64,000 nt of DNA, taken from positions 1-64,000 of the forward strand of contig NZ_JAFVUX010000043.1 in the NCBI RefSeq assembly GCF_017502485.1, read 5' to 3'. Under the pieces are notes generated by a model that saw only the letters and a list, made by a program, of their open reading frames with translations, was not told the DNA's origin and searched no databases. Of the stretch, positions 1-64,000 are shown piece after piece. Source of the DNA: Helicobacter sp. (GTDB lineage Bacteria; Campylobacterota; Campylobacteria; Campylobacterales; Helicobacteraceae). A program made the position numbers and the translations under genes. Within the stretch, counting starts at the first letter, position 1. Every line of letters starts with the position of its first letter.

Positions 1-151
1 CAATCCTTTGACTTCTTTCATACTTATTTGCGCCAATGCACCCTTTATTATCCTAGCGACATTCTTTTATGCCAATACCTTTGCCCTTATGTTTACTTGT
101 GTAGTGTTTATTATCGCCTATACTCTCTCCTACCGCCTGCTGATTCGGTAA
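1..151 (+). CDS. C-terminal fragment of a membrane protein (partial)
   Basis: An open frame enters from the left edge (codons in phase from base 2) and stops at TAA 149-151, giving about 49 residues. The product is almost wholly hydrophobic, with two probable membrane-spanning stretches separated by a short polar turn, and ends in a basic tail (SYRLLIR). The other two forward frames give less plausible peptides, so this looks like the C-terminal end of an integral membrane protein. The family cannot be named from so short a piece. The gene ends about 35 bases before the sigma-54 promoter of flgG and is therefore probably in a different transcription unit. Confidence 0.5.
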   Translation, partial: NPLTSFILICANAPFIILATFFYANTFALMFTCVVFIIAYTLSYRLLIR

Positions 152-183
152 TTTGACTAGGGTGATGGTAGGGGTGCAATTTA

Positions 184-197
184 GGAACTTTTTTTGC
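184..197 (+). promoter_or_regulatory. Sigma-54 (RpoN) promoter of flgG
   Basis: The stretch TTAGGAAC-N5-TTGCTTT carries GG at 184-185 and GC at 196-197. The second G and the C are exactly 12 bases apart, as required of a -24/-12 element. A transcript would start near base 209, about 30 bases before the flgG ATG. Flagellar rod/hook genes of Helicobacter and Campylobacter are commonly RpoN-dependent, which fits. The element also rules out the longer flgG frame that opens at 153. Confidence 0.75.
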
Positions 198-239
198 TTT
201 AATCTTTGGTGTTTAAATTTCGCGCCCAAAGGATTGAAG

Positions 240-1028
240 ATGATGCGCTCACTCTATACCGCTACCACAGGAATGCTAGGACAGCAGCTACAAATTGACA
301 CCACTTCAAATAATATCGCTAATGTCAATACTACCGGCTACAAAAAGCAAAGGGCTGAGTTTAATGATCTCTTTTATCAAACCCTGCAATACGCTGGCAC
401 AGCCACAAGCGAGACAACACTCTCCCCTACAGGCATAGAAGTGGGGCTAGGCGTGCGCCCAGGTGCTGTGCAAAAGATGTTTTCTCAAGGCAGTCCCAAA
501 GAGACAGAAAATAACCTTGATGTAGCCATTGAAGGTAAGGGCTTTTTCCAAATTCAGCTTCCAGATGGCACAATCGCCTACACAAGAGATGGGGGCTTCA
601 AACTTGATGATAATGGTAATATTGTAACAGCACAAGGCTATTTGCTCCAGCCTCAAATCACCATCCCTCAAGATGCTACGCAAATCAATATTGGTACAGA
701 TGGCACAGTAAGCGTCGTGCAGGCAAACAACGGCGTGAGTAATGTGATAGGGCAAATTGAAGTGGCAAATTTCATAAACCCAGCAGGGCTACACTCTTTG
801 GGGGATAATTTGTTTTTAAACACTAATGCTTCAGGTGATGCGATTGTAGGGGTCGCTAGCACAGAAGGCTTTGGTGCACTTAGACAGGGATTTTTAGAGC
901 TAAGTAATGTCAAGCTTGTAGAGGAGATGACAGATCTAATCACTGGGCAAAGAGCCTATGAAGCAAACTCTAAGACAATCCAAACTGCTGATGCAATGCT
1001 ACAAACGGTTAATTCCCTTAAACGCTAG
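240..1028 (+). CDS. flgG: Flagellar distal rod protein FlgG
   Basis: FlgG forms the distal rod of the flagellar basal body, crossing the periplasm to the hook. The 262-residue product matches the usual length of about 260. It opens with MMRSLYTATTGMLGQQ and the flagellar rod/hook signature SNNIANVNTTGYKKQRAEF near residues 20-40. It ends with the conserved C-terminal rod motif (VEEMTDLITGQRAYEANSK). The open frame extends upstream to 153, but the sigma-54 promoter at 184-197 places the transcript start near 209, so the ATG at 240 (or the adjacent one at 243) is the real start. No strong Shine-Dalgarno is seen beyond GGATTGAAG. The stop codon TAG lies inside a TAGAATCTA palindrome (1026-1034). 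Confidence 0.95.
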   Translation: MMRSLYTATTGMLGQQLQIDTTSNNIANVNTTGYKKQRAEFNDLFYQTLQYAGTATSETTLSPTGIEVGLGVRPGAVQKMFSQGSPKETENNLDVAIEGKGFFQIQLPDGTIAYTRDGGFKLDDNGNIVTAQGYLLQPQITIPQDATQINIGTDGTVSVVQANNGVSNVIGQIEVANFINPAGLHSLGDNLFLNTNASGDAIVGVASTEGFGALRQGFLELSNVKLVEEMTDLITGQRAYEANSKTIQTADAMLQTVNSLKR

Positions 1029-1085
1029 AATCTACTAAGATCTCCTAGCATACAGGCTTTGTGCAAGCTCTTTGCTGATGTAGTG

Positions 1086-1091
1086 TATAAT
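1086..1091 (+). promoter_or_regulatory. Probable sigma-70 type -10 box for bamD
   Basis: A perfect TATAAT sits 31 bases before the ATG at 1122, giving a predicted leader of about 24 bases with AAGGTGG as ribosome-binding site. As in other Helicobacter promoters there is no clear -35 box. The position argues against translation starting at the upstream in-frame ATG at 1059. Confidence 0.5.
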
Positions 1092-1121
1092 GCGCAAATT
1101 TTACAAGCTCTAAGGTGGTGT

Positions 1122-1775
1122 ATGCGGTTTTTTGTATTGTTGCGGTTATGTGTGGTTATCGCTGGTGCTTTGCTCTTTAGTGCGTGCGATAAGAAAGATA
1201 AAAATGAGTTCAATAAGCCTGCTATGTATTGGTATCAAAATATCGTTAAAGAAATCAAATTTGGCAATTTAGAGGGTGCGGATAATTTTTATGCATCACT
1301 ACAAAGTGAACATATCAATTCTCCCTTGTTACCAGATGCAATGCTTATCCTAGGGCAAGCTCACGCAAGAAAAGAGGAGTATCTGCTCGCAGAATTTTAC
1401 TTTGATGAGTATTTGAAACGCTTTGGCACTGCGCAAAATGCTGATTTTATCACTTACCTAAAGCTTCAAAGCCGATATTATGGGATTAAGAACTCAAGCA
1501 AAGATCAGGAGTTTTTCTCCGACACTCTCTCTGCCTTTGATAATTTTTTAGATAAATATCCTACAAGTCGATATGTGCCTTTTGTGCAGACAATGCAAGT
1601 ACGCTTTGTGTTAGGGCAAAATGAGCTAAATAAAGGCATTGTCAATGTTTATAAAAAACAAAACAAGCCAGAAGCCACGCAAAAATATCTTGATAGAATC
1701 GATGATGATTTAGAATCTAGCACACAGCCAAAAGCATCACATATCCCTTGGTATGTGCGGATGTTTAATTGGTAA
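1122..1775 (+). CDS. bamD: Outer-membrane assembly lipoprotein BamD
   Basis: BamD is the essential lipoprotein partner of BamA in the beta-barrel assembly machine of the outer membrane. The 217-residue product starts with a basic/hydrophobic signal peptide and a lipobox LLFSAC, lipidated Cys about residue 22. It continues with a helical TPR-like solenoid: repeats around YWYQNIVKEIKFGNLEGA, ILGQAHARKEEYLLAEFYFDEYLKRF and FLDKYPTSRYVPFV, the last typical of the YfiO/BamD family. A longer in-frame start at 1059 is rejected because it lies upstream of the -10 box and would bury the signal peptide. It stands between flgG and lon, reading the same way. Lon follows 23 bases downstream with its own ribosome-binding site. 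Confidence 0.88.
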   Translation: MRFFVLLRLCVVIAGALLFSACDKKDKNEFNKPAMYWYQNIVKEIKFGNLEGADNFYASLQSEHINSPLLPDAMLILGQAHARKEEYLLAEFYFDEYLKRFGTAQNADFITYLKLQSRYYGIKNSSKDQEFFSDTLSAFDNFLDKYPTSRYVPFVQTMQVRFVLGQNELNKGIVNVYKKQNKPEATQKYLDRIDDDLESSTQPKASHIPWYVRMFNW

Positions 1776-1798
1776 TTATCCATATTTAAGGAGTAAGT

Positions 1799-4267
1799 AT
1801 GCAAAACTCACAACAATTCCCAGCTACCCTACCTGTAATCATAGAAGAAGACTTTACCTACCCTTTTGCGATCGCGCCTATTTTCACCCAAGGGCAGAAG
1901 AATATCGCAGCAGCAAATGCCGCCCTAGAGCGTAATGACCTTGTGCTTGTGTGTTGTGAGAAAGCTCCAGAATTTAGCAGTGATGAAAAGATAGATTCTA
2001 GTGAGCCGTCATTTTATGATGTGGGTGTGGTATGCAAGATTTTGCGCAAGGTGTCTTTGCCTGATGGGCGCGTGAAGATTCTAGTGCAAGGAATGGCTAC
2101 GGCTAGAGTCATTGCGCTAGATACACAAGTGGATGAGATGGAATCTAGTGACTTAATCCAAGCTGTGGTTGATATTATCGAGTATCAAGACTACAACCAA
2201 GCGCGTGTGGAAGCGATGATGAAGTTTCTGCTAGAAAATGTCCAAAACTACGCCAATATCAGCCACTTCCCCCCAGAAATGCTAAAAACACTTGAAGAGA
2301 CAAATGACCCAAATCGCATCATTGATCTTGTTGCTTCTACGCTGCGTTTGAAGCCAGAAGAAACTTACAAGCTTTTTGCAAGCAACAATATTGAAGAGCG
2401 AATGATGATGCTTATTGATTTTGTAACGCAAGAAATCCAAGCCCAAAAGTTGCAAAAAGAAATCAAATCACGCGTGCATGATAAGCTTGAGCAAACAAAT
2501 CGAGAGTATTTTCTCAAAGAGCAAATGCGCCAGATCCAAAAGGAGTTAGGGATTGACAAGCAGCGCGATGAAGAACTTGATGAGTTTGCCAAAAAGCTAG
2601 AATCTATCAAGCAATTTCTCAACGAAGATGCCCACAAGGAGATCCAAAAGCAAATCAACCGCCTATCCAAGATGCACCAAGATAGTGCCGATGCAAATTT
2701 ATTGCACAACTATGTTGAGTGGGTTTTAGAAATCCCTTTTGGCAAATACGCTAAAGGCGAACTCTCTATCAAAAATGTCGCCAAGCAGCTGGACTTAGAC
2801 CACTATTCTTTAACCAAGCCAAAAGAGCGTATTATCGAGTATTTTGCTGTGCGCGAGCTACTTGCTAAAAATGCCAAAGCCCTAGCAAAATCTAAGGATT
2901 CTAACTCTAAATCAAAAAAAATCAAAGAAGAGAGCCAAAAATCAAAAGGTACTATTTTATGCTTTTATGGACCACCGGGCGTGGGGAAAACAAGCCTTGC
3001 AAATTCCATTGCCAAAGCAATTTCGCGCCCGCTTGTGCGCATAGCTTTAGGTGGGCTAGAAGATGTCAATGAGCTACGCGGACATAGGCGCACTTACATT
3101 GGTGCTATGCCCGGGCGCATTGTGCAAGGACTCATTGAAGCAAAAGAGATGAACCCAGTGGTCGTGCTTGATGAGATCGATAAAATTGCGCGTGGCGTCA
3201 GAGGCGATCCTACAAGTGTGCTCCTAGAGATTTTAGATCCAGAGCAAAATGTAGAATTCCGTGATTATTACACAAATTTCAGCATTGACTTATCGCAAGT
3301 GATTTTTATAGCCACTGCAAATGACATTGCGCAAATCCCAGCACCATTGCGTGATCGTATGGAGTTTATCCCCATCTCTAGCTACACTCCGCAGGAAAAA
3401 GAGCAAATCGCGAATAAATACCTAATCCCTCAAGAGCTTACAAAGCATGGGCTTAGTGAGAAGCAAATCCAATTTACTAAAGAAGGCGTGCGCGTGCTAA
3501 TAGAGCGATACACACGCGAAGCAGGCGTGCGATCGCTACGACGGCAAATTTCTACAATTTTGCGAAAAGTCGCTACGAAAGTGCTACAAGATGGCGATGA
3601 ATTTAAGCCCATCAAGCTTACGCCAAAGCAGATTCCAAACTTCCTAGACAAAGTGGTCTTTGAGATTGAGCAATCAAGTAAGAGAGCGCGCGTGGGCATT
3701 ATTAATGGACTTGCTTGGACAAGTGTAGGTGGTGATGTGCTAAAAATTGAAGCCATAAAACTTAGAGGTAAAGGCGAGCTAAAGCTTACAGGAAGCTTGG
3801 GTGATGTGATGAAAGAGTCCGCGCAAATCGCACATTCTGTGGTAAAGGTGTTGCTTGATAATGGCAAGCTAGATTTTAGCTCACTAGCAAAGTCTAAGTC
3901 CAAAGAGCCTATTTATAATCAATACAACATCCATCTCCACCTCCCAGAGGGAGCTACGCCAAAAGATGGTCCAAGTGCGGGGATTGCTATGGCTTGTGTG
4001 ATTGCATCAATCCTTTGTGAAAAGCCAATAAGTGGCGAAATCGCTATGACAGGCGAGCTAACGCTAGCAGGCGATGTCTTGCAAATTGGCGGATTGAAAG
4101 AAAAGCTCATCGCCGCGCACAAAGCTGGGATCAAGCGCGCTCTAATCCCAGCTAAAAACTATGAACGAGATCTAAAAGAAATCCCACAAGAAGTGCTAGA
4201 GAGTATGAAGGTTGTCCCTGTGCAGACGATAAAAGATGTGTTTGTTGAAGTATTTGGGCGTAGCTAG
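1799..4267 (+). CDS. lon: ATP-dependent Lon protease
   Basis: Lon is the cytosolic AAA+ serine protease that degrades damaged and selected regulatory proteins. The 822-residue product has the full bacterial architecture. There is a LON substrate-binding N-terminal domain (about 1-200), a coiled-coil linker (about 200-290), an AAA module with Walker A GPPGVGKT at 391-398 and Walker B VVVLDEIDK near 455, and a C-terminal protease domain. The catalytic Ser is at 726 (DGPSAG) and the catalytic Lys at 769 (LKEK). A low-complexity lysine/serine insert precedes Walker A (about 360-385, KDSNSKSKKIKEESQKSK); it sits between the coiled coil and the ATPase and is longer than usual. AAGGAG lies 5 bases before the ATG. 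Confidence 0.97.
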   Translation: MQNSQQFPATLPVIIEEDFTYPFAIAPIFTQGQKNIAAANAALERNDLVLVCCEKAPEFSSDEKIDSSEPSFYDVGVVCKILRKVSLPDGRVKILVQGMATARVIALDTQVDEMESSDLIQAVVDIIEYQDYNQARVEAMMKFLLENVQNYANISHFPPEMLKTLEETNDPNRIIDLVASTLRLKPEETYKLFASNNIEERMMMLIDFVTQEIQAQKLQKEIKSRVHDKLEQTNREYFLKEQMRQIQKELGIDKQRDEELDEFAKKLESIKQFLNEDAHKEIQKQINRLSKMHQDSADANLLHNYVEWVLEIPFGKYAKGELSIKNVAKQLDLDHYSLTKPKERIIEYFAVRELLAKNAKALAKSKDSNSKSKKIKEESQKSKGTILCFYGPPGVGKTSLANSIAKAISRPLVRIALGGLEDVNELRGHRRTYIGAMPGRIVQGLIEAKEMNPVVVLDEIDKIARGVRGDPTSVLLEILDPEQNVEFRDYYTNFSIDLSQVIFIATANDIAQIPAPLRDRMEFIPISSYTPQEKEQIANKYLIPQELTKHGLSEKQIQFTKEGVRVLIERYTREAGVRSLRRQISTILRKVATKVLQDGDEFKPIKLTPKQIPNFLDKVVFEIEQSSKRARVGIINGLAWTSVGGDVLKIEAIKLRGKGELKLTGSLGDVMKESAQIAHSVVKVLLDNGKLDFSSLAKSKSKEPIYNQYNIHLHLPEGATPKDGPSAGIAMACVIASILCEKPISGEIAMTGELTLAGDVLQIGGLKEKLIAAHKAGIKRALIPAKNYERDLKEIPQEVLESMKVVPVQTIKDVFVEVFGRS

Positions 4268-4294
4268 CTGACATAGCCGTTTATATAAATATTA

Positions 4295-4300
4295 TATAAT
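4295..4300 (+). promoter_or_regulatory. Probable -10 box for the Bax-inhibitor-1 family gene
   Basis: TATATAAT in a very A/T-rich stretch between lon and the next gene gives a TATAAT 31 bases before the ATG at 4332. AAGGAG at about 4321-4326 is the ribosome-binding site. No rho-independent terminator for lon is visible in the same 64-base gap. Confidence 0.45.
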
Positions 4301-4331
4301 TCCAACACATTTCATCAATTAAGGAGATAAA

Positions 4332-5036
4332 ATGGGACTTTATGATAGAAATTATACAAATGATACAAGCAGTATCGATGCTACTACTGAATATGCAGCA
4401 GCACAGGATAGCGCGCTTGTGAAATTTGTCAAATTGACTTATATTTTCTTTGGAGCAAGTTTATTTTTTGCCTTCGTTGGGGCGGTGATTGGCTTTTACA
4501 ATCTTCAACTTGTCTATGAAAATCGTATGATTCTCTTTGTAGCTGAGATTGCAGCACTCTTTGGGCTTATGTTTTCTCGCTCAAAGCCCGGACTTAATAT
4601 CGCAATGCTCTTTATCTTTACCACACTTACAGGTTTGGTGGCTACTCCGCTTGTAGCAATGGTAGCAGCAAAGGCAGGAGCCGGAGCTGTGGTAATGGCA
4701 TTTGCAATGACGACAATAATCTTTGGTGTGATGAGCATTTTTGGTATTAGAACACGCAAAGACTTGGCAAGTATGGGCAAAATGCTTTTTATTGCTTTGA
4801 TTGTTGTGATCGCTTGCTCGGTTATCAATCTTTTTTTCCTTGAAAGCTCTATGTTTCAAGTGCTGATTTCAAGTGCGACAGCTATTCTTTTTAGTATATA
4901 TGTTGCTTATGATACGCAAAACATTATCCGCGGGCTTTATACAAGTCCAGTAGATGCGGCTATTAGCCTATATCTTGACTTCTATAATATCTTTATGAGT
5001 CTTCTATCTCTTATTGGTCTTTCTAGCAAAGACTAG
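4332..5036 (+). CDS. Bax inhibitor-1 / YccA family membrane protein
   Basis: This 234-residue inner-membrane protein has a short polar N-terminus (MGLYDRNYTND) followed by seven hydrophobic segments, the size and layout of the BI-1/YccA/YbhL family. Near the C-terminus it carries the characteristic VAYDTQNI...ISLYLDFYNIFMSLLSL segment with the paired acidic residues that form the pH sensor/gate in characterised members. H. pylori HP0920 is the likely counterpart. In E. coli, YccA modulates the FtsH protease and other members act as calcium leak channels. The exact role here is unknown. Standing directly after lon is suggestive of protein quality control but is only context. It ends about 90 bases before the convergent DUF815 gene. 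Confidence 0.88.
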   Translation: MGLYDRNYTNDTSSIDATTEYAAAQDSALVKFVKLTYIFFGASLFFAFVGAVIGFYNLQLVYENRMILFVAEIAALFGLMFSRSKPGLNIAMLFIFTTLTGLVATPLVAMVAAKAGAGAVVMAFAMTTIIFGVMSIFGIRTRKDLASMGKMLFIALIVVIACSVINLFFLESSMFQVLISSATAILFSIYVAYDTQNIIRGLYTSPVDAAISLYLDFYNIFMSLLSLIGLSSKD

Positions 5037-5127
5037 TAAGAATATGGAGGGGCTATTATTTAGAATCCATTTTGCTTGTCGTTACGAGATTTTGCTTAGA
5101 TTCTACTAGCTTTTGCTCTGCGTGTTT

Positions 5128-5934
5128 TTATATGCTGTTATTGCGCCATGCTGTAGCAAATTCTTCGGCTATGCGTGCGTTTCTTCCACCTATTTTGGTA
5201 GCGAAGTTTAGCGCGCTTTGTCGCGATGTGCTAGACTCTTCTAAAAAGCTTTTATCATCTAAGATGTGCGCGATATGCTCTAAGTATTCTTGCATACCAA
5301 TATCATAGAATCCAATTTGTAATCCAAATCGCTCGCTTAATGCCAGCTCTTCTTGAATTATTTCATTGCTTGGGGTGAGATTCCCAGCGTGTAAAGAGCT
5401 AGATTCTAGTAGTCTGCGGAGATTAGAAGTAGCATAGAGCAGGATATTGCTAGCACTTGCTTCAAGTGAGCCTTGCAGAGTGCTCTTTAGGCTTTTGTAG
5501 GTTGGGTCTTCTTGGGAGAATGATAGATCATCGCAGAAAATGATAAAACGATAAGGCAGGTCGCGCAAGCTATCAAACACTAGAGGTAATAGGCAAATAT
5601 CCTTACTATCAAGCTCAAGTACGCGCAAAGGTGAGTTAGAATCTAGTAGATGAGGGAGCAAGGTAGCCTTGATCAGTGAGCTTTTCCCACAGCCTCTAGC
5701 ACCAAATAACAGTGCGTGTAATGCCTGCTTTCCAGCCAAAAATGCATTTGTGTTTTCTTGTAGTACTCTAGCTTGGCTCTCAATGCCAAAAAGCCTAGGC
5801 ATCTCTCCAAAATCCGTAATTGTTCGGAGGCAAAACTCTCCTGCAAAGACTCGGATTATGTAGGCTCTATGTGCGTGCCACTCTGTGTTTCCCAGTAGCT
5901 TAAAGGGTGAGTTTGTGAGAGATGTTAGACTCAT
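5128..5934 (-). CDS. DUF815 family AAA-type ATPase
   Basis: The 268-residue product has a Walker A motif GARGCGKSS near residues 77-85 and a Walker B-like FIIFCDDLSF near 130. An arginine-rich TSNLRRLLES stretch after it resembles the sensor-1/arginine region of the DUF815 ATPases, which are conserved but uncharacterised. No signal peptide or membrane segment is seen, so it should be cytosolic. Its ATG overlaps the TGA stop of the upstream csd4 (ATGA), so translation is very probably coupled to that of csd4. Expression would then depend on the csd4 poly-G tract being in frame. Function is unknown. The overlap suggests a link to the envelope enzyme, perhaps in its regulation, but this is inference. 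Confidence 0.75.
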   Translation of the reverse strand: MSLTSLTNSPFKLLGNTEWHAHRAYIIRVFAGEFCLRTITDFGEMPRLFGIESQARVLQENTNAFLAGKQALHALLFGARGCGKSSLIKATLLPHLLDSNSPLRVLELDSKDICLLPLVFDSLRDLPYRFIIFCDDLSFSQEDPTYKSLKSTLQGSLEASASNILLYATSNLRRLLESSSLHAGNLTPSNEIIQEELALSERFGLQIGFYDIGMQEYLEHIAHILDDKSFLEESSTSRQSALNFATKIGGRNARIAEEFATAWRNNSI

Positions 5935-7889
5935 TGCCCACTCTTATCGACAAACTCAAGCAATATCATACCGCCGAAGTATTCTTTATAGCCTTGAGTT
6001 TTGAGTTTTTGTGCGCTTGGGCGTGGCTGCTTGGTACTAGTGCTTGGCGCACTAGAATCTAGCGGTGCAAGCAAGCTTGCAAGGATATAGCCATTAACAT
6101 CGCGTTTCGTGCTATTGGCACCATAGACATAGTGAATTTGCGCCCATTGATTGTGCGCAGAATCTAGCCCTGCCTTAGTGGTACGCACCTCCATTATCCG
6201 CCCACGCGGGGCTTTTGCTACGATTGTAGCACTAGTGCTTGGCTCAGCGCGGATATGGGCTAGATTGACTCTTACTTGAGCAAGTTTGGAGCTATCGTTT
6301 GGCTTGGTAAGGCTTGCAAGGATATAGCCTACAATCTCGCGCTCCTGTGTGCCATTTGTATAAATGTAGCGCACCTTAAGCCATTTCCCATGTGGAGATT
6401 CTATGTTTTCTAGGACTTCTAGTTCTTTCCCCCAGCGCACCATACCAGCGATACTAGAATCTACCCCTGCGCCTGTGCGGATATTGGCTAGACTTACGCT
6501 CACACGCACACTTGAAGAAGCCAAGTCCCCAGCACTTGTGGAGCTAGAATCTACCTTTGGCGTGTTGCTAGATTCTAGTGTATTGGGGCTCTCTTCTGTG
6601 CCTAACTTCTCTTGGATATAGACTTCTGTGCGATAGAGCTTACCGGCTACATCAAGGCTTGCGCTTGGGTTTAGTGAAGCTTTTGTAATATGGCTAGAAT
6701 CCCCCCCCCCTATAAGCCCAACGACCTGCAAGCGTGCTTGGCGGTTGTCATCAAGCACTATGGTGTTAGGCAGACTTATCTCGCGCGCTATTTGCACACG
6801 CTCTCCTAGCGCGATCTTGCGCGTTTGCTTATCAATCGTGGCTTCTAGTGGGGCAAGTGATCCTTGGTAGAAGTCAATGCGCTTTGGGAGAATCTTTGTC
6901 ATCACATTGTTACCGTATTTTAGGGTTAGAGAGCCATCTCTTGGTAGAAGCCCTAGAATCTTGTTGCTTGAAGTGATGGTGATTTCACTAGCTCTTTTGC
7001 CTTTGGGGATAGGGAAGTTTGCAAGTGGGGTGCGCAAGCCAAAGAGTGGCATTTCAGGGAGATTCTCAAGCCTAAAGGTTTGGGAGTGATCCTTGATGGC
7101 TTTTTGCACATTTTGTGGTGAAAGTGTGAAATCTCGCTCAAACTCTATACCCATTTGTGTGAGAAGCGCATCGATGGCGAGTAGGTGGTAATACACGCGC
7201 TGGGCGACATTAAGCTCCTTGCTTGCTTCATTGGCATAGCCGGGCTTGCCCTGATTGATCGCATAAAATGTCAGGGCTTTTTGCATTTCTTTGTCTTTTT
7301 CAGCAGTTTGGGTATTGTGCAAATGATAGCGATGGATTGGGGCTAAGAGATGGGCATTGATATGTGCGATCATCGCGTTTGCGATAGATTCTAGTGCGCC
7401 ATATTTCGCGCCTTCTAGTGTAGCTTGATCAATGACCGTGCAGTTCCCCCAGCGATTTGGATTAGCAAGCACACTTTCAAAGTTTGGGCGATAGTATCCA
7501 CTCCCATCGTGTAAATGCAGTACCGCTTCTACTTGATTTTCTTTAATGACACTTTTGATATGCTCTATAAGCGGTTTTTCTGGGTCATTTGGGTCAATGG
7601 TTGCAAATTTGCGATTCATATCATCATAGATTCCACGATGGTTAAGTAGCATAGAGTGTGGGTTTAGCACAGGGACTATCCAAACACTACCGTTTTTAAT
7701 TGTGTAGTGATTGAGAAAAATATTTGTTGCGTTAAATCCACCGGGCTCATCACCTTGTATCCCACCGATGATAAGTAGTGTAGGGGACTTTGAGACTTCT
7801 TTTTTGATCACTTCAAAGTCAATAGGGTGCAGTGACACTGCACCAAGCAAACCTGCCAAGCAAGCCCATAGCCAAATAAATCGCATCAT
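5931..7889 (-). CDS. csd4: Csd4-type M14 D,L-carboxypeptidase with added SH3b domains
   Basis: Csd4 (H. pylori) and Pgp1 (C. jejuni) trim uncrosslinked peptidoglycan tripeptides to dipeptides in the periplasm and are needed for helical shape. A signal peptide covers about residues 1-20. The zinc site is the unusual Csd4 one: Gln45 and Glu48 in GGIQGDEPGG and His127 in LHLHDG. Known Csd4 is about 440 residues, but this protein has 652. Two bacterial SH3 domains are added, at about 461-527 and 537-610, each ending in GYILASL. They are joined by Ser-rich linkers, with a tail GYKEYFGGMILLEF. Codons 394-396 are a G10 tract; both slipped frames stop within ten codons. The second ATG (7886) is better spaced from AAGGAC than the first. 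Confidence 0.9.
   Translation of the reverse strand: MMRFIWLWACLAGLLGAVSLHPIDFEVIKKEVSKSPTLLIIGGIQGDEPGGFNATNIFLNHYTIKNGSVWIVPVLNPHSMLLNHRGIYDDMNRKFATIDPNDPEKPLIEHIKSVIKENQVEAVLHLHDGSGYYRPNFESVLANPNRWGNCTVIDQATLEGAKYGALESIANAMIAHINAHLLAPIHRYHLHNTQTAEKDKEMQKALTFYAINQGKPGYANEASKELNVAQRVYYHLLAIDALLTQMGIEFERDFTLSPQNVQKAIKDHSQTFRLENLPEMPLFGLRTPLANFPIPKGKRASEITITSSNKILGLLPRDGSLTLKYGNNVMTKILPKRIDFYQGSLAPLEATIDKQTRKIALGERVQIAREISLPNTIVLDDNRQARLQVVGLIGGGDSSHITKASLNPSASLDVAGKLYRTEVYIQEKLGTEESPNTLESSNTPKVDSSSTSAGDLASSSVRVSVSLANIRTGAGVDSSIAGMVRWGKELEVLENIESPHGKWLKVRYIYTNGTQEREIVGYILASLTKPNDSSKLAQVRVNLAHIRAEPSTSATIVAKAPRGRIMEVRTTKAGLDSAHNQWAQIHYVYGANSTKRDVNGYILASLLAPLDSSAPSTSTKQPRPSAQKLKTQGYKEYFGGMILLEFVDKSGQ
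6701..6710 (-). repeat. Poly-G (G10) tract inside csd4, candidate phase-variation switch
   Basis: Ten consecutive C on the plus strand are ten G on the coding strand, encoding Gly394-Gly396 plus the first base of Asp397. With eleven G the frame reads GGA TTC TAG and stops at once. With nine G it reads nine further codons and then TAA. The in-frame length seen here gives the full 652-residue protein. No other homopolymer of ten was noticed in the window. Confidence 0.85.
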
Positions 7890-7913
7890 TGTCCTTATGA
7901 AAAAATAGCCCTA

Positions 7914-7919
7914 ATTATA
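7914..7919 (-). promoter_or_regulatory. Probable -10 box for csd4 and the DUF815 gene
   Basis: On the minus strand TATAAT (read from 7919 to 7914) lies about 24 bases before the csd4 start. It is divergent from the sigma-54 promoter of the neighbouring flagellar gene, so the two transcription units of this gap use different sigma factors. Confidence 0.5.
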
Positions 7920-7963
7920 ACAAAATCTTACAAAGGTAGCCCCAGACAGCTACAACACTTTAG

Positions 7964-7977
7964 GGAACAAAAAGTGC
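7964..7977 (+). promoter_or_regulatory. Sigma-54 promoter of the FliS co-chaperone gene
   Basis: The sequence TAGGGAAC-N6-TGCTTA has GG at 7964-7965 and GC at 7976-7977, with the exact 12-base offset of a -24/-12 promoter. The transcript would start near 7989, just before the ribosome-binding site TAGGAG of the gene at 8011. The H. pylori counterpart (HP1076) is reported to belong to the RpoN regulon, in agreement. Confidence 0.75.
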
Positions 7978-8010
7978 TTAAGACTATCTAAACTACTTAG
8001 GAGTTACCAA

Positions 8011-8556
8011 ATGCAGCAAAAGGACATATTAGAGACATTTAAGAAGTATGTAGGGGAGTTTGGACTAGCACAGAAAATGCAAATCCCACTATGCAAAACC
8101 CAGAGAATCCAAAATTTTGGCGAGAATATAAAGAGTGCCAATGAGCTAACAGGCGCACTACAAGTGCTTAAAAGTACCTACAAAAAAATCCTAGATTCTG
8201 CTAATGGGCTGGGCAATGATGAGGTGCAAGACCACTTAGTCATCTATCAAATCCAAGAGCAAATTGCCAAATGCAAGTTTATGGGTAATGAGCTGTTTGA
8301 CTCTGTGCTTAGTGCTAAAGTTGGCGCACAGAGTGTTGAGTTTGAAAACCCATCACCTATGCCCTTGCTAGATCGCGGGGATTTTGGCGGGTTTATAGGC
8401 TATATCCAAGATAAATCTAGCGAGATTACACAAACATTAAGCACATTGTCGCAGGCGATTTGTGATGAAAGCTTGTTTGGAGAGAGAGTAAGCCACATAG
8501 ATACAGGCGTGGATTTTGAGCGGTTTGACCCATCGATGTTTTTGCGCAAGAGCTAG
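8011..8556 (+). CDS. HP1076-like flagellar FliS co-chaperone
   Basis: The 181-residue cytosolic protein is largely helical, with no signal peptide or membrane segment. I assign it to the HP1076 family (FliS co-chaperone) from its length, its helical character, its position divergent from csd4 (HP1075/HP1076 are neighbours in H. pylori), and its sigma-54 promoter. HP1076 binds the flagellin chaperone FliS and helps keep flagellin in a secretion-competent state. The ribosome-binding site TAGGAG lies 7 bases before the ATG. The stop codon TAG forms half of a palindrome that also supplies the stop of the convergent dynamin-like gene 3 bases away. Sequence motifs alone would not prove the assignment. 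Confidence 0.7.
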   Translation: MQQKDILETFKKYVGEFGLAQKMQIPLCKTQRIQNFGENIKSANELTGALQVLKSTYKKILDSANGLGNDEVQDHLVIYQIQEQIAKCKFMGNELFDSVLSAKVGAQSVEFENPSPMPLLDRGDFGGFIGYIQDKSSEITQTLSTLSQAICDESLFGERVSHIDTGVDFERFDPSMFLRKS

Positions 8557-8568
8557 AATCTAGCTCTT
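8548..8568. repeat. Perfect inverted repeat at a convergent gene junction
   Basis: Ten-base arms (AAGAGCTAGA / TCTAGCTCTT) flank a single central A. The core is CTAGAATCTAG, the dispersed palindrome of this genome. The TAG at 8554-8556 ends the plus-strand gene, and the complementary TAG (8562-8560) ends the minus-strand gene. It could fold into a hairpin in either transcript and act as a two-way terminator, but only a short T run follows on the plus strand. Confidence 0.7.
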
Positions 8569-10449
8569 TGGTATTTGTAACTCTTCTAGGGTGTCGCGTA
8601 GGACTTGGCTATGAGATTCTAGGGTGCTTAGATATGGTGCAGTAAGCTTTGCAGTATGCTTAAAGCACTCCATATAGGCTTGACTTAAGTTCCATAGAGT
8701 CTTTTTGTATAAGGCATTGTGCAAAGAGAGCTTGTCTTGGAATGTGAGAAAATGCAAGGCATTATTTAGGCTATCGCGGATATTTTCTAGCGTGGGGGTA
8801 AAGAGCGCGAAGTCTTTGGGAGATTGCTTGTGCTTGTGCAGGGCATAGTTGATCTTACTATCAAGCTCGGTGAGTGCTAGAGATATGGCGTTTGGATAGT
8901 TTAGAGTAATGAGTGTTTTTAGCGAGTCAAGCTCACCTTGCAGGGCGCATAGAGTGGCTGTGTTTTGGGCTTGGATACGCGTTAGGGTGCTATGTTGCAA
9001 CATTTGTAGGGTATGTTGTAGCGCAGGGGTAGAATCTACCCAAAGCTCGCAGCTAGTTTGCCTAAGTGCTTCTAACTCACTATCAAGGAAGTTACCAAGC
9101 TCTTTGCCAAATGCACCTATTTGCAAGCCTAGTGTGCGAAACTCTGGCAAGAAGCGGTTTTCTTGGCTATGTAGCTTGCTTATAAGCGTGTCTTTTGGGA
9201 TTATGGTGGCTTGGTAGGTTTGCATTTGCTGAGTACGCATACCTAGGAGATTTTTGCTTGCGATAGGTAAGCTAAATTCGCTAGATTCTAGCTGGGAGAA
9301 GATATGTTGCGCGAGATTTTCTAGGGCATTATCGTAGCGCGTGAAAAATGTGTTAAATTGCTTTTCTAGCCCACTTTTTAGGGCGTTAAATCGCAGGGTG
9401 CTATCAAAGCACTCAATGGCTTGCAAATAGGCTTTGATGGTGCTTTGCATCTGCTCTATCTCCACCATGCTAAGAGCTAGAATCTCCCTTAAAATGCGTA
9501 GAATCTTGCTAGATTTTAGTTCTTTGGCATTGTTAGCAAGCTGTGTCGTGATAAATTCTAGCACTGCTTGGAAGTTTGAGTGCGTATAGAGCTGGCTAGA
9601 TTCTAGCGGAGTTGTGGGCTGCTCTTGGTGGGCTTGGATCGCTTTTAGTGCTTGCTTAGCAGAGATGGCAATCACTTTGCTAAAGCTACCACTAAAGGCG
9701 GATCTAGCGTAATTTAGACTTGTTTGTACTTCTTTTTCATCTTGTAGGCGATCTTTTTGATTAAGTACGCATAGAGATTTGGAGACATACTGCTTAATGT
9801 GGGCATCTATAATGTCCTTTTCACTTTGCTTGCCGACATTGTCGATTAAAGAGAGCCAAATAATCCCATCTACACGCGATAAAATAGCGTTTGTCGTCTC
9901 TGTATCAATGGCATTTTGCGAGTTGAAGCCGGGGGTATCAAGCAAGCTGATAGAGCGTAGCAGTGTCACAGGCGAGCGTAGGATAAATTCACGGATTTGG
10001 AGATTTTCTAGCTCATCTAATGTATGGAAAAATTCTAGTGGCTTTGGCGTGCTTGTGCCATCGTTGTAGATAACCTCTAGGCTGTAAGTATCTCCATAGC
10101 AGATAGTGCAAACTTTTGAAGTGATTGGTGTAATGCCACTAGGCAGGATAGTGCGCCCCATTATAGCATTGAGAAAAGTGCTCTTACCGCTAGAGAATTG
10201 CCCCACAATCGCTATGGTAATGGGCTTATCGAGATCTCTTGCAAGAGTATCTAGTGTGCTAGCGCGTTGCTTGGTAAGTGAGTCTGTGCGACTTAGTGCA
10301 TAGCGAGTGAGTTGGATTGCTTGATGTAGGGGATTGGTGCTGGTAATGAGTAGGCACTCGTGGATAAAGGATTCTAGTAGGGCGGGAGAATCTATGCTTA
10401 GAGTATTTGTAGAATCTATGGGCGTGGAATCTAGCGTGGTTACTTTCAT
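8560..10449 (-). CDS. Dynamin-like GTPase, second of a pair (DLP2-like)
   Basis: This 629-residue large GTPase has G1 GQFSSGKS at 83-90, G3 DTPG at 171-174 and G4 NQKD at 230-233. A long helical region of roughly 350 residues follows, as expected for the stalk and membrane-binding paddle of bacterial dynamin-like proteins. C. jejuni has a comparable tandem pair (Cj0411/Cj0412; DLP1/DLP2) whose two proteins form a hetero-tetramer that tethers membranes. By length this one corresponds to DLP2. It starts one base after the stop of the upstream partner, so the two are co-translated, in keeping with a fixed stoichiometry. Its likely site is the inner face of the cytoplasmic membrane. The physiological role (membrane repair, fission or division) is not settled. 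Confidence 0.85.
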   Translation of the reverse strand: MKVTTLDSTPIDSTNTLSIDSPALLESFIHECLLITSTNPLHQAIQLTRYALSRTDSLTKQRASTLDTLARDLDKPITIAIVGQFSSGKSTFLNAIMGRTILPSGITPITSKVCTICYGDTYSLEVIYNDGTSTPKPLEFFHTLDELENLQIREFILRSPVTLLRSISLLDTPGFNSQNAIDTETTNAILSRVDGIIWLSLIDNVGKQSEKDIIDAHIKQYVSKSLCVLNQKDRLQDEKEVQTSLNYARSAFSGSFSKVIAISAKQALKAIQAHQEQPTTPLESSQLYTHSNFQAVLEFITTQLANNAKELKSSKILRILREILALSMVEIEQMQSTIKAYLQAIECFDSTLRFNALKSGLEKQFNTFFTRYDNALENLAQHIFSQLESSEFSLPIASKNLLGMRTQQMQTYQATIIPKDTLISKLHSQENRFLPEFRTLGLQIGAFGKELGNFLDSELEALRQTSCELWVDSTPALQHTLQMLQHSTLTRIQAQNTATLCALQGELDSLKTLITLNYPNAISLALTELDSKINYALHKHKQSPKDFALFTPTLENIRDSLNNALHFLTFQDKLSLHNALYKKTLWNLSQAYMECFKHTAKLTAPYLSTLESHSQVLRDTLEELQIPKS

Positions 10450-10450
10450 C

Positions 10451-12886
10451 TTATAATGCCTTAAGGATCATTTGCACTTCATTGTGTAATGATTGGATAG
10501 TTTTTTGTGTGTTGTGGAGTGCTTCTATGTCGTCTTTGGTGGCTGTTTTTGTCAGAGCAGATTCTAGGGCTCGGGCGTTTTTGGTGATTTTATCCTGCAA
10601 GGCGTCTTTTTGTGCTTGTGCGTAGTCGGTAAAGCTTTGGTGTAAAAGAGCCTGCACACGCGTATTTTCTCGCGTAAGTAGGCTGATAAAATCCCCCATT
10701 TTCGCGCGCAAAAGCTCTTGCAAAGCAGCACTAAGTTTTTCTTGCGTGTTTTTGGTGTGTGCGGCGTTTAGCTCTAGCACGGCTTTTGCTAGTTGCTTGG
10801 CTAGGGCGCTAATGCTATTAGTGTGGCTTGGATAGGTGATTGGCGGGATGTCTAGGGATACATCTAAGGCTAGTGTACTACTGCTTTTTGCAAGTTCATC
10901 CAGTGTGCGTAGCTTCTTTGCTACTTTGTATTTGTATTCACGCATAAGATCGTGGTAGCTATCTTGCAAGCTTTGGGTGATGATGGATTCTACACGCTCT
11001 GCGTTTGGCTTAGAGTTTTTGGCGTATTCATAGATTGCATCATCATAAAGCTGGGTGAAAAGCCTTTGTGTGTGGGAATTTAAATGGGCGTTGATTAGTG
11101 CGATGAGCTCACTTAGATAGTGCATAAACTCCTGCTCTCTTGCTGCTAGTTGCTTGTTTAAAGTCTCCATAGAGTCTATAAGTGCTTGATTGCTCGCTTG
11201 CAAGTCGCTAGCTATGGCTTGCTTGTCGTGGTTATTTGCTTGCAAGATGCGTTGCTCTATGTGTAAATGTTCCTTTGCAGATTCTAGCTCTAGGAGCAAG
11301 ACTCTATACGCGCTATATAGCAAGTCTCTTTGTTTAGGCGAGTCATCGCCAAGGAGCATAGATTCTAGGTAAGCTTGCACTTTAGGGAGTCCTGTTTGCT
11401 CTAGTGTAAAGTTTTGCGCTTGAGCTTTTATGATGATGTCTTTATCATTTGTCTTATACCCTAGTGCAAAAAGTGAAGCTACAGGGATAAAGTCAATGCT
11501 ATCAAGCAGGGCTTGTATATCGCCATCATAATGCGCCTTTTGTAACTCCTTTTGCAGGCTTTGGCGGGTATAGGCTAGGCTAGATTCTAGCTCTTTGCTA
11601 TTCAGTAAATCTGCGCGCGTTAGCACCACAAGCAATCTAGCCAAATGTCTGCTAATGAGCGACTCTAAGATAAAATCCATATCTTTTTGCGTAGCAGCGC
11701 AGCTTGCATTCATCACATAAATAAGCATATCGCAATGGTGCATATAGGATTTAGTTAGCTCCTCGCGGATTATGATTGGATCATCAAGCCCGGGTGTATC
11801 GACAATCTCGACATTATTTTGCAAAAATGCTAGCGGGAGATGGAGCTCTACTTTCTTTACTAGCGCACTAAATCCGTTTTTATAATTGGCTGAAGTGTAG
11901 CGCGCTAGCTCATCTATAGCAATGACTTTTTGCCCCATATGTAGCAATTCTCTTTGCTCATCTGTAAGCGTGCTAGAGTGCGCATCTTGCGCGCTTGCAC
12001 TCTCCCACTCGCTTTGTGTGAAAAAATGCACCAAAGCAGATTCTACATCGCCATAGCGCAAGATAGAGAGATTAGCAGTCTCTGGGATTGTGGAAGTGCC
12101 TAGCACATCCTTACCCAAAAGCGCGTTTAAAAAGCTACTTTTCCCCGCACTTAGAACACCAGCCACACCGATAGAAAAACGATTTTCTTGTAAGCGCGCT
12201 ATGGTTTTTTCAAGTGTGGGCTTGGTATGAGGGAGTGCTTGGGCAAGTGTGTTAGCAATATTGATAAGCTCATCTTCTAGAGCTTGCTTGGCTATAGTGG
12301 GCTTCTTAGCTGGTGCGCTTTCTTTTGCAAGCTTTGTGTGTGTGGTAAAAAATTTTTCTAATATGCTAAAAAGCCCCCTTGCGCGCTCCACATCACATAA
12401 CCCCGCAGCAATAATATGTCCCATTAGGGCTTTGCTCTCTTGTAGTTTTTCTATGCTTGTGTATGCCAAAATAGCGCACTGCAAAGAGAGAATAGCTAAG
12501 GGATTGAGGCTAGAATCTAGAGATGCGGGATCTAACTGATTTTGCATCTCTATTGCGCGCAGAATCAGCTGGAAAGATTGTGTTTGCTCATAGCGTGCAA
12601 GGTTTATAGAATCTGCTGAGAGCACAATGGCTAGGGCTTGTGGGGGGATCTGCTCTAATGCTTGGCTAAAGTCGCAAGCGTTGGTAAAAAGCGCGCCAAG
12701 CTCGGTAGCGCGTAAGCTGCTTGGTACTAGTGTCTGCCAAAATGCCTGCAAAAGCTCGATGCGTGCGCTGGGCAGGTCATCATAACGCAGGGCTGGCTTG
12801 GGCTGTAGCGCAGGGCTATCGGCAATGGAGTGTGTAGCAGTGTGCATAGGCTGACTTTTTGGGAAATTTTGGTGGGATTTTACCAA
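10451..12886 (-). CDS. Dynamin-like GTPase, first of a pair (DLP1-like)
   Basis: An 811-residue partner of the following GTPase. A helical N-terminal region of about 235 residues precedes the GTPase domain, which has G1 GVLSAGKS at 243-250, G3 DTPG at 363-366 and G4 TRAD at 423-426. Long amphipathic helices rich in Gln, Ala and Leu follow to the end. The N-terminal extension is the feature that separates Campylobacter DLP1 from DLP2. The start is uncertain: the longest frame opens with TTG at 12886 without a good ribosome-binding site, and an ATG lies 13 codons inside (12847), also without one. It is divergent from nhaA with only 57 bases between the open frames, so the promoters must overlap. 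Confidence 0.83.
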   Translation of the reverse strand: MVKSHQNFPKSQPMHTATHSIADSPALQPKPALRYDDLPSARIELLQAFWQTLVPSSLRATELGALFTNACDFSQALEQIPPQALAIVLSADSINLARYEQTQSFQLILRAIEMQNQLDPASLDSSLNPLAILSLQCAILAYTSIEKLQESKALMGHIIAAGLCDVERARGLFSILEKFFTTHTKLAKESAPAKKPTIAKQALEDELINIANTLAQALPHTKPTLEKTIARLQENRFSIGVAGVLSAGKSSFLNALLGKDVLGTSTIPETANLSILRYGDVESALVHFFTQSEWESASAQDAHSSTLTDEQRELLHMGQKVIAIDELARYTSANYKNGFSALVKKVELHLPLAFLQNNVEIVDTPGLDDPIIIREELTKSYMHHCDMLIYVMNASCAATQKDMDFILESLISRHLARLLVVLTRADLLNSKELESSLAYTRQSLQKELQKAHYDGDIQALLDSIDFIPVASLFALGYKTNDKDIIIKAQAQNFTLEQTGLPKVQAYLESMLLGDDSPKQRDLLYSAYRVLLLELESAKEHLHIEQRILQANNHDKQAIASDLQASNQALIDSMETLNKQLAAREQEFMHYLSELIALINAHLNSHTQRLFTQLYDDAIYEYAKNSKPNAERVESIITQSLQDSYHDLMREYKYKVAKKLRTLDELAKSSSTLALDVSLDIPPITYPSHTNSISALAKQLAKAVLELNAAHTKNTQEKLSAALQELLRAKMGDFISLLTRENTRVQALLHQSFTDYAQAQKDALQDKITKNARALESALTKTATKDDIEALHNTQKTIQSLHNEVQMILKAL

Positions 12887-12905
12887 AAAAAGATCTAGAA
12901 AATAT

Positions 12906-12914
12906 TGCTATAAT
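12906..12914 (+). promoter_or_regulatory. Extended -10 promoter of nhaA
   Basis: TGCTATAAT combines a TGn extension with a perfect TATAAT, 30 bases before the nhaA ATG. Extended -10 elements without a -35 box are typical of Helicobacter housekeeping promoters. The divergent dlp1 promoter must lie in the same short gap. Confidence 0.6.
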
Positions 12915-12943
12915 ATCAGCCCTATTTTATCTAAAGGGCATTT

Positions 12944-14359
12944 ATGCGATCAGTAGGGCAGAATCTAGAGAAGCTAGGATTGCGAGATGTGTTTCTCAAC
13001 TTCTTAAAAAGTGAGGCATTTGGGGGGGTATTTTTGTTTTTCGCAGCAGTGCTTGCGATGATTATAGCCAACTCTTCACTTAGCGAGATGTATTTTAACT
13101 TTTGGCATATGGAGCTTGGGGTAGAAGTGCAAGGACTTGCACACGCTTTTCCATTCCTAGCACACCTTGGTGCACAAGGTGAAAATGGCAGTATATTTAT
13201 AGGCTTTAGTATGCACCATTGGATTAGTGATGTGCTTATGGCGTTGTTTTTCCTAATGGTTGGGCTAGAAATTAAGCGTGAAGTGCTTTTTGGTGAGCTA
13301 GCAAGTGTGAAAAAGGCGATATTCCCAGCTCTTGCGGCAGTTGGCGGTATGCTTGTGCCCGGGCTCATTTACTTTGGGTTAAATGCTGGCACGCCTTCAG
13401 TGCGTGGTTTTGGTATCCCTATGGCAACAGATATAGCCTTTGCCCTTGGAGTGATAATGCTGCTTAAATCGCGCGTACCTATGGCATTGAAGGTATTTTT
13501 AGTAACGCTTGCGGTGGTTGATGATTTGGGGGCGATTGTGGTCATCGCACTTTTTTATACAAGCACTTTGCATTATGCGTATTTGGGCTTGGCTGGGGTA
13601 CTTATCTGCGCGCTTATCATTCTTAACAAGCTTGGCATTAAGTCATTAAGTCCATATTTGTGCGTGGGGGTGGTGCTGTGGTTTGCTGTGCATAATAGTG
13701 GGATCCATGCGACTATTTCTGCTGTTGTTTTGGCGTTTTGTATTCCTGTGCGCCCAAAATTTGACTTACAAGATTTCAATCCGCATGTAACTGCGATGGT
13801 TGATAGATTTGTTCGTAGCAAGAGCGATGATCAAGTGTTTTTAAATGAATCGCAAGTGAAAAATCTTCGCAATATGAGCGAAACTATCACGATGGTGCAA
13901 AGCCCACTAGGACGGCTTGAGCGTGCTTTACACCCTTGGAGTGCGTATTGCATTATGCCATTGTTTGGTTTTGCTAATGCGGGTGTGCGCTTAGATAACG
14001 GGGTAGATTTTAGCACGCTTTTAGGCTTTGATCATATATTTTTAGGAGTGGTGTTGGGACTGCTGATTGGCAAGCCTGTGGGGATTTTTCTCATCACATT
14101 TTTATGCGAGAAGTTTGGGATCGCGGCGCGTCCGAGCGGGATTACTTGGGGTGAGATTCTAGGAGCTGGTATGCTAGCAGGTATTGGCTTTACGATGTCG
14201 ATTTTTGTCTCTGATTTAGCTTTTAAGGGCGCAGAGCACGCTGAGCAAGCAGCAGAGATTTCCAAGATAGCCATCCTTAGTGGCTCACTTATCTCTGGGA
14301 TTATTGGGGCTTTATTTTTGCTTGTAGTCGCAAAAATAAAGGATAAAGTAAATAAATAG
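12944..14359 (+). CDS. nhaA: Na+/H+ antiporter NhaA
   Basis: NhaA expels Na+ in exchange for protons across the inner membrane for pH and sodium homeostasis. The 471-residue product is longer than the E. coli protein (388) but near the H. pylori length. It has about twelve hydrophobic segments, including MATDIAFALG and the essential paired aspartates in AVVDDLGAI. A hydrophilic loop rich in Asp, Lys and Ser (about residues 265-310, around VDRFVRSKSDDQ) interrupts the membrane domain, as in other Helicobacter NhaA proteins. A G7 run lies at 13022-13028 near the N-terminus. This gene is first in a long plus-strand series with the same order as HP1552 to HP1541 in H. pylori. Confidence 0.95.
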   Translation: MRSVGQNLEKLGLRDVFLNFLKSEAFGGVFLFFAAVLAMIIANSSLSEMYFNFWHMELGVEVQGLAHAFPFLAHLGAQGENGSIFIGFSMHHWISDVLMALFFLMVGLEIKREVLFGELASVKKAIFPALAAVGGMLVPGLIYFGLNAGTPSVRGFGIPMATDIAFALGVIMLLKSRVPMALKVFLVTLAVVDDLGAIVVIALFYTSTLHYAYLGLAGVLICALIILNKLGIKSLSPYLCVGVVLWFAVHNSGIHATISAVVLAFCIPVRPKFDLQDFNPHVTAMVDRFVRSKSDDQVFLNESQVKNLRNMSETITMVQSPLGRLERALHPWSAYCIMPLFGFANAGVRLDNGVDFSTLLGFDHIFLGVVLGLLIGKPVGIFLITFLCEKFGIAARPSGITWGEILGAGMLAGIGFTMSIFVSDLAFKGAEHAEQAAEISKIAILSGSLISGIIGALFLLVVAKIKDKVNK

Positions 14360-14363
14360 TCGC

Positions 14364-14369
14364 TACAAT
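14364..14369 (+). promoter_or_regulatory. Possible -10 box before yajC
   Basis: TACAAT lies about 33 bases before the yajC ATG, in the 42-base gap after nhaA. It could start a separate yajC-secD-secF transcript, but read-through from nhaA is equally possible. Confidence 0.35.
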
Positions 14370-14401
14370 GCCAGCTCTAATTTTATGTGCAAGGATTATA
14401 A

Positions 14402-14695
14402 ATGGGTAATGATGCAAACAACCTTTTTGTCTCGCTTTTGCCACTTATTGTGCTTTTTGCGGTGTTTTACTTTTTTCTCATTCGTCCCCAGCGTGTGCAA
14501 GCAAAGCGACATAGAGAAATGCTAGAAGGATTGAAAAAGGGCGATAAGGTCGTAAGCTCTGGAGGGCTTATTTGTGAGATTATCAAGGTGGAGGAGCAGT
14601 TTTTTAGCGTGCGTTTGAGTGATGAGAGCACAGCTAGGCTTTCTAGGGATTTTATTGCCTATAAGGTCAATGATACACAGCCCACACAATCATAA
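14402..14695 (+). CDS. yajC: Sec translocase accessory subunit YajC
   Basis: The 97-residue protein has one N-terminal membrane segment (about residues 10-30, containing FYFFLIRPQ) followed by the small cytosolic KGDKVVSSGGLICEI domain, the defining pattern of YajC. YajC binds SecDF and stimulates Sec-dependent export. AAGGATTATAA precedes the ATG. The gene stands 7 bases before secD, the usual yajC-secD-secF order. Confidence 0.93.
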   Translation: MGNDANNLFVSLLPLIVLFAVFYFFLIRPQRVQAKRHREMLEGLKKGDKVVSSGGLICEIIKVEEQFFSVRLSDESTARLSRDFIAYKVNDTQPTQS

Positions 14696-14702
14696 ATTTT
14701 AG

Positions 14703-16355
14703 ATGAAAATTTTTCAACCAAAATTCCTTGTCTTTCTTGTTGCCTTATGCTTTGGCTTGGTGTGTAGCGTACCAATCTTCTTTGATACCAAAGGACCAAA
14801 GATCACATTAGGGCTTGATCTGCAAGGGGGCTTGCAGCTTCTGCTTGGTGTAGATACAGATGCAGCCACTGCTGCGCGCTATTCTTCTATTGCTTCTACT
14901 ATAGAATATGAAGCAGCAAAGAGGCAGATTCTGCTCTCTCCTGTGCAAGCACAAGAGAGTAATGTGCAGTTTGACCTGATCGATTCTGCTGAAGTGAGCG
15001 AGCTAGAAATCTTGCTAAAATCTGTGCGTGGGATTGCTTATGAAGCTCAAGAATACCACTATACCATTCTTCTAACCCAGCAAGAACAAGAAGAAGTGCG
15101 CAAGCAAGCTATTCTTCAAGCAATTACCACCATACGCAATCGCTTAAATGAGTTTGGGCTAGCCGAGCCTAGCGTAACCCAGCAAGGGCGAGAGCAGATT
15201 CTAGTCGAACTCCCCGGAATCCAAAACACTAAGCAAGAGCAACGAGTGCGTGATCTTATCTCTAAAGCGGCATTTTTGCAGATGATGGCAGTCGATGAAG
15301 AGCGTGTAAGCCGTGTATATAGTATGAGTGATTTTGAAGCGCAAGGGTTTAATGATGTGATTTTGCCCTTTGCAGAATCTACTAAAGAAGCTCAAAGTGC
15401 TATTGCTAGAGGCGAGCCTGCGCCAAAACTTTTGTTAAAGGCGACTTCTATCCTAGATGGAAGTATGGTAAGCAATGCGCGCGTGGCGTATGATGAGAAC
15501 CATCGCCCCGTGGTGGCATTTGAGTTGAATGCGCAAGGAGCAAAGCGGTTCGCTGATTTTTCAAGTGCTAGCATAGGTAAGCGTATGGCAATCGTACTAG
15601 ATAGTAAAATTTACTCCGCTCCTGTCATTCGCGCTAGGATTGCTTCAAGTGGGCAAATTAGTGGAGATTTCACAGAAGAAGAAGCCACAGACTTAGCTAT
15701 TACTCTGCGAAGTGGGGCACTGCCTGTCCCACTCTCTGTGCTAGAGAAGCGTAGTGTGGGACCTAGTCTTGGATCTGATAGCATCCGCGCTTCAATGCTT
15801 GCTCTTATTGGTGGTTTTGTGCTGGTGGTTGGTTTTATGATTATCTATTATGCGGTAGCGGGTGTTATAGCTTCTTGCGCGCTAGTGGTAAATCTTTTGC
15901 TTATTATTGCGGTTATGGCGATATTTGGCGCGACATTGACTTTGCCGGGTATGGCTGGTATTGTGCTAACTGTTGGTGTGGCAGTTGATGCAAACATTAT
16001 CATAAATGAGCGCATTCGTGAAGCCCTTCGTGCTGGAGAGCCGATCACAAGGGCGATTCAAGTAGGCTATATTAATGCTTCGCGCGCGATTTTTGACTCA
16101 AATATCACTTCGCTTATTGCTTCATTTTTGCTCTATGCTTATGGCACAGGCGCGATCAAAGGCTTTGCCCTTACCACAGGGATAGGGATTCTGGCTTCTA
16201 TCATCACAGCAATTATTGGTACACACGGAATCTATGAAGTCCTGCTCTCTAGACTTAGCAAGGCAAGATCGATGAAGTTGTGGTTTGGCGTCTCCTATCA
16301 ACACACCCAAGTCAATGCCAAAGTAGCTAGACCTGCCATTAAAGGAGCAAAATAG
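14703..16355 (+). CDS. secD: Protein-export membrane protein SecD
   Basis: SecD works with SecF as a proton-driven RND-type machine that pulls proteins out of the SecYEG channel on the periplasmic side. The 550-residue product has one N-terminal membrane helix, the conserved [13 protein letters not shown] motif just after it, a large periplasmic P1 domain, and a C-terminal group of five membrane helices. These contain [26 protein letters not shown], the RND signature. Length is normal for epsilonproteobacteria. The stop codon shares one base with the GTG start of secF, implying coupled translation. Confidence 0.96.
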
Positions 16356-17326
16356 TGGAAATATTCAAGCGAGTGCGGGTTTTTGACTTTGTTAAATACT
16401 CTAATTATGGACTTTGGATTAGCTTTGCCTTGCTAGCTGGGGCGGTGTTTTTGTTTATAAAGCCCGGTTTCACTCTGGGTATTGACTTTGCTGGGGGGAA
16501 TAGCGCGCAGCTACGCTATGAGAGTAAAGCCCCTATTGAGCAAGTGCGCACACTGCTAGAAGCAGAGCCTGCGTTTAAGGGTGTGCAAGTGAGCGAGTTT
16601 GACTCAGCAGAAGAGCTGCTTGTCAAGATCCCTAACAGTGCCGAGCTTGAAGGGCGCAATCTTGCCCCTATGCTAGAATCTATCCTAGCATCTAGTGGAG
16701 AATTTGAGATACGCAAGATGGACTCTGTGGGGGCAAAGGTTGGTGAGGAGCTTAAAGAAAAGGGTATTGTTTCGCTGTTGCTTGCATTTATAGCGATGAT
16801 GGTGTATGTGAGCTTCCGCTATGAGTGGCGGTTTGCCTTAGCTGGAATCTTGGCATTGATGCACGATGTGATTATCACTGCTGCTAGCATTGTGGTCTTT
16901 GCCATTGATTTAAATCTAGAAGTCATAGCGGCTCTGCTTACTTTGATAGGGTATTCAATCAATGACACGATCATCATCTTTGATAGAATTCGTGAAAAAA
17001 TGCTAAATGATAAGACAAATGACATCGCCTTTGTTATCAATGAAGCAATCTCGCATACACTCTCTCGCACCTTGCTTACTTCGCTCACAGTGTTTTTTGT
17101 CGTGCTGACTTTATATGTATTTGGTGGCTCAATTATTGTCGGCTTTTCTCTTCCTATGCTTGTGGGTGTGATTGTAGGGACTTATAGCTCAATGTTTCTT
17201 GCCCCTAAGCTTGCAATATTGCTAGGCTTCAACATAGAGAAATACCACGCAAAAGAGCTAGAAAAGCAGCGCCGAGCGCAAGAGCGTGCGAAAATCCGCC
17301 AACAGTATGAAGGTGGCAGGATATAG
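16355..17326 (+). CDS. secF: Protein-export membrane protein SecF
   Basis: SecF is the partner of SecD in the inner membrane. The 323-residue product begins with a GTG codon that overlaps the secD stop by one base, preceded by AAAGGAGC. It has one N-terminal membrane helix, the motif FTLGIDFAGGNSAQL, and five C-terminal helices with LTLIGYSINDTIIIFDRIREKM, the SecF/RND hallmark. The C-terminus is a charged cytosolic tail (KELEKQRRAQERAKIRQQY). The complete yajC-secD-secF operon indicates a standard Sec export system. Confidence 0.96.
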   Translation: MEIFKRVRVFDFVKYSNYGLWISFALLAGAVFLFIKPGFTLGIDFAGGNSAQLRYESKAPIEQVRTLLEAEPAFKGVQVSEFDSAEELLVKIPNSAELEGRNLAPMLESILASSGEFEIRKMDSVGAKVGEELKEKGIVSLLLAFIAMMVYVSFRYEWRFALAGILALMHDVIITAASIVVFAIDLNLEVIAALLTLIGYSINDTIIIFDRIREKMLNDKTNDIAFVINEAISHTLSRTLLTSLTVFFVVLTLYVFGGSIIVGFSLPMLVGVIVGTYSSMFLAPKLAILLGFNIEKYHAKELEKQRRAQERAKIRQQYEGGRI

Positions 17327-17358
17327 ATCCAAAGTAGATTTTAGAAAAGGAGTAGGGT

Positions 17359-17700
17359 ATGGATTGGGGTAAGGTTATTTTCATTTTTTTTACACTAAGT
17401 AGTGCGACTTCCACGGCAGGGTTTTTGTATGCACCAGATATTACGATTTTGTTTATGGCTATTGCGCTTAATCTCATCGCTACAACTTTAAAAATCGGCG
17501 TGCGCAAAAGGCTTTCATCGGAGTTGTTTGCTAGTTCAATCGTCGCAGATTTACACTTGCTGCCAGCCTTTGGCGTGCTACAAGTCTTCCATAATGAAAA
17601 GCTAGCCTATGTATTTGTGCTTGGTGCACTTATGGCAAATGTTTTCTCGCTTATTTTGATTCTCATCGAGAGTGCGCAAAAGCAGGATGCAGATTTCTAG
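17359..17700 (+). CDS. DUF6394 family small membrane protein
   Basis: A 113-residue product with three hydrophobic segments (about 5-45, 65-80 and 85-105) and a basic loop KIGVRKRLSSE between them. It matches the position of HP1548 in H. pylori, between secF and leuS, and I assign it to the uncharacterised DUF6394 family on length, topology and place. AAGGAG precedes the ATG. Function is unknown. Its constant placement beside secF could mean a role in export but could equally be inherited order. Confidence 0.7.
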   Translation: MDWGKVIFIFFTLSSATSTAGFLYAPDITILFMAIALNLIATTLKIGVRKRLSSELFASSIVADLHLLPAFGVLQVFHNEKLAYVFVLGALMANVFSLILILIESAQKQDADF

Positions 17701-17708
17701 GATAGTGT

Positions 17709-20144
17709 ATGCGTAGTTATAACCCAAGGATAATAGAGAAAAAATGGCAAGAGCATTGGGAGCAAGTGGGAGTATTTGAGCCAGAGTGGGACTCTACAAA
17801 ACCTAAAAAATATATCCTAAGTATGTTTCCCTATCCAAGTGGGGCGATCCATATGGGGCATGTGCGTAACTATTGTATAGGCGACGCGCTAGCAAGGTAC
17901 TATCGCAATCGTGGCTTTAATGTTCTGCACCCAATAGGTTTTGATGCTTTTGGTATGCCAGCAGAAAATGCTGCCATCAAGCACAAACTCCACCCAAAGT
18001 CTTGGACTTATGACAATATGGATGCTATGCGCAAGGAGTTTCGCACTCTTGGACTCTCATTTTCAGCGCAACAGGATTTAGCCACTTGCGATCCTATTTA
18101 TACAAAGTGGGAGCAAGAGTTCTTTATCCAAATGTGGGATAGAGGTCTAATCTACCGCAAAAAATCCCTGCTAAATTGGTGTCCTAAGGATTTAACCGTG
18201 CTTGCAAATGAGCAAGTCATTGATGGCAAATGCTGGCGATGCGATACGCAAGTTGTGCAAAAAGAAATGGAGCAATACTACATTAAAATCACCGATTATG
18301 CAGAGGAGCTACTTGAAGACTTGCAGACCTTGGAGGGGAAATGGTCGCCACAAGTACTACTTATGCAGAAAAATTGGATTGGCAAATCCTATGGCTTGCA
18401 GTGTAGATTTTCCCTAGAATCTAGCGCCAAGGAGCATAGTGGGATAGAAAGCTTAGAGATATTTACCACACGCCCAGATACGATATTTGGTGTTACTTAT
18501 TGTGCCATTGCTCCAGAACATCCTTTAGCAAAGGCGATGTTTGATTATTTAAGTGTGCAGCAGCAAGAGCATATTGTTGCTATGCGAAATACAAGCGCGC
18601 GAGATCGCGCAAGTGCGCAAAAGCAAGGTGTGGATTTAGGGATTAAAGCTATCCACCCTATCACAGGAGATTTGCTACCTATATGGGTGGCAAATTTTGT
18701 GCTTATGGATTATGGTTCTGGGGCGGTGATGGGTGTGCCAGCACACGATGAAAGGGATTTCGCCTTTGCTACGGCGTATGACTTGCCTATTAAGCAAGCG
18801 TTACAGACACAAAATCCATTGCCTTGTAGTGATGATGGAGCGATGCTAGATTCTGGTGCGTTTAAGGGGCTTATTGGTGATGAAGCTAGGCAGGCTGTAA
18901 TTAAGTATTTTGAGAGAAATGGTCTTGGCTCTGGTGTGGTAAATTATCGCTTACGCGATTGGGGAGTGTCTAGGCAGCGGTATTGGGGTGCGCCTATCCC
19001 TATTGTGCATTGTGAGAGCTGTGGGGCAGTGCCAGAAAAGAGAGAGAATCTCCCTATAACTCTCCCAGATAATGTAGTAATCACCGGAGAGGGAAATCCA
19101 CTTGCTAGCCACGCTGACTTTATGCAAGCCATCTGCCCTAAATGTGGCAAGCAAGCTAGGCGAGAGAGTGACACAATGGATACTTTTATAGAATCTAGCT
19201 GGTATTTCTTGCGCTATGCTACACAGCGCAGTAAGTGGGAGCATTGTGCGATTGATAAAGCTAGTGTATCGTATTGGTTACAAGTTGATGAATACATCGG
19301 TGGGATTGAGCACGCGATCTTACATTTACTTTATGCGCGATTTTTTACCAAAGTTTTGCGGGATTTGGGCTACTGTTGCTTCAATGAGCCTTTTGCACAT
19401 TTGCTTACACAAGGAATGGTGCTAAAAGATGGCGCGAAAATGGCAAAATCTAAAGGCAATGTTGTTAATCCTAAAGATATTTTGCACGCGTATGGGGCAG
19501 ATACTGCGCGTTTGTTTATCTTGTTTGCTGCTCCGCCTATCAAGGAGCTTGAGTGGAATGATAATGGTGTGGAGGGGGCAAACCGCTTTATCCGTCGCTT
19601 GTATGAACGCGCGCAAAAAGCTTATTCCACAAAATCACTTCCGCACATTGATGGAAGTGGGCTAGATTCTGCACAAAAAATAGCGCGCAAGAAAGTCTAT
19701 GAAGCCTTGCGAAAGAGTCAAGAGGTCTTCACCAAAAGGCAGAATAACTACAACTTCAATACGCTCATTGCCGCTTGTATGGAAGCATTTAATGCATTAA
19801 ATGCGCAAGAAAATCCAGACATTTGGACAGAGGGGTATTTCATCTTGCTCTCTATCTTAGAGCCTATTATCCCCCATATTTGCTGGGAGCTTAGTGAAGA
19901 GCTTTTTGGGCTAGCGAATTTTGGTGAGATAGAAGTGGATTCTAGTGTGTTTGCTAGCGATGAGTGTGTTTATGCTGTTACGATTAATGGCAAAAAGCGG
20001 GCAGAAATTAGTGTGCAAGCAAGCCAAGATAAGCAACAAGTCATTAACCAAGCAAAAAAATCCATAGAAAAATGGTTGCTTGATGCAAGAATTACTAAAG
20101 AAGTCTTTGTACCAAATAAGCTTGTAAATTTTGTGGTGGTGTGA
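17709..20144 (+). CDS. leuS: Leucyl-tRNA synthetase
   Basis: LeuS charges tRNA-Leu in the cytosol. The 811-residue class I enzyme has the HIGH-type motif in [14 protein letters not shown] (residues about 38-51), a CP1 editing domain with the TRPDTIFG motif, four-cysteine zinc motifs ([18 protein letters not shown] region and CESCGAV), and a C-terminal anticodon-binding domain. The second signature reads KMAKS instead of the usual KMSKS ([10 protein letters not shown]). The lysines are kept, so activity is expected. The stop codon is directly followed by the lptE start. Small synthetases of about 810 residues are normal in this group. Confidence 0.96.
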
Positions 20145-20648
20145 GTGGGCAGACTTATCGCTCTAGTAGTTACAATGCTTGCTTTTGCAGGCTGTGGCTA
20201 TGTTCCATCAGCTACTTTTGCGCAAAAAGCTTTAGGGGAGCGTTTCTATGTGGAGCTAAAGGTCAATCTCCCCAACCCAGAAAACTCTGTCGAGCTTAAA
20301 GATCTTATGAACAAAATCATTATCGCACGCTTTCAAACGCGTGTTTCTAGTAAGGAAGATGCTGATAGTATTATCATTGTTGAGATTGATAAAATTGCAG
20401 ATACGACATTCGCTCTTAGCAGTAGTGCATTTACGACTTATTATCGTGTAAGTGCGTATGTAACCTACACCTACGATAATAAAAAAGGCACAAGAAGGAT
20501 GTTCAATAGCAGTGGATACTACGACTACAATGTCTCGCTAGACAATCCACTTACCACTTACAACAACCGCTACTACGCAATCAATCAGGCTTTCACACAA
20601 ACAGTAGATCAGTTTGTTGCTCAAATTTCCTTTGAGGGGCAAAAGTGA
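20145..20648 (+). CDS. lptE: LPS-assembly lipoprotein LptE
   Basis: LptE is the outer-membrane lipoprotein that plugs the LptD barrel and helps deliver lipopolysaccharide to the cell surface. The 167-residue product has a signal peptide ending in the lipobox LAFAGC with Cys17 as the acylated residue. A mixed alpha/beta domain follows without other known motifs. Start is GTG, immediately after the leuS stop, and its stop overlaps the folC GTG by four bases. The position equals HP1546, which has been assigned as LptE. The assignment rests on place, lipobox and size more than on sequence motifs, since LptE diverges quickly. Confidence 0.78.
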   Translation: MGRLIALVVTMLAFAGCGYVPSATFAQKALGERFYVELKVNLPNPENSVELKDLMNKIIIARFQTRVSSKEDADSIIIVEIDKIADTTFALSSSAFTTYYRVSAYVTYTYDNKKGTRRMFNSSGYYDYNVSLDNPLTTYNNRYYAINQAFTQTVDQFVAQISFEGQK

Positions 20649-21853
20649 GAGAGAGTGGTAGTAGTGTAGATTCTAGGCTGGGATTTAGCACTTCCTTGCG
20701 TGCTTGCCTAGAATCTAAAGGTGCGGAGTATGCGGAGTTTGATAAAGAGCGCATGCCTAGAATCTTTGCTACCTTGCGCGCTAGTTTTAAGTTTTCTTCT
20801 CATATTATCCATATTCTAGGAACAAATGGTAAGGGTAGCACAGGGCGATTTATTGCGTTAGGGCTTTTGGGGCAAGGACATAGCGTGTTGCATTTCAGCT
20901 CTCCGCATTTGCACTGCTTTAATGAGCGGTTTTATAAAAATGGGCGCATAGTGAGCGATACAGAGCTAGAAGCGGCACACCAGATTCTACAAGGCTATAC
21001 TTGCACAAAGCAGGCGAGCTATTTTGAGTATGCCACCTTGCTTGCTTTGGTGCTAGCACAAGAGTGTGAGTATTTTGTGTGTGAGGCTGGGCTTGGGGGG
21101 GAGTTTGACTCCACAAGTGTGCTAAGAGAGCTTGTGGAGCTAAGTGTTTTTACGCCCATTTCTTATGACCATATGGAACTGCTAGGAGAGAGTATAGAAT
21201 CTATTGCTACGACAAAGCTAAAGGCTATGAGCAAGCACGCGATTTTAGCTCCACAAGCTTATAAAGAAGTAGAACCTATCGCTAAAGCTATCGCTAAAAA
21301 GCTAGATTCTACACTTATAACAATCACTAAGGGCGAGATAGAATCTAGCCTAAAATTCCCAGATATAGCTACTTATGTGCGAGATTTCGCGCTATTTTTA
21401 CAGGAGAATTTTGTTGTGGCACTGCATGTGCTTAGGGCTTTGGGTATCGATGATGTAGCAAATATGCCTAGATTTGACTTGCCAGCTAGAGCGCAAAAAA
21501 TCGCTCCAAATATTATGGTTGATGTGGGGCACAACGCCGAGTGCGCGCGCGCAATGGTGCAAATTCTTGGCAATAAACGCGTAAATCTTGTGTATAATAC
21601 ATTCTGTCAAAAGGATGTATGTGAGATATTGACTATTTTAAAACCCAATATTGATCAGTTGTTAATTTGTCCTATCATACATAGTAGGGCTATGCCTAGA
21701 GATGAATTAGTGGCTATTTGCACCGGGCTTGGGATTGGCTATAAAGAGTTTGTGCTTAGTCGCTCTTCAGTCAGGGATGATAAAGAATATGTAGTGTTTG
21801 GGTCATTTAGTGTAGTAGAAGCTTTTTTGGAGATGTGGAATGCAAGAAGATAG
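20645..21853 (+). CDS. folC: Folylpolyglutamate / dihydrofolate synthase FolC
   Basis: FolC, a Mur-ligase relative, joins glutamate to dihydropteroate and to tetrahydrofolates in the cytosol. The 402-residue product has the ATP-binding loop HILGTNGKGSTGRF near residue 60, the SSPHLHCFNERF segment, CEAGLGGEFDST (a folate-ligase signature) and a C-terminal ligase domain ending VVFGSFSVVEAF. Start is GTG overlapping the lptE stop. Its end overlaps csd2 by 14 bases, so the operon is tightly packed. A G7 tract lies at 21095-21101. The serine-rich N-terminus (GSSVDSR) contains one of the dispersed TAGATTCTA copies. Confidence 0.92.
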   Translation: MRESGSSVDSRLGFSTSLRACLESKGAEYAEFDKERMPRIFATLRASFKFSSHIIHILGTNGKGSTGRFIALGLLGQGHSVLHFSSPHLHCFNERFYKNGRIVSDTELEAAHQILQGYTCTKQASYFEYATLLALVLAQECEYFVCEAGLGGEFDSTSVLRELVELSVFTPISYDHMELLGESIESIATTKLKAMSKHAILAPQAYKEVEPIAKAIAKKLDSTLITITKGEIESSLKFPDIATYVRDFALFLQENFVVALHVLRALGIDDVANMPRFDLPARAQKIAPNIMVDVGHNAECARAMVQILGNKRVNLVYNTFCQKDVCEILTILKPNIDQLLICPIIHSRAMPRDELVAICTGLGIGYKEFVLSRSSVRDDKEYVVFGSFSVVEAFLEMWNARR

Positions 21854-22775
21854 ACTAGTTGTCTCAATTGTCGATGAGAAGGGATCTAGGCAGTTTTCTC
21901 TCCCTAGGAATGTTACCAAGCTTGCTATAATCGGTGTGTTTGTGGTGGCTGGGCTATTTTCACTAAGCTTTGTTGCGATGTATTTCCTTATGCATCAAGT
22001 CAATGATATTGCTAAGCAAAAGAGCAATGCTATCGCGCAATACCACTCTATCTATCAAAAAAACGCCCTACTTAGAAGTGCCATTAGAGAGCGCACAGAT
22101 GAGCTAGAAGTGGTAAATTCTAAAATCGATAAGTTAGAAGATATTGTAAGTATTAAGCGTAATATTACACAGCAACCCCAAATCACAAAGGTCGATTTGC
22201 AAAGCATTAGCAATACACATAAGTTGTTATTGTTAAGTCTTATTCCCAATGGTGATCCGTTGAAGAACTTCACAAGCAAGCATCTTACTGCAGAGCGTTT
22301 GCACCCGTTGCGCAATGTGAACGGAGTTGATGGAGCTATGGACTACATCGTGCCAAAGAGTACACCTGTGTATGCCACTGCTGATGGTGTGGTTGTGCTT
22401 GTGCAAAATAATGGCAAAACAGGGCTTGGCAATGTGATTAAGCTTACGCATTCCTTTGGATTCTCATCAGTCTATGCTCACCTTGATACGCTGACGATTA
22501 ATAAGGGCGATTTTGTGCAAAAGGGGCAGATTATAGGGTATAGCGGCGATAGTGGTCGCTCTAATGGAGAGAGGTTGTATTATGAAGTGGGCTTCTTGGG
22601 TAATTCGCTTAATCCTGCCACCTATGCCAGCTGGAATTTTGACAATTTTGATGCGATTTTTCAAAAAGAAGATGGCATTGATTGGAAGAATCTTGTATGG
22701 GCGATTGAAGACATTGCCAAGCTTCAAACATTACGCGTAAGCTCTAGCAAGAAACTAAAAAAAGAGTCTTTATGA
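21840..22775 (+). CDS. csd2: Csd2, catalytically degenerate M23 (LytM) cell-shape protein
   Basis: Csd2 is a membrane-anchored periplasmic protein of the helical-shape programme and in H. pylori pairs with Csd1. The 311-residue product has a short cytosolic N-terminus, one membrane helix (about 28-52), a coiled coil (about 55-105) and a LytM-like domain (about 150-260). Alignment with the neighbouring Csd1 shows the zinc site is lost. The His of HxxxD is Asp164, although Asp168 remains, and the HxH motif is replaced by GERLYYEV, so Arg and Tyr stand where both His should be. It should therefore be inactive and structural, as reported for H. pylori Csd2. It overlaps folC (14 bases) and csd1 (4 bases). 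Confidence 0.92.
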   Translation: MQEDRLVVSIVDEKGSRQFSLPRNVTKLAIIGVFVVAGLFSLSFVAMYFLMHQVNDIAKQKSNAIAQYHSIYQKNALLRSAIRERTDELEVVNSKIDKLEDIVSIKRNITQQPQITKVDLQSISNTHKLLLLSLIPNGDPLKNFTSKHLTAERLHPLRNVNGVDGAMDYIVPKSTPVYATADGVVVLVQNNGKTGLGNVIKLTHSFGFSSVYAHLDTLTINKGDFVQKGQIIGYSGDSGRSNGERLYYEVGFLGNSLNPATYASWNFDNFDAIFQKEDGIDWKNLVWAIEDIAKLQTLRVSSSKKLKKESL

Positions 22776-23659
22776 TATTTGACCAACGCCTTGTGTTGAT
22801 GATCACCCATAAAAATGGAAGTAAGTTTGTCAATGTGAGTATGATTTTTCGTCAAATTACCTTATATATGCTACTCTTTTTCCTTAGTGTGGTGTTTTTT
22901 ATCGCGGTGGCTATTGGGGTGTTTCGATCAGAAATCGCAGATATCAATGCAAAGACCTCCCTTATTGAAGAGCGGAATGAAACAATGTTACTTGGCAATG
23001 CGATTTTAAATGATGAGATCAATCAACGCCTGCAAGAAATCTCCATAGCAAGCGATAAGATTGATAACCTTGAAAATGTCATTGGTGTCAATAATATGCC
23101 CAATGAAAATTTAGTTGATCGCGTGGATATAGCAAGTATTACAGGTGTGCAAAAAGCGTTTTTTATGAAGTTTATCCCTAATGGTTATCCTTTAGAGTAT
23201 TTTACAAGTATGACTGATCCTTATGGTACGAGATTTCATCCTGTGTTACGTGTTGTGCGCCAGCATACAGGTACAGATTTTGGAGCTAAAATTGGTACGC
23301 CCGTGTATGCCACTGCTGATGGTGTGGTGGATTGGGCGGATTCTGGCTGGAATGGTGGATATGGAAAATTGGTGAAAATTACCCATTCGTTTGGCTTTAA
23401 GACTTATTATGCTCACCTTAACGAAGTATTGGTCAAAGTGGGCTCGTTTGTGAAAAAGGGGCAGCTCATAGCAAGGACTGGGAACTCTGGCGTTAGCACA
23501 GGTCCGCACTTGCACTATGAGGTACGCTTTTTAGAAAAGCCTATTGATCCTATGAACTTTGCTAGGTGGGATATGAAAAACTTTGATTCAATTTTTACAA
23601 AAGAAAGGAGTATCGCATGGCAATCTTTACTAGCGACGATAAACAACCTAATGGATTAG
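22772..23659 (+). CDS. csd1: Csd1, M23 (LytM) peptidoglycan endopeptidase for cell shape
   Basis: Csd1 cleaves peptide crosslinks in peptidoglycan; its local relaxing action gives the helical twist. The 295-residue product has one membrane helix (about 30-52), a coiled-coil stretch (about 55-105) and a LytM domain with an intact zinc site: HxxxD at His165/Asp169 (QHTGTDFG) and HxH at His246/His248 (GPHLHYEV). Its start overlaps the csd2 stop. Its last 43 bases are shared with ccmA in another frame, so synthesis of Csd1 and CcmA is coupled. Order and functions match HP1544-HP1543-HP1542. Confidence 0.95.
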   Translation: MIFDQRLVLMITHKNGSKFVNVSMIFRQITLYMLLFFLSVVFFIAVAIGVFRSEIADINAKTSLIEERNETMLLGNAILNDEINQRLQEISIASDKIDNLENVIGVNNMPNENLVDRVDIASITGVQKAFFMKFIPNGYPLEYFTSMTDPYGTRFHPVLRVVRQHTGTDFGAKIGTPVYATADGVVDWADSGWNGGYGKLVKITHSFGFKTYYAHLNEVLVKVGSFVKKGQLIARTGNSGVSTGPHLHYEVRFLEKPIDPMNFARWDMKNFDSIFTKERSIAWQSLLATINNLMD

Positions 23660-24024
23660 GGCAGAAGTCCGGAGCTGCAACCATTATCGCACAAGGTACA
23701 AAGATTAAAGGTGAGATTGACACTGACTGCCACCTACATATTGATGGTGAGCTTGAGGGAAGTATCCGCTCAAAAAGCACGGTGATGATTGGCAAAAGTG
23801 GCTTTGTCAATGGTGAAGTATATGCAAATAAGCTTATTATAAGCGGTAAGCTTCAAGGCTCCACTGAGAGTGATAGTGTGGAGATTGCTTCGCTCGGAAG
23901 ATTTGAGGGAGTGATTACTTCCACAGAGCTTGTGATTGAGAAAAAAGGTGTATTTATAGGGGAAAGCAAAATTAAAGGGCAAGCTCCACTAGCGTCAAAG
24001 AATGCTTCAGGCAAATCTCTATAG
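23617..24024 (+). CDS. ccmA: Bactofilin CcmA, cell-curvature scaffold
   Basis: CcmA is a bactofilin, a beta-helical cytoskeletal polymer that positions the shape enzymes at the inner membrane. The 135-residue product opens MAIFTSDDK, then has the bactofilin core (about 18-125): TIIAQGTKIKGEI, HLHIDGELEGSI, GEVYANKLIISGKL and GRFEGVITSTELVIEKKG, regular repeats of the right-handed beta-helix. The AAAGGAGTATCGC ribosome-binding site lies inside csd1 and supports the ATG at 23617. The gene overlaps csd1 by 43 bases and mfd by 23 bases, unusually deep double overlaps. Confidence 0.95.
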   Translation: MAIFTSDDKQPNGLGQKSGAATIIAQGTKIKGEIDTDCHLHIDGELEGSIRSKSTVMIGKSGFVNGEVYANKLIISGKLQGSTESDSVEIASLGRFEGVITSTELVIEKKGVFIGESKIKGQAPLASKNASGKSL

Positions 24025-27000
24025 AGCCTTTTTAGAAGGACTATCTGCACGGATTATTGTATGCAGAGATTATGAAGAGGCGCTAAAAGCCTATCAAGTC
24101 GCGCTCTATGCTTATAGTGTGCAGGTTTCCTTAAAAAAACCACTTTTATGTAAAGAAACACGCCTGCACGCAGGCGATGATGTGCGTAGCTTTTTTGTCG
24201 AGCTTGTGGAGAATCTAGCCCAGATTCGCACTTTTTACACTGATGAAAACACCATTTTAATAGCACCACTTTGCTCGCTTCTCTATCCACTACCATCACA
24301 TAAATACTGCCAGAGTCTTAGACTTGAAGTGGGGAAAGATTATCAACTTCAAATACTTAAAGACACATTGATACGCTATGGGTATGAGAGCGTGGAGATG
24401 ATAGAAATGGAAGGTGAAGTAAGCTTCCGTGGTGATATTGTTGATATTTACCCACCTCTTGACAAGCCTTATCGCATTAGCTTTTTTGGCGATGAGTGCG
24501 AGGGGATTAGTATTTTTAGCATAGAGACACAGCTTAAAGAGTCGACAAGTCAAAGTGTGCTTGATATAGCACCAGCACTCTTTAGCCTAGAGCAAGATGA
24601 GTATGAGAGCTTGTGCGAAGCTGTGGAGATGAGTGATTGTGATGTAATGAGCAAGGATATGCTCTCTATCGGGATATGGTACTTACCACATAGATGGCTA
24701 CTCCCAGCGCACTATCCAACAATGCTTACTAAAACCGCAGTGCTAGAGCTTGGTGAGATTGGCTCACTAGGCATTAGCGATAAATGTGATAAAAGTGATG
24801 CGGATTCTAGCGCAGTGGGGTTTTGGGCGCAAGTGCTTGTGCATATTGCAGAATCTAAGCAAAATTCACCGCAAATGCCTATGGTGCTAGAAGAGATAGA
24901 ATCCTATGTGGATATAGACTTTTACTTAGATAAGCTTGATAAGTTGCTAGCTCACCACGCAGGTAAGCGCAGGACATTTGTGGTGCGCAGTAGAAGCGAG
25001 CTGGTGGCTCTAAATGCGAGTGTAGTGGATTCTAGTAGTATTGTAGAATCTAGTGCGGTTGTGCATATTAGCACACCTGATGAGTTAATCATTAGCCTAG
25101 AATCTAATATCCCTCAAGCGCAAAAGCGTCCCAAACGCCCAAAATTTGCGCTTAATGAGCTAAATATCGGCGAGTATGTCGTGCATAGTGAGTATGGCAT
25201 AGGGATTTTCAAAGGTATCATGCAAAACACTATCTTGGGCGTTACGCGTGATTTTATCCATATTCAATATTTTGATGAAGATAAGCTCCTGCTCCCAGTG
25301 GAGAATCTCCATACAATTGATCGCTACATTGCAGCAAATGGCTCTATTCCCGTGATTGATCGACTTGGGAAAGGAAGCTTTGTAAGGCTTAAGCAAAAGG
25401 CTAGGGAAAAGCTCTTTGCCATAGCGGATTCTATTATCAAGCTTGCAGCTACGCGTAATCTTTTGCAAGGTGTGGTGATTGATACAAAAAGCCCAGATTT
25501 AGAAGTCTTCAAGCACACGGCAGGCTTTGCTTTAACGCCAGATCAAGCAGCTTCTATAGAATCCATTTTTAGCGATCTTGCAAGTGGACGCGTGATGGAT
25601 AGGCTACTAAGTGGCGATGTAGGTTTTGGCAAGACAGAAGTGGCGATGAATGCAATCTATGCTGTGTGCAAAAGTGGTTATCAGTGCGCGCTCATCGTCC
25701 CTACAACGCTCCTTAGTGCGCAGCATTTTGCCACACTGTCTAAACGCTTTGCTCCCTTTGGCATACAGGTTGGCAAGTATGATCGTTTTAGCAGCGCTAA
25801 AGAAAAGCGCGCGACTTTAGAGTGTTTAAAAAGTGGTGCGCTTGATGTGGTGGTTGGCACACATAGTCTTTTTGGTGTGGAGTTTGCTAGGCTAGGGCTT
25901 ATTGTGGTTGATGAGGAGCATAAGTTTGGCGTGAAGCAAAAGGAGAGCTTAAAGCAGCTAAGCACAAATGTCCATATCCTAAGTATGTCTGCTACGCCAA
26001 TCCCACGCACCCTTAATATGGTGCTCTCACACATCAAGGGTATGAGTCGCCTAGAAACTCCACCCACTTCACGCAAAGATCCGCGCACTTTCATCAAGCA
26101 TAAAAACGATGCCTTATTGCAAGAGATTATTCAGCGTGAGCTACGCCGTGGTGGGCAGGTGTTTTATCTATACAACAATATCGCTTCTATGCCTGCGATT
26201 TATGCGCATTTACACAAGCTTTTTCCCACGCTATCTATCGTTATGTTACACTCGCGTATAAGTGCTAGTGAGATTGAGCAGATTATGTATGAGTTTGCGT
26301 GTGGAAAGCACCAGATTCTACTTTGCACTGCTATTATTGAATCAGGTATCCATCTCCCCAATGCCAATACTATCATTGTTGATGGGGCGGATCGCTTTGG
26401 ATTAGCGGATTTGCATCAGTTAAGAGGGCGCGTGGGGCGAGGGGATAAAGAGGGACTTTGCTACTTTTTGATTGAGTCAATGGAGAGCATCACAGAAGAT
26501 GCAAGCAAAAGGTTGCTTGCGTTGGAGCGAAACTCTTACCTAGGATCAGGGGCTAGCATTGCCTACCACGATTTAGAGATTAGAGGAGGTGGGAATCTTA
26601 TTGGCGAATCGCAAAGTGGGCATATTAAAAATATCGGCTTTAGCTTGTATCTTAAGCTCTTAGAAGATGCACTTGCTACTTTGAGCAATCAGCCAGTCTT
26701 GATGGAGCATAGCGTTGAATTGCGGTTAAATATTAGTGCGTATTTGAGCCCTGATTTAATCACTAGCGATTCTTTGCGCTTGGAGCTTTATCGTCGATTG
26801 TCGCTTGCTAAAGAAGTGCGAGAAGTCATTGATATAGAAGCAGAGATCCGCGATCGCTTCGGTGCGCTAGATACATTGAGTCAGGCTTTTATCCAGCTTA
26901 TTATCATTAAGATTCTAGCTAACCACAAGCACATTAAATCAATCTCGCATTTTGGGCAAAATATCCAAATCACCCTAGAGTCCTTAGAGAAGCACACAAT

Positions 27001-27064
27001 CAAAGCAACAAGTGCTGATGATGAGTGCGTGCTTGAAGCACTGCTCTCATATTTACACAGCTAA
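24002..27064 (+). CDS. mfd: Transcription-repair coupling factor Mfd
   Basis: Mfd removes RNA polymerase stalled at DNA damage and recruits UvrA. The 1020-residue product has a UvrB-like N-terminal module, an RNA-polymerase-interaction domain (about 375-430, NIGEYVVHSEYGIGIFKGI) and a RecG-like translocase. The translocase has Walker A GDVGFGKTEVA near 540 and DEEH in VVDEEHKFGV near 640; a C-terminal TRCF domain follows. It is about 100 residues shorter than E. coli Mfd, as usual in Helicobacter. Start ATG at 24002 lies within ccmA (23-base overlap). The linker around residues 330-380 is rich in Ser/Val and holds two exact TAGAATCTA copies. uvrA is also in this window (58914). Confidence 0.95.
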   Translation: MLQANLYRAFLEGLSARIIVCRDYEEALKAYQVALYAYSVQVSLKKPLLCKETRLHAGDDVRSFFVELVENLAQIRTFYTDENTILIAPLCSLLYPLPSHKYCQSLRLEVGKDYQLQILKDTLIRYGYESVEMIEMEGEVSFRGDIVDIYPPLDKPYRISFFGDECEGISIFSIETQLKESTSQSVLDIAPALFSLEQDEYESLCEAVEMSDCDVMSKDMLSIGIWYLPHRWLLPAHYPTMLTKTAVLELGEIGSLGISDKCDKSDADSSAVGFWAQVLVHIAESKQNSPQMPMVLEEIESYVDIDFYLDKLDKLLAHHAGKRRTFVVRSRSELVALNASVVDSSSIVESSAVVHISTPDELIISLESNIPQAQKRPKRPKFALNELNIGEYVVHSEYGIGIFKGIMQNTILGVTRDFIHIQYFDEDKLLLPVENLHTIDRYIAANGSIPVIDRLGKGSFVRLKQKAREKLFAIADSIIKLAATRNLLQGVVIDTKSPDLEVFKHTAGFALTPDQAASIESIFSDLASGRVMDRLLSGDVGFGKTEVAMNAIYAVCKSGYQCALIVPTTLLSAQHFATLSKRFAPFGIQVGKYDRFSSAKEKRATLECLKSGALDVVVGTHSLFGVEFARLGLIVVDEEHKFGVKQKESLKQLSTNVHILSMSATPIPRTLNMVLSHIKGMSRLETPPTSRKDPRTFIKHKNDALLQEIIQRELRRGGQVFYLYNNIASMPAIYAHLHKLFPTLSIVMLHSRISASEIEQIMYEFACGKHQILLCTAIIESGIHLPNANTIIVDGADRFGLADLHQLRGRVGRGDKEGLCYFLIESMESITEDASKRLLALERNSYLGSGASIAYHDLEIRGGGNLIGESQSGHIKNIGFSLYLKLLEDALATLSNQPVLMEHSVELRLNISAYLSPDLITSDSLRLELYRRLSLAKEVREVIDIEAEIRDRFGALDTLSQAFIQLIIIKILANHKHIKSISHFGQNIQITLESLEKHTIKATSADDECVLEALLSYLHS

Positions 27065-27091
27065 CTTCACAATGGCTTTATCTCTGTAACT

Positions 27092-27097
27092 TATAAT
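27092..27097 (+). promoter_or_regulatory. Probable -10 box of the PepSY-TM gene
   Basis: TATAAT in the 64-base gap after mfd, 31 bases before the ATG at 27129, with AAGGAGG as a strong ribosome-binding site 10-16 bases before the start. It indicates that this gene is transcribed separately from the shape/mfd operon. Confidence 0.5.
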
Positions 27098-27128
27098 CGC
27101 GCAACATAGTCAAGGAGGCGAAATAGTT

Positions 27129-27713
27129 ATGAAAAATACTACTTTTAGCAAAAAGACTTGGATGAAAGTCCATACATATTTAAGCTTGTTTTTTCTCCCA
27201 CTTGCGTTGATTTATGCGATTACAGGTGTTGGGTATATCTTTGATTTGCGGCAAGATGCAGGGGCTAGGATCTTTGAGCTGCCTTTAGATTCTACTCCTG
27301 AGCAAGGCAAAGAGCAAGCAGTGCTACTTGAACTGCTAAAGACACATAATCTAAGAGTCCCACCAAATACAGAAGTGAAGTTTATCAAGGGTAATCCAAG
27401 CATTGGCAATGTTGTATATAGCGCGACAATTAGTAAAGGTAAAGATGGGAAGCCTACATTTAGGGTAGTGGAGAGAAGCTGGTATGGGGTTTTGCTACTT
27501 ATGCATAAATCTAGTGGGAGTAAGTTTGAATTAGGGGGAGTCAAGCTTTCTGTTTTTGATTTTCTAGCCATAGGCTTTGGCACATCGCTTTTGCTTTTTT
27601 ATCTCTCGGGTTTGATTGTTACCTCCTTTTGTAAGCGTGATAGAGCTATAAGCTTTAGTGTGCTTGGGCTAGGTGTAGTAGCGACACTTTGTGCGATCTA
27701 TCTAAGCGTGTAG
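27129..27713 (+). CDS. PepSY-associated transmembrane protein
   Basis: The 194-residue product has the layout of small PepSY-TM proteins. A first membrane helix (about 15-38, after WMKVHTYLSLFFLPLALIYA) carries a conserved His. A periplasmic region of about 90 residues with ExxL-type repeats follows, then WYGVLLLMHKSSGSKF, and two further helices at the C-terminus. Proteins of this kind are often linked to iron/siderophore reduction or to haem enzymes. No specific substrate can be read from the sequence. It converges with the cytochrome bd operon, 8 bases from the end of the CydX-like ORF. Confidence 0.72.
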   Translation: MKNTTFSKKTWMKVHTYLSLFFLPLALIYAITGVGYIFDLRQDAGARIFELPLDSTPEQGKEQAVLLELLKTHNLRVPPNTEVKFIKGNPSIGNVVYSATISKGKDGKPTFRVVERSWYGVLLLMHKSSGSKFELGGVKLSVFDFLAIGFGTSLLLFYLSGLIVTSFCKRDRAISFSVLGLGVVATLCAIYLSV

Positions 27714-27721
27714 GCTAGAAT

Positions 27722-27844
27722 CTACTTTTCAGGGTTAGATTCTAACTCTCGCCTGTGTAACTCCGAGATATTTAAACAGATAAATTTATAGCATAGAAAT
27801 ATCACAATGGGCCAAAGTAGAATCAAAAATAGCGTGTATAGCAT
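27722..27844 (-). CDS. CydX-like small membrane subunit candidate (40 aa)
   Basis: This ORF is too short for usual gene calling. TAAGGAGAT overlaps the cydB stop codon and is followed 5 bases later by ATG (27844). The frame encodes 40 residues. Residues 2-24 are an uninterrupted hydrophobic helix (MLYTLFLILLWPIVIFLCYK...), followed by a charged tail SELHRRELESNPEK. Cytochrome bd oxidases of many bacteria carry a third single-helix subunit (CydX/CbdX, 30-50 residues) encoded directly after cydB, required for stability of the haem centre. Size, topology, gene position and ribosome-binding site all fit. The sequence itself is not close to E. coli CydX, so the call rests on context. The stop TAG lies in a TAGAATCTA palindrome. 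Confidence 0.7.
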   Translation of the reverse strand: MLYTLFLILLWPIVIFLCYKFICLNISELHRRELESNPEK

Positions 27845-27853
27845 AAAATCTCC

Positions 27854-28969
27854 TTAATAAGAATGCTCATCTAAATCATTTGGGCTAAACTTCTTGCTAT
27901 CCATACATCGCCACACATACACGATATAGCCTAGCACAAATGGCACAAGCAAGCTCACATAGCCCATCACGCTTAGTGTATAGTAGCTTGAGCTTGCGTT
28001 AGTTATGGTAAGGGAGCTTTGCAAATCTGCGCTTGATGGGTAGAAAGCACTATCTCCAAGCCCTACATTTAGCAACACTGCCATAACAGTGCACACTGCT
28101 CCAATCCCCAAAGCAAATATGCCTTTTTTGCCAACAAGGCTAAGATAGATTCCAGCTAACACAAGTGCCACGCCTATAAGTAGCAAAACAAGCAGGTAGG
28201 GCGTTTGCAAAAATGTGGAGAGATACAAATATGCTTGCATACTTACTACACCATTCTCATCGACATAGAACCCATCTTTTACACCAATCCACATCAAGAA
28301 GCCTAAGAAAAATGGCAAAAACAGCGTGGTATTTAACAGAAGATCCTTTTTCGCCCTTTGCACAATGGCGCTAGAATCCAGCATATTGATGAAGTAGCTA
28401 TCTGCTAGCATTCTGCTTAGAAATACCAGCGCAAAACCTAGAAGATAGTTAAAAGGATTTCCCAGCTGCTCTAATCCTCGTAAATTATGCTCCCAGTGCA
28501 CAAACCTCATCTCATCAAGCGTGAATGCACTCCCAGCAAAAAATGTGCTAACTGCTATGCCTGTTAGAAGCACTCCTAAAAGCCCATTAATCTTCAAAAA
28601 CAACTCATAAGTTTTAGCCCCTAGTAGATTCCCATCTTTTTTGCGATATTCATAGCTTACAGCTTGGATAATAAAGCAGAGTAAAATAGCTATCCATACC
28701 CAATATGCCCCACCAAAGCTTGTGCTATAAAAAAGTGGAAATGCCGCGAAGCACGCTCCGCCAAATAACACCAAGGTTGTAAATCCAAGCTCCCATTTAC
28801 GCCCAAGCACATTTATGAGTAAAGACTTTTCCTCCTCCGTTTTAGCAAGCTTATCTATAAGTCCCTGCCCACCTTGCACAAAAAACATAAACACCAAAAG
28901 CCCGCCAAGCAGACTTACAACCACCCACCAATACACCTGCAATTGCGCTAAATCAAGTCCAAAAAACAT
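27854..28969 (-). CDS. cydB: Cytochrome bd ubiquinol oxidase subunit II
   Basis: CydB is the second large subunit of the bd-type quinol oxidase, a high-affinity oxygen reductase of the inner membrane. The 371-residue product has about eight hydrophobic segments, starts LDLAQLQVYWWVVVSLLGGLLVFM as in other CydB proteins, and includes RKWELGFTTLVLFGGACFAAFPLFY. AAGGAG precedes the ATG. Its start is 3 bases after the cydA stop, and the CydX-like ORF follows 9 bases after its own stop. Haem ligands lie in CydA, so none is expected here. H. pylori uses cbb3 oxidase and lacks this operon. Confidence 0.93.
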   Translation of the reverse strand: MFFGLDLAQLQVYWWVVVSLLGGLLVFMFFVQGGQGLIDKLAKTEEEKSLLINVLGRKWELGFTTLVLFGGACFAAFPLFYSTSFGGAYWVWIAILLCFIIQAVSYEYRKKDGNLLGAKTYELFLKINGLLGVLLTGIAVSTFFAGSAFTLDEMRFVHWEHNLRGLEQLGNPFNYLLGFALVFLSRMLADSYFINMLDSSAIVQRAKKDLLLNTTLFLPFFLGFLMWIGVKDGFYVDENGVVSMQAYLYLSTFLQTPYLLVLLLIGVALVLAGIYLSLVGKKGIFALGIGAVCTVMAVLLNVGLGDSAFYPSSADLQSSLTITNASSSYYTLSVMGYVSLLVPFVLGYIVYVWRCMDSKKFSPNDLDEHSY

Positions 28970-28972
28970 CGC

Positions 28973-30484
28973 CTACTCCTTCTGGCTTGTTGTGTGCGTG
29001 TGGAAGCCTTTTCTAATCTGCTTTGCCATAATCCCAAGCTCCGCACATAAAAGTAGAGTGAAAAGGGTTAAGAAGATAAAGAAAGAGATTTGCACATTTG
29101 TATATGCGAGATTTGTCGCAGCAATATGCACAGGCATTAGATCTTGAATCGCCCAAGGCTGTCTCCCCACTTCTGCTACAATCCAGCCAGCTTCTGCGGC
29201 AATGTAGCCAAATGGCACAGCAATCACACATAGCCATAAAATTTTTCTAAAGTTTGTAATGTTATTTGCCATACATAAGTAGAGCACGATAATAAAAAGC
29301 AAGAAAAACAAGCTACCAAGAGCTACCATAATATGGAAGCTATAAAAGGTTATAGCCACAGGCGGTACAGCTTGTTCTTTAGATTCTAGATAGCCATAGC
29401 CAAAATTGTGCATATTCTCTTGCAAGATTTGCTGCGCACTATCCATAGCGGCATTAAAGTCGCTTAGAGCTTGCACAGCCTTTTTCCCACTTTCCATCCT
29501 AGAATCCATACTTATAACGCCTTTTTTCTCATTGCCAAAGAGCAGGTCATTGATCCCTGGGATAAAGCCCTGCTTGTCTCTCTGTCCCAGGATTGAGAGT
29601 GCGTAGGGGATAGTGAAGTCAAACAAAAATGTCGGCTCGCTATCACCAGGCTTTTTCTTTGGGTTTAAGATTCCAAATGCCACAAGTCCAGCCCTATGCT
29701 CACCATCATAAATCCCCTCCATTGCCGCAAGCTTCATAGGCTGCTTTTGTGTAACTTGATAAGCACTTTCATCACCACTAAAGAACAAAAATACCGAAGT
29801 GAGTAGCCCAAAGCTTGCCCCCACGACAAGGCTACGCTTTGCCATAATGATATGTCTGCCTTTTAGTAAATACCAAGCACTAATCCCCATCACAAAAAGC
29901 GCGGAAATCACATAGCCGCTAGCAATGGTATGTAAAAATTTTGGCACTGCCACAGGAGAGAGAGCGATTTCTAGGAAGCTTGTCATCTCATTTCTGGCAG
30001 TGGCTGGGTTAAACATCGTGCCTATTGGATACTGCATCCAGCCATTTGCCACTAGAATCCAAAACGCACTTAAGTTGCTCCCAATAGCTACAAGCCAAGT
30101 AGAGAGTAAGTGGAAGCGCGGAGAGACTTTGTCCCAGCCAAAAAACATCACCGCAAAGAATGTCGCTTCTAGGAAAAATGCCACAATGCCCTCAACTGCC
30201 AAAGGTGCGCCAAAAATATCACCAACAAACCAGCTATAATTTGCCCAATTTGTGCCAAACTCAAACTCCATAATAATGCCCGTAGCTACCCCAATGGCAA
30301 AATTTATCCCAAAAAGTGTTAGCCAAAACTTTGTGATAGTCTTCCATCGCTCATCTTTGGTTTTTAGATAAATGCTCTCCATAATCGCTACGATAAAGCT
30401 AAGTCCCAAGGTCAAAGGCACAAACAAAAAATGATAAATTGCAGTCAAACCAAACTGCGCTCTACTCCAATCAACATGCTCCAC
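28973..30484 (-). CDS. cydA: Cytochrome bd ubiquinol oxidase subunit I
   Basis: CydA holds the haems and the quinol site of the bd oxidase, reducing O2 to water without pumping protons. The 503-residue product begins with DWSRAQFGLTAIYHFLFVPLTLGLSF, whose His is a haem ligand. It contains the conserved GRQPW motif in GWIVAEVGRQPWAIQD. The quinol loop between them (about 250-390) is intermediate in length and includes the GLVAFGILNPKKKPGDSEPTF segment. Whether it binds haem d or belongs to the cyanide-insensitive CioA type, as in Campylobacter, cannot be decided from sequence. The operon order is DUF4492, cydA, cydB, CydX-like. It should matter at low oxygen in gut or liver. Confidence 0.94.
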   Translation of the reverse strand: MEHVDWSRAQFGLTAIYHFLFVPLTLGLSFIVAIMESIYLKTKDERWKTITKFWLTLFGINFAIGVATGIIMEFEFGTNWANYSWFVGDIFGAPLAVEGIVAFFLEATFFAVMFFGWDKVSPRFHLLSTWLVAIGSNLSAFWILVANGWMQYPIGTMFNPATARNEMTSFLEIALSPVAVPKFLHTIASGYVISALFVMGISAWYLLKGRHIIMAKRSLVVGASFGLLTSVFLFFSGDESAYQVTQKQPMKLAAMEGIYDGEHRAGLVAFGILNPKKKPGDSEPTFLFDFTIPYALSILGQRDKQGFIPGINDLLFGNEKKGVISMDSRMESGKKAVQALSDFNAAMDSAQQILQENMHNFGYGYLESKEQAVPPVAITFYSFHIMVALGSLFFLLFIIVLYLCMANNITNFRKILWLCVIAVPFGYIAAEAGWIVAEVGRQPWAIQDLMPVHIAATNLAYTNVQISFFIFLTLFTLLLCAELGIMAKQIRKGFHTHTTSQKE

Positions 30485-30497
30485 TTGTCGCTCCTTG

Positions 30498-30752
30498 TTA
30501 CTTTAGGGTGTGAGATTCTAGCGTAGGCACTGCCTGTGTTTCTAGTGCGTTTGAATCTTTGGTAAGGTTGCCTAAGACATACTCGCTACGCTCTTTTGCT
30601 CCACCAATATCGCGGATAGAATCGCCATAGATGAAGTATTTAAGCACGATAAAAATCACCAAAAGCTTGATAAAAATAATCTTCCACAATGTCTTGCCAA
30701 GCGTCATATTTGCAAAGCCTTGCACATAAAAACGCACAATATTTTTAAGCAT
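30498..30752 (-). CDS. DUF4492 family small protein upstream of cydA
   Basis: The 84-residue product has a positively charged N-terminus (MLKNIVRFYVQGFANM) and one membrane helix (about 27-45, IIFIKLLVIFIVLKYFI). A polar tail follows, rich in Glu, Asn and Thr, partly encoded by the dispersed palindrome (EYVLGNLTKDSNALETQ). Genes of the DUF4492 family regularly precede cydA in Bacteroidetes and epsilonproteobacteria, so it is probably an assembly or accessory factor of the bd oxidase. It lies 13 bases before cydA. No catalytic motif is seen. Confidence 0.75.
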   Translation of the reverse strand: MLKNIVRFYVQGFANMTLGKTLWKIIFIKLLVIFIVLKYFIYGDSIRDIGGAKERSEYVLGNLTKDSNALETQAVPTLESHTLK

Positions 30753-30791
30753 TGATATCCTTAGGATAAGGGGTCAGGCTTGAAACTGTGG

Positions 30792-30797
30792 ATTGTA
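30792..30797 (-). promoter_or_regulatory. Possible -10 box of the cytochrome bd operon
   Basis: On the minus strand TACAAT (30797-30792) lies 39 bases before the DUF4492 start in a 136-base gap. The rest of the gap shows no clear operator, riboswitch or strong terminator. A G/T-rich stretch just upstream on the minus strand could bind a regulator, but nothing specific is recognised. Confidence 0.35.
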
Positions 30798-30888
30798 TGG
30801 GAATGTAGCTTATGCAAAGTTGAAAATGCACCTAAAGTCTAGAATCCCCACAAAAGCACCAAAAATAAAATATCTTATGACTTTAGCA

Positions 30889-31845
30889 CTACGATAAAGC
30901 TTGCTTAGTGATAGATTCTATTATAGTAATAGCTTGTTTTTGCGCGCTAAGGGTAAAACCTTCGCCTTGTAAGATCCCCGTATAACTTGCGGTATGGAGA
31001 TCTTCAAAGCCTTGTGAAAAATCTATGTGCAAAGCAGGACGAGCACTAGGACGAGCACGCGGGTCTTCTTCTAAAATCCTTAGGGCTTGATTGTAGCTAG
31101 AGTGCGCTAGATCGTTTGCGCATATAGAGAGTAGCCACTCCACTTGCGCGTGTGCAAAGTACGCCACTCCACTTGCGCGGTTTGCTTCATAGTGAGTAAG
31201 CTCATTGCCTATAAAATCGCCAAATACAAATGCTAGCATATCAAACAAATGCACTCCGATATTGCAGATGATCCCGCCGCTTTTTTGCATATTGCCCTTC
31301 CACGATTTGTGATACCACTTCCCCCTAGCACTAATGTAGCGTAAAGTAAGCTTGTAAATATGCTTAGGATTATGTATAAGCTCATCTTCGACCTGTGCTT
31401 TTAGGGTTTGTATTTGCTGGTGCAAGCGCAATTGCAAGATCCCATAAACGCGTGGTTTGTGTAAAGAGAAGCTAGAATCCAACTTTTGCGCGCTAGATTC
31501 TAGCTTCTCTAATACACTAAGCTCTTTAGATTCTAAAACTAATGGCTTTTCGCAAATCGCACTTGCACCATTTTGTAAGGCTAGAGTGATGTGAGCGCAA
31601 TGCAAAAAATTAGGCGTGCAAATACTAAGAAAGTCCAGCGGATTTGCGCGCATATACTCGACAAACTCCGCTTCATTAGTGAAAAACTCTGCATTGGGGA
31701 AGTAGCGATCAAGCACACCCACGCAGTCGTGCTTATCAAGCGCACCTACAAGCTCGCCACCATTCTCATAGATTGCGCGTAAATGCCTTGGCGCGATATA
31801 GCCACCCACGCCAATAATGCCAAAACGCTTTTTTATCGCTTGCAT
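30889..31845 (-). CDS. Gfo/Idh/MocA family sugar oxidoreductase (WlbA/WbpB-like)
   Basis: The 318-residue cytosolic protein has an N-terminal Rossmann fold with the dinucleotide motif GIIGVGGYIAPRHLRAI (about 9-25), the family motif CEKPL (about 94-98), and the C-terminal alpha/beta domain with GGIICNIGVHLFDML. The GGYIAPRH version of the motif is typical of WlbA/WbpB enzymes. These oxidise UDP-GlcNAc-uronic acid at C3 during synthesis of diacetamido-uronate sugars for LPS or glycans. No other sugar-nucleotide genes lie nearby, so the substrate stays uncertain. It follows the PAS-domain gene by 6 bases and is probably co-transcribed with it. Confidence 0.82.
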   Translation of the reverse strand: MQAIKKRFGIIGVGGYIAPRHLRAIYENGGELVGALDKHDCVGVLDRYFPNAEFFTNEAEFVEYMRANPLDFLSICTPNFLHCAHITLALQNGASAICEKPLVLESKELSVLEKLESSAQKLDSSFSLHKPRVYGILQLRLHQQIQTLKAQVEDELIHNPKHIYKLTLRYISARGKWYHKSWKGNMQKSGGIICNIGVHLFDMLAFVFGDFIGNELTHYEANRASGVAYFAHAQVEWLLSICANDLAHSSYNQALRILEEDPRARPSARPALHIDFSQGFEDLHTASYTGILQGEGFTLSAQKQAITIIESITKQALS

Positions 31846-31851
31846 TAGGTT

Positions 31852-32385
31852 CTAGCTATCGAGCTTTTGTAAATCGCAGATGATGTGGTTGTAGGATTTG
31901 TTTTGTGTTTTGACAAACTCTTGCAAGGTTTTTAGACTTTGCTCATAGCTCCCTTTAGATTCTAGTGCGCGCAAGTCTTTATAGAGAGTTTCAAGTGTAG
32001 GTACCACAGCGAGATTTGGCGCGCGACGCACGGAGTAGTAGCCAATGATATTGCCTAGGTTATCAAATGAGGGTGTAACATTGGTAAAGACCCAATAATG
32101 CTCTTTGTGTTTGGTCAAGTTTTTTACAAATGCAAAAATCTCGCGCCCACTTTGTATATAGTCCCAAAGTAGCTTAAATACGCAAGCAGGCATATCCTTA
32201 TGACGGATAATATTATGTGGCTTGCCGATAAGCTCTTCTTCACTATATCCACTATATGCTAGAAAGTCGCGATTGCAGTAGGTGATCACACCTTTTAAAT
32301 CTGTTTTTGAAGTGATAAGCGTATTTGGCTCTATAATAAGACCAAAGTGCGGATCTCGTTTTAGGCTGGCGTGCTGCTTGGGCAT
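31852..32385 (-). CDS. PAS-domain sensor protein (CetB/Aer-like)
   Basis: The 177-residue soluble protein has one PAS domain (about 20-125): TDLKGVITYCNRDFLAYSGYSEEELIGKPHNIIRHKDMP followed by HYWVFTNVTPSFDNLGNIIGYYSVRR. These segments are typical of the FAD-binding PAS proteins of the CetB/Aer energy-taxis group in Campylobacter and Helicobacter. A C-terminal helical part of about 50 residues follows, and there is no HAMP, methyl-accepting or kinase domain. It would need a partner such as a CetA-like transducer, none of which lies in the window. TAAGGAG precedes the ATG. Redox or energy sensing is probable by family, not shown. Confidence 0.8.
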   Translation of the reverse strand: MPKQHASLKRDPHFGLIIEPNTLITSKTDLKGVITYCNRDFLAYSGYSEEELIGKPHNIIRHKDMPACVFKLLWDYIQSGREIFAFVKNLTKHKEHYWVFTNVTPSFDNLGNIIGYYSVRRAPNLAVVPTLETLYKDLRALESKGSYEQSLKTLQEFVKTQNKSYNHIICDLQKLDS

Positions 32386-32455
32386 AGCGACTCCTTACAC
32401 TAGATTCTAGCTCAAGGCTTTAGGCATTTTACCTAAGATTTTTATATTAGTCGCC

Positions 32456-33460
32456 TTAAAAATAGCGCAATGCCTTTTTGGTAAGGTTGGATATAGGTGG
32501 AAGATTGTGGATAGGACACCACTGCATATTAGGCAAGAGTGTGGTAGGTAAGCACGCACTAGGGACTTCATATACATAGGTAGTAATGGCGTATTTGGTA
32601 TAAGCGTGTGTAAAAGATCCTAGTAGGCGATGCGTGGGTAATGGACTTTGTGATTGAGTATCTTTGGCGATTATAGGGAGATTATAGAGCCCTTTATAGA
32701 GATGCTCTTGTGATTGGCATAGTGCGATAGAATCTAGATTTTTGCAAATGGCTAGGTGGAGAGTTAGGGGGAGTTTGCTAGCCTTTGACTTGGGGGGTAT
32801 AGGTTTAAACGCACTGGTGCAATGGTTGGTAATAGGGCAGCTAGCGCACTTAGGAGTAGTGGTGCAAACTAGCGCGCCTAGATCAATTAGGGCTTGGTGG
32901 TAGTCAAAGACCTGATGACTTTGTGGGAGTAAAGACTTAGCTAGAGCTAGAATCCATTTTTGACTAAGAGATTTGGTGGCAACAAGTCGTTGCAAAACGC
33001 GCGTGATATTGCTATCGGCAAAGTGCGCCACTCTCCCAAAACCAAAGCACATAATCGCCCCTGCAGTATAAGCTCCAATCCCCGGCAGCGCCTGCAAAGC
33101 GCGTAGATCATCAGGTAGCTTGGCATTATGCTGTTTCACACAAATCTTAGCGCACGCGTGCAGATTCCTAGCACGCGAGTAGTACCCAAGCCCCTGCCAT
33201 AAGTGTAGTACTTCTTGCTCGCTAGATTTTGCTAGGGTTGATAGGGTGGGGAAGCGTGCGAGAAATGGGAAGTAGTAGGATTCTAGCACGCGTGAGAGTT
33301 GCGTTTGCTGGAGCATTATCTCACTGATGTAAATAGGATATGCATAGCTACCATCGCGCGCGAAATTCCGCCAAGGAAGATTTTTGCGCCCATAAGAGTG
33401 ATACCAGCATAGTAATGCACTATGGAAAGATTCTAGCGCGATATTGTGGCTTATTTGCAT
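32456..33460 (-). CDS. mutY: A/G-specific adenine glycosylase MutY
   Basis: MutY removes adenine mispaired with 8-oxoguanine. The 334-residue product has the helix-hairpin-helix glycosylase core with catalytic Glu in YISEIMLQQTQ, LPGIGAYTAGAI, and the catalytic Asp in HFADSNITR. A [4Fe-4S] cluster motif CTTTPKCASCPITNHC and a C-terminal NUDT1-like domain with HAYTKYAI follow. The first two cluster cysteines are 5 residues apart instead of the usual 6. The longest frame begins with TTG at 33466. I prefer the ATG at 33460, which has AAGGGG 7 bases upstream. The start overlaps the end of the membrane-protein gene before it. Confidence 0.92.
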   Translation of the reverse strand: MQISHNIALESFHSALLCWYHSYGRKNLPWRNFARDGSYAYPIYISEIMLQQTQLSRVLESYYFPFLARFPTLSTLAKSSEQEVLHLWQGLGYYSRARNLHACAKICVKQHNAKLPDDLRALQALPGIGAYTAGAIMCFGFGRVAHFADSNITRVLQRLVATKSLSQKWILALAKSLLPQSHQVFDYHQALIDLGALVCTTTPKCASCPITNHCTSAFKPIPPKSKASKLPLTLHLAICKNLDSIALCQSQEHLYKGLYNLPIIAKDTQSQSPLPTHRLLGSFTHAYTKYAITTYVYEVPSACLPTTLLPNMQWCPIHNLPPISNLTKKALRYF

Positions 33461-34143
33461 CCACAAAGCCCCTTACATCCACTACTTTCTACTCCACTAT
33501 ATGTGCGAATCTTCCAATATGCCATAATATAGAGCAGTGATGAAACAAATAAGGAGACAAGCATACTAAGAACTATGGTGCAATACACTAGCACAAGTGG
33601 GTTTTGCTGCAAAAAGCGCGCGCTATTTAGCATAGCAATTGGTGATTGTAGCTCGACCCCAGCTCCTATGCTAAATGCCAAAGCTAGACAAACCCCAACT
33701 AGCATAAGCATAAAAAACAGCCTAACCCTAAAGCCTAGCACAAAATATCTCACCCCCGTTTTGGCAAAGAGTTCTAAAGCTGCCCTACGCTCTATAAGTA
33801 TAAATACCACGCTAAAAATCGCGCAACTAAGGCAGATAACAATTAAACCAAATATATCATCATTAAAGCTCTCCGCTAATGTCTCAAGCACAGCGATAAA
33901 CACAAGTAGGAGAAAAAATCGCGCGCAATTAAGCAGGAATAGTGAAGAGCTTGTAGCCTTGGAGAATAGATAAGCCCCACTCATATAACAAAGCAACGCA
34001 CATACATAGCCTGCAAGAGAGACAAATAGCAACATTTCAAAATCAGCTACTGCAATAAATGCAAGTAACACACAAATGGGCATACCAATCGCCCCCCAGC
34101 GCATTAAGATCCTTGCATTATGGAAAGTGGATTCTAGCTCCAT
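33451..34143 (-). CDS. Uncharacterised membrane protein with about six helices
   Basis: I do not recognise the family. The 230-residue product has about six hydrophobic segments: roughly 15-35, 37-60, 68-85, 95-115, 135-160 and 180-210. The loops are short, with basic residues mostly on the even-numbered sides. The C-terminal tail is cysteine-rich (SSGCKGLCGCK), and this part overlaps the start of mutY in another frame. The tail may therefore be shaped by the overlap, or may bind a metal. AAGGACTACT precedes the ATG. It stands between folE and mutY and is presumably co-transcribed with them. Confidence 0.65.
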   Translation of the reverse strand: MELESTFHNARILMRWGAIGMPICVLLAFIAVADFEMLLFVSLAGYVCALLCYMSGAYLFSKATSSSLFLLNCARFFLLLVFIAVLETLAESFNDDIFGLIVICLSCAIFSVVFILIERRAALELFAKTGVRYFVLGFRVRLFFMLMLVGVCLALAFSIGAGVELQSPIAMLNSARFLQQNPLVLVYCTIVLSMLVSLFVSSLLYIMAYWKIRTYSGVESSGCKGLCGCK

Positions 34144-34160
34144 AGTAGTCCTTAAGATCT

Positions 34161-34724
34161 TTAGGATAAAAGCTCCAAAAATTCTGCGCGCGTTTTAGGA
34201 TCACTGCGGAAAAGCCCGCGCAAAGCACTTGTTTTGATCAGGGGGCTGGCATTGCTACTACGCATACTCATACATAAATGCTGCGCTTCACACACAACCA
34301 TAACGCCCTTTGGTTCAAGGAGATAAGAGAGCTCATCAGCGATTTGGTTGGTTAGATTCTCTTGGATTTGCAATCGTCTAGCAAAGACTTCTATCAAGCG
34401 TACAATTCCACTAAGCCCCGCAAGTGTATCCTTAGGCACATAGCCGATATGAATATGTCCAAAGAATGGTAGGAGATGATGCTCACACATTGAGTAAAAC
34501 ACTATATCTTTGACTAACACCATTTGATCCATATTGTCATTATCAAATAGCGTGCCAAGCGCATCTTTTGGGCTTGTGGTATAGCCGCTGTATAAAGTGG
34601 ATTCTAGTTCTTGTAGGCGTTTGGGGGTGTTGCGTAAGCCTGCACGCGTAGGATTTTCGCCTATGCGCGTACAAAATGCGTGAAACTCTAGCTCCACTTG
34701 AGTTAAGGATTTATCACTCATCAT
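34161..34724 (-). CDS. folE: GTP cyclohydrolase I
   Basis: FolE converts GTP to dihydroneopterin triphosphate, the first step of folate (and possibly queuosine) synthesis. The 187-residue product has the type I signature with zinc ligands: Cys and His in YSMCEHHLLPFFGHIHIGYVP and Cys in CEAQHLCMSMR. It also has LSGIVRLIEVFARRLQIQENLT. Its start ATG overlaps the TGA stop of htpX (ATGA), so translation is coupled. The order truD-htpX-folE matches HP0926-HP0928 in H. pylori. With folC (20645) it is the second folate gene here. Confidence 0.95.
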   Translation of the reverse strand: MMSDKSLTQVELEFHAFCTRIGENPTRAGLRNTPKRLQELESTLYSGYTTSPKDALGTLFDNDNMDQMVLVKDIVFYSMCEHHLLPFFGHIHIGYVPKDTLAGLSGIVRLIEVFARRLQIQENLTNQIADELSYLLEPKGVMVVCEAQHLCMSMRSSNASPLIKTSALRGLFRSDPKTRAEFLELLS

Positions 34725-35647
34725 CGTCCCCGTAGTGATTGTATGCGGTTTTGTATGCTTGGGTGTGTGCTAAAGGCTTCGCCTATGCTAAAGATATAGG
34801 CAGCTTGGCGGGTTGGATTGGTGTCAAGCTGGGAGAAGTCGTTGCGCTTGTAGCTAGCTTCAATTTTTTGTAGTGCGCTAATGAGTGGATTTGGATTATT
34901 CATAAGATAGGCGCTGCCTGCATCTGCCATATATTCTCTACTGCGACTAAGGAACATTTGTAGCCAAAGTGTAAGAATTGGTAGGACAAATTGCAACACA
35001 AGTAAGATTGTCTTAGCTTTTTGTGCGCCTTCATTGCGATTGTTCCCTAGGAACATCCACACCGCGCTATTGCACACAAGTAGCAAGATATTGCTCAAAA
35101 TTCCCACACACATAGTAAGCCGCACATCGCCGTGCCGTATATGGCTTAGCTCATGGGCTAGCACAGCTTTTAGTTCTTGATCATCTAGGCTAAGGGCTAG
35201 AGCTTTGGTAATGGCTATAAGAGAGTTTGGCTCACTCCAGCCACTAGCAAAGGCATTCATATAGGGTGCGTGGATAAGATAAAGCCTAGGGGAAATGGGG
35301 CTAGAAGATCTGCGCAGTACATCATCAAGTGCATTGCGCACACGCGCCTGCAAAGGCTCTAATGGCACTCCCTGTGAGAGCTCTTCATACTCATCACCAG
35401 AGAGCATAATAGCATCAAAGCGCGAAATGCTATACCAAATAATGACCACAGCTACAAGACTTGTGAGACAGGTAATAAGTGGGAATTCTTGCAGGCTTAG
35501 AAGCAGGTAGAATCCACGCTCAAGACTTTGGGCATTAATGCGCACAATATCGACCAAAAGCCCTATAAATAAGAAGATAGCCACATAACAAAGTAGCACA
35601 GCATAAGTCTTTAGCGAGTTTTTTTGCACAATCGCTTGAAAGTTCAT
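34721..35647 (-). CDS. htpX: HtpX-like M48 zinc metalloprotease
   Basis: HtpX-type proteases of the inner membrane degrade misfolded membrane proteins together with FtsH. The 308-residue product has two N-terminal membrane helices (about 12-35 and 50-70). The active-site motif HELSHIRHGD (HExxH, about residues 162-166) follows, then a second pair of hydrophobic segments, and SREYMADAGSAYLM, whose Glu is the third zinc ligand. The segment YMNAFASGWSEPNSLIAIT before the active site is also typical. AAGGAG lies 6 bases before the ATG. It overlaps folE by four bases. Confidence 0.92.
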   Translation of the reverse strand: MNFQAIVQKNSLKTYAVLLCYVAIFLFIGLLVDIVRINAQSLERGFYLLLSLQEFPLITCLTSLVAVVIIWYSISRFDAIMLSGDEYEELSQGVPLEPLQARVRNALDDVLRRSSSPISPRLYLIHAPYMNAFASGWSEPNSLIAITKALALSLDDQELKAVLAHELSHIRHGDVRLTMCVGILSNILLLVCNSAVWMFLGNNRNEGAQKAKTILLVLQFVLPILTLWLQMFLSRSREYMADAGSAYLMNNPNPLISALQKIEASYKRNDFSQLDTNPTRQAAYIFSIGEAFSTHPSIQNRIQSLRGR

Positions 35648-35708
35648 CGTGTTCTCCTTAGTTGTAGGGTTGATTGGGCGGTATTGTATCGTGTTATTGG
35701 GCAGTTTA

Positions 35709-37007
35709 TCATTTGCTTTGGGTGGGGGATTGAGATTTTAGGTGTTGCTTTAGTATCTGCTCTAAAAAGCTTGTGGCATACGCGCCACTTGGCAGGCTAA
35801 AGTGTAGTTCTGCTTGGGCTACCTGGGGCTTGTAGATATACTCCACATCACTTGCCCACACCCACGCATATCGCCTAGAGCTAGGTGCGAGAATGGGGCT
35901 TATGAAGTTTCTCTCTAGCTGTCTTGCAAGATTATGCGCATATTTTAGATTCTGCCCACTTAGCGCACCTGTGGGGGAAAAGCCTTGGTGAAAAAATCTT
36001 TCGCATTCCGCTCTTGTAGGAATATCTAGTGTAAAAAGCTTGCCGTGGGGATAGTGGCAGCATAGATCGCCATCTAGGAGCGTGAAAGCTTGAGACTGCT
36101 TGTGTAAGGATTCTAGCGCGGCTTTAGGGAGAGATTGTAAAAATCGCGCACAAAGCGTGGTAGCGCAAGCATCTTGCGCACGCTCAAGGCAAAATGAGGA
36201 TTCTAGCTTGCTAGGTTTTGTGGCATAGTGGCGTGCGAATTCTTGCAGATCTTTTACGCTAGAATCCCTTACCCACGCACTTAAGCATATCCTAGCCCTA
36301 AGCCAGCCATTAAACAAAAAACTCTGGTAGCTTGAGATGAAAAACTCTCGCATTGCGCGCTTTTGCTTTGTGCTTGTGCTAGGAGAGTAGAAAAGCTCTG
36401 GGACAAGCTCTGTGAGTAGCGCAAGATAGGGAGCTTCATAGATTGTTATAGTGGATTTTGCTGAGTGTTGCATATTGAGCGCACGCCCGAGCAAATAATT
36501 GTCCCCATTTATGCCAAATCGCTGGAATCCAAAAAAATTGGGGAAGCCATTTTGAGCAATGTGTATGAAAGTAGATTCTAGCTTTTTGGCATTGGCTGGG
36601 GTAAGCTTTTTTAGTCGCATAAAAAAGCGATTCCCTTTCAAATGTCCTAGGCGAAGCTTGTTGCTATGTAGTGTGCTATCAAGTAGCTTTATATCATACT
36701 CTTTAGCTATGGAGTTAAAGCGGGCGTGGAAGTCTTGCGCATTCTTTGCTGGGATTGATAGGTATTGTGTGGTGGTGGCGTGCTTATCCTTTAAACCGGC
36801 GTAGCCTATGGATTTTGCAGGGAGGTTAAAATACTTAGCGATAATACCAATAAGCTCAAAGGTTGTTAGATTTTTTTTCCTCACCTTTAAGATTCTATGC
36901 TCGCCACTCCCGCTAAAGTCATATAGCGGGAGCTCTTGCACGACAAAGTCTCTAGCACTATGCGCGAAATAGCACTCAATAGGTGCGTGTGCATAGGCGA
37001 AATACAT
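35709..37007 (-). CDS. truD: tRNA pseudouridine(13) synthase TruD
   Basis: TruD makes pseudouridine at position 13 of tRNA-Glu. The 432-residue product is longer than the E. coli enzyme (349), as in other epsilonproteobacteria. It has the catalytic motif GYAGLKDKHATTTQ, with the essential Asp, near residue 75. It also has FPNFFGFQRFG and a C-terminal segment with PLAPSSRRYAWVWASDVEYIYK-like character. The reading frame opens with GTG at 37010 overlapping the alr stop (GTGA). The ATG three bases on, at 37007, shares one base with that stop. I use the ATG, and coupling to alr is implied either way. Confidence 0.9.
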   Translation of the reverse strand: MYFAYAHAPIECYFAHSARDFVVQELPLYDFSGSGEHRILKVRKKNLTTFELIGIIAKYFNLPAKSIGYAGLKDKHATTTQYLSIPAKNAQDFHARFNSIAKEYDIKLLDSTLHSNKLRLGHLKGNRFFMRLKKLTPANAKKLESTFIHIAQNGFPNFFGFQRFGINGDNYLLGRALNMQHSAKSTITIYEAPYLALLTELVPELFYSPSTSTKQKRAMREFFISSYQSFLFNGWLRARICLSAWVRDSSVKDLQEFARHYATKPSKLESSFCLERAQDACATTLCARFLQSLPKAALESLHKQSQAFTLLDGDLCCHYPHGKLFTLDIPTRAECERFFHQGFSPTGALSGQNLKYAHNLARQLERNFISPILAPSSRRYAWVWASDVEYIYKPQVAQAELHFSLPSGAYATSFLEQILKQHLKSQSPTQSK

Positions 37008-38083
37008 CACACTACCACGCGCTTTAAGGTAGGGGATAGGTGTGTTAGGATCATATAGGGAATCGCGCCAAACTCTTTAGCCCACTCACTTACATCGCTA
37101 AATACACAAATTTCTTCTTTCTCGCTTTGGCAGGAGAAACAGTCCATAGACATTACAGGTAGGATTTTTTCTCCACTTGCGCAAGTGAGATTCTGCCTAG
37201 AATCTACTCGCAACAGCCCATCACCATAGCCTACATCATAGGTGCTAAAAACTCCATTTTCTTGCACGACACTTACACCTCCATAGCCGATCTTGTCACC
37301 CTTTTTAAGATATAGGCTAGAGATTTTTTGTGCATAGAGACTTGCTACTGGAACAAGCGAGATAGGTAGAGTAAGCTCGCTTGTGTGATACCCGTACGCA
37401 CCAATGCCTATGCGCACCAAATCGCCTAGATCATTGACATTGGCATTATGTAAGCATAGGCGTAGGGCACCGCTAGTGCTAAGGGAGTGGAATCTAGGTA
37501 TAGGATCATTGCGCACTTCGCACCATTTGCACACCTTATCTTTAACCTCCCTAAAAGCTTGCACTGATGTAAAGAAGTTTTCATTATCATTATCTCCATA
37601 ACCATTGTGTCCAAATACCCCAGCAAGCCTAATATGCTCCGCATTTTCAAGCTGTGCTAGAGCAGAATCTAGCTCATTGATAGTAATGCCATTGCGATGC
37701 ATTCCAATGTCGATTTTTAGCTCAATATTGCGCGTTTGGTGAGCGTTTTTATGCTCGGTGATACAAGATTGAAGAGCTTGTAAAGAGGGGATGGATGCCC
37801 AGATATTGCTCGGTGCATTTGGCGGGATCTCACCATAGAGCGCGGTGATTATACGAAAGTGCTGGGCTATGCTTATAGCTTCTTCATAGTTTTTGACAAA
37901 TACAGATTCTATGTTAGCTTCTTTGGCTAGATGAGCCATTTGTTTAAGTCCGTGTCCATAGGCATTATCTTTTAGCACTAGTGCGAGATTGGGGGTGGTG
38001 GGGTAGGTGGCTTTGGAGAGTTCATTGGTGATTGCCGTAAGATTGTGGAAAAATGCTTGAGAGTCAAGGCGGATATATGCCAT
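37007..38083 (-). CDS. alr: Alanine racemase
   Basis: Alr is the PLP enzyme that makes D-alanine for peptidoglycan. The 358-residue product has the PLP-binding lysine Lys38 in LALVLKDNAYGHG, the GMHRNGI segment, HSLSTSGALR and VRIGIGAYGYHTSE in the barrel. The C-terminal domain has VGYGDGLLR with the catalytic Tyr opposite the lysine and MSMDCF. Length is normal. AAAGG lies before the ATG. It comes first of the alr-truD pair and overlaps truD. D-alanine supply fits the peptidoglycan theme of the csd genes in this window, although it is an essential gene in any case. Confidence 0.95.
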   Translation of the reverse strand: MAYIRLDSQAFFHNLTAITNELSKATYPTTPNLALVLKDNAYGHGLKQMAHLAKEANIESVFVKNYEEAISIAQHFRIITALYGEIPPNAPSNIWASIPSLQALQSCITEHKNAHQTRNIELKIDIGMHRNGITINELDSALAQLENAEHIRLAGVFGHNGYGDNDNENFFTSVQAFREVKDKVCKWCEVRNDPIPRFHSLSTSGALRLCLHNANVNDLGDLVRIGIGAYGYHTSELTLPISLVPVASLYAQKISSLYLKKGDKIGYGGVSVVQENGVFSTYDVGYGDGLLRVDSRQNLTCASGEKILPVMSMDCFSCQSEKEEICVFSDVSEWAKEFGAIPYMILTHLSPTLKRVVV

Positions 38084-38136
38084 ATAGAGCCTTTAGGTAG
38101 AAAGTGGGGCATTATACACAAAGGTAGCTTTTATGG

Positions 38137-38448
38137 CTATTTGGCTTTGGGCAGGCTTGAGATATACTCTGCTAGCTCTTTTATGTCTGTATCGCTTAGA
38201 TTCTGAGCTTGGATATACATAATGCTTTTAGCCCCACCATTATCGGCAAATTGCGCCCGATAGCCTTTAAGATCGGCGATGAGCTTTTGCTTGCTTAGTC
38301 CTGCTATGCTCGTGCCACCTCTTGCCCCGGGGGCGATTTTCTGCCCATCTTCGCCGTGGCAAGCGATACATTTTGTAAAGATTTTAGGCGCAGAATTTGC
38401 TAAGGCTAGGGAGCAAGCAAGTCCTAAACATACTAGGGGGTGTAGCAT
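38137..38448 (-). CDS. Periplasmic cytochrome c553
   Basis: The 103-residue product has a signal peptide (about 1-19, MLHPLVCLGLACSLALANS), a haem-binding CIACH motif near residues 27-31, and a later Met (KSIMYIQAQ) as probable axial ligand. This matches the small class I cytochrome c553 of Helicobacter (HP1227), which carries electrons from the bc1 complex to cbb3 oxidase or cytochrome c peroxidase. The ATG lacks a strong ribosome-binding site and follows the upstream lipoprotein stop by 9 bases, so it may depend on that gene's transcript. Confidence 0.92.
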   Translation of the reverse strand: MLHPLVCLGLACSLALANSAPKIFTKCIACHGEDGQKIAPGARGGTSIAGLSKQKLIADLKGYRAQFADNGGAKSIMYIQAQNLSDTDIKELAEYISSLPKAK

Positions 38449-38457
38449 TGTCCATAC

Positions 38458-39135
38458 CTAGGAGCTAGTGTTGCGATAGAGATAAATTGTCATTTCTTTA
38501 CCCTCTAGGACTAGGTAGTCTCTAGATTTTTGGACTACTTTAAAGCTCCCTTCTAGTTCACGGATAAAGCGAAACTCAAAGCGCACAATCTCACTAGGTG
38601 AGCAAAGCTTGCGTGTAGAGCCACCATTTGATAGCTCGATATGCTCCTTATCGCTCCATATATAGCTTGAGAAATATGACCCGCAGCCACTTTGCCCAGA
38701 GATTCTACCTTGTGTCGTATCGAAATTAAGTGTAGCGACCTCATCAATTTGCGCAATCTCGTTTAAGCGGGATTTGTCATAGATTAAAGCCATAGCATCA
38801 AGCTGTGCTTGGGAGAGATTATTTAACGCTTCCGTGGTTTCTTTTGCTTTTAGAGCCTTTTGCGGTAAGTCATCTTGCTCTTGCTTTGCTAGATTCTGCT
38901 TGGCATTAGCCGCTAGGACTTGGGGGGCGTAGAAAGTCTCTTTGTTGTCAATCACGATTTTTTGCACATACCAATCATCGCCGTTAATGTTGCCTTGTGT
39001 GGCTTTGCGCTGGATATATTCAAACAGCGAGCAGCCACTCCCTAGCACTAGCACATTAGCTAGGATAAAAAGCGTAAAAAATACCCGAGCTACTTGTAGT
39101 ATGTGAGAATCGCTTTGAAAATGTATTTTGTCCAT
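38458..39135 (-). CDS. META-domain lipoprotein (HslJ-like)
   Basis: The 225-residue product has a signal peptide with lipobox VLGSGC, acylated Cys about 35. A helical/Gln-rich middle follows (about 85-120), and then a META-like domain (about 125-220) with the pattern LNFDTTQGRISGQSGCGSYFSSYIW, the G-C-N/G-x-Y/F core of HslJ/DUF306 proteins. These envelope lipoproteins are linked in other bacteria to heat-shock or novobiocin resistance, without a known biochemical role. The N-terminus before the hydrophobic stretch is unusually long (about 17 residues), so the true start could be further in. No alternative ATG lies before the signal. Confidence 0.72.
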   Translation of the reverse strand: MDKIHFQSDSHILQVARVFFTLFILANVLVLGSGCSLFEYIQRKATQGNINGDDWYVQKIVIDNKETFYAPQVLAANAKQNLAKQEQDDLPQKALKAKETTEALNNLSQAQLDAMALIYDKSRLNEIAQIDEVATLNFDTTQGRISGQSGCGSYFSSYIWSDKEHIELSNGGSTRKLCSPSEIVRFEFRFIRELEGSFKVVQKSRDYLVLEGKEMTIYLYRNTSS

Positions 39136-39188
39136 TATGCTACCTTAGTCCTAATTTACTCTAAGAGACAAGCAAAAACTAGTCCATA

Positions 39189-40490
39189 TTATACAAAATC
39201 TCTAAACAATGCTCCTAGATCAAGTCCGCATATTTGTGTATCTTTGCGTTTATCTAAAATCCCTCGCGCACCTTGGATTAGGTCATGGCTAGAAATGCCG
39301 TGTGCGATGGAGATTCTCGCTTCTAAAAACGCACTTAGATGATCGCAGACCTTCAAAAACTCTCCACATACAGGATTGTATTCATCGCTATTGTAGCGCG
39401 CAAAAAGCTCGTTAGAATCTTTCGTATAATGTGTGAAATCCTCGATCCTATATCGATTGGCAAATTCATTTTGTGTGAAATACACAATATCAGCACAGAT
39501 AGATTCTGGGAGATGGGCTAGAATCTTTTCTTCTACTGCGCGCACTTCAATTTGCTTGATTTGCTCATCTAGCCCTGCTATGGAGGTTTTGATAGGAGAG
39601 ATAATATCGCGTGTCAAAATCTCTGGCAAATCGTGGAAAAGACCACCTAGGAAGTGGTTGATACGCATTTGTTTGCAAGAGGGCATATCAAGACTTAAAA
39701 GATAGCCACAAAGTGCTACCACAAGTGTATGTCCTAGCACAGAGGTTGCTGGAACGCGTGGGGTTTGACTCCACCGCTTTTGGAATCGAAGCTGCCCAAA
39801 CATTGTGATAATTTCGCTAAATTGCTTAAAAAGCACGACTTGCTTCATACCTTGCAAGTTGTAATGCTTTTCTACTTCTTTGTCAATGATGGCTTTGATA
39901 TTACCTACATCAAACATTGTTGGATTGAAATGGTGGATAATATCAAACTCCCATTTTGAAGCATAGTAGTGAGCAGCTTGGAGGATTTGCTTCTCAATAT
40001 TGTGGGGCGGGTGCTTGAAGTAGTGATCTAGTGATGAGAAAAACTCATACTCACAAAGATCGCCCCTAAGCTCTCTTGTAACAAAGCTCGCAAGCTCTTT
40101 TCTATGTAGCTTTTGCAACTCGTGGAAAACGGGTGGTTTAATATCTGTAAGCACCACACGCTCAAAAAAATCAAAGCAAAAATACTCTATAAGTCGCTCC
40201 CAATCAATCTCGCGCCCATCAATCTCCTCATACTTAGCGAACAAATAGGCGATGACCATTTTGTGCGCCTGCTTATCAAGCTCGACAAACTCCACTGGAC
40301 AAGCTTGGTCATTCCACCTGCGGATAGAGGCGGCGACAAAGATTCTGCGCAATAGCTTGGTATTGAGGCGTGGTTTTTTGGGGAGTGCTGGTGATTGAGC
40401 AGACAAGTGGGCTTGGGGGGTGCTGGATTCTAGGGGAGAGGCTACATTAGATTCTGGTGAGAAATCTATAAGTGATTTGTCGTTTTGCAA
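39189..40490 (-). CDS. HD-domain phosphohydrolase
   Basis: The 433-residue cytosolic product has a Ser/Pro-rich N-terminus (about 1-35), a helical middle, and an HD domain. The HD domain has HTLVVAL with the first metal His, LGGLFHDLPEILTRDIISPIK with the HD pair, and FLKVCDHLSAFLEARISI with the last Asp, the arrangement of YfbR-type 5'-nucleotidases/HD hydrolases. Substrate is unknown. The start is TTG at 40490, supported by AAAGGATC 4 bases upstream; no ATG is available before residue 70. Two near-copies of the dispersed palindrome lie in the N-terminal region and account for part of its Ser content. Confidence 0.78.
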   Translation of the reverse strand: MQNDKSLIDFSPESNVASPLESSTPQAHLSAQSPALPKKPRLNTKLLRRIFVAASIRRWNDQACPVEFVELDKQAHKMVIAYLFAKYEEIDGREIDWERLIEYFCFDFFERVVLTDIKPPVFHELQKLHRKELASFVTRELRGDLCEYEFFSSLDHYFKHPPHNIEKQILQAAHYYASKWEFDIIHHFNPTMFDVGNIKAIIDKEVEKHYNLQGMKQVVLFKQFSEIITMFGQLRFQKRWSQTPRVPATSVLGHTLVVALCGYLLSLDMPSCKQMRINHFLGGLFHDLPEILTRDIISPIKTSIAGLDEQIKQIEVRAVEEKILAHLPESICADIVYFTQNEFANRYRIEDFTHYTKDSNELFARYNSDEYNPVCGEFLKVCDHLSAFLEARISIAHGISSHDLIQGARGILDKRKDTQICGLDLGALFRDFV

Positions 40491-40525
40491 GAAGATCCTT
40501 TCGTGCTTGGGTTGCTAGTTATACA

Positions 40526-41218
40526 TTATTTTTTGGGTTTGTAATTTATGATATCTAGTTCCATATAGCGGATAATCTCATCTAGTGCGTAGTCAAATGC
40601 GCGTTGCAGTGCCAGAATTTGTCCATGCGTATTCCACACCAGCCCTTCATGGACAACATCACTTATGATAGTAAATGTATCGCCCTGTTGGATTTCTTGC
40701 CCAAGGAAGAATATATAATTTATAGTGACGAATGCGACTTTCTCATCTTCGATGATCCCCATATCGCGCAGACTCACACGCAAAGTCATCGGTGTAGTGG
40801 CAAGTGGGCTTAGTAGCGCGCATTTTTTCGCTGCGCGTGCTTGAAGTGCTTGGGTCATCAGCTCTGTTGGCAAGCCTAGTAGCTTTGTATCTGGTAGCGG
40901 TGTAAGTTCACTAGAAGTGGTATGTAGCAAAATCTGCTGGGTATCTATGTATGTGGGAGCTTCAATCTCTAGACGCAGTGTGGTTGTGGTGGCAGTTACA
41001 CACTGGTGTTTGCGTTCTGATTTTATGCGTGATTGTATAGTCGTGCTAGATTCTAGAGTATAGTAGCGTTGCTTTGGCGTGGAGATTTTGAGATTCACAC
41101 AGCCACTAAATGCGATTATAGCAGCCACACTGACACCAAGGGTTACTAGAGTCTTGACAAAAGCGAAGAGACTTTGGCGTGGATTGCGAGTAAGATCTTG
41201 AATCATTAAGCTTCTCAT
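40526..41218 (-). CDS. ABC-transport auxiliary lipoprotein of the Mla-type transporter
   Basis: The 230-residue product has a membrane/signal segment (about 22-39) ending in the lipobox AFSGC with Cys40. A PqiC/ABC_trans_aux-like domain follows, in which RYYTLE and the LRLEIEAPTYIDTQQILL segment are typical. It overlaps the MCE gene by four bases and is last of four genes in the order permease, ATPase, MCE, lipoprotein. It may bridge the MCE ring to the outer membrane in phospholipid transport. The N-terminus before the hydrophobic part is long for a lipoprotein. MIQDLTR at the second Met is an alternative start. Confidence 0.75.
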   Translation of the reverse strand: MRSLMIQDLTRNPRQSLFAFVKTLVTLGVSVAAIIAFSGCVNLKISTPKQRYYTLESSTTIQSRIKSERKHQCVTATTTTLRLEIEAPTYIDTQQILLHTTSSELTPLPDTKLLGLPTELMTQALQARAAKKCALLSPLATTPMTLRVSLRDMGIIEDEKVAFVTINYIFFLGQEIQQGDTFTIISDVVHEGLVWNTHGQILALQRAFDYALDEIIRYMELDIINYKPKK

Positions 41219-41982
41219 TTGCTGGCTCCAAAAATAGTAGAATAGGGATCGCGGTCAAATTTATTAAGCAAATTGGTAGTTTTTTGCAGGAATATATCGA
41301 TATGCTGGAGAGATTTTTGTGTCTGGTAGAGTGTCGAGCTTGCCAAACTTAGCACGCTACCTTGCTCCTCACCTAGTTGTTTGTTGATTTGATGAAGCAT
41401 ATGGTTTAGATTTTGGCTTAGGACTGGAAGCTGAGTAGAGAATCTATCAAGGGAAGCAAGTGTGTTGCTAATATGTGCTACATTTTTCTCGCTAAGGAGT
41501 TTGTCTGCGCTATCAAGTACACCTAGTATTTCTTCTAGTGCAGAGTCTGCTTTACTGCTAAGCTTGCCTAAAAAACCTTGATCAAGTGTTAAAATCGCAT
41601 CGCTATCGCTAGTAATAATCTCGCCTTTTAGATTCTGGCGCAAAGCTAGGTAGCTAAGCCCAGCTAGTCCTTGAGAGTCAATAAGTACGCTAGAGCCTTT
41701 AGCTATAGGGATTGATTTTTGGATAAGTAGGGTGATTTTGACCATACCTAGCTGGGTGGTGTCAAAGCCTATGTGTTTAATATGCCCAATGGTAATACCC
41801 TTATATTTAATGGGTGTCTTTACGGTAATGCCAGATATATCATAGCTTGTGGTGATGGTATAAGTGCGAAAGTTATCTTCGTTAAGGCCGATTCTACCAA
41901 ACCACAAGATAAACGCAATAAACCCAATGAGTATGACAAAAAACATTCCTCCTATGAGCACATAATTTACATTTCTCTCCAT
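41215..41982 (-). CDS. mlaD: MCE-domain protein MlaD
   Basis: MlaD-type proteins form a hexameric ring in the periplasm that carries phospholipids between the two membranes. The 255-residue product has one N-terminal membrane helix (about 6-28, YVLIGGMFFVILIGFIAFIL). The MCE domain (about 38-115) has TVKTPIKYKGITIGHI and GLAGLSYLAL, and a helical C-terminal region (about 140-250) is predicted to build the central tube. It overlaps the ATPase gene by 16 bases. The order matches HP1466-HP1464 of H. pylori. Confidence 0.9.
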   Translation of the reverse strand: MERNVNYVLIGGMFFVILIGFIAFILWFGRIGLNEDNFRTYTITTSYDISGITVKTPIKYKGITIGHIKHIGFDTTQLGMVKITLLIQKSIPIAKGSSVLIDSQGLAGLSYLALRQNLKGEIITSDSDAILTLDQGFLGKLSSKADSALEEILGVLDSADKLLSEKNVAHISNTLASLDRFSTQLPVLSQNLNHMLHQINKQLGEEQGSVLSLASSTLYQTQKSLQHIDIFLQKTTNLLNKFDRDPYSTIFGASK

Positions 41983-42725
41983 AGCCTCTCTCCTCGTTTG
42001 CTGAAAAATAAATTACTAGAATCTAGCGTATGCGCATTTTGCGCAAGCTCGCTAAGATTGCCCAAAAATTCTATCTGCCCATCTTTTAGCATTAAAAACC
42101 TATCGGTTGTATCCTTGATAGAATCTAAATCGTGCGTGATCATTACAATTGTCATTGTAAATTCTAATCGAAGTGTGCAAATAAGCTCATCGAGTTGCTG
42201 TGCACTAGCTGGGTCAAGCCCGCTACTAGGCTCATCTAAAAATAAGATTCTAGGGTTTAGGGCTAGGGCTCGTGCCAATCCTACACGCTTCTTCATGCCA
42301 CCACTTAGCTCGTGTGGATAGAGATGGTAGGCTTTGGGGCTAAGCCCCACGCGATCAAGCAGGTATTTTGCCACTTCAGTAATGCTTGATTGCGGATATG
42401 CGCTATACTCTTCAAGGAGTATACCGACATTTTCTAGCACATTTAATGAACTAAAAAGCGCGCCAAACTGAAAGAGCACGCCACAGCGCGTAAGCAGTGT
42501 GCTAGGGTCTTTAAGCTGCCAAATATCTTCATCAAAGATTAGGATTCTGCCACTTTTAGGGCGATTGAGTAAGATCATTGAGCGAAGTAGGGTGGATTTC
42601 CCGCTACCACTACCTCCTAGAATCCCAAAAATCTCACCTTCATAAATATCAAAACTAATATGATCGTGGATGAGCCTATTTTCATAAGCGGTGCAGAGAT
42701 CTTGGACTTGGATAAGCGATTTCAT
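41967..42725 (-). CDS. mlaF: MlaF-type ABC transporter ATPase
   Basis: The 252-residue cytosolic ATPase drives the Mla phospholipid transporter. It has Walker A GGSGSGKST (about residues 35-43), the Q-loop region FQFGALFSSLNVLENV typical of the MlaF subfamily, signature LSGGMKKRVGLARAL, Walker B RILFLDEPSSGLDP and the switch His in MITHDLDS. Its ATG overlaps the permease stop by four bases. The FGALFSSLNV stretch distinguishes MlaF-like ATPases from other ABC importers. Confidence 0.93.
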   Translation of the reverse strand: MKSLIQVQDLCTAYENRLIHDHISFDIYEGEIFGILGGSGSGKSTLLRSMILLNRPKSGRILIFDEDIWQLKDPSTLLTRCGVLFQFGALFSSLNVLENVGILLEEYSAYPQSSITEVAKYLLDRVGLSPKAYHLYPHELSGGMKKRVGLARALALNPRILFLDEPSSGLDPASAQQLDELICTLRLEFTMTIVMITHDLDSIKDTTDRFLMLKDGQIEFLGNLSELAQNAHTLDSSNLFFSKRGERLWREM

Positions 42726-43849
42726 ATCCCAAGCCTTGAGGTGATGAAAGAAAACGCCGCATTAATAGCGATGATCCAAAAGAGCGCATTAACAACGCTA
42801 ATAGTAGTAACGCGCCCTAGCTCTTGAGTGTTCTCCTTAATGCAAAATCCACGGAAGCACCCTACAAGCGCAATTGCCGCGCCAAAAAATGGAGCTTTGA
42901 CAAGTCCGATGAAAAAGTGCGACCAACTCACACTCTCATACACGCGATCAATATAAGTCCCCATATTAATCCCTAACTGCATATACACAGCAAGCATACC
43001 GCCTAGCAGGCTAAACGCATCGGCTAAAAACACTAGAAGTGGCATAACGATAATGAGTGCAAATAGCCTCGGAATCACAAGAAATGCAATCGGGTGGAAA
43101 TTCATCGTTTTCATCGCATCAATTTCATCAGTTAGGTGCATTGCTCCAATTTGTGCAGTAAAGCTTGAGGCGCTACGCCCAGCGATGACAAGTGCTAGGA
43201 TAAATGGACCCATCTCACGCAAAGAAAGCTTGGCTGACATCTCAATACTCAGCATCGGCGCACCCATAAGCTCTAGCTGCACTGCTCCTTGCAGTGCTAT
43301 GGCAAAGCCTACAATAAGGGCGGTAAGTAAGCTCACGGGCAGGGCTTTAAAGCCAGATTCATTGATATGATAGAGCAAGGGAGTTAAGCGGACATCGCGT
43401 CTCCATAAAGAAAGTGCTAGATAGTAAAAGCTCATTCCCACAAAGTTTAAAAAGTCTAAAAAGCTTTGATAAAAGCTATAAGCCCACTTGCCAAGCGAAG
43501 CAAGTAGTGCGCGAAACAAGTATCGCTTGGGTGCAGGAGGCATCGTACTCACTAGGCATTGATCAAGCACGACGCATATATGCTCACTTGCTTGGATTTC
43601 TAGGGATTTATGCAAATGTGTCTTTAAAAAAACCCCAAAGGCTAAGTCGATTTGCGCATCTTGTTCAAAGACAATGCGCGCTATGGAAAAATGCTTAGAT
43701 TTTAGCGCGCGTCTTAGGGCAATGAGTGCATGCTTAGGGGCGCGGAAGTCCCACACTCCACCGATGATCATCGTAGCTTTGGTAGTGGTAGAATCTATGC
43801 GAAAGTATGGTGCCTGCACTTCTTGCGCGCCTTTGTATGCAATCGCCAT
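42722..43849 (-). CDS. mlaE: MlaE-type ABC transporter permease with N-terminal domain
   Basis: MlaE is the membrane permease of the phospholipid transporter. The product of about 375 residues has a MlaE domain (about 145-375) with ALQGAVQLELMGAP, LSLREMGPFILALVIAGRSASSFTAQIGAMHLTDEIDAM and IPRLFALIIVMPLLVFLADAF. In front lies a soluble domain of about 120 residues, resembling a STAS fold, which in E. coli is the separate protein MlaB. The longest frame starts with TTG at 43855. The ATG two codons later is preferred, although its ribosome-binding site is weak. Confidence 0.88.
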   Translation of the reverse strand: MAIAYKGAQEVQAPYFRIDSTTTKATMIIGGVWDFRAPKHALIALRRALKSKHFSIARIVFEQDAQIDLAFGVFLKTHLHKSLEIQASEHICVVLDQCLVSTMPPAPKRYLFRALLASLGKWAYSFYQSFLDFLNFVGMSFYYLALSLWRRDVRLTPLLYHINESGFKALPVSLLTALIVGFAIALQGAVQLELMGAPMLSIEMSAKLSLREMGPFILALVIAGRSASSFTAQIGAMHLTDEIDAMKTMNFHPIAFLVIPRLFALIIVMPLLVFLADAFSLLGGMLAVYMQLGINMGTYIDRVYESVSWSHFFIGLVKAPFFGAAIALVGCFRGFCIKENTQELGRVTTISVVNALFWIIAINAAFSFITSRLGI

Positions 43850-43887
43850 TAGCAACTATCCCTAGTATCAGTTAGCTCAAGCAGAGC

Positions 43888-45195
43888 CTATGTTAGCTCC
43901 CCAAAGAGTGAGCCACCTTCATTGCGTGTGATTCTTACACGCACAAACTTCCCAAGATCTAGTGCGACATTTTCTATATGGATGAGCTTGTTGTTATCAC
44001 TGCGTCCTTCGCTAAAGACTACATCTTTATTTCGTAAAGTGTTTTCTACAAGCACGACATATTCTCTACCTATTTCCGCACTAGCCTTTTGGCGCAAAAT
44101 CTCTCTATGTCGTTCTTGTAGGGTACTTAAGCGCGCTTGTGCAATATCTTTGGGGATATGGTTAGACGGGTCAAGCGTGTAAGCAAGTGTGTGTGGGCGT
44201 GGCGAGTAAATAAAGCTATAAAGCGTATCAAAGCGCACTTGCTCTAGCACATCAAGTGTGTGAGTGAAGTCTTCCTCGCTCTCACCAACAAAACCTACGA
44301 TAATATCTGTGCTAATTGTTACTTCCGGCACAAGTCCTTTGAGTCTTTGCACTCGGTCTAAAAACCACTCTTTGCTATACCCCCTGCGCATAGCTTTTAG
44401 AATCTTGCTTGAGCCACTTTGTAGAGGCATATGGATAGATTTGCATACTTTAGGATTACGTGCAAATTCGTGGAGAAATTCATCATCCATATGTAGCGGA
44501 TGGGGGGAGGTGAAGCGGATTCTCTCTATGCCATCAATTTGCGCTAGCTCCGCTAAGAGTCCGGAGAAGTTGATTTGTTTATGCGCACTAGAGAAGCGCG
44601 CGCCATAGTTATTGACATTTTGCCCAAGCAGTAAAAGCTCTTTGATGCCATTTTGCGCAAGCTTGCGCGCTTCAGTGAGTAGCAAATCAAGGGGGATGGA
44701 GATTTCCTTGCCCCTTGTGTGGGGTACTATACAATAAGCACAGGATTTATCACAGCCTATAGAGATATTGAGCAAAGCCTTTACTCCACTAGAGCGTACC
44801 CCCTCAAAGGCATAGAGACTATCATCATAGCTAAGATCCACTTCTACCGCCTTGGGTTTGTGGATTATTTGCGTGATTTTAGAGATATTGCGCGCACCTA
44901 GGACAAAATCTACTGCCGAAGATTTGCGCAAAATCTCTGCGCCCATATGGCTTGCTGTGCAACCACATACGCCGATTTTTGCGCCTTTTTTCTTCTGCTG
45001 GGCATATTGCCCGATTTCTGAAAAAAGCCTGCGCTCGGGCTTTTCGCGCACGGAGCAAGTATTGATGAGGATAAGATCTGCTTGTGTGGCATCATCGGTG
45101 AGTGTGTAGCCCTCTTTGCGCTCTAGCTCTGCTATCATATGCTCGCTATCGCGTTCGTTCATTGCGCAGCCAAGTGTTTGGACAAAAAGCTTCAT
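43888..45195 (-). CDS. miaB: tRNA-2-methylthio-N6-dimethylallyladenosine synthase MiaB
   Basis: MiaB adds the methylthio group to i6A37 in tRNAs. The 435-residue radical-SAM enzyme has the N-terminal cluster cysteines in [25 protein letters not shown] and VCGCTAS. It also has the radical-SAM CxxxCxxC in [16 protein letters not shown] near residue 145, and a C-terminal TRAM domain ([10 protein letters not shown]...[18 protein letters not shown]). Length is normal. It follows the HP0268-like gene by 6 bases, the same pairing as HP0268/HP0269. Confidence 0.96.
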
Positions 45196-45201
45196 GGCAA
45201 C

Positions 45202-45450
45202 TTATAGAATCCTAAATTCATAGATAAAGTCTTTAGCATCAAGTCCGTAGTGCACCTCGCCCATATAGACAACTTTGCCTTTAGATTCTAGCAGGGTCTT
45301 TGCTTTTTGTAAGTCTTTTTGACTATTTTGCTTATCAAGGTAGATCATTTGCAAGGGAGAAGTAGATTCTAGCAGACTTTCTACTACGATTGTTTGCGCG
45401 CTTGCTTGAGAGATGTTTGCTGTGTCCATAGGGGCAAGTTTTAGTTCCAT
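45202..45450 (-). CDS. HP0268-like Smr-fold nuclease homologue
   Basis: The 82-residue product starting MELKLAPM matches H. pylori HP0268 in size, place (just before miaB) and ending (KGKVVYMGEVHYGLDAKDFIYEFRIL against a similar end in HP0268 from memory). HP0268 has been described as a small Smr-like protein with nicking-endonuclease and RNase activity. The reading frame extends to an ATG at 45483, but the -10 box on this strand (45487-45482) puts the transcript start near 45475. That start would be untranscribed. GGAG lies 9 bases before 45450. The segment around LLESTSPLQ contains two nearby TAGATTCTA copies, lengthening the loop relative to HP0268. Confidence 0.72.
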   Translation of the reverse strand: MELKLAPMDTANISQASAQTIVVESLLESTSPLQMIYLDKQNSQKDLQKAKTLLESKGKVVYMGEVHYGLDAKDFIYEFRIL

Positions 45451-45481
45451 ATCTATATACTCCAAAATAAAGATTTGTGTC

Positions 45482-45487
45482 ATTGTA
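45482..45487 (-). promoter_or_regulatory. Probable -10 box for the HP0268-like gene and miaB
   Basis: On the minus strand TACAAT (45487-45482) gives a leader of about 25 bases to the start at 45450. It is divergent from the nusA promoter 22 bases away, so the two promoters are nearly back to back. Confidence 0.45.
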
Positions 45488-45508
45488 GCTAGAATTGGCT
45501 TAAAAATT

Positions 45509-45517
45509 TGCTACAAT
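45509..45517 (+). promoter_or_regulatory. Extended -10 promoter of nusA
   Basis: TGCTACAAT fits the extended -10 pattern TGn-TAnAAT. The leader to the nusA ATG would be about 80 bases, longer than most here. I saw no clear hairpin or riboswitch in it. AAGGAG lies 4 bases before the ATG. Confidence 0.5.
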
Positions 45518-45604
45518 AAAATCCACTTTCAAGACCCACTAAGATAAGACTAATCCCTAAAGACTAAATCTATCATTGAAAGAGCTTAAAGACAAAGGAG
45601 TGCT

Positions 45605-46741
45605 ATGGAGAAGATTGTAGATATTATTGACCTTATTGCTTGTGAGAAAGGGCTAGAGCCTAAGCTTGTTGCACAAGTGGTAAAGGATACCATTATAAAG
45701 GTCGCTAAAAAGCAGTTTGGTGAAGAGCTAAACTATATCATAGAAGAAGATGAAAAGCACCGCACTTTTAGGCTTATCCACTCTGTGCTTGTATGCGCTG
45801 ATGATGATGAGAGGATTAGCGCTGATCCGCATAATTTCATTGCACTCTCAAAGGCGAAAGAAGCATCAGAAGATGATGTGAGCATTAATGATGAAATTCA
45901 TCACGAAATAAGCCTAGAAAATATGAGTAGAAATGCGGTTAATATGCTCTTTTCTGATTTGGAATACCACATCCAACGCACCATAGAAAATCAGCTTTTT
46001 GTAAGCTTTAAAGAAATGCTAGGCAAGCTTGTAAGCGGACAAGTCATAGCTATTGATGATCAAGAAAACACCTTTGTAGAGATCCAAGACATTCGCGCAG
46101 TTTTGCCACTGAAGAATCGCATTAAAGGTGAGAAGTTTAAGGTTAATGACACTATTAGCTGTATTGTAAAATTTGTGCGCTTTCAAAAAGATGGCTTATA
46201 TGTCGAGCTATCTCGCACCACGCCTAAAATGCTTGAAGCCCTACTGGAGCAAGAAGTCCCAGAGATTAAAGATGGGGAAGTGATTGTCCAAAAGTGTGCT
46301 AGAATCCCGGGCGATCGCGCTAAAGTCGCACTTTTTTCCACAAGTCCAAGGATTGATCCCATTGGATCAAGTGTAGGGACAAAGGGCGTTAGGATCAATG
46401 CTGTAAGTCATAAGCTTAATGGCGAGAATATTGACTGTATTGAGTATTCGGAGATCCCAGAGATTTTCATCTCCAAATCCTTAGCCCCAGCACAAATCAT
46501 CTCAGTAAAAATCCTAAGCAACACTGACGAGGAGAAAAAAGCTCAAGTGCATATAATGAGCGATCAAAAAAGCAAAGCGATTGGTAAAAATGGTGTCAAT
46601 ATCCGCCTAGCTTGTATGCTTACAGGATTTGAAATCGAGCTTATAGAAATCATCAAAGAAAAATCACAAGAAGATGTAGAATCTAATAAAGAAGAACAAA
46701 AGGTGGGGATCGATGCGCTTGAGTCGCTTTTCAAGGCGTAG
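45605..46741 (+). CDS. nusA: Transcription termination/antitermination factor NusA
   Basis: NusA binds RNA polymerase and nascent RNA and modulates pausing, termination and antitermination. The 378-residue product has an N-terminal polymerase-binding domain (about 1-130), an S1 domain (about 133-200, VSGQVIAIDDQENTFVEI) and two KH domains (about 225-345, VGTKGVRINAVSHKLNGENIDCIEYSE and AIGKNGVNIRLACMLTGFEIELI). It lacks the C-terminal acidic repeats of E. coli NusA, as expected in this phylum. It stands alone here between HP0268-like/miaB and secA. Confidence 0.95.
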   Translation: MEKIVDIIDLIACEKGLEPKLVAQVVKDTIIKVAKKQFGEELNYIIEEDEKHRTFRLIHSVLVCADDDERISADPHNFIALSKAKEASEDDVSINDEIHHEISLENMSRNAVNMLFSDLEYHIQRTIENQLFVSFKEMLGKLVSGQVIAIDDQENTFVEIQDIRAVLPLKNRIKGEKFKVNDTISCIVKFVRFQKDGLYVELSRTTPKMLEALLEQEVPEIKDGEVIVQKCARIPGDRAKVALFSTSPRIDPIGSSVGTKGVRINAVSHKLNGENIDCIEYSEIPEIFISKSLAPAQIISVKILSNTDEEKKAQVHIMSDQKSKAIGKNGVNIRLACMLTGFEIELIEIIKEKSQEDVESNKEEQKVGIDALESLFKA

Positions 46742-46789
46742 CATAGAGCTTATATGCTTGCGTGATTAAGGATTTTTACAAAGTTGCAT

Positions 46790-46795
46790 TATAAT
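46790..46795 (+). promoter_or_regulatory. Probable -10 box of secA
   Basis: TATAAT after TTGCAT, 33 bases before the secA ATG, in an 81-base gap. No SecM-like arrest ORF or obvious hairpin is seen in the leader. Confidence 0.5.
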
Positions 46796-46822
46796 TTTTA
46801 TTAATTTTCTTAAGGTTTTACG

Positions 46823-49402
46823 ATGATAAAAACGATTTTTGGCTCTCTTTTTAGCAGTAGAAATGACAAGCTTGTTCGCTCCTATCAAAAGCGTGTAAAT
46901 GCTATCAATGCCCTAGAATCTACTTTTGAAGCACTAAGTGATGCGGAGCTACAAAGGCGATTTGCGGAGCTTGGAGTACGCGTGCGTGAAAATGGGGAAA
47001 GCTTAGATTCTGTGCTTAATGAGAGCTTTGCTATTACCAGGGAAGCAAGCAAGCGTACGCTTAATATGCGACATTTTGATGTGCAGCTTATTGGTGCTAT
47101 GGCTTTGCATAATGGACGGATTGCTGAGATGAAAACAGGCGAGGGAAAAACTCTTGTAGCCACACTTGCAAGCACGCTTAATGCCCTAACAGGTGAGAGC
47201 GTGCATATCGTAACGGTTAATGACTATTTAGCCAATCGTGATGCACAAGAAATGCGCCCGCTGTACGAATTTTTGGGATATAGTGTGGGGATACTGACTG
47301 CTAGTGTTACAGAAGAAGAGCGGATTGCTATGTATGCGTGCAATATTGTCTATGGCACAAATAATGAATTTGGTTTTGATTATTTGCGTGATAATATGAA
47401 ATACGACCTTAATCAAAAGGTGCAACAGTCCCACGCTTACGCGATTGTAGATGAGGTAGATTCTATCTTAATTGATGAGGCGCGCACACCACTTATTATT
47501 TCTGGTCCAGTTAATCGCAAAATGGAGCATTATACTAAGGCAGATTCTGTCGCTAAACAGATGAAAGTTGAAGAAGATTTCACAATTGATGAGAAAAATC
47601 GCGTGATTCTAATCACAGAAGATGGTATCAAAAAGGCAGAAAAGCTTTTTGCCATAGAAAATCTATACAGCATAGAAAATGCCAGCTTATCACACCATTT
47701 AGATCAAGCTTTGAAAGCTAACTTTCTCTTTTTTAAAGACCAAGATTATGTGATCCAAGAAGGTGAAGTAGTGATTGTTGATGAATTTACCGGTAGACTA
47801 TCTCAAGGCAGACGCTTTAGCGAAGGCTTGCATCAAGCCTTAGAGGCAAAGGAGAAAGTTGCCATTAAAGAAGAGAGTCAGACACTAGCAGATATTACTT
47901 TCCAAAATTACTTCCGTTTATATACCAAACTCTCTGGTATGACAGGCACGGCACAGACAGAAGCGAGCGAGTTTTTGCAAATCTATAATTTGGAAGTTGT
48001 CTCAATCCCCACAAATCTCCCCGTACAGCGCAAAGATCTTAATGACTTAATTTACAAAAGTGAGCGCGAGAAGTTTAATGCTGTGCTTGCCAAGATCACA
48101 GAGCTTTATGCCAAAGGGCAGCCTGTGCTTGTGGGCACAGCAAGTATTGAAAAAAGCGAGCTTTTACACAATCTCTTAAAACAAGCCAAAATCCCCCACA
48201 CCGTGCTTAATGCCAAGCAGCATACAAAAGAATCTGAAATTATTAAAGATGCTGGACTTAAGGGCTCAGTTACTATTGCGACAAATATGGCAGGGCGCGG
48301 GGTAGATATTAAAATCGATGAAGAAGTGCGCGCGCTAGGGGGGCTTTATATCATCGGCACAGAGCGACACGAAAGCAGGAGGATAGATAACCAGCTACGC
48401 GGACGGTCCGGGCGACAGGGAGATCCGGGAGTGAGCCAGTTTTATCTAAGCTTAGAGGATGCGTTGCTAAGGATCTTTGGGAGCGACAAACTAAAGGGTA
48501 TTATGGAGCGATTGGGACTAAAAGAGGGCGAGCATATAGAATCTGGACTTGTTACGCGATCAGTACAGAATGCGCAAAAAAAGGTTGAGAATCTACACTT
48601 TGAGTCTCGCAAGCACTTGCTCGAGTATGATGATGTAGCAAATGAGCAGCGAAAAAGTGTATATAAATTCCGCGATGAGCTTTTAGATTCTAGCTTTGAT
48701 ATGAGTGAGCGTGTGGAGCAAAATCGCCTAACAGCCTTGCAAGAGTGCTTCGATCAAGCTCGAAGCCATAGTCAAGGCGATATGCAAGCGCTTTTGCAAA
48801 CATTGGAAAAAATCTTGCAAGAAGAGTTTGGCTACCAGAATCTAAGTAGCCATATTGCTAATATTGATGACATAGATGAGAGTGTTTTGTTTGAAGAGAC
48901 AAGCAGAGTACTACAAGCAAGTTACGAGAGCAAAATGGCTGGGGTAGGAGAGAGTCGCAATGAGATTGAGCGCATTATCTATCTACAAACGCTTGATACA
49001 CTTTGGCGTGAGCATCTCTACGCAATGGATACACTAAAGACAGGGATTTCTCTGCGTGGGTACAATCAAAAAGATCCACTTGTAGAGTATAAAAAGGAGA
49101 GCTATGGTCTATTTTTAGAGTTTATTGAGCAGGTGAAAACTCAGGCGATAAAAACTCTGCATATCATCCAAATCAAAGAGCCAGAATCCACCAAAGCCCA
49201 AACTCAAGAGGTATTAAGTGATTTGGCTCAAACAAGTGGTGAGCTGCGTTACAACAGCCAAGCTATTGAGCAAAATCTCACACAAGAGGACTTTGGGCAA
49301 AAAAAGATAGCGCGCAATGACCCTTGCCCCTGTGGTAGTGGGAAAAAATACAAGCTCTGCCACGGCAGAAGCGGACCAAAAAAAGGAATGCTAGCGCAAT
49401 AA
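46823..49402 (+). CDS. secA: Preprotein translocase ATPase SecA
   Basis: SecA powers protein export through SecYEG. The 859-residue product has Walker A in [13 protein letters not shown] (about 100), [20 protein letters not shown], the preprotein crosslinking domain, and a second nucleotide-binding fold with [46 protein letters not shown]. The helical wing/scaffold follows. The C-terminal zinc motif [17 protein letters not shown] is complete. Length is normal. Its stop codon shares one base with the start of the next gene (TAATG). secD, secF and yajC lie at 14.4-17.3 kb. Confidence 0.97.
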
Positions 49403-50685
49403 TGAGTAAGCAAATTGCCATAAACCAACCAGCTACAAGCTCTACCAAGGGTGTACCTACGCACGCTCTTGTTAGATTTTTACACAGGAAGTTTTTGCGC
49501 TTTGATAAAAGCCAGCCATTTATTTCTATCACGGCGGTTTTGGCGTTTTTGGGCATTGGGGTTGGTGTGATGGTGCTAATTGTGGCAATGGCGATTATGA
49601 ATGGTATGAGCAAGGAGTTTGAAAAGCGATTATTTGTGATGGGCTACCCGCTCACAATTATCTCACTTCAGCAAAAGGGCATTACACAAGATTTAGTTCA
49701 AGATTTGGAAGAGAATTTTCCAGCCTTAAGCTTTAGCCCCTATCTCTATATGCAAGCAGTTGCTAGAGTCAATGGTGCGATGGAAGCTGCGGTGCTCTTT
49801 GGCGTAGATCCTGACAAGGAAGCTGCGATCAACCCGGTGTTTGCTAAGGCTTTGCCACTAGAATCTAGGCAGAGTTTCATTGATGAGAAATTCTCACTTA
49901 TGATTGGCAAGTCTTTAAGTGATGCGCATTTTTTAATGTATGGAGAAAAGATCGCATTGTTTTTCACGAGTCTTGAGCCAGCGGGGCTTACCCTTAGTCC
50001 AACAATGAAGCGATTTAGCGTAGCAGGCGTGTTTAGCTCTGGGATTAGCGCGTATGATTCTGCTTATATGTATGCTAATCTCTCTGCACTAGCGGCGATT
50101 AAGAAGCTTCCGCAAGGTTTATATGATGGTGTGCATATCCACTCTAAAACACCTATGCAAGATAAGCAGAATCTCCGCGAATATTTGGAGAAAAGAGGGA
50201 TTTATCATATTGGTGTAGAGGGGTGGTGGGAGCGCAATAGCAATTTGTTTGCCGCAATGGATTTAGAAAAGAATGTTCTATTCATTGTGCTTATGCTTAT
50301 AATTCTTATGGCAAGTTTAAATATTATTAGCTCACTTTTGATGGTAGTGATGAATAGGAGAAAAGAAATAGCCTTGCTGTTGAGTTTAGGTGCCAGTACT
50401 GCTGAGGTGCGGAAGATTTTTTTCTTGCTGGGGATAAGCATTGGACTTGGTGGGATTGTTTTTGGCGTAGTGCTAAGTGGGGTAGTGCTTTTTGTGTTAG
50501 ATACTTTTCCTATTATCACGCTTCCAGCGGATGTATATGGGGTTAGCAAACTGCCTTTAGATGTAAGTGTGTTGGATTTTTGTGCGACTTTGGTGGGGGC
50601 GGTGTGTATCGTGTGTTTTTCATCGTATTACCCAGCTAAAAAAGCCGCCCAAATCAACGCTCTTAGTGTCTTGCGTAATGAATAA
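49402..50685 (+). CDS. LolC/LolE-type ABC transporter permease
   Basis: This 427-residue inner-membrane protein has the MacB/FtsX permease layout. One N-terminal helix (about 42-65, LAFLGIGVGVMVLIVAMAIMNGMSKEF) with the conserved NGM motif is followed by a periplasmic domain of about 210 residues, and three C-terminal helices around VLMLIILMASLNIISSLLMVVMNRRKEIALLLSLGAS. It equals HP0787, next to secA (HP0786) in H. pylori. The family (LolC/LolE) extracts lipoproteins from the inner membrane for LolA. The LolD-like ATPase is not adjacent, so it must be encoded elsewhere. The start overlaps the secA stop by one base. Confidence 0.87.
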   Translation: MSKQIAINQPATSSTKGVPTHALVRFLHRKFLRFDKSQPFISITAVLAFLGIGVGVMVLIVAMAIMNGMSKEFEKRLFVMGYPLTIISLQQKGITQDLVQDLEENFPALSFSPYLYMQAVARVNGAMEAAVLFGVDPDKEAAINPVFAKALPLESRQSFIDEKFSLMIGKSLSDAHFLMYGEKIALFFTSLEPAGLTLSPTMKRFSVAGVFSSGISAYDSAYMYANLSALAAIKKLPQGLYDGVHIHSKTPMQDKQNLREYLEKRGIYHIGVEGWWERNSNLFAAMDLEKNVLFIVLMLIILMASLNIISSLLMVVMNRRKEIALLLSLGASTAEVRKIFFLLGISIGLGGIVFGVVLSGVVLFVLDTFPIITLPADVYGVSKLPLDVSVLDFCATLVGAVCIVCFSSYYPAKKAAQINALSVLRNE

Positions 50686-50839
50686 TGCGCGTTGCTCCAC
50701 ATTGCTTTTACTAAACTTTAAGCACAAAAAGCATACCATATGCACACTTCTAATTTACATTTGAGTGGTTTTTGCTGGATTCTTGTTGAGAGTTTGTAAG
50801 CCATCATTGCAGTTAGAGAAACTACTTTTTGGAGATAAA

Positions 50840-51088
50840 ATGAAAAGTATCTATGTCGGTAATCTCCCTTACTCTACGACAAATGAGCAGATGATCGAAC
50901 TTTTTGGGCAATTTGGTGCTGTAAGCTCTGTGAAGCTTATCAACGACAGAGAAACCGGCAGAGCAAAGGGCTTTGGCTTTGTTGAAATGGAAGATGAAGA
51001 AGCACTCAAGGCTATTAGTGCGCTTGATAACACGGAGTTTATGGGCAGGAAGCTTCGTGTCAATGAAGCCAACCCACGCCGAGCATAG
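50840..51088 (+). CDS. RRM-family RNA-binding protein
   Basis: The 82-residue product is a single RNA-recognition motif, with RNP2 SIYVGNL at the N-terminus and RNP1 KGFGFVEM near residue 45. It ends in VNEANPRRA, closely like HP0827 of H. pylori, also 82 residues. GGAG lies 6 bases before the ATG at 50840. The frame is open further upstream (to 50765), but that part is not preceded by a ribosome-binding site and does not belong to the RRM. Cellular targets are unknown. The 154-base gap before it contains no other gene, terminator or RNA that I can recognise, only an imperfect palindrome near 50740. Confidence 0.92.
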   Translation: MKSIYVGNLPYSTTNEQMIELFGQFGAVSSVKLINDRETGRAKGFGFVEMEDEEALKAISALDNTEFMGRKLRVNEANPRRA

Positions 51089-51124
51089 CTTAATATTTCA
51101 ACTATTTCTACGAGCGGACATAGT

Positions 51125-51706
51125 GTGGGAGTGAGAATCTACATTATCCACGGCTTTGATTCTAGTCCAGAGAAAAACTGGTTTCAGTGGTTAGCTAGAG
51201 AGCTTAGCAAATGTGGTATTTCTACAAAGGTGCTGTGCTTACCTAATCCAAAGAGTCCAAGCCCCAATCAATGGACGCAGGCTATTTGTGAGCAAGTGCG
51301 TGCTGATGGCGAGATCGGTGATCGTGTGTATTTTGTCGCTCATAGTCTTGGGTGCATTGCCACCTTGCGTTTTATTGAAACACTAGATTCTTGTGTAAGA
51401 GTTGGTGGCGTGGTGCTTGTGGCTGGATTTTGCGAGATGATATCGACTTTGCCAGAGCTTTCACCTTTTGTAGATTCCCCACTTCAAAGTGAGAAAATTA
51501 AGCAAATTGTGCTTCGTAGAGCTGTGATTAGCGCGCGTGATGATATGATCGTGCCTTTTAGCTTGAGCCAGAATCTAGCAGAAATGATTGGTGCGGATTT
51601 TATCGCTAGGGATGAGGGAGGGCATTTTATGGATAGCGATGGGTTTAGGGAGTTCCCTTTGGTGTATGATGTATTACTTACACAGATTCCACCTACTTGT
51701 CTCTAA
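51125..51706 (+). CDS. RBBP9/YdeN-type alpha/beta serine hydrolase
   Basis: The 193-residue cytosolic product has the small RBBP9/YdeN fold: YIIHGFDSSPEKNWFQWL near the start, the nucleophile elbow VAHSLGCIATL with Ser near residue 75, ARDDMIVPF with the catalytic Asp, and EGGHFMDSDGF with the catalytic His. Substrate is unknown. Start is GTG at 51125, with only a weak ribosome-binding site; GTG at 51131 is an alternative. Its end overlaps the convergent DUF2147-like gene by 14 bases. Confidence 0.85.
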   Translation: MGVRIYIIHGFDSSPEKNWFQWLARELSKCGISTKVLCLPNPKSPSPNQWTQAICEQVRADGEIGDRVYFVAHSLGCIATLRFIETLDSCVRVGGVVLVAGFCEMISTLPELSPFVDSPLQSEKIKQIVLRRAVISARDDMIVPFSLSQNLAEMIGADFIARDEGGHFMDSDGFREFPLVYDVLLTQIPPTCL

Positions 51707-52232
51707 GTGTTTCTAAGGCTTGCTGTTTATCGATCGGGTGTAGGTCGTAGTCGAGTACTTGTGCCTCGCTAAGTCGCTCCCACAAGAGGCTTTTGCTAAG
51801 GATGTGGTGGCTATCTATGGCGAAGTCCAAGTGTAAATCACCATTTGCTAGAATTCTGCCTTTTGTATAGTAGGTCGCACAATTTTGGAAGTTGTATGAA
51901 GTCCCACCATGAAGTTTTGTATCATTTATAGTGAGATTTTGTAGAAATATGACTTTTTTATCTAGGCGTGATTGCAGGCTTTTGTCTGGATTGCAGATAT
52001 CATAATTTGCTGTTGTGCTACCATCGAGATTTTTTACACCATAGGCAAATAGCTTGCCATTATGGACAAACACATATACATACCCACCTTTAAAGTTAAG
52101 AAAATTAGGCACTTTATAGAATCCATCTAGGCAAACGGATAAAGCTTCTTGTTTGAGACATTGATCAAATGTCAGTGGTCCAGCCCATACGCTCATACAT
52201 AAAGCTAGGTGGTAAAGTAAGGTGCGTGGCAT
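51693..52232 (-). CDS. Secreted protein, possibly DUF2147 family
   Basis: The 179-residue product has a short signal peptide (about 1-17, ending VWAG). An exported beta-rich domain follows, with NGKLFAYGVKNLDGS, a central C-N-P-D-K segment and YYTKGRILANGDLHLDFAIDS, which resembles DUF2147 proteins. Four cysteines could form disulfides (C24, C33 and two later). Function is unknown. It follows the YhcH gene by 4 bases with no ribosome-binding site of its own, so it is likely co-translated. Two genes share the 14-base tail overlap with the convergent hydrolase. Confidence 0.55.
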   Translation of the reverse strand: MPRTLLYHLALCMSVWAGPLTFDQCLKQEALSVCLDGFYKVPNFLNFKGGYVYVFVHNGKLFAYGVKNLDGSTTANYDICNPDKSLQSRLDKKVIFLQNLTINDTKLHGGTSYNFQNCATYYTKGRILANGDLHLDFAIDSHHILSKSLLWERLSEAQVLDYDLHPIDKQQALETLRDK

Positions 52233-52236
52233 ACGG

Positions 52237-52746
52237 CTAGAATCTAGGTGTCAGTAAATCCACGGGGACCTTTACTACACTTTTATAGACAGGCTTTATT
52301 CCTAGGGATTCTGCCCCAAGCCCACCAGAATGCACATCATAAGGAAAAAACACCGCAAGCATTCCAGCACTAAGGTGAAGAGTTGAGCTACGCTTTGGTG
52401 TGTGGTAGGTGGCTATGTCCTTTTGTACATCATAAGTATCTTTTATGACACAATCACTAGCAACAGCGATAGAAAATATTTCTTCTCCTTGGACAACTAA
52501 TTGCAAATCGACATATTTCCTATGTGTTTCATAAAAAGCTTTGGATAAATCTTTAAGGTGGTAAGACTGCTCAATGGCAAATGCCCCAGAATCTAGCTGG
52601 ATCTTTTGCTCACCAGAAGTGGAGAGAATGCGCTCAAACTCACAGCTCCCCTTTGTGCAGGCATTACTAAGATATGTATAAATACCGAGCAAAGCCTGTG
52701 TATGCAGTATCTTCCTCATATCGCAAAGCTTGCCGACAAATGCCAT
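52237..52746 (-). CDS. YhcH/YjgK/YiaL family protein
   Basis: The 169-residue cupin-like protein has the family features: GSCEFERILSTSGEQKIQLD near residue 35 and THRKYVDLQLVVQGEEIFSIA near 85, where the His and Asp belong to the metal site. LSAGMLAVFFPYDVHSGGL near 130 supplies another His. Family members act in sugar metabolism (for example N-glycolylneuraminate or gulonate pathways) with uncertain reactions. AAAGG precedes the ATG, 9 bases after the lactate-permease stop. The C-terminal codons (RF-stop) fall inside a TAGAATCTA palindrome. Confidence 0.82.
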   Translation of the reverse strand: MAFVGKLCDMRKILHTQALLGIYTYLSNACTKGSCEFERILSTSGEQKIQLDSGAFAIEQSYHLKDLSKAFYETHRKYVDLQLVVQGEEIFSIAVASDCVIKDTYDVQKDIATYHTPKRSSTLHLSAGMLAVFFPYDVHSGGLGAESLGIKPVYKSVVKVPVDLLTPRF

Positions 52747-52755
52747 ATTTTGCCT

Positions 52756-54396
52756 TTAGGGGATCAGCCATTGCATATAAAAGGCAATAGCGTAAGTAAA
52801 AATCCCAATACCAATGACAAATAAAATAGAGTATTTTACCGTGAAGCGGAAAAGCTCGGATTCTTTTCCAGCTAGCCCCACTGCTGCACAAGCGATAGCG
52901 ATACTTTGAGGGCTGATCATTTTTCCTACAACACCACCCACGGAGTTTGCTGCAAGGAATAATACTTCGTCGACCTTAAGCTGCTGGGCGGTTAGCTGCT
53001 GCAATGTGCCAAAAAGAAGATTGGAGCTTGTATCGCTTCCTGTTAGGAAAACGCCTATCCAGCCGACAATTGGAGAGAAGAATGCAAAAGCACTGCCTGT
53101 TTGCGAGAGAGCTAGGGCAAGTGTAGCAGAGATGCCACTGTAATTAGATACAAAGGCAAAACCCACAACCAAAGCAATAGTAAGAATCGCCCATTTCATT
53201 TCATTAAGCGTTTCACCAAAGGTTGCTATCGCTGTGCCAAGCTTAATGCGCAAAAGAGGGATAGTGATCAATGCCACGATGAAAATTGAAGTTCCTGTGG
53301 CATTGATGATGGGAAGTTCAAAAAGTGATTTCACCGCTTTTGCCTTTTTGACAGCTGGCTCAACTTGGATCACTTCTTTTAAGCTTGCGAAGTCAAATTT
53401 AAATACCATAGATGCAAGAGCTCCAGAGCCGACAAACAGGCTCTTAAACCACCCTGCTGTCCAAATCAAAATCACGCCAATGAGTAGCACAAATGGTAGC
53501 CAAGCAAGGATAATGTCCTTTGTGCTGTGCTTCTTAATTTCTAGTTTGGAGCTACTACCCACAGATTCATCAAATTTGAAGATATTTTTAGGTTGCCAGA
53601 ATCGCAAAAATACCGCCACGCATATAATAGACACAACTGCTGATGCAATATCTGGCAACTCAGGTCCGCTATATACGGCTGTTAAATATTGCACGACTGC
53701 AAAGCTTCCTCCAGCTACTAGAGCCACGGGCCAGGTCTCTTTCACACCTTTTAGTCCATTCATCAAAAACACTAAGAAAAATGGCACAAAAAGCGAGAGT
53801 GGTGGGAGCATATGTCCAGCCATCGCAGAAATCTCAGTAGCAGGCACATTGACCGCCCCAGCCATCGCAGTGATCGGCACACCTACTGCACCAAATGCCA
53901 CAGGCGCAGTATTGGCTATAAGGCAAAGCCCAGCTGCATAGAGTGGGCGAAGCCCAAGTCCAACAAGCAGAGCTGCTGTGATAGCCACAGGTCCACCAAA
54001 GCCAATCGCACCCTCTAAAAACGCGCCAAAGCAGAATCCTATCAAAATCACTTGGATTCTTTGATCTGGCGTGATAGCGATAATAGATTCTCGCAAAATA
54101 TCAAAATACCCAGATTTGACCGTGAGCTTGTAGAGAAAAATTGCCGCAATGATAATCCAAGCAATAGGCCATAGCCCATAAAGCGCACCATAAGCAAAGC
54201 TCCATAGAGCTTTATCCATAGGCATTTCATAGACAAAAATAGCAATGACAATCGCGCTTATCACGGTTAAAGCCCCGGCCCAGTGCCCCTTGAGCTTTAG
54301 CACAAGCAGAGAGATAAAAAACACGACAATAGGTATAAGTGCGACAAGCGCGCTTAGCCAAGCATTCCCTAATGGGTCATAGGTTTGATTCCACAT
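52756..54396 (-). CDS. lldP: L-lactate permease LldP
   Basis: The 546-residue inner-membrane protein takes up lactate with protons. It starts MWNQTYDPLGNAWLSALVALIPIVVFF, the standard LldP N-terminus. It has about thirteen hydrophobic segments, FGAFLEGAIGFGGPVAITAALLVGLG, and the conserved TGSDTSSNLLFG and NSVGGVVGKMISPQSIAIA near the end. GAAGGAGATC precedes the ATG. H. pylori has two copies next to each other beside mutY; here a single copy stands far from mutY (32456). The 130 bases upstream hold no gene, only a weak -10 candidate. Confidence 0.94.
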   Translation of the reverse strand: MWNQTYDPLGNAWLSALVALIPIVVFFISLLVLKLKGHWAGALTVISAIVIAIFVYEMPMDKALWSFAYGALYGLWPIAWIIIAAIFLYKLTVKSGYFDILRESIIAITPDQRIQVILIGFCFGAFLEGAIGFGGPVAITAALLVGLGLRPLYAAGLCLIANTAPVAFGAVGVPITAMAGAVNVPATEISAMAGHMLPPLSLFVPFFLVFLMNGLKGVKETWPVALVAGGSFAVVQYLTAVYSGPELPDIASAVVSIICVAVFLRFWQPKNIFKFDESVGSSSKLEIKKHSTKDIILAWLPFVLLIGVILIWTAGWFKSLFVGSGALASMVFKFDFASLKEVIQVEPAVKKAKAVKSLFELPIINATGTSIFIVALITIPLLRIKLGTAIATFGETLNEMKWAILTIALVVGFAFVSNYSGISATLALALSQTGSAFAFFSPIVGWIGVFLTGSDTSSNLLFGTLQQLTAQQLKVDEVLFLAANSVGGVVGKMISPQSIAIACAAVGLAGKESELFRFTVKYSILFVIGIGIFTYAIAFYMQWLIP

Positions 54397-54526
54397 AATA
54401 GATCTCCTTCAGGTGTGCAAAAGAGCTTAAACTTTAGCATATTTCTTAAGGCGTTACAAAGCCTAAAGCGTAGAGTTGCACAAAATTGGTATAAAGTGGT
54501 AAAAAATTAACACTTAGCCACTGCGC

Positions 54527-56128
54527 CTACCAGCTAAAGCCACCCCCGACTTTTACAAGCAAATAACTTGGCACTGCAATCCCAGAGCCCGCAATTTCGT
54601 GACTTAGATGCAAATTGCTTTGCACAGCTATATCAAAAAATCCAAGCAGATTAATGCCCCCTGTTAGGATCATCCCCTCATCGCCATTGTTGCGGAAGTC
54701 ATACATTGCGCCCAGTCGTAAATCTATTATTTTAAGATCAATGAGTATCCCACCACCAGCCACCTGTGATTTAGGGCGCATAAGCGAGATGGTGTCATTA
54801 GGCATTAGATCAATGTCTCCTGCTAGCACGATTTTGTCATTAAGCCAGCCATAGCTCACCCCTGCGCGTATCTGGGTGTTAAGCTTTATCATCGTGCCGG
54901 TTTTGGCATCAGTTTTGATTTTTGGCATATTGAGATTTTTGGCTACAAAGCCTAAGGTAAGATTTTTGGCAAATCGTGGGGCATAGGCTAGCCCAGCATC
55001 AATCCCAAAGGTATGCGTTTGAGCGATACCATCAAATGTTGGGTTTATGTCTTTTGTTATAGTGTTGAAGCTCCCTTCTTTATCGTATCCATATCCTGTC
55101 CCAAAGATATATTTAGCATTTAAACCTAGTGCAATATCACCTAGAGATGTTTCAAAAAGATGTCCATACCCTAGCGGTATTTCGGCAATCGCTATACTGC
55201 TAAGATGGAGCTGGTGCTTTGCTTGATCGCTTAAGATGGAGTGGTTATCAAATTGACCGCTGGATTGTGTGAGTGTAATTCTATCTTTTGTGAAAGTAAC
55301 TTTGAGCTCTTGACTATTATTTTTTATAATCACTTGATTATGAGTGGGGTCAATTTTTGCTGTTGCGCTTATAAAAGCACTGGGCATGATGCCAAGACTT
55401 ATTGTCCCGCGCTTTTTCTTTGAGCCGATGTTAAATATAACCCCATTTTGTGTGCTTAGAGAGAAGTCGTTTTTATTAATCATTTCATTAAGTGTAATCA
55501 TATCTGTAACAAATCGATTGAGACTAGGATCGCTTCCTGTCTGGAGAGATATGCCACTACCAAGCGTGGTAAGCAAACTTGGTAGATCACTGGGAGAGCC
55601 ACTTCCTCCCCCACCACCACCACTAGTACCATTACCAAATTTGTCCACCAAGCTTCCTATATTGTCAGGATCGACACTTGTGATCAGTCCCGCAAGCAGT
55701 GCGGCACTCAAAGGATCGTTGCCAAGAGAAGATAGCAGAGCATCTTTAATTTCTGCGGGGGGCTTTTTTTTGAGCTCATCTACCCCACCAGCACTTTGTA
55801 CTATACTTTGAAAAGCACTACTACTACTACCACTACTAAAAAGCTTTGCTAGTTGATTGGGCATATCTGTGAGATTGTCTATATCGATGGAAGCAGCGCG
55901 AGAGAGATTAGTTTCTTTATATCCTATACCAAAGCTATAAGCAAAGCCGGATCTTTTGCTCATCGCAAGGAGAGCTGGGTTGTAGTAGAGAGCCCATTGA
56001 GAGTTTCTGAGCGCGACCCCAGCCCCACCAATCCCAGCGGAGACATTGCCCATTTGCCCAAATTCTAGCGCACTAAGAGCACTAGAACCTAGCAGAATTG
56101 ATGTGATAGTAATGCATCGCAGAGTCAT
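54527..56128 (-). CDS. Outer-membrane beta-barrel protein of the TraF_2/OmpP1-like group
   Basis: The 533-residue product has a signal peptide (about 1-20) and GQMGNVSAGIGGAGVALRNSQWALYYNPALLA, the N-terminal signature shared by TraF_2/FadL-like proteins. Alternating amphipathic strands run to the end, with a C-terminal aromatic residue (VKVGGGFSW), as required for outer-membrane insertion. Residues about 100-185 form a flexible loop with Ser runs (SSGSSSS) and a Gly run (GGGGGGSGS) encoded by CTA- and ACC-type triplet repeats (55607-55625 and 55817-55838 on the plus strand). The function is not known; transport of hydrophobic compounds is possible by analogy with FadL. Confidence 0.7.
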   Translation of the reverse strand: MTLRCITITSILLGSSALSALEFGQMGNVSAGIGGAGVALRNSQWALYYNPALLAMSKRSGFAYSFGIGYKETNLSRAASIDIDNLTDMPNQLAKLFSSGSSSSAFQSIVQSAGGVDELKKKPPAEIKDALLSSLGNDPLSAALLAGLITSVDPDNIGSLVDKFGNGTSGGGGGGSGSPSDLPSLLTTLGSGISLQTGSDPSLNRFVTDMITLNEMINKNDFSLSTQNGVIFNIGSKKKRGTISLGIMPSAFISATAKIDPTHNQVIIKNNSQELKVTFTKDRITLTQSSGQFDNHSILSDQAKHQLHLSSIAIAEIPLGYGHLFETSLGDIALGLNAKYIFGTGYGYDKEGSFNTITKDINPTFDGIAQTHTFGIDAGLAYAPRFAKNLTLGFVAKNLNMPKIKTDAKTGTMIKLNTQIRAGVSYGWLNDKIVLAGDIDLMPNDTISLMRPKSQVAGGGILIDLKIIDLRLGAMYDFRNNGDEGMILTGGINLLGFFDIAVQSNLHLSHEIAGSGIAVPSYLLVKVGGGFSW

Positions 56129-56184
56129 TGTATCTCCAAGATTCTAGGATATAGATTTTCTAAATCGTCCATTTGAACAACGCT

Positions 56185-57573
56185 TTAAGCAATAAATGAG
56201 CCACTATCGATATTGCGCTCTTTTAGGATCTCAGCGACCAAAAATGCAAGCTCGATTGACTGCGTGGCATTAAGCCTTGGGTCACACTGTGTGGAGTAGC
56301 AGCTAGCGAGATTTGCCTCTGTGATGGCTTGTGAGCCACCTACACACTCTGTAACATCAGCACCTGTCATTTCTAGATGGATTCCACCTGCGATACTACC
56401 GCAGGCTTTATGGATTGTAAAAAAACTTTTAACCTCGCTTAAGATCTTATCAAATGCGCGTGTTTTGTAGCCATTGCTGGCTTTGATTGTGTTTCCATGC
56501 ATTGGGTCGCAGCTCCACAAAATCGCACGCCCTTCTTTATGCACACTCTCTAAAAGTTTGGGGAAGTTTTTTTCTATCAAATCTGCCCCCATACGCACGA
56601 TGAGATTAAGCCTGCCCGGCTCATTGTGTGGGTTTAGAATATCGCAGATCCCTAGAATCTCATCTTTTGTCGCACTAGGTCCGATCTTCACGCCTACTGG
56701 GTTCTCCACACCGCGCAAAAACTCCAAATGCGCCCCATCAAGATCGCGCGTGCGCTCGCCTATCCATAGCATATGTGCGCTACAGTCATACCATTTGCCA
56801 CTTAGGCTATCTTGGCGCACAAGCTGCTCTTCATAGTTTAGTAGCAGGGCTTCGTGGCTTGTGTAGAACTCTGTGGTTTTTAGCGTGGGGGTGTTGCTAG
56901 AATCTATCCCGCAAGCACTCATAAAGCCTAATGCTTGGGTTATGGACTCTGCTAGCTTCTCATATTTTTGCCCTAGGGGATTGGACTTGACAAAATCTAG
57001 ATTCCAGCGATGCACTTCATTTAAGTCTGCTAGCCCTCCGCTAGCAAATGCGCGCAGGAGATTGAGTGTAGCAGAGCTTTGGTGGTAGGCTTGAAGCATT
57101 CTTTTTGGACTAGGCTCTCTAGCATCATCATTGAAGGCTAGGGCATTGATAATATCGCCTCGATAGCTTGGCAGAGTCACGCCACCAACTTCTTCAGTCT
57201 CTGCGCTTCTAGGCTTAGCAAACTGCCCTGCCATACGACCGACCTTGATGATAGGACAGCTTCCAGCAAAGGTTAGAATCGCACCCATCTGGATAATAAG
57301 CTTAAATAAATCTCGTATCCCAGAGCCACTAAACTGCGAGAAGCTCTCCGCGCAATCACCTCCTTGTAGCAAAAATGCTTTGCCTTGCTGGGCTTGCGCA
57401 AAGCGAGCTTTAAGCATTCTTGCTTCTCCGGCGAATACTAGTGGAGGGTAGGAGGCAAGCTCGGCTTCAGTGGATTCTAGCATAGCGGTGTCGCGGTAGG
57501 TGGGAGTCTGCTTAATGGGGAGAGTGCGCCAAGAGCGCTTGTCCCAAGGTTTAGAAGTTGTATGCGCCACCAT
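56185..57573 (-). CDS. aroG: Class II DAHP synthase (aromatic pathway, first step)
   Basis: The 462-residue enzyme joins phosphoenolpyruvate and erythrose-4-phosphate at the start of the shikimate pathway. It is of the plant-like type [73 protein letters not shown] and [18 protein letters not shown] are all present. Length is normal (H. pylori HP0134 is similar). It is preceded by an extended -10 promoter located just after the TauE/SafE gene. Confidence 0.95.
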
Positions 57574-57617
57574 AGTAGTCCTTAAGTGAATATATACTTT
57601 ATGTTATGTGTGCGCGT

Positions 57618-57626
57618 ATTGTAGCA
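57618..57626 (-). promoter_or_regulatory. Extended -10 promoter of aroG
   Basis: On the minus strand TGCTACAAT (57626-57618) matches the extended -10 pattern. It lies about 45 bases before the aroG ATG, directly after the stop of the upstream permease gene. Confidence 0.5.
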
Positions 57627-57628
57627 TA

Positions 57629-58426
57629 CTAGAATTTATATTGCACAAAGAGTGAGATAAACATTATCATAAAGACTGCGACCACCATAATGCGCACGAT
57701 TTTTGCTCCTTTTTGCAATGCGAGCTTTGATCCTAGATAGCCTCCAAGCATATTGCATACTATTAGTGGAAGTGCTAGCAGATACAGCACGCTTCCACTT
57801 AGGATGAAAGCAAGCAAACTGCCCAGCCCAGAGCCTAGGTTAATAAGCTTCGCGCAGCCACTTGCATAGAGCAGATCCATATGTAAAGCCATATAAAACC
57901 CCATTATAAGAAAGCTCCCCGTCCCCGGACCAAAGTAGCCATCATAAAAGCCTATGCTAAGCGATAAAAGCGGTGTGATGAGAAATATGTCTTTTGGACT
58001 AAAGTGGATTCTACCTTGGCGAAATCTCTTTGGCGCGAGTGCTAGGAGCGCGGCTATGGGGAGTAGGAGTAGGATGATGTCTTTTAGCGCGCTTTGGCTT
58101 GTAAGGATCACTGCCTTTGATCCGATATATGCGCCAATGGTGGAAAAGACAATGCCAACTAGCACGATACGCCATAAGACTTTCTTGTGGGTGATGAAGT
58201 TGAAGCTCGCAATCGCTGTGCCAAAGACTACGATGAATTTATTTGTCCCAAGTGCTAGATGTGGTGGAATCCCTGCTAGAAGCAAGCTAGGCGTGGAGAT
58301 GAAGCCCCCTCCTCCAGCGATAGAATCCACAAACCCAGAGAGAAAAAATGCCACACACAGCACAAGTAGTACCCACTCCCACTGTGCTCCAAGATAGCTG
58401 CTAGCATATAGGCTAAGGTTTGGCAT
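57629..58426 (-). CDS. TauE/SafE (TSUP) family membrane permease
   Basis: The 265-residue inner-membrane protein has about eight hydrophobic segments and the family motifs FLSGFVDSIAGGGGFISTPSLLLAGIPPHLALGTNKF near the N-terminus and SIGFYDGYFGPGTGSFLIMGFY in the middle. TSUP proteins export sulfonates or sulfite/organic anions; the substrate here is unknown. AAGGAG precedes the ATG. It is divergent from gatC across a 178-base gap that contains several partial copies of the dispersed palindrome and the gatC promoter. Confidence 0.85.
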   Translation of the reverse strand: MPNLSLYASSYLGAQWEWVLLVLCVAFFLSGFVDSIAGGGGFISTPSLLLAGIPPHLALGTNKFIVVFGTAIASFNFITHKKVLWRIVLVGIVFSTIGAYIGSKAVILTSQSALKDIILLLLPIAALLALAPKRFRQGRIHFSPKDIFLITPLLSLSIGFYDGYFGPGTGSFLIMGFYMALHMDLLYASGCAKLINLGSGLGSLLAFILSGSVLYLLALPLIVCNMLGGYLGSKLALQKGAKIVRIMVVAVFMIMFISLFVQYKF

Positions 58427-58545
58427 TGATACTCCTTAAAGATTTGAAGCAAGGGTATTGATAAGGCTTTGCGTGAGTGTTTTCTACAACCCTAGAATCC
58501 ACTTGCACTTAGATTCTAGCGTATCGCAGAGATTTGCCTAGACTC

Positions 58546-58554
58546 TGCTATAAT
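58546..58554 (+). promoter_or_regulatory. Extended -10 promoter of gatC-uvrA
   Basis: TGCTATAAT, identical to the extended -10 of nhaA, lies 54 bases before the gatC ATG, with AAGGAG at 58596-58601 as ribosome-binding site. The leader contains a GGATTCTAG near-copy of the dispersed palindrome. Confidence 0.6.
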
Positions 58555-58607
58555 TGCGCCTTTGGATTCTAGCCTATCTTAGCTAAAGTTTATGTAAGGA
58601 GTGTGTG

Positions 58608-58886
58608 ATGGTGATTGATGAGCTGCTTTTAGAGAAGTTGCAGCGACTTGCGATGATTGAATTAAGTAGTGAGGAAGCCAAAGAAGTGGCGAGTAATCTT
58701 AATGAAATTTTAAGCTTTATTGATAATCTCTCTAGTGTTAATACCAACGACATAGTCTTAAGCAATACTGCTAAGACTCCTTTGCGTGATGATGTGCCTA
58801 AAGATTCTACTATCGCTCAGAGTGTGCTAGAAAACGCCCCTAAAGCACAAGATGGATTTTTCATCGTGCCAAAGATTATCGAATAG
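58608..58886 (+). CDS. gatC: Glu-tRNA(Gln) amidotransferase subunit C
   Basis: GatC is the small subunit that stabilises GatA/GatB, which convert Glu-tRNA-Gln to Gln-tRNA-Gln; epsilonproteobacteria lack a dedicated glutaminyl-tRNA synthetase. The 92-residue product has the family pattern LLLEKLQRLAMIELSSEEAKEVASNLNEILSFIDNL and a C-terminal LRDDVPKDS...APKAQDGFFIVPKIIE. The open frame begins at GTG 58605, but the ATG at 58608 sits 6 bases after AAGGAG and is preferred. gatA and gatB are not in the window. uvrA follows 27 bases on. Confidence 0.92.
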   Translation: MVIDELLLEKLQRLAMIELSSEEAKEVASNLNEILSFIDNLSSVNTNDIVLSNTAKTPLRDDVPKDSTIAQSVLENAPKAQDGFFIVPKIIE

Positions 58887-58913
58887 CCTGAAATCTACTT
58901 TTAGAGAAGCACT

Positions 58914-61736
58914 ATGCAAGAATACATAGAAATCATCGGCGCAAGGGAGCATAATCTCAAGAATATCCACCTAAAAATCCCCAAAAACAAGCTTGTAGTA
59001 TTTACGGGACTTAGCGGCAGTGGGAAAAGCACCCTTGCTTTTGACACACTCTATGCTGAAGGGCAAAGGCGATATATAGAGTCGCTCTCAAGCTATGCTA
59101 GGCAGTTCTTAGACAAAGTAGGCAAACCCAATGTCGATAAAATCAACGGACTTACTCCAGCCATAGCCATTGATCAAAAAACTACAAGCAAAAACCCTCG
59201 CTCCACTGTTGGCACAATCACAGAGATTTATGACTATCTTCGCTTGCTATATGCGCGCGTAGGCACGCAACATTGTCATTTGTGTGATAAGCCTATTTCT
59301 TCTATGACTTCTAGTGATATTATTAATCAAGTGTTAGCTTTGCCAAATGAAGCGAAAATACTCATTCTCGCCCCCATTGTGCGAGAGAAAAAAGGTAGCT
59401 TTGCTGATAAAATCCAAGAGTTGCGGCAGAAGGGCTTTGTGCGCGCATATATTGATGGTGTGATGGTGCGGCTTGATGAAGAGATCGAGCTTGTAAAGAC
59501 TAAGAAGCATAGTATAAAGATCATCATTGATAGAGTGCAAAATACTCAAGAAAACTCCACGCGCATAGCCCAAGCAGTGGAGAGAGCCCTGCAAGAATCT
59601 TTTGGTGAGGTAGAGATAGAATACACCCTTGATGAGAAACACCACTTAATCCACTATTCCGAGCATTTTGCTTGCTTTGATTGCAAGGTGAGCTTTGAGC
59701 CCCTTGAGCCACTAAGCTTTTCCTTTAACTCCCCTAAGGGTGCTTGTGAGAGTTGCTCTGGGCTAGGGAGCAAATACAGCATTGATTTAAAAAAGATTTT
59801 AAACACTTCTTTACCACTCAATGATGGTGGTATAAAAGTCATCTTTGGCTTTAATCGCAATTATTATGCCGAGCTATTTAAGGCTTTTTGTGCGCACTAT
59901 GGTATTGATAGTGCAAAGAGCTTTGATGAGTTAGATAAAACTAAGCAAAACACCTTGCTTTATGGCGGAAGCGAAGAAGTGGAGATCATTTGGCGCAATA
60001 GTGCGATGAAGCGTCCGTGGAAAGGGATTTTACAAATCGCGTATGATATGTTTAAAGATGAGCGCGATTTACACGACTATATGAGCGAAAAGTCCTGCGA
60101 TACTTGCGGGGCAAACCGCTTAAAGCTCGAGTCTCTAAGCGTAAAAGTCGCAGGTAAAGGTATAGGCGATGTGATCACAATGCCCATTGAAGAAGCATAT
60201 GAGTTTTTTTCTAATGCAAGCAACTTCGCCTACTTTAGTAAGCAACAAAGCTTTATTGCTGCGCCGATTTTGCGTGAGATCGTGGAGCGATTATTTTTCC
60301 TTGTGGATGTGGGGTTAGGCTATCTTACTTTGCGCAGAGATGCGCGCACCATTAGTGGAGGGGAGAGCCAGCGCATACGCATAGCCAGTCAAATAGGAAG
60401 CGGGCTTACAGGCGTGCTCTATGTGCTAGATGAGCCAAGTATAGGACTGCACGAGCGCGACACACTAAAGCTCATTAAAACCCTGCGCAACCTACAAGAA
60501 AAGGGTAATTCTGTCATTGTCGTAGAGCATGATAGAGAGACAATTTTACACGCGGATTTTATTGTCGATATCGGTCCGGGTGCTGGGGCTTTAGGCGGGG
60601 AAGTGATTTATAGTGGAAATCTTGCAGGTATGCTTAAAGCTAACACGCTTACAGCAGATTTTATCAATCGCAAGCGCGACATCTCCTACCAAACTAATCG
60701 TAAAAAAGAGCAGTGGCTCTCTATCAACAATGTCTCTATCAACAACATCAAAAACCTTAGCACCAAAATCCCCTTGCAAAACTTCGTTTGTGTAACAGGC
60801 GTGAGTGGCAGTGGGAAAAGCTCTTTAATCCTACAAACCCTGCTTCCCGTAGCTCAAGAGATTTTGAATAATGCGCGCAAGATTAAAAAATGCGATGGTG
60901 TGGAGATTATAGGGCTAGAGCATTTAGATAAAGTCATCTACCTTGATCAAAGCCCTATAGGTCGCACTCCAAGGAGTAATCCAGCTACCTACACAGGCAC
61001 GATGGATGAGATCCGCGCGGTATTTGCGCAGACAAAAGAGGCAAAGATTCTAGGATTTGGGGTGTCGCGCTTTAGCTTTAATGTGCGAGGAGGACGGTGT
61101 GAAAAATGCCAAGGAGAAGGCGAGATCACCATAGAAATGCACTTTTTGCCAGATGTGATGGTCAAATGCGATCTGTGCCAAGGTAGCAAATACAATGCTC
61201 AAACCCTGCAAGTCAAATACAAAGGCAAGTCCATAGCCGATGTACTAGCAATGAGCGTTGATAGCGCGTGTGAGTTTTTCGCTAAGCTTCCTAGAATCCA
61301 TCAAAAGTTACAAACCTTGCAAGATGTGGGGTTGGGCTATATCACTCTAGGGCAGAATGCCACGACACTAAGTGGGGGGGAAGCACAGAGAATCAAACTT
61401 GCTAAAGAGCTAAGTCGCAAAGATACAGGGCGCACGCTTTATGTGCTAGATGAGCCTACCACAGGACTACACTTTGGCGATGTGGATAGACTAACAAAAG
61501 TGCTACACCATCTTGTAGAGCTGGGCAATAGTGTGATTGTTGTTGAGCATAATTTGGATCTTATAAAAAACGCGGATTATATCATTGATATGGGACCAGA
61601 AGGTGGCGATAAGGGGGGCGAGGTCATCTTAGCAGGCGATGTAGCAAGCTTTGTAAAAGCCGCGCCAAAATCTCGTAGCTACACAGCAAAGTTCTTGGCT
61701 AAAGAGCTAGAAGAGCAGAAAAATAAGCCAAAGTAG
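58914..61736 (+). CDS. uvrA: Excinuclease ABC subunit A
   Basis: UvrA recognises bulky DNA damage in nucleotide excision repair. The 940-residue ABC protein has two nucleotide-binding modules: [23 protein letters not shown] (about 32-55) with [16 protein letters not shown], and [10 protein letters not shown] (about 635) with [15 protein letters not shown]. Zinc motifs CHLC...[13 protein letters not shown]...CESC and [27 protein letters not shown] are present. A G7 tract (61374-61380) encodes the second signature motif. The stop TAG lies in a TAGATTCTA copy (61734-61742). Confidence 0.97.
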
Positions 61737-61891
61737 ATTCTAGTGTGGATGTGGGGCTACGGATTCTATTGCGACTATGGATATTTGTGGCAAGGCTTCT
61801 TTATACTAGAATCTAGCTTTACAAAGTCTGGATTCTAGGGGGCTCTATTCTTTATAGGCTTACACTAGAATCTAGCTTGATGGATTCTAGG
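61734..61891. repeat. Intergenic cluster of TAGAWTCTA palindromes between uvrA and trmL
   Basis: The 150-base gap between these convergent genes holds no gene. It contains TAGATTCTA at the uvrA stop and ACTAGAATCTAGCTT twice (61805-61819 and 61864-61878), each followed within about 25 bases by GGATTCTAGG (61830-61839 and 61882-61891). There is also a GGATTCTA variant near 61761. The last element supplies the trmL stop codon. The inverted copies could fold and end both transcripts. Confidence 0.75.
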
Positions 61892-62345
61892 CTTTGCAAG
61901 AAAGTTGGCGTAGTACTTCATAAGCGACGACCCCAACACTTGTAGAGAGATTAAGGCTACGCGCGTGGCTTGCCATAGGGATTGTTAGGCACTGCTTGTT
62001 GTTTGCATTTAAGATACTTTCGCTAATACCCGCATCTTCGCGCCCAAAGTAGAGAAAGCACTCTTGGTCGAAATGCGCTTGGTAGTAAGGCTTATTTGCT
62101 TTAGTCGTTAGGAAAAAGTGCCTAGAGTCTAGCGGATATTGCGCCCAAAAATGCTCCAAGCTATCCCACTCACATTTTTGCAAATACTGCCAATAATCTA
62201 GTCCAGCACGCTTGAGAGACTTCTCGCTAAGGCAGAATCCAAAAGGGTGGATGAGATGAAGTGTAGCATTTGTGGCGACACAGAGCCTACCGATATTCCC
62301 TGTGTTTTGAGGGATTCTAGGCTCTATTAAGATGATATGAAGCAT
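61887..62345 (-). CDS. trmL: tRNA (cytidine/uridine-34-2'-O)-methyltransferase TrmL
   Basis: TrmL methylates the wobble ribose of tRNA-Leu. The 152-residue SPOUT enzyme has IILIEPRIPQNTGNIGRLCVATNATLHLIHPFGF at the N-terminus, YFGREDAGIS with the SAM-binding knot, and ARSLNLSTSVGVVAYEVLRQL at the end, all hallmarks of the family. Length is normal. Its stop TAG is part of a GGATTCTAGG element. It follows the Lpp20-family gene by 17 bases and is probably in the same transcript. Confidence 0.93.
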   Translation of the reverse strand: MLHIILIEPRIPQNTGNIGRLCVATNATLHLIHPFGFCLSEKSLKRAGLDYWQYLQKCEWDSLEHFWAQYPLDSRHFFLTTKANKPYYQAHFDQECFLYFGREDAGISESILNANNKQCLTIPMASHARSLNLSTSVGVVAYEVLRQLSCKA

Positions 62346-62362
62346 AGCGCATTTAAAGTGAG

Positions 62363-62917
62363 CTATCCTCTTGTAGGACCATCAATAATATCATCGACAG
62401 CTTGAGAGAGCGCAGCAGCGGCAGCTTTGTCAAGAGATTTGGAGTTTAGCAGATTGCTTTTTAGCAAATCGGTGTTGAGCTTTTGGATTTTAACAAGCAC
62501 CCATAGTGTGCCATCTTTGCTTACCCACTTATTAGTGATCTTTGAGCCTGCTAGCACTTGATCGACACTATTGCGGATAGCTTGCACAGCTTCTTGATTG
62601 ACACTATTTTCATCGCTTGTGGCAAGCTCTTTGTATTTGCTCTCAATTCTTGTAGAAATCTGTGTAGCAAGCTCCACGCGTGCTGCCGCTCCTGCTTGTG
62701 TAGTGGCGAAGTTTAGGTTGTTATTTTTGACCTTCGCGCTTCCTGTAGCACTAAGCAAGTCATTGTTAGATTCTATCACCCAAGCAGGCGCGCCCTCTAG
62801 TGAAGCGTTGATTTCTTTGTTATCGCCTAAACCCTTTTTACAGCCATTGATCCCAAGTATTGATATAAGCACAAGGCTAGCAAGCGCACCAAGTTTCAAA
62901 GAAGCAGAAAATTTCAT
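62363..62917 (-). CDS. Lpp20-family outer-membrane lipoprotein
   Basis: The 184-residue product starts MKFSASLKLGALASLVLISILGINGC, with a clear signal peptide and lipobox and acylated Cys at 26. A domain of about 130 residues follows, resembling Lpp20/LPP20-fold proteins: GAPAWVIESNNDLLSATGSA, then AAARVELATQISTRIESKYKEL and ITNKWVSKDGTLWVLVKIQKL. H. pylori Lpp20 (HP1456) is a conserved surface antigen. The frame opens upstream at 62935, but AAAGGATC just before 62917 and the -10 box support the shorter form. Confidence 0.85.
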   Translation of the reverse strand: MKFSASLKLGALASLVLISILGINGCKKGLGDNKEINASLEGAPAWVIESNNDLLSATGSAKVKNNNLNFATTQAGAAARVELATQISTRIESKYKELATSDENSVNQEAVQAIRNSVDQVLAGSKITNKWVSKDGTLWVLVKIQKLNTDLLKSNLLNSKSLDKAAAAALSQAVDDIIDGPTRG

Positions 62918-62944
62918 AAAGATCCTTTTATGCAAGATTCTAGG

Positions 62945-62950
62945 ATTATA
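62945..62950 (-). promoter_or_regulatory. Probable -10 box for the Lpp20-like gene
   Basis: On the minus strand TATAAT (62950-62945) gives a leader of about 20 bases to the ATG at 62917. This position makes the upstream in-frame ATG at 62935 an unlikely start. Confidence 0.5.
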
Positions 62951-62988
62951 AAATATATTTGTTAATGGCAGCTTTAAAGGAGTTTGAT

Positions 62989-62994
62989 TATAAT
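62989..62994 (+). promoter_or_regulatory. Probable -10 box of trpS
   Basis: TATAAT after TTTGAT, 52 bases before the trpS ATG, divergent from the Lpp20 promoter. AAAGGA precedes the ATG. No tRNA-Trp attenuator or T-box was seen in the leader. Confidence 0.5.
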
Positions 62995-63040
62995 TCGCAC
63001 CTTTAACACTATATAAAACATAGAGATATAAAGGATTCTT

Positions 63041-64000
63041 ATGGCAAATAAGCGGCGCGTTTTTTCTGGTATCCAGCCCACAGGTTCAATCCATTTGGGT
63101 AATTATCTAGGTGCGATTAAGCAATGGGTGGATTCCCAAGAGCAGTATGAAAATATTTTTTGCGTGGTGAATTCCCACGCTATTACCACAAAGCAAGACC
63201 CCAAGGAGTTAAGGGCAAAAACCTATGAGCTTGTGGCAATGCTTCTAGCGTGCGGGATTGATAGTGAGAGATCTAGCCTTTTTATCCAAAGTGAGATCGA
63301 TGAGCACGCAGCACTTGCGTGGATTTTAGACTGCAATATCCCTATGGGCGATATGAGTCGTATGACGCAGTTTAAAGATAAGTCCAGCAAGAATCCAAAA
63401 AATATCAATGTGGGACTTTTCAACTACCCAGCTCTTATGGCAGCAGATATTTTGCTCTATCAAGTCGATGGTGTGCCAGTAGGGGAGGATCAAAAGCAGC
63501 ATTTAGAACTTACGCGTGATGTCGCCACGCGCTTTAATCGCGACTTTGGCGAGTGCTTTACAATCCCTAGCCCAATTATTCCGCAAATTGGCGCGCGCGT
63601 GATGGGGCTTGATGACCCAGAATCTAAAATGAGCAAATCCACTAAAGGCGAAAATCATGCGATATTTTTGCTCGATAGTAAAGAAGCCATTGTGCGCAAA
63701 TGTAAAAAGGCAGTAACAGACTCTAGTGGGATCATTGCCTTTGATACACAGCGCGCAGGGATTTATAATCTTCTAAGTATTTATCAAGCTCTAAGTCAGC
63801 AGAGCAAAGAGCAGATAGAGGAGCATTTTTCTGGCAAAGGCTATGGTGCGCTAAAGCTTGAGTTAGCAGATATGCTAGTAGCCACACTAGAGCCAATCCA
63901 AAAGCGTTATGAGCAGCTTATTAGCGATAAGGCATATTTGCAAAATATCTTAGATACAAGCTTAGAGCGTGTGTGCCCCATTGCTAAAGCCACTTACCAA
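63041..64000 (+). CDS. trpS: Tryptophanyl-tRNA synthetase (partial, 3' end outside window)
   Basis: TrpS charges tRNA-Trp. The 320 residues present include the N-terminal [26 protein letters not shown] with the HIGH-like [53 protein letters not shown], and the KMSKS motif in [17 protein letters not shown]. The frame runs off the right edge, and bacterial TrpS is about 325-340 residues, so only a few residues are missing. Divergent from the Lpp20-like gene across a 123-base gap. Confidence 0.95.

Follow-up and report, generated by a model that had tools for sequence, protein, structure and literature searches.

A poly-G tract within the cell-shape gene csd4 of a Helicobacter genome as a candidate phase-variable site

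The csd4 locus and its G10 tract

A 652-residue open reading frame within the 64-kb window (the whole stretch of DNA analysed) is an orthologue of csd4/pgp1, of peptidase family M99, and is followed by a gene for a DUF815 ATPase (Table 1). Pfam detects Peptidase_M99, the M99 beta-barrel, and two SH3_3 stretches in the protein, and structures of H. pylori Csd4 in the PDB match it at 6.9e-114. In an alignment with the PDB sequences, the metal ligands Gln46, Glu49, and His128 and the catalytic Glu222 (H. pylori numbering), as these residues are named in the description of H. pylori Csd4 (PMC4220969), are identical in the window protein. The TGA of csd4 overlaps the ATG of the DUF815 gene in an ATGA (5931-5934), as it also does at the end of csd4 in Helicobacter canis (L032) and in L034. 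From this overlap, translation of the two genes is probably coupled, and early termination within csd4 could lower the amount of DUF815 protein by uncoupling them.

A run of ten C on the plus strand of the window gives csd4 a G10 tract on its coding strand, and no other run of eight or more G or C lies within the 64 kb. The window contains three overlapping G8 matches, a number reached by 2 of 100 dinucleotide shuffles, which average 0.30. We recomputed the reading frames for the neighboring tract lengths. With G11 the product is 398 residues long and ends in GGGGF before a TAG, while with G9 nine new codons precede a TAA and the product has 405 residues. G12 and G8 give 406 and 397 residues, respectively, and G7 and G13 remain in frame and give the full-length product. 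The assembly, in the G10 state, holds the full-length (ON) frame. An initial annotation of this DNA had described a ten-G tract after the carboxypeptidase domain, an immediate TAG on gain of one G, a TAA after nine codons on loss of one, and short products of 398-405 residues; the tract does lie downstream of the M99 domain (residues 7-265), and the recomputed frames agree with the predicted stops and lengths to the residue. SSR phase-variable loci are recognized by a coding G or C tract of at least seven with early stops in both shifted frames, and the csd4 G10 has both features. It does not have the form of C-terminal phase variation of the Helicobacter canadensis type, where a tract near the 3′ end brings a short change of the tail: it occupies codons 394-397 of 652, and ~250 residues are lost on a shift.

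The tract adjoins GATTCTAG, and the TAG in this sequence terminates the G11 frame. Among the 85 tracts of G9 or longer in the host genome (G000), only the csd4 tract is placed next to this sequence. The near-palindromic word CTAGAWTCTAG is strongly over-represented in the window, for example at 6693-6701, and recalls a DNA-uptake word. The window contains 58 copies of AGATTCTAG, whereas an order-2 Markov model predicts 1.24. Its frequency is ~1 per kb at other loci of the host genome and 2 per kb in H. canis (L032), and the 227 kb searched from other Helicobacteraceae contain 6 copies.

Table 1 Features of the csd4 locus, in window coordinates.
Feature	Position	Strand	Detail	Basis
DUF815 AAA-type ATPase gene	5128..5934	-	downstream of csd4	ORF, Pfam
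csd4/pgp1 orthologue	5931..7889	-	652 aa	ORF; M99 domains; PDB Csd4 matches
Putative Ig-like domain, last strand	5934..5993	-	YFGGMILLEF, 3′ of insertion	alignment with H. pylori and Campylobacter orthologues
SH3b pair and linkers	5994..6599	-	residues 431-632, inserted in Ig-like domain	two SH3_3 stretches; alignment; splice test
Putative Ig-like domain, first part	6600..6860	-	~residues 344-430	alignment; spliced Pfam match; strand names PMC4220969
TAA stop, -1 G	6671..6673	-	405 aa	frame recomputation, coordinates counted on sequence
TAG stop, +1 G	6694..6696	-	398 aa	frame recomputation, coordinates counted on sequence
G10 tract	6701..6710	-	codons 394-396 and first base of codon 397	sequence read and frame count
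M99 beta-barrel domain	6873..7076	-	residues 272-339, tract downstream	PF17130, 7.3e-17
M99 carboxypeptidase domain	7095..7871	-	residues 7-265, tract downstream	PF17033, 2.2e-112

A probable Ig-like domain, its SH3b insertion, and the predicted effect of a slip

We aligned the window protein with H. pylori and Campylobacter orthologues using MAFFT. It tracks the Ig-like domain to approximately residue 430 and then carries a 202-residue insertion with the SH3b pair, after which the terminal YFGGMILLEF aligns to the last strand of the orthologues (FSGMILVKF, FIGMILVEF). The M99_C profile for the Ig-like domain has no Pfam match in the full 652-residue protein. With residues 431-632 removed, it matches over profile positions 4-100 of 100 at E=0.036, which is below the curated cut-off; this match is weak alone and agrees with the alignment. 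We had considered the SH3b pair as a simple C-terminal tail and rejected this arrangement after the alignment and splice test. In H. pylori Csd4 the Ig-like domain comprises residues 341-438, with strands beta19-beta26, and a calcium site around its beta23-beta24 loop uses Asn382 and Glu396 (PMC4220969). The GGG codons of the tract fall in the loop equivalent to beta23-beta24. Judged from the alignment, the SH3b pair is an insertion before the last Ig-like strand and the tract encodes a loop inside the Ig-like domain. H. pylori Csd4 (HP1075; PDB 4q6m, 4wck) shares the M99 catalytic and beta-barrel domains, the metal ligands, the catalytic Glu, and probably the Ig-like domain with the window protein, but it has no SH3b insertion, and the 438-residue orthologues examined have no G8 or longer tract. 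An AlphaFold2 model, computed from the window protein and one close relative, reached a pLDDT of 27.6 and was discarded.

The SH3b region varies elsewhere in the family. In L035 and L036 it is tandemly duplicated, with copies that are identical or nearly so, which indicates that the insertion grows and shrinks. In genus g4, the final GMIL strand is missing from the long csd4 proteins of L086, L089, and L105, which finish with SH3b domains; SH3b was thus acquired there in another arrangement.

Because the tract appears to encode a loop of the Ig-like domain, a one-base slip is expected to break that domain, and would delete the SH3b pair along with the strands corresponding to beta24-beta26. 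The initial annotation had anticipated loss of the SH3b domains and of part of the last Csd4 domain, and that is what the alignment indicates. It had also suggested a switch between wall-binding and free enzyme, which we do not retain, because the SH3b pair appears to sit within the Ig-like domain and the last strands of that domain would go too. A slip is therefore not expected to leave a stable, active enzyme that has lost nothing but its wall-binding part, and a "free enzyme" is less likely than loss of function.

The orthologous D,L-carboxypeptidase gene pgp1 of Campylobacter jejuni and Campylobacter coli also has a homopolymer in the same C-terminal domain, where a change of one base in either direction truncates the protein at ~402-407 residues and is tied to rod shape; shape phase variation has been proposed (PMC5133587). 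In the 8-A tract of C. jejuni pgp1, 7A leads to a stop at 403 and 9A to one at 408. Every examined isolate with either length was a rod, in keeping with the precedent for shape variation cited in the initial annotation (PMC5133587). The listed rods also include one with a pgp1 frameshift ending at 438, and tract-length variants were present in 3% of 859 genomes (PMC5133587). The truncation points of C. jejuni pgp1 and window csd4 nearly coincide, which by analogy supports loss of function. In several Campylobacter orthologues, a protein search and alignment locate an A8 in the strand immediately following the loop that corresponds to the window's G10; because local codons differ, a DNA pattern guessed for this A8 tract gave no match. 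We did not adopt the common position of the tracts as proof of selection, as coincidence within ~10 codons in 650 has a few-per-cent chance and was noticed post hoc.

The two genes also differ. The Campylobacter tract is a poly-A of 8 and the window tract a poly-G of 10, of a different origin, and a slip in the window csd4 removes SH3b domains as well. For C. jejuni and C. coli, real length variants are known from many strains, whereas the window tract is known from one genome. The change from helical to rod at the C. jejuni poly-A tract is common, but no return to helical was found among >525,000 colonies (PMC5133587), and poly-G should revert faster.

Tracts, mismatch repair, and the possible origin of the csd4 G10

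The host genome is assembled as 1.80 Mb in 47 contigs. A pattern search lists 85 tracts of G9 or longer, approximately one per 21 kb, with 282 overlapping G9 matches corresponding to a mean tract length of ~11.3 and a range of 9-17 G. With so many tracts in the genome, one somewhere in a 64-kb window is expected; what is notable is its placement in csd4. An automatic check of reading frames classed 48 of the 84 remaining tracts as out of frame and 36 as in frame; a few that are short or lie at a contig end may be misclassified. Tracts of G9 or longer occur, at least in some number, in all 121 Helicobacteraceae genomes searched. A profile search for MutS_I found no match in five of five genomes of the genus, while the same model matches 11 of 14 controls. 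The host genome therefore has the setting associated with SSR phase variation, many such tracts together with no detected MutS mismatch repair (85 tracts, no MutS_I).

Most of the tract genes with a Pfam assignment encode glycosyltransferases, methyltransferases, epimerases, restriction-modification proteins, or outer-membrane proteins, and csd4 is the only cell-wall-shape gene seen among them. The tract genes yielded no further peptidoglycan or shape gene, although ~12 frames were untyped or short. In one region (L128, G000:C2:22000-33800), ten G tracts lie in ~9 kb of sugar and methyltransferase genes, and six of the ten are out of frame. The csd4 tract resembles the poly-G contingency loci of Helicobacter and Campylobacter in the kind and length of its coding tract and in having out-of-frame neighbors in the host genome. 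In contrast, those loci act on glycan, restriction, and outer-membrane genes, and the window tract lies in a conserved cell-wall gene. Thus, csd4 is an unusual site for a tract that is otherwise ordinary in this genome.

The nearest named genome is that of H. canis CCUG 32756T, with ~90% identity in the Csd4 protein. At the tract site H. canis reads ATGGGCAAGGAC (codons CTT ATG GGC AAG GAC TCT), the genome G004 reads CTT GTA GGG AAG GAT CCT, and the window reads CTT ATA GGG GGG GGG GAT TCT. A GGGAAGG seed could have become G10 through two A-to-G changes and a gain of three bases. We examined 91 Helicobacteraceae csd4 loci, and a G or C run of at least eight is present in only one of them, that of the window. 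A G7 near the 5′ end of csd4 occurs in a few of the 91. Conservation of the tract across Helicobacter was considered and rejected, with the other 90 loci lacking G8 or longer. The tract is not kept at its site in H. canis, in G004, or in any other csd4 locus, and as sampled it is private to the host lineage. Its absence from relatives lowers the claim of a selected switch, and the tract may be young and passing.

All 14 genomes of genus g3 (G039-G052) lack a csd4 match, and nearly all other genomes in the family have one. G004 contains, in addition to its intact csd4, a second and broken copy (L037, G004:C5:3-1082) with two TAG and two TAA codons. In two other Helicobacter genomes csd4 has internal stops or is split into two frames (L071 in G014, L122 in G008), and these broken genes could represent natural straight lineages or assembly errors.

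Rates for C. jejuni are available for the relevant lengths, with gain at G10 of 4e-4, loss at G10 of 1.8e-3, gain at G9 of 1e-3, and loss at G11 of 2.8e-3 per division (PMC8224891). At these rates slips are fast in both directions. We calculated from them that the ON state would be left in ~0.2% of divisions and return would be as fast, and that a model without selection, limited to 7-13 G, settles at ~32% ON. All of these slip rates are borrowed from C. jejuni, and the many tracts of 13-14 G in the host genome suggest that its own biases may differ.

A proposed lineage-born contingency tract and its alternatives

The reading frames, the 85-tract genome, the lack of MutS_I, and the C. jejuni pgp1 precedent bear out the proposal of the initial annotation that csd4 carries a candidate phase-variable tract. 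The explanation that we favor, and consider probable, is that the G10 is a lineage-born contingency tract whose reversible slips yield an inactive short Csd4 and a small straight-celled minority. The tract would have arisen inside csd4 in the host lineage, and without detectable MutS-type repair, strand slippage would gain or lose one G at a high rate. Cells with G10, G7, or G13 would make full-length Csd4. Those with G9 or G11 would make the proteins of 405 or 398 residues, which keep the carboxypeptidase and beta-barrel domains, lack the last Ig-like strands and SH3b pair, and are expected to be misfolded or inactive. Untrimmed tripeptides would then stay in the wall and the cells would be straight, until a slip back restored the helix, so that straight cells would persist as a small, reversible fraction of a clone. 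Within this mechanism, we infer how fast the tract slips, that the truncated protein is unstable, and that cell shape changes reversibly. The 85 tracts, most of the others out of frame, the absence of MutS_I, and the pgp1 precedent make slippage and an effect on shape likely. That the tract is slip-prone is very likely, that the short product is inactive and the cells straight is likely by analogy with C. jejuni, two-way switching in clones is plausible, and phase variation at this tract may be maintained by selection. Against this explanation, if every cell needs csd4, frequent slips would impose a heavy load, and the absence of the tract from every relative weighs against an old, maintained switch. 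The lack of any reversion among the C. jejuni colonies also counts against it, though the tract there is poly-A.

That same absence favors a young tract, neutral or mildly harmful, that slips and decays as off cells are lost, without an adaptive switch. H. canis (ATG GGC AAG GAC), G004 (GTA GGG AAG GAT), and the other 90 csd4 loci are without it, and with at least some G9 or longer tracts in all 121 family genomes searched, a tract can land anywhere when MutS is missing. However, rapid slippage in a constantly needed gene should be selected against quickly, and the assembly has a length at which C. jejuni tracts are unstable; we regard a passing tract of this kind as unlikely on balance, although it is the alternative to which we give the most weight.

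A truncated product of 398-405 residues might instead be stable and active without the wall-binding SH3b pair, so that the site of action changes and the activity does not. The catalytic and beta-barrel domains are wholly upstream of the tract, most csd4 orthologues work without SH3b, and in Helicobacter canadensis a long G tract after the catalytic part has been proposed to cause C-terminal phase variation (PMC2823697). There, mostly a few end residues change, compared with ~250 residues lost from the window csd4 (PMC2823697). The cut through the beta24-beta26 equivalents of the Ig-like domain, and the occurrence in C. jejuni rods of stops at 403, 408, and 438 that leave the catalytic domain whole (PMC5133587), make a change of site alone improbable. 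We consider it more improbable still that the main effect of the tract runs through the gene downstream, with an early csd4 stop uncoupling translation of the DUF815 ATPase and so producing the phenotype. The ATGA overlap, also present in L032 and L034, is in its favor, but the polar effect is an assumption, DUF815 has no established link to shape, and loss of csd4 alone would suffice.

Beyond the contingency tract that we favor, a wider picture is possible but doubtful, in which poly-G puts helicity under fast two-way control with a straight minority in each clone, the DUF815 ATPase perhaps switches alongside, and the poly-A of Campylobacter and the poly-G of the host arrived separately at the same region of the enzyme. 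Bet-hedging by straight variants of spiral cells is at issue here, as return from the rod was not seen in C. jejuni (PMC5133587). With a G10 in a pgp1 orthologue, a length that slips both ways at ~1e-3 per division in C. jejuni (PMC8224891), reversible shape switching would become directly testable in one clone. If the favored explanation is true, a cell-wall gene would join a repertoire in the host genome that otherwise consists mostly of surface sugars, restriction-modification, and outer-membrane proteins.
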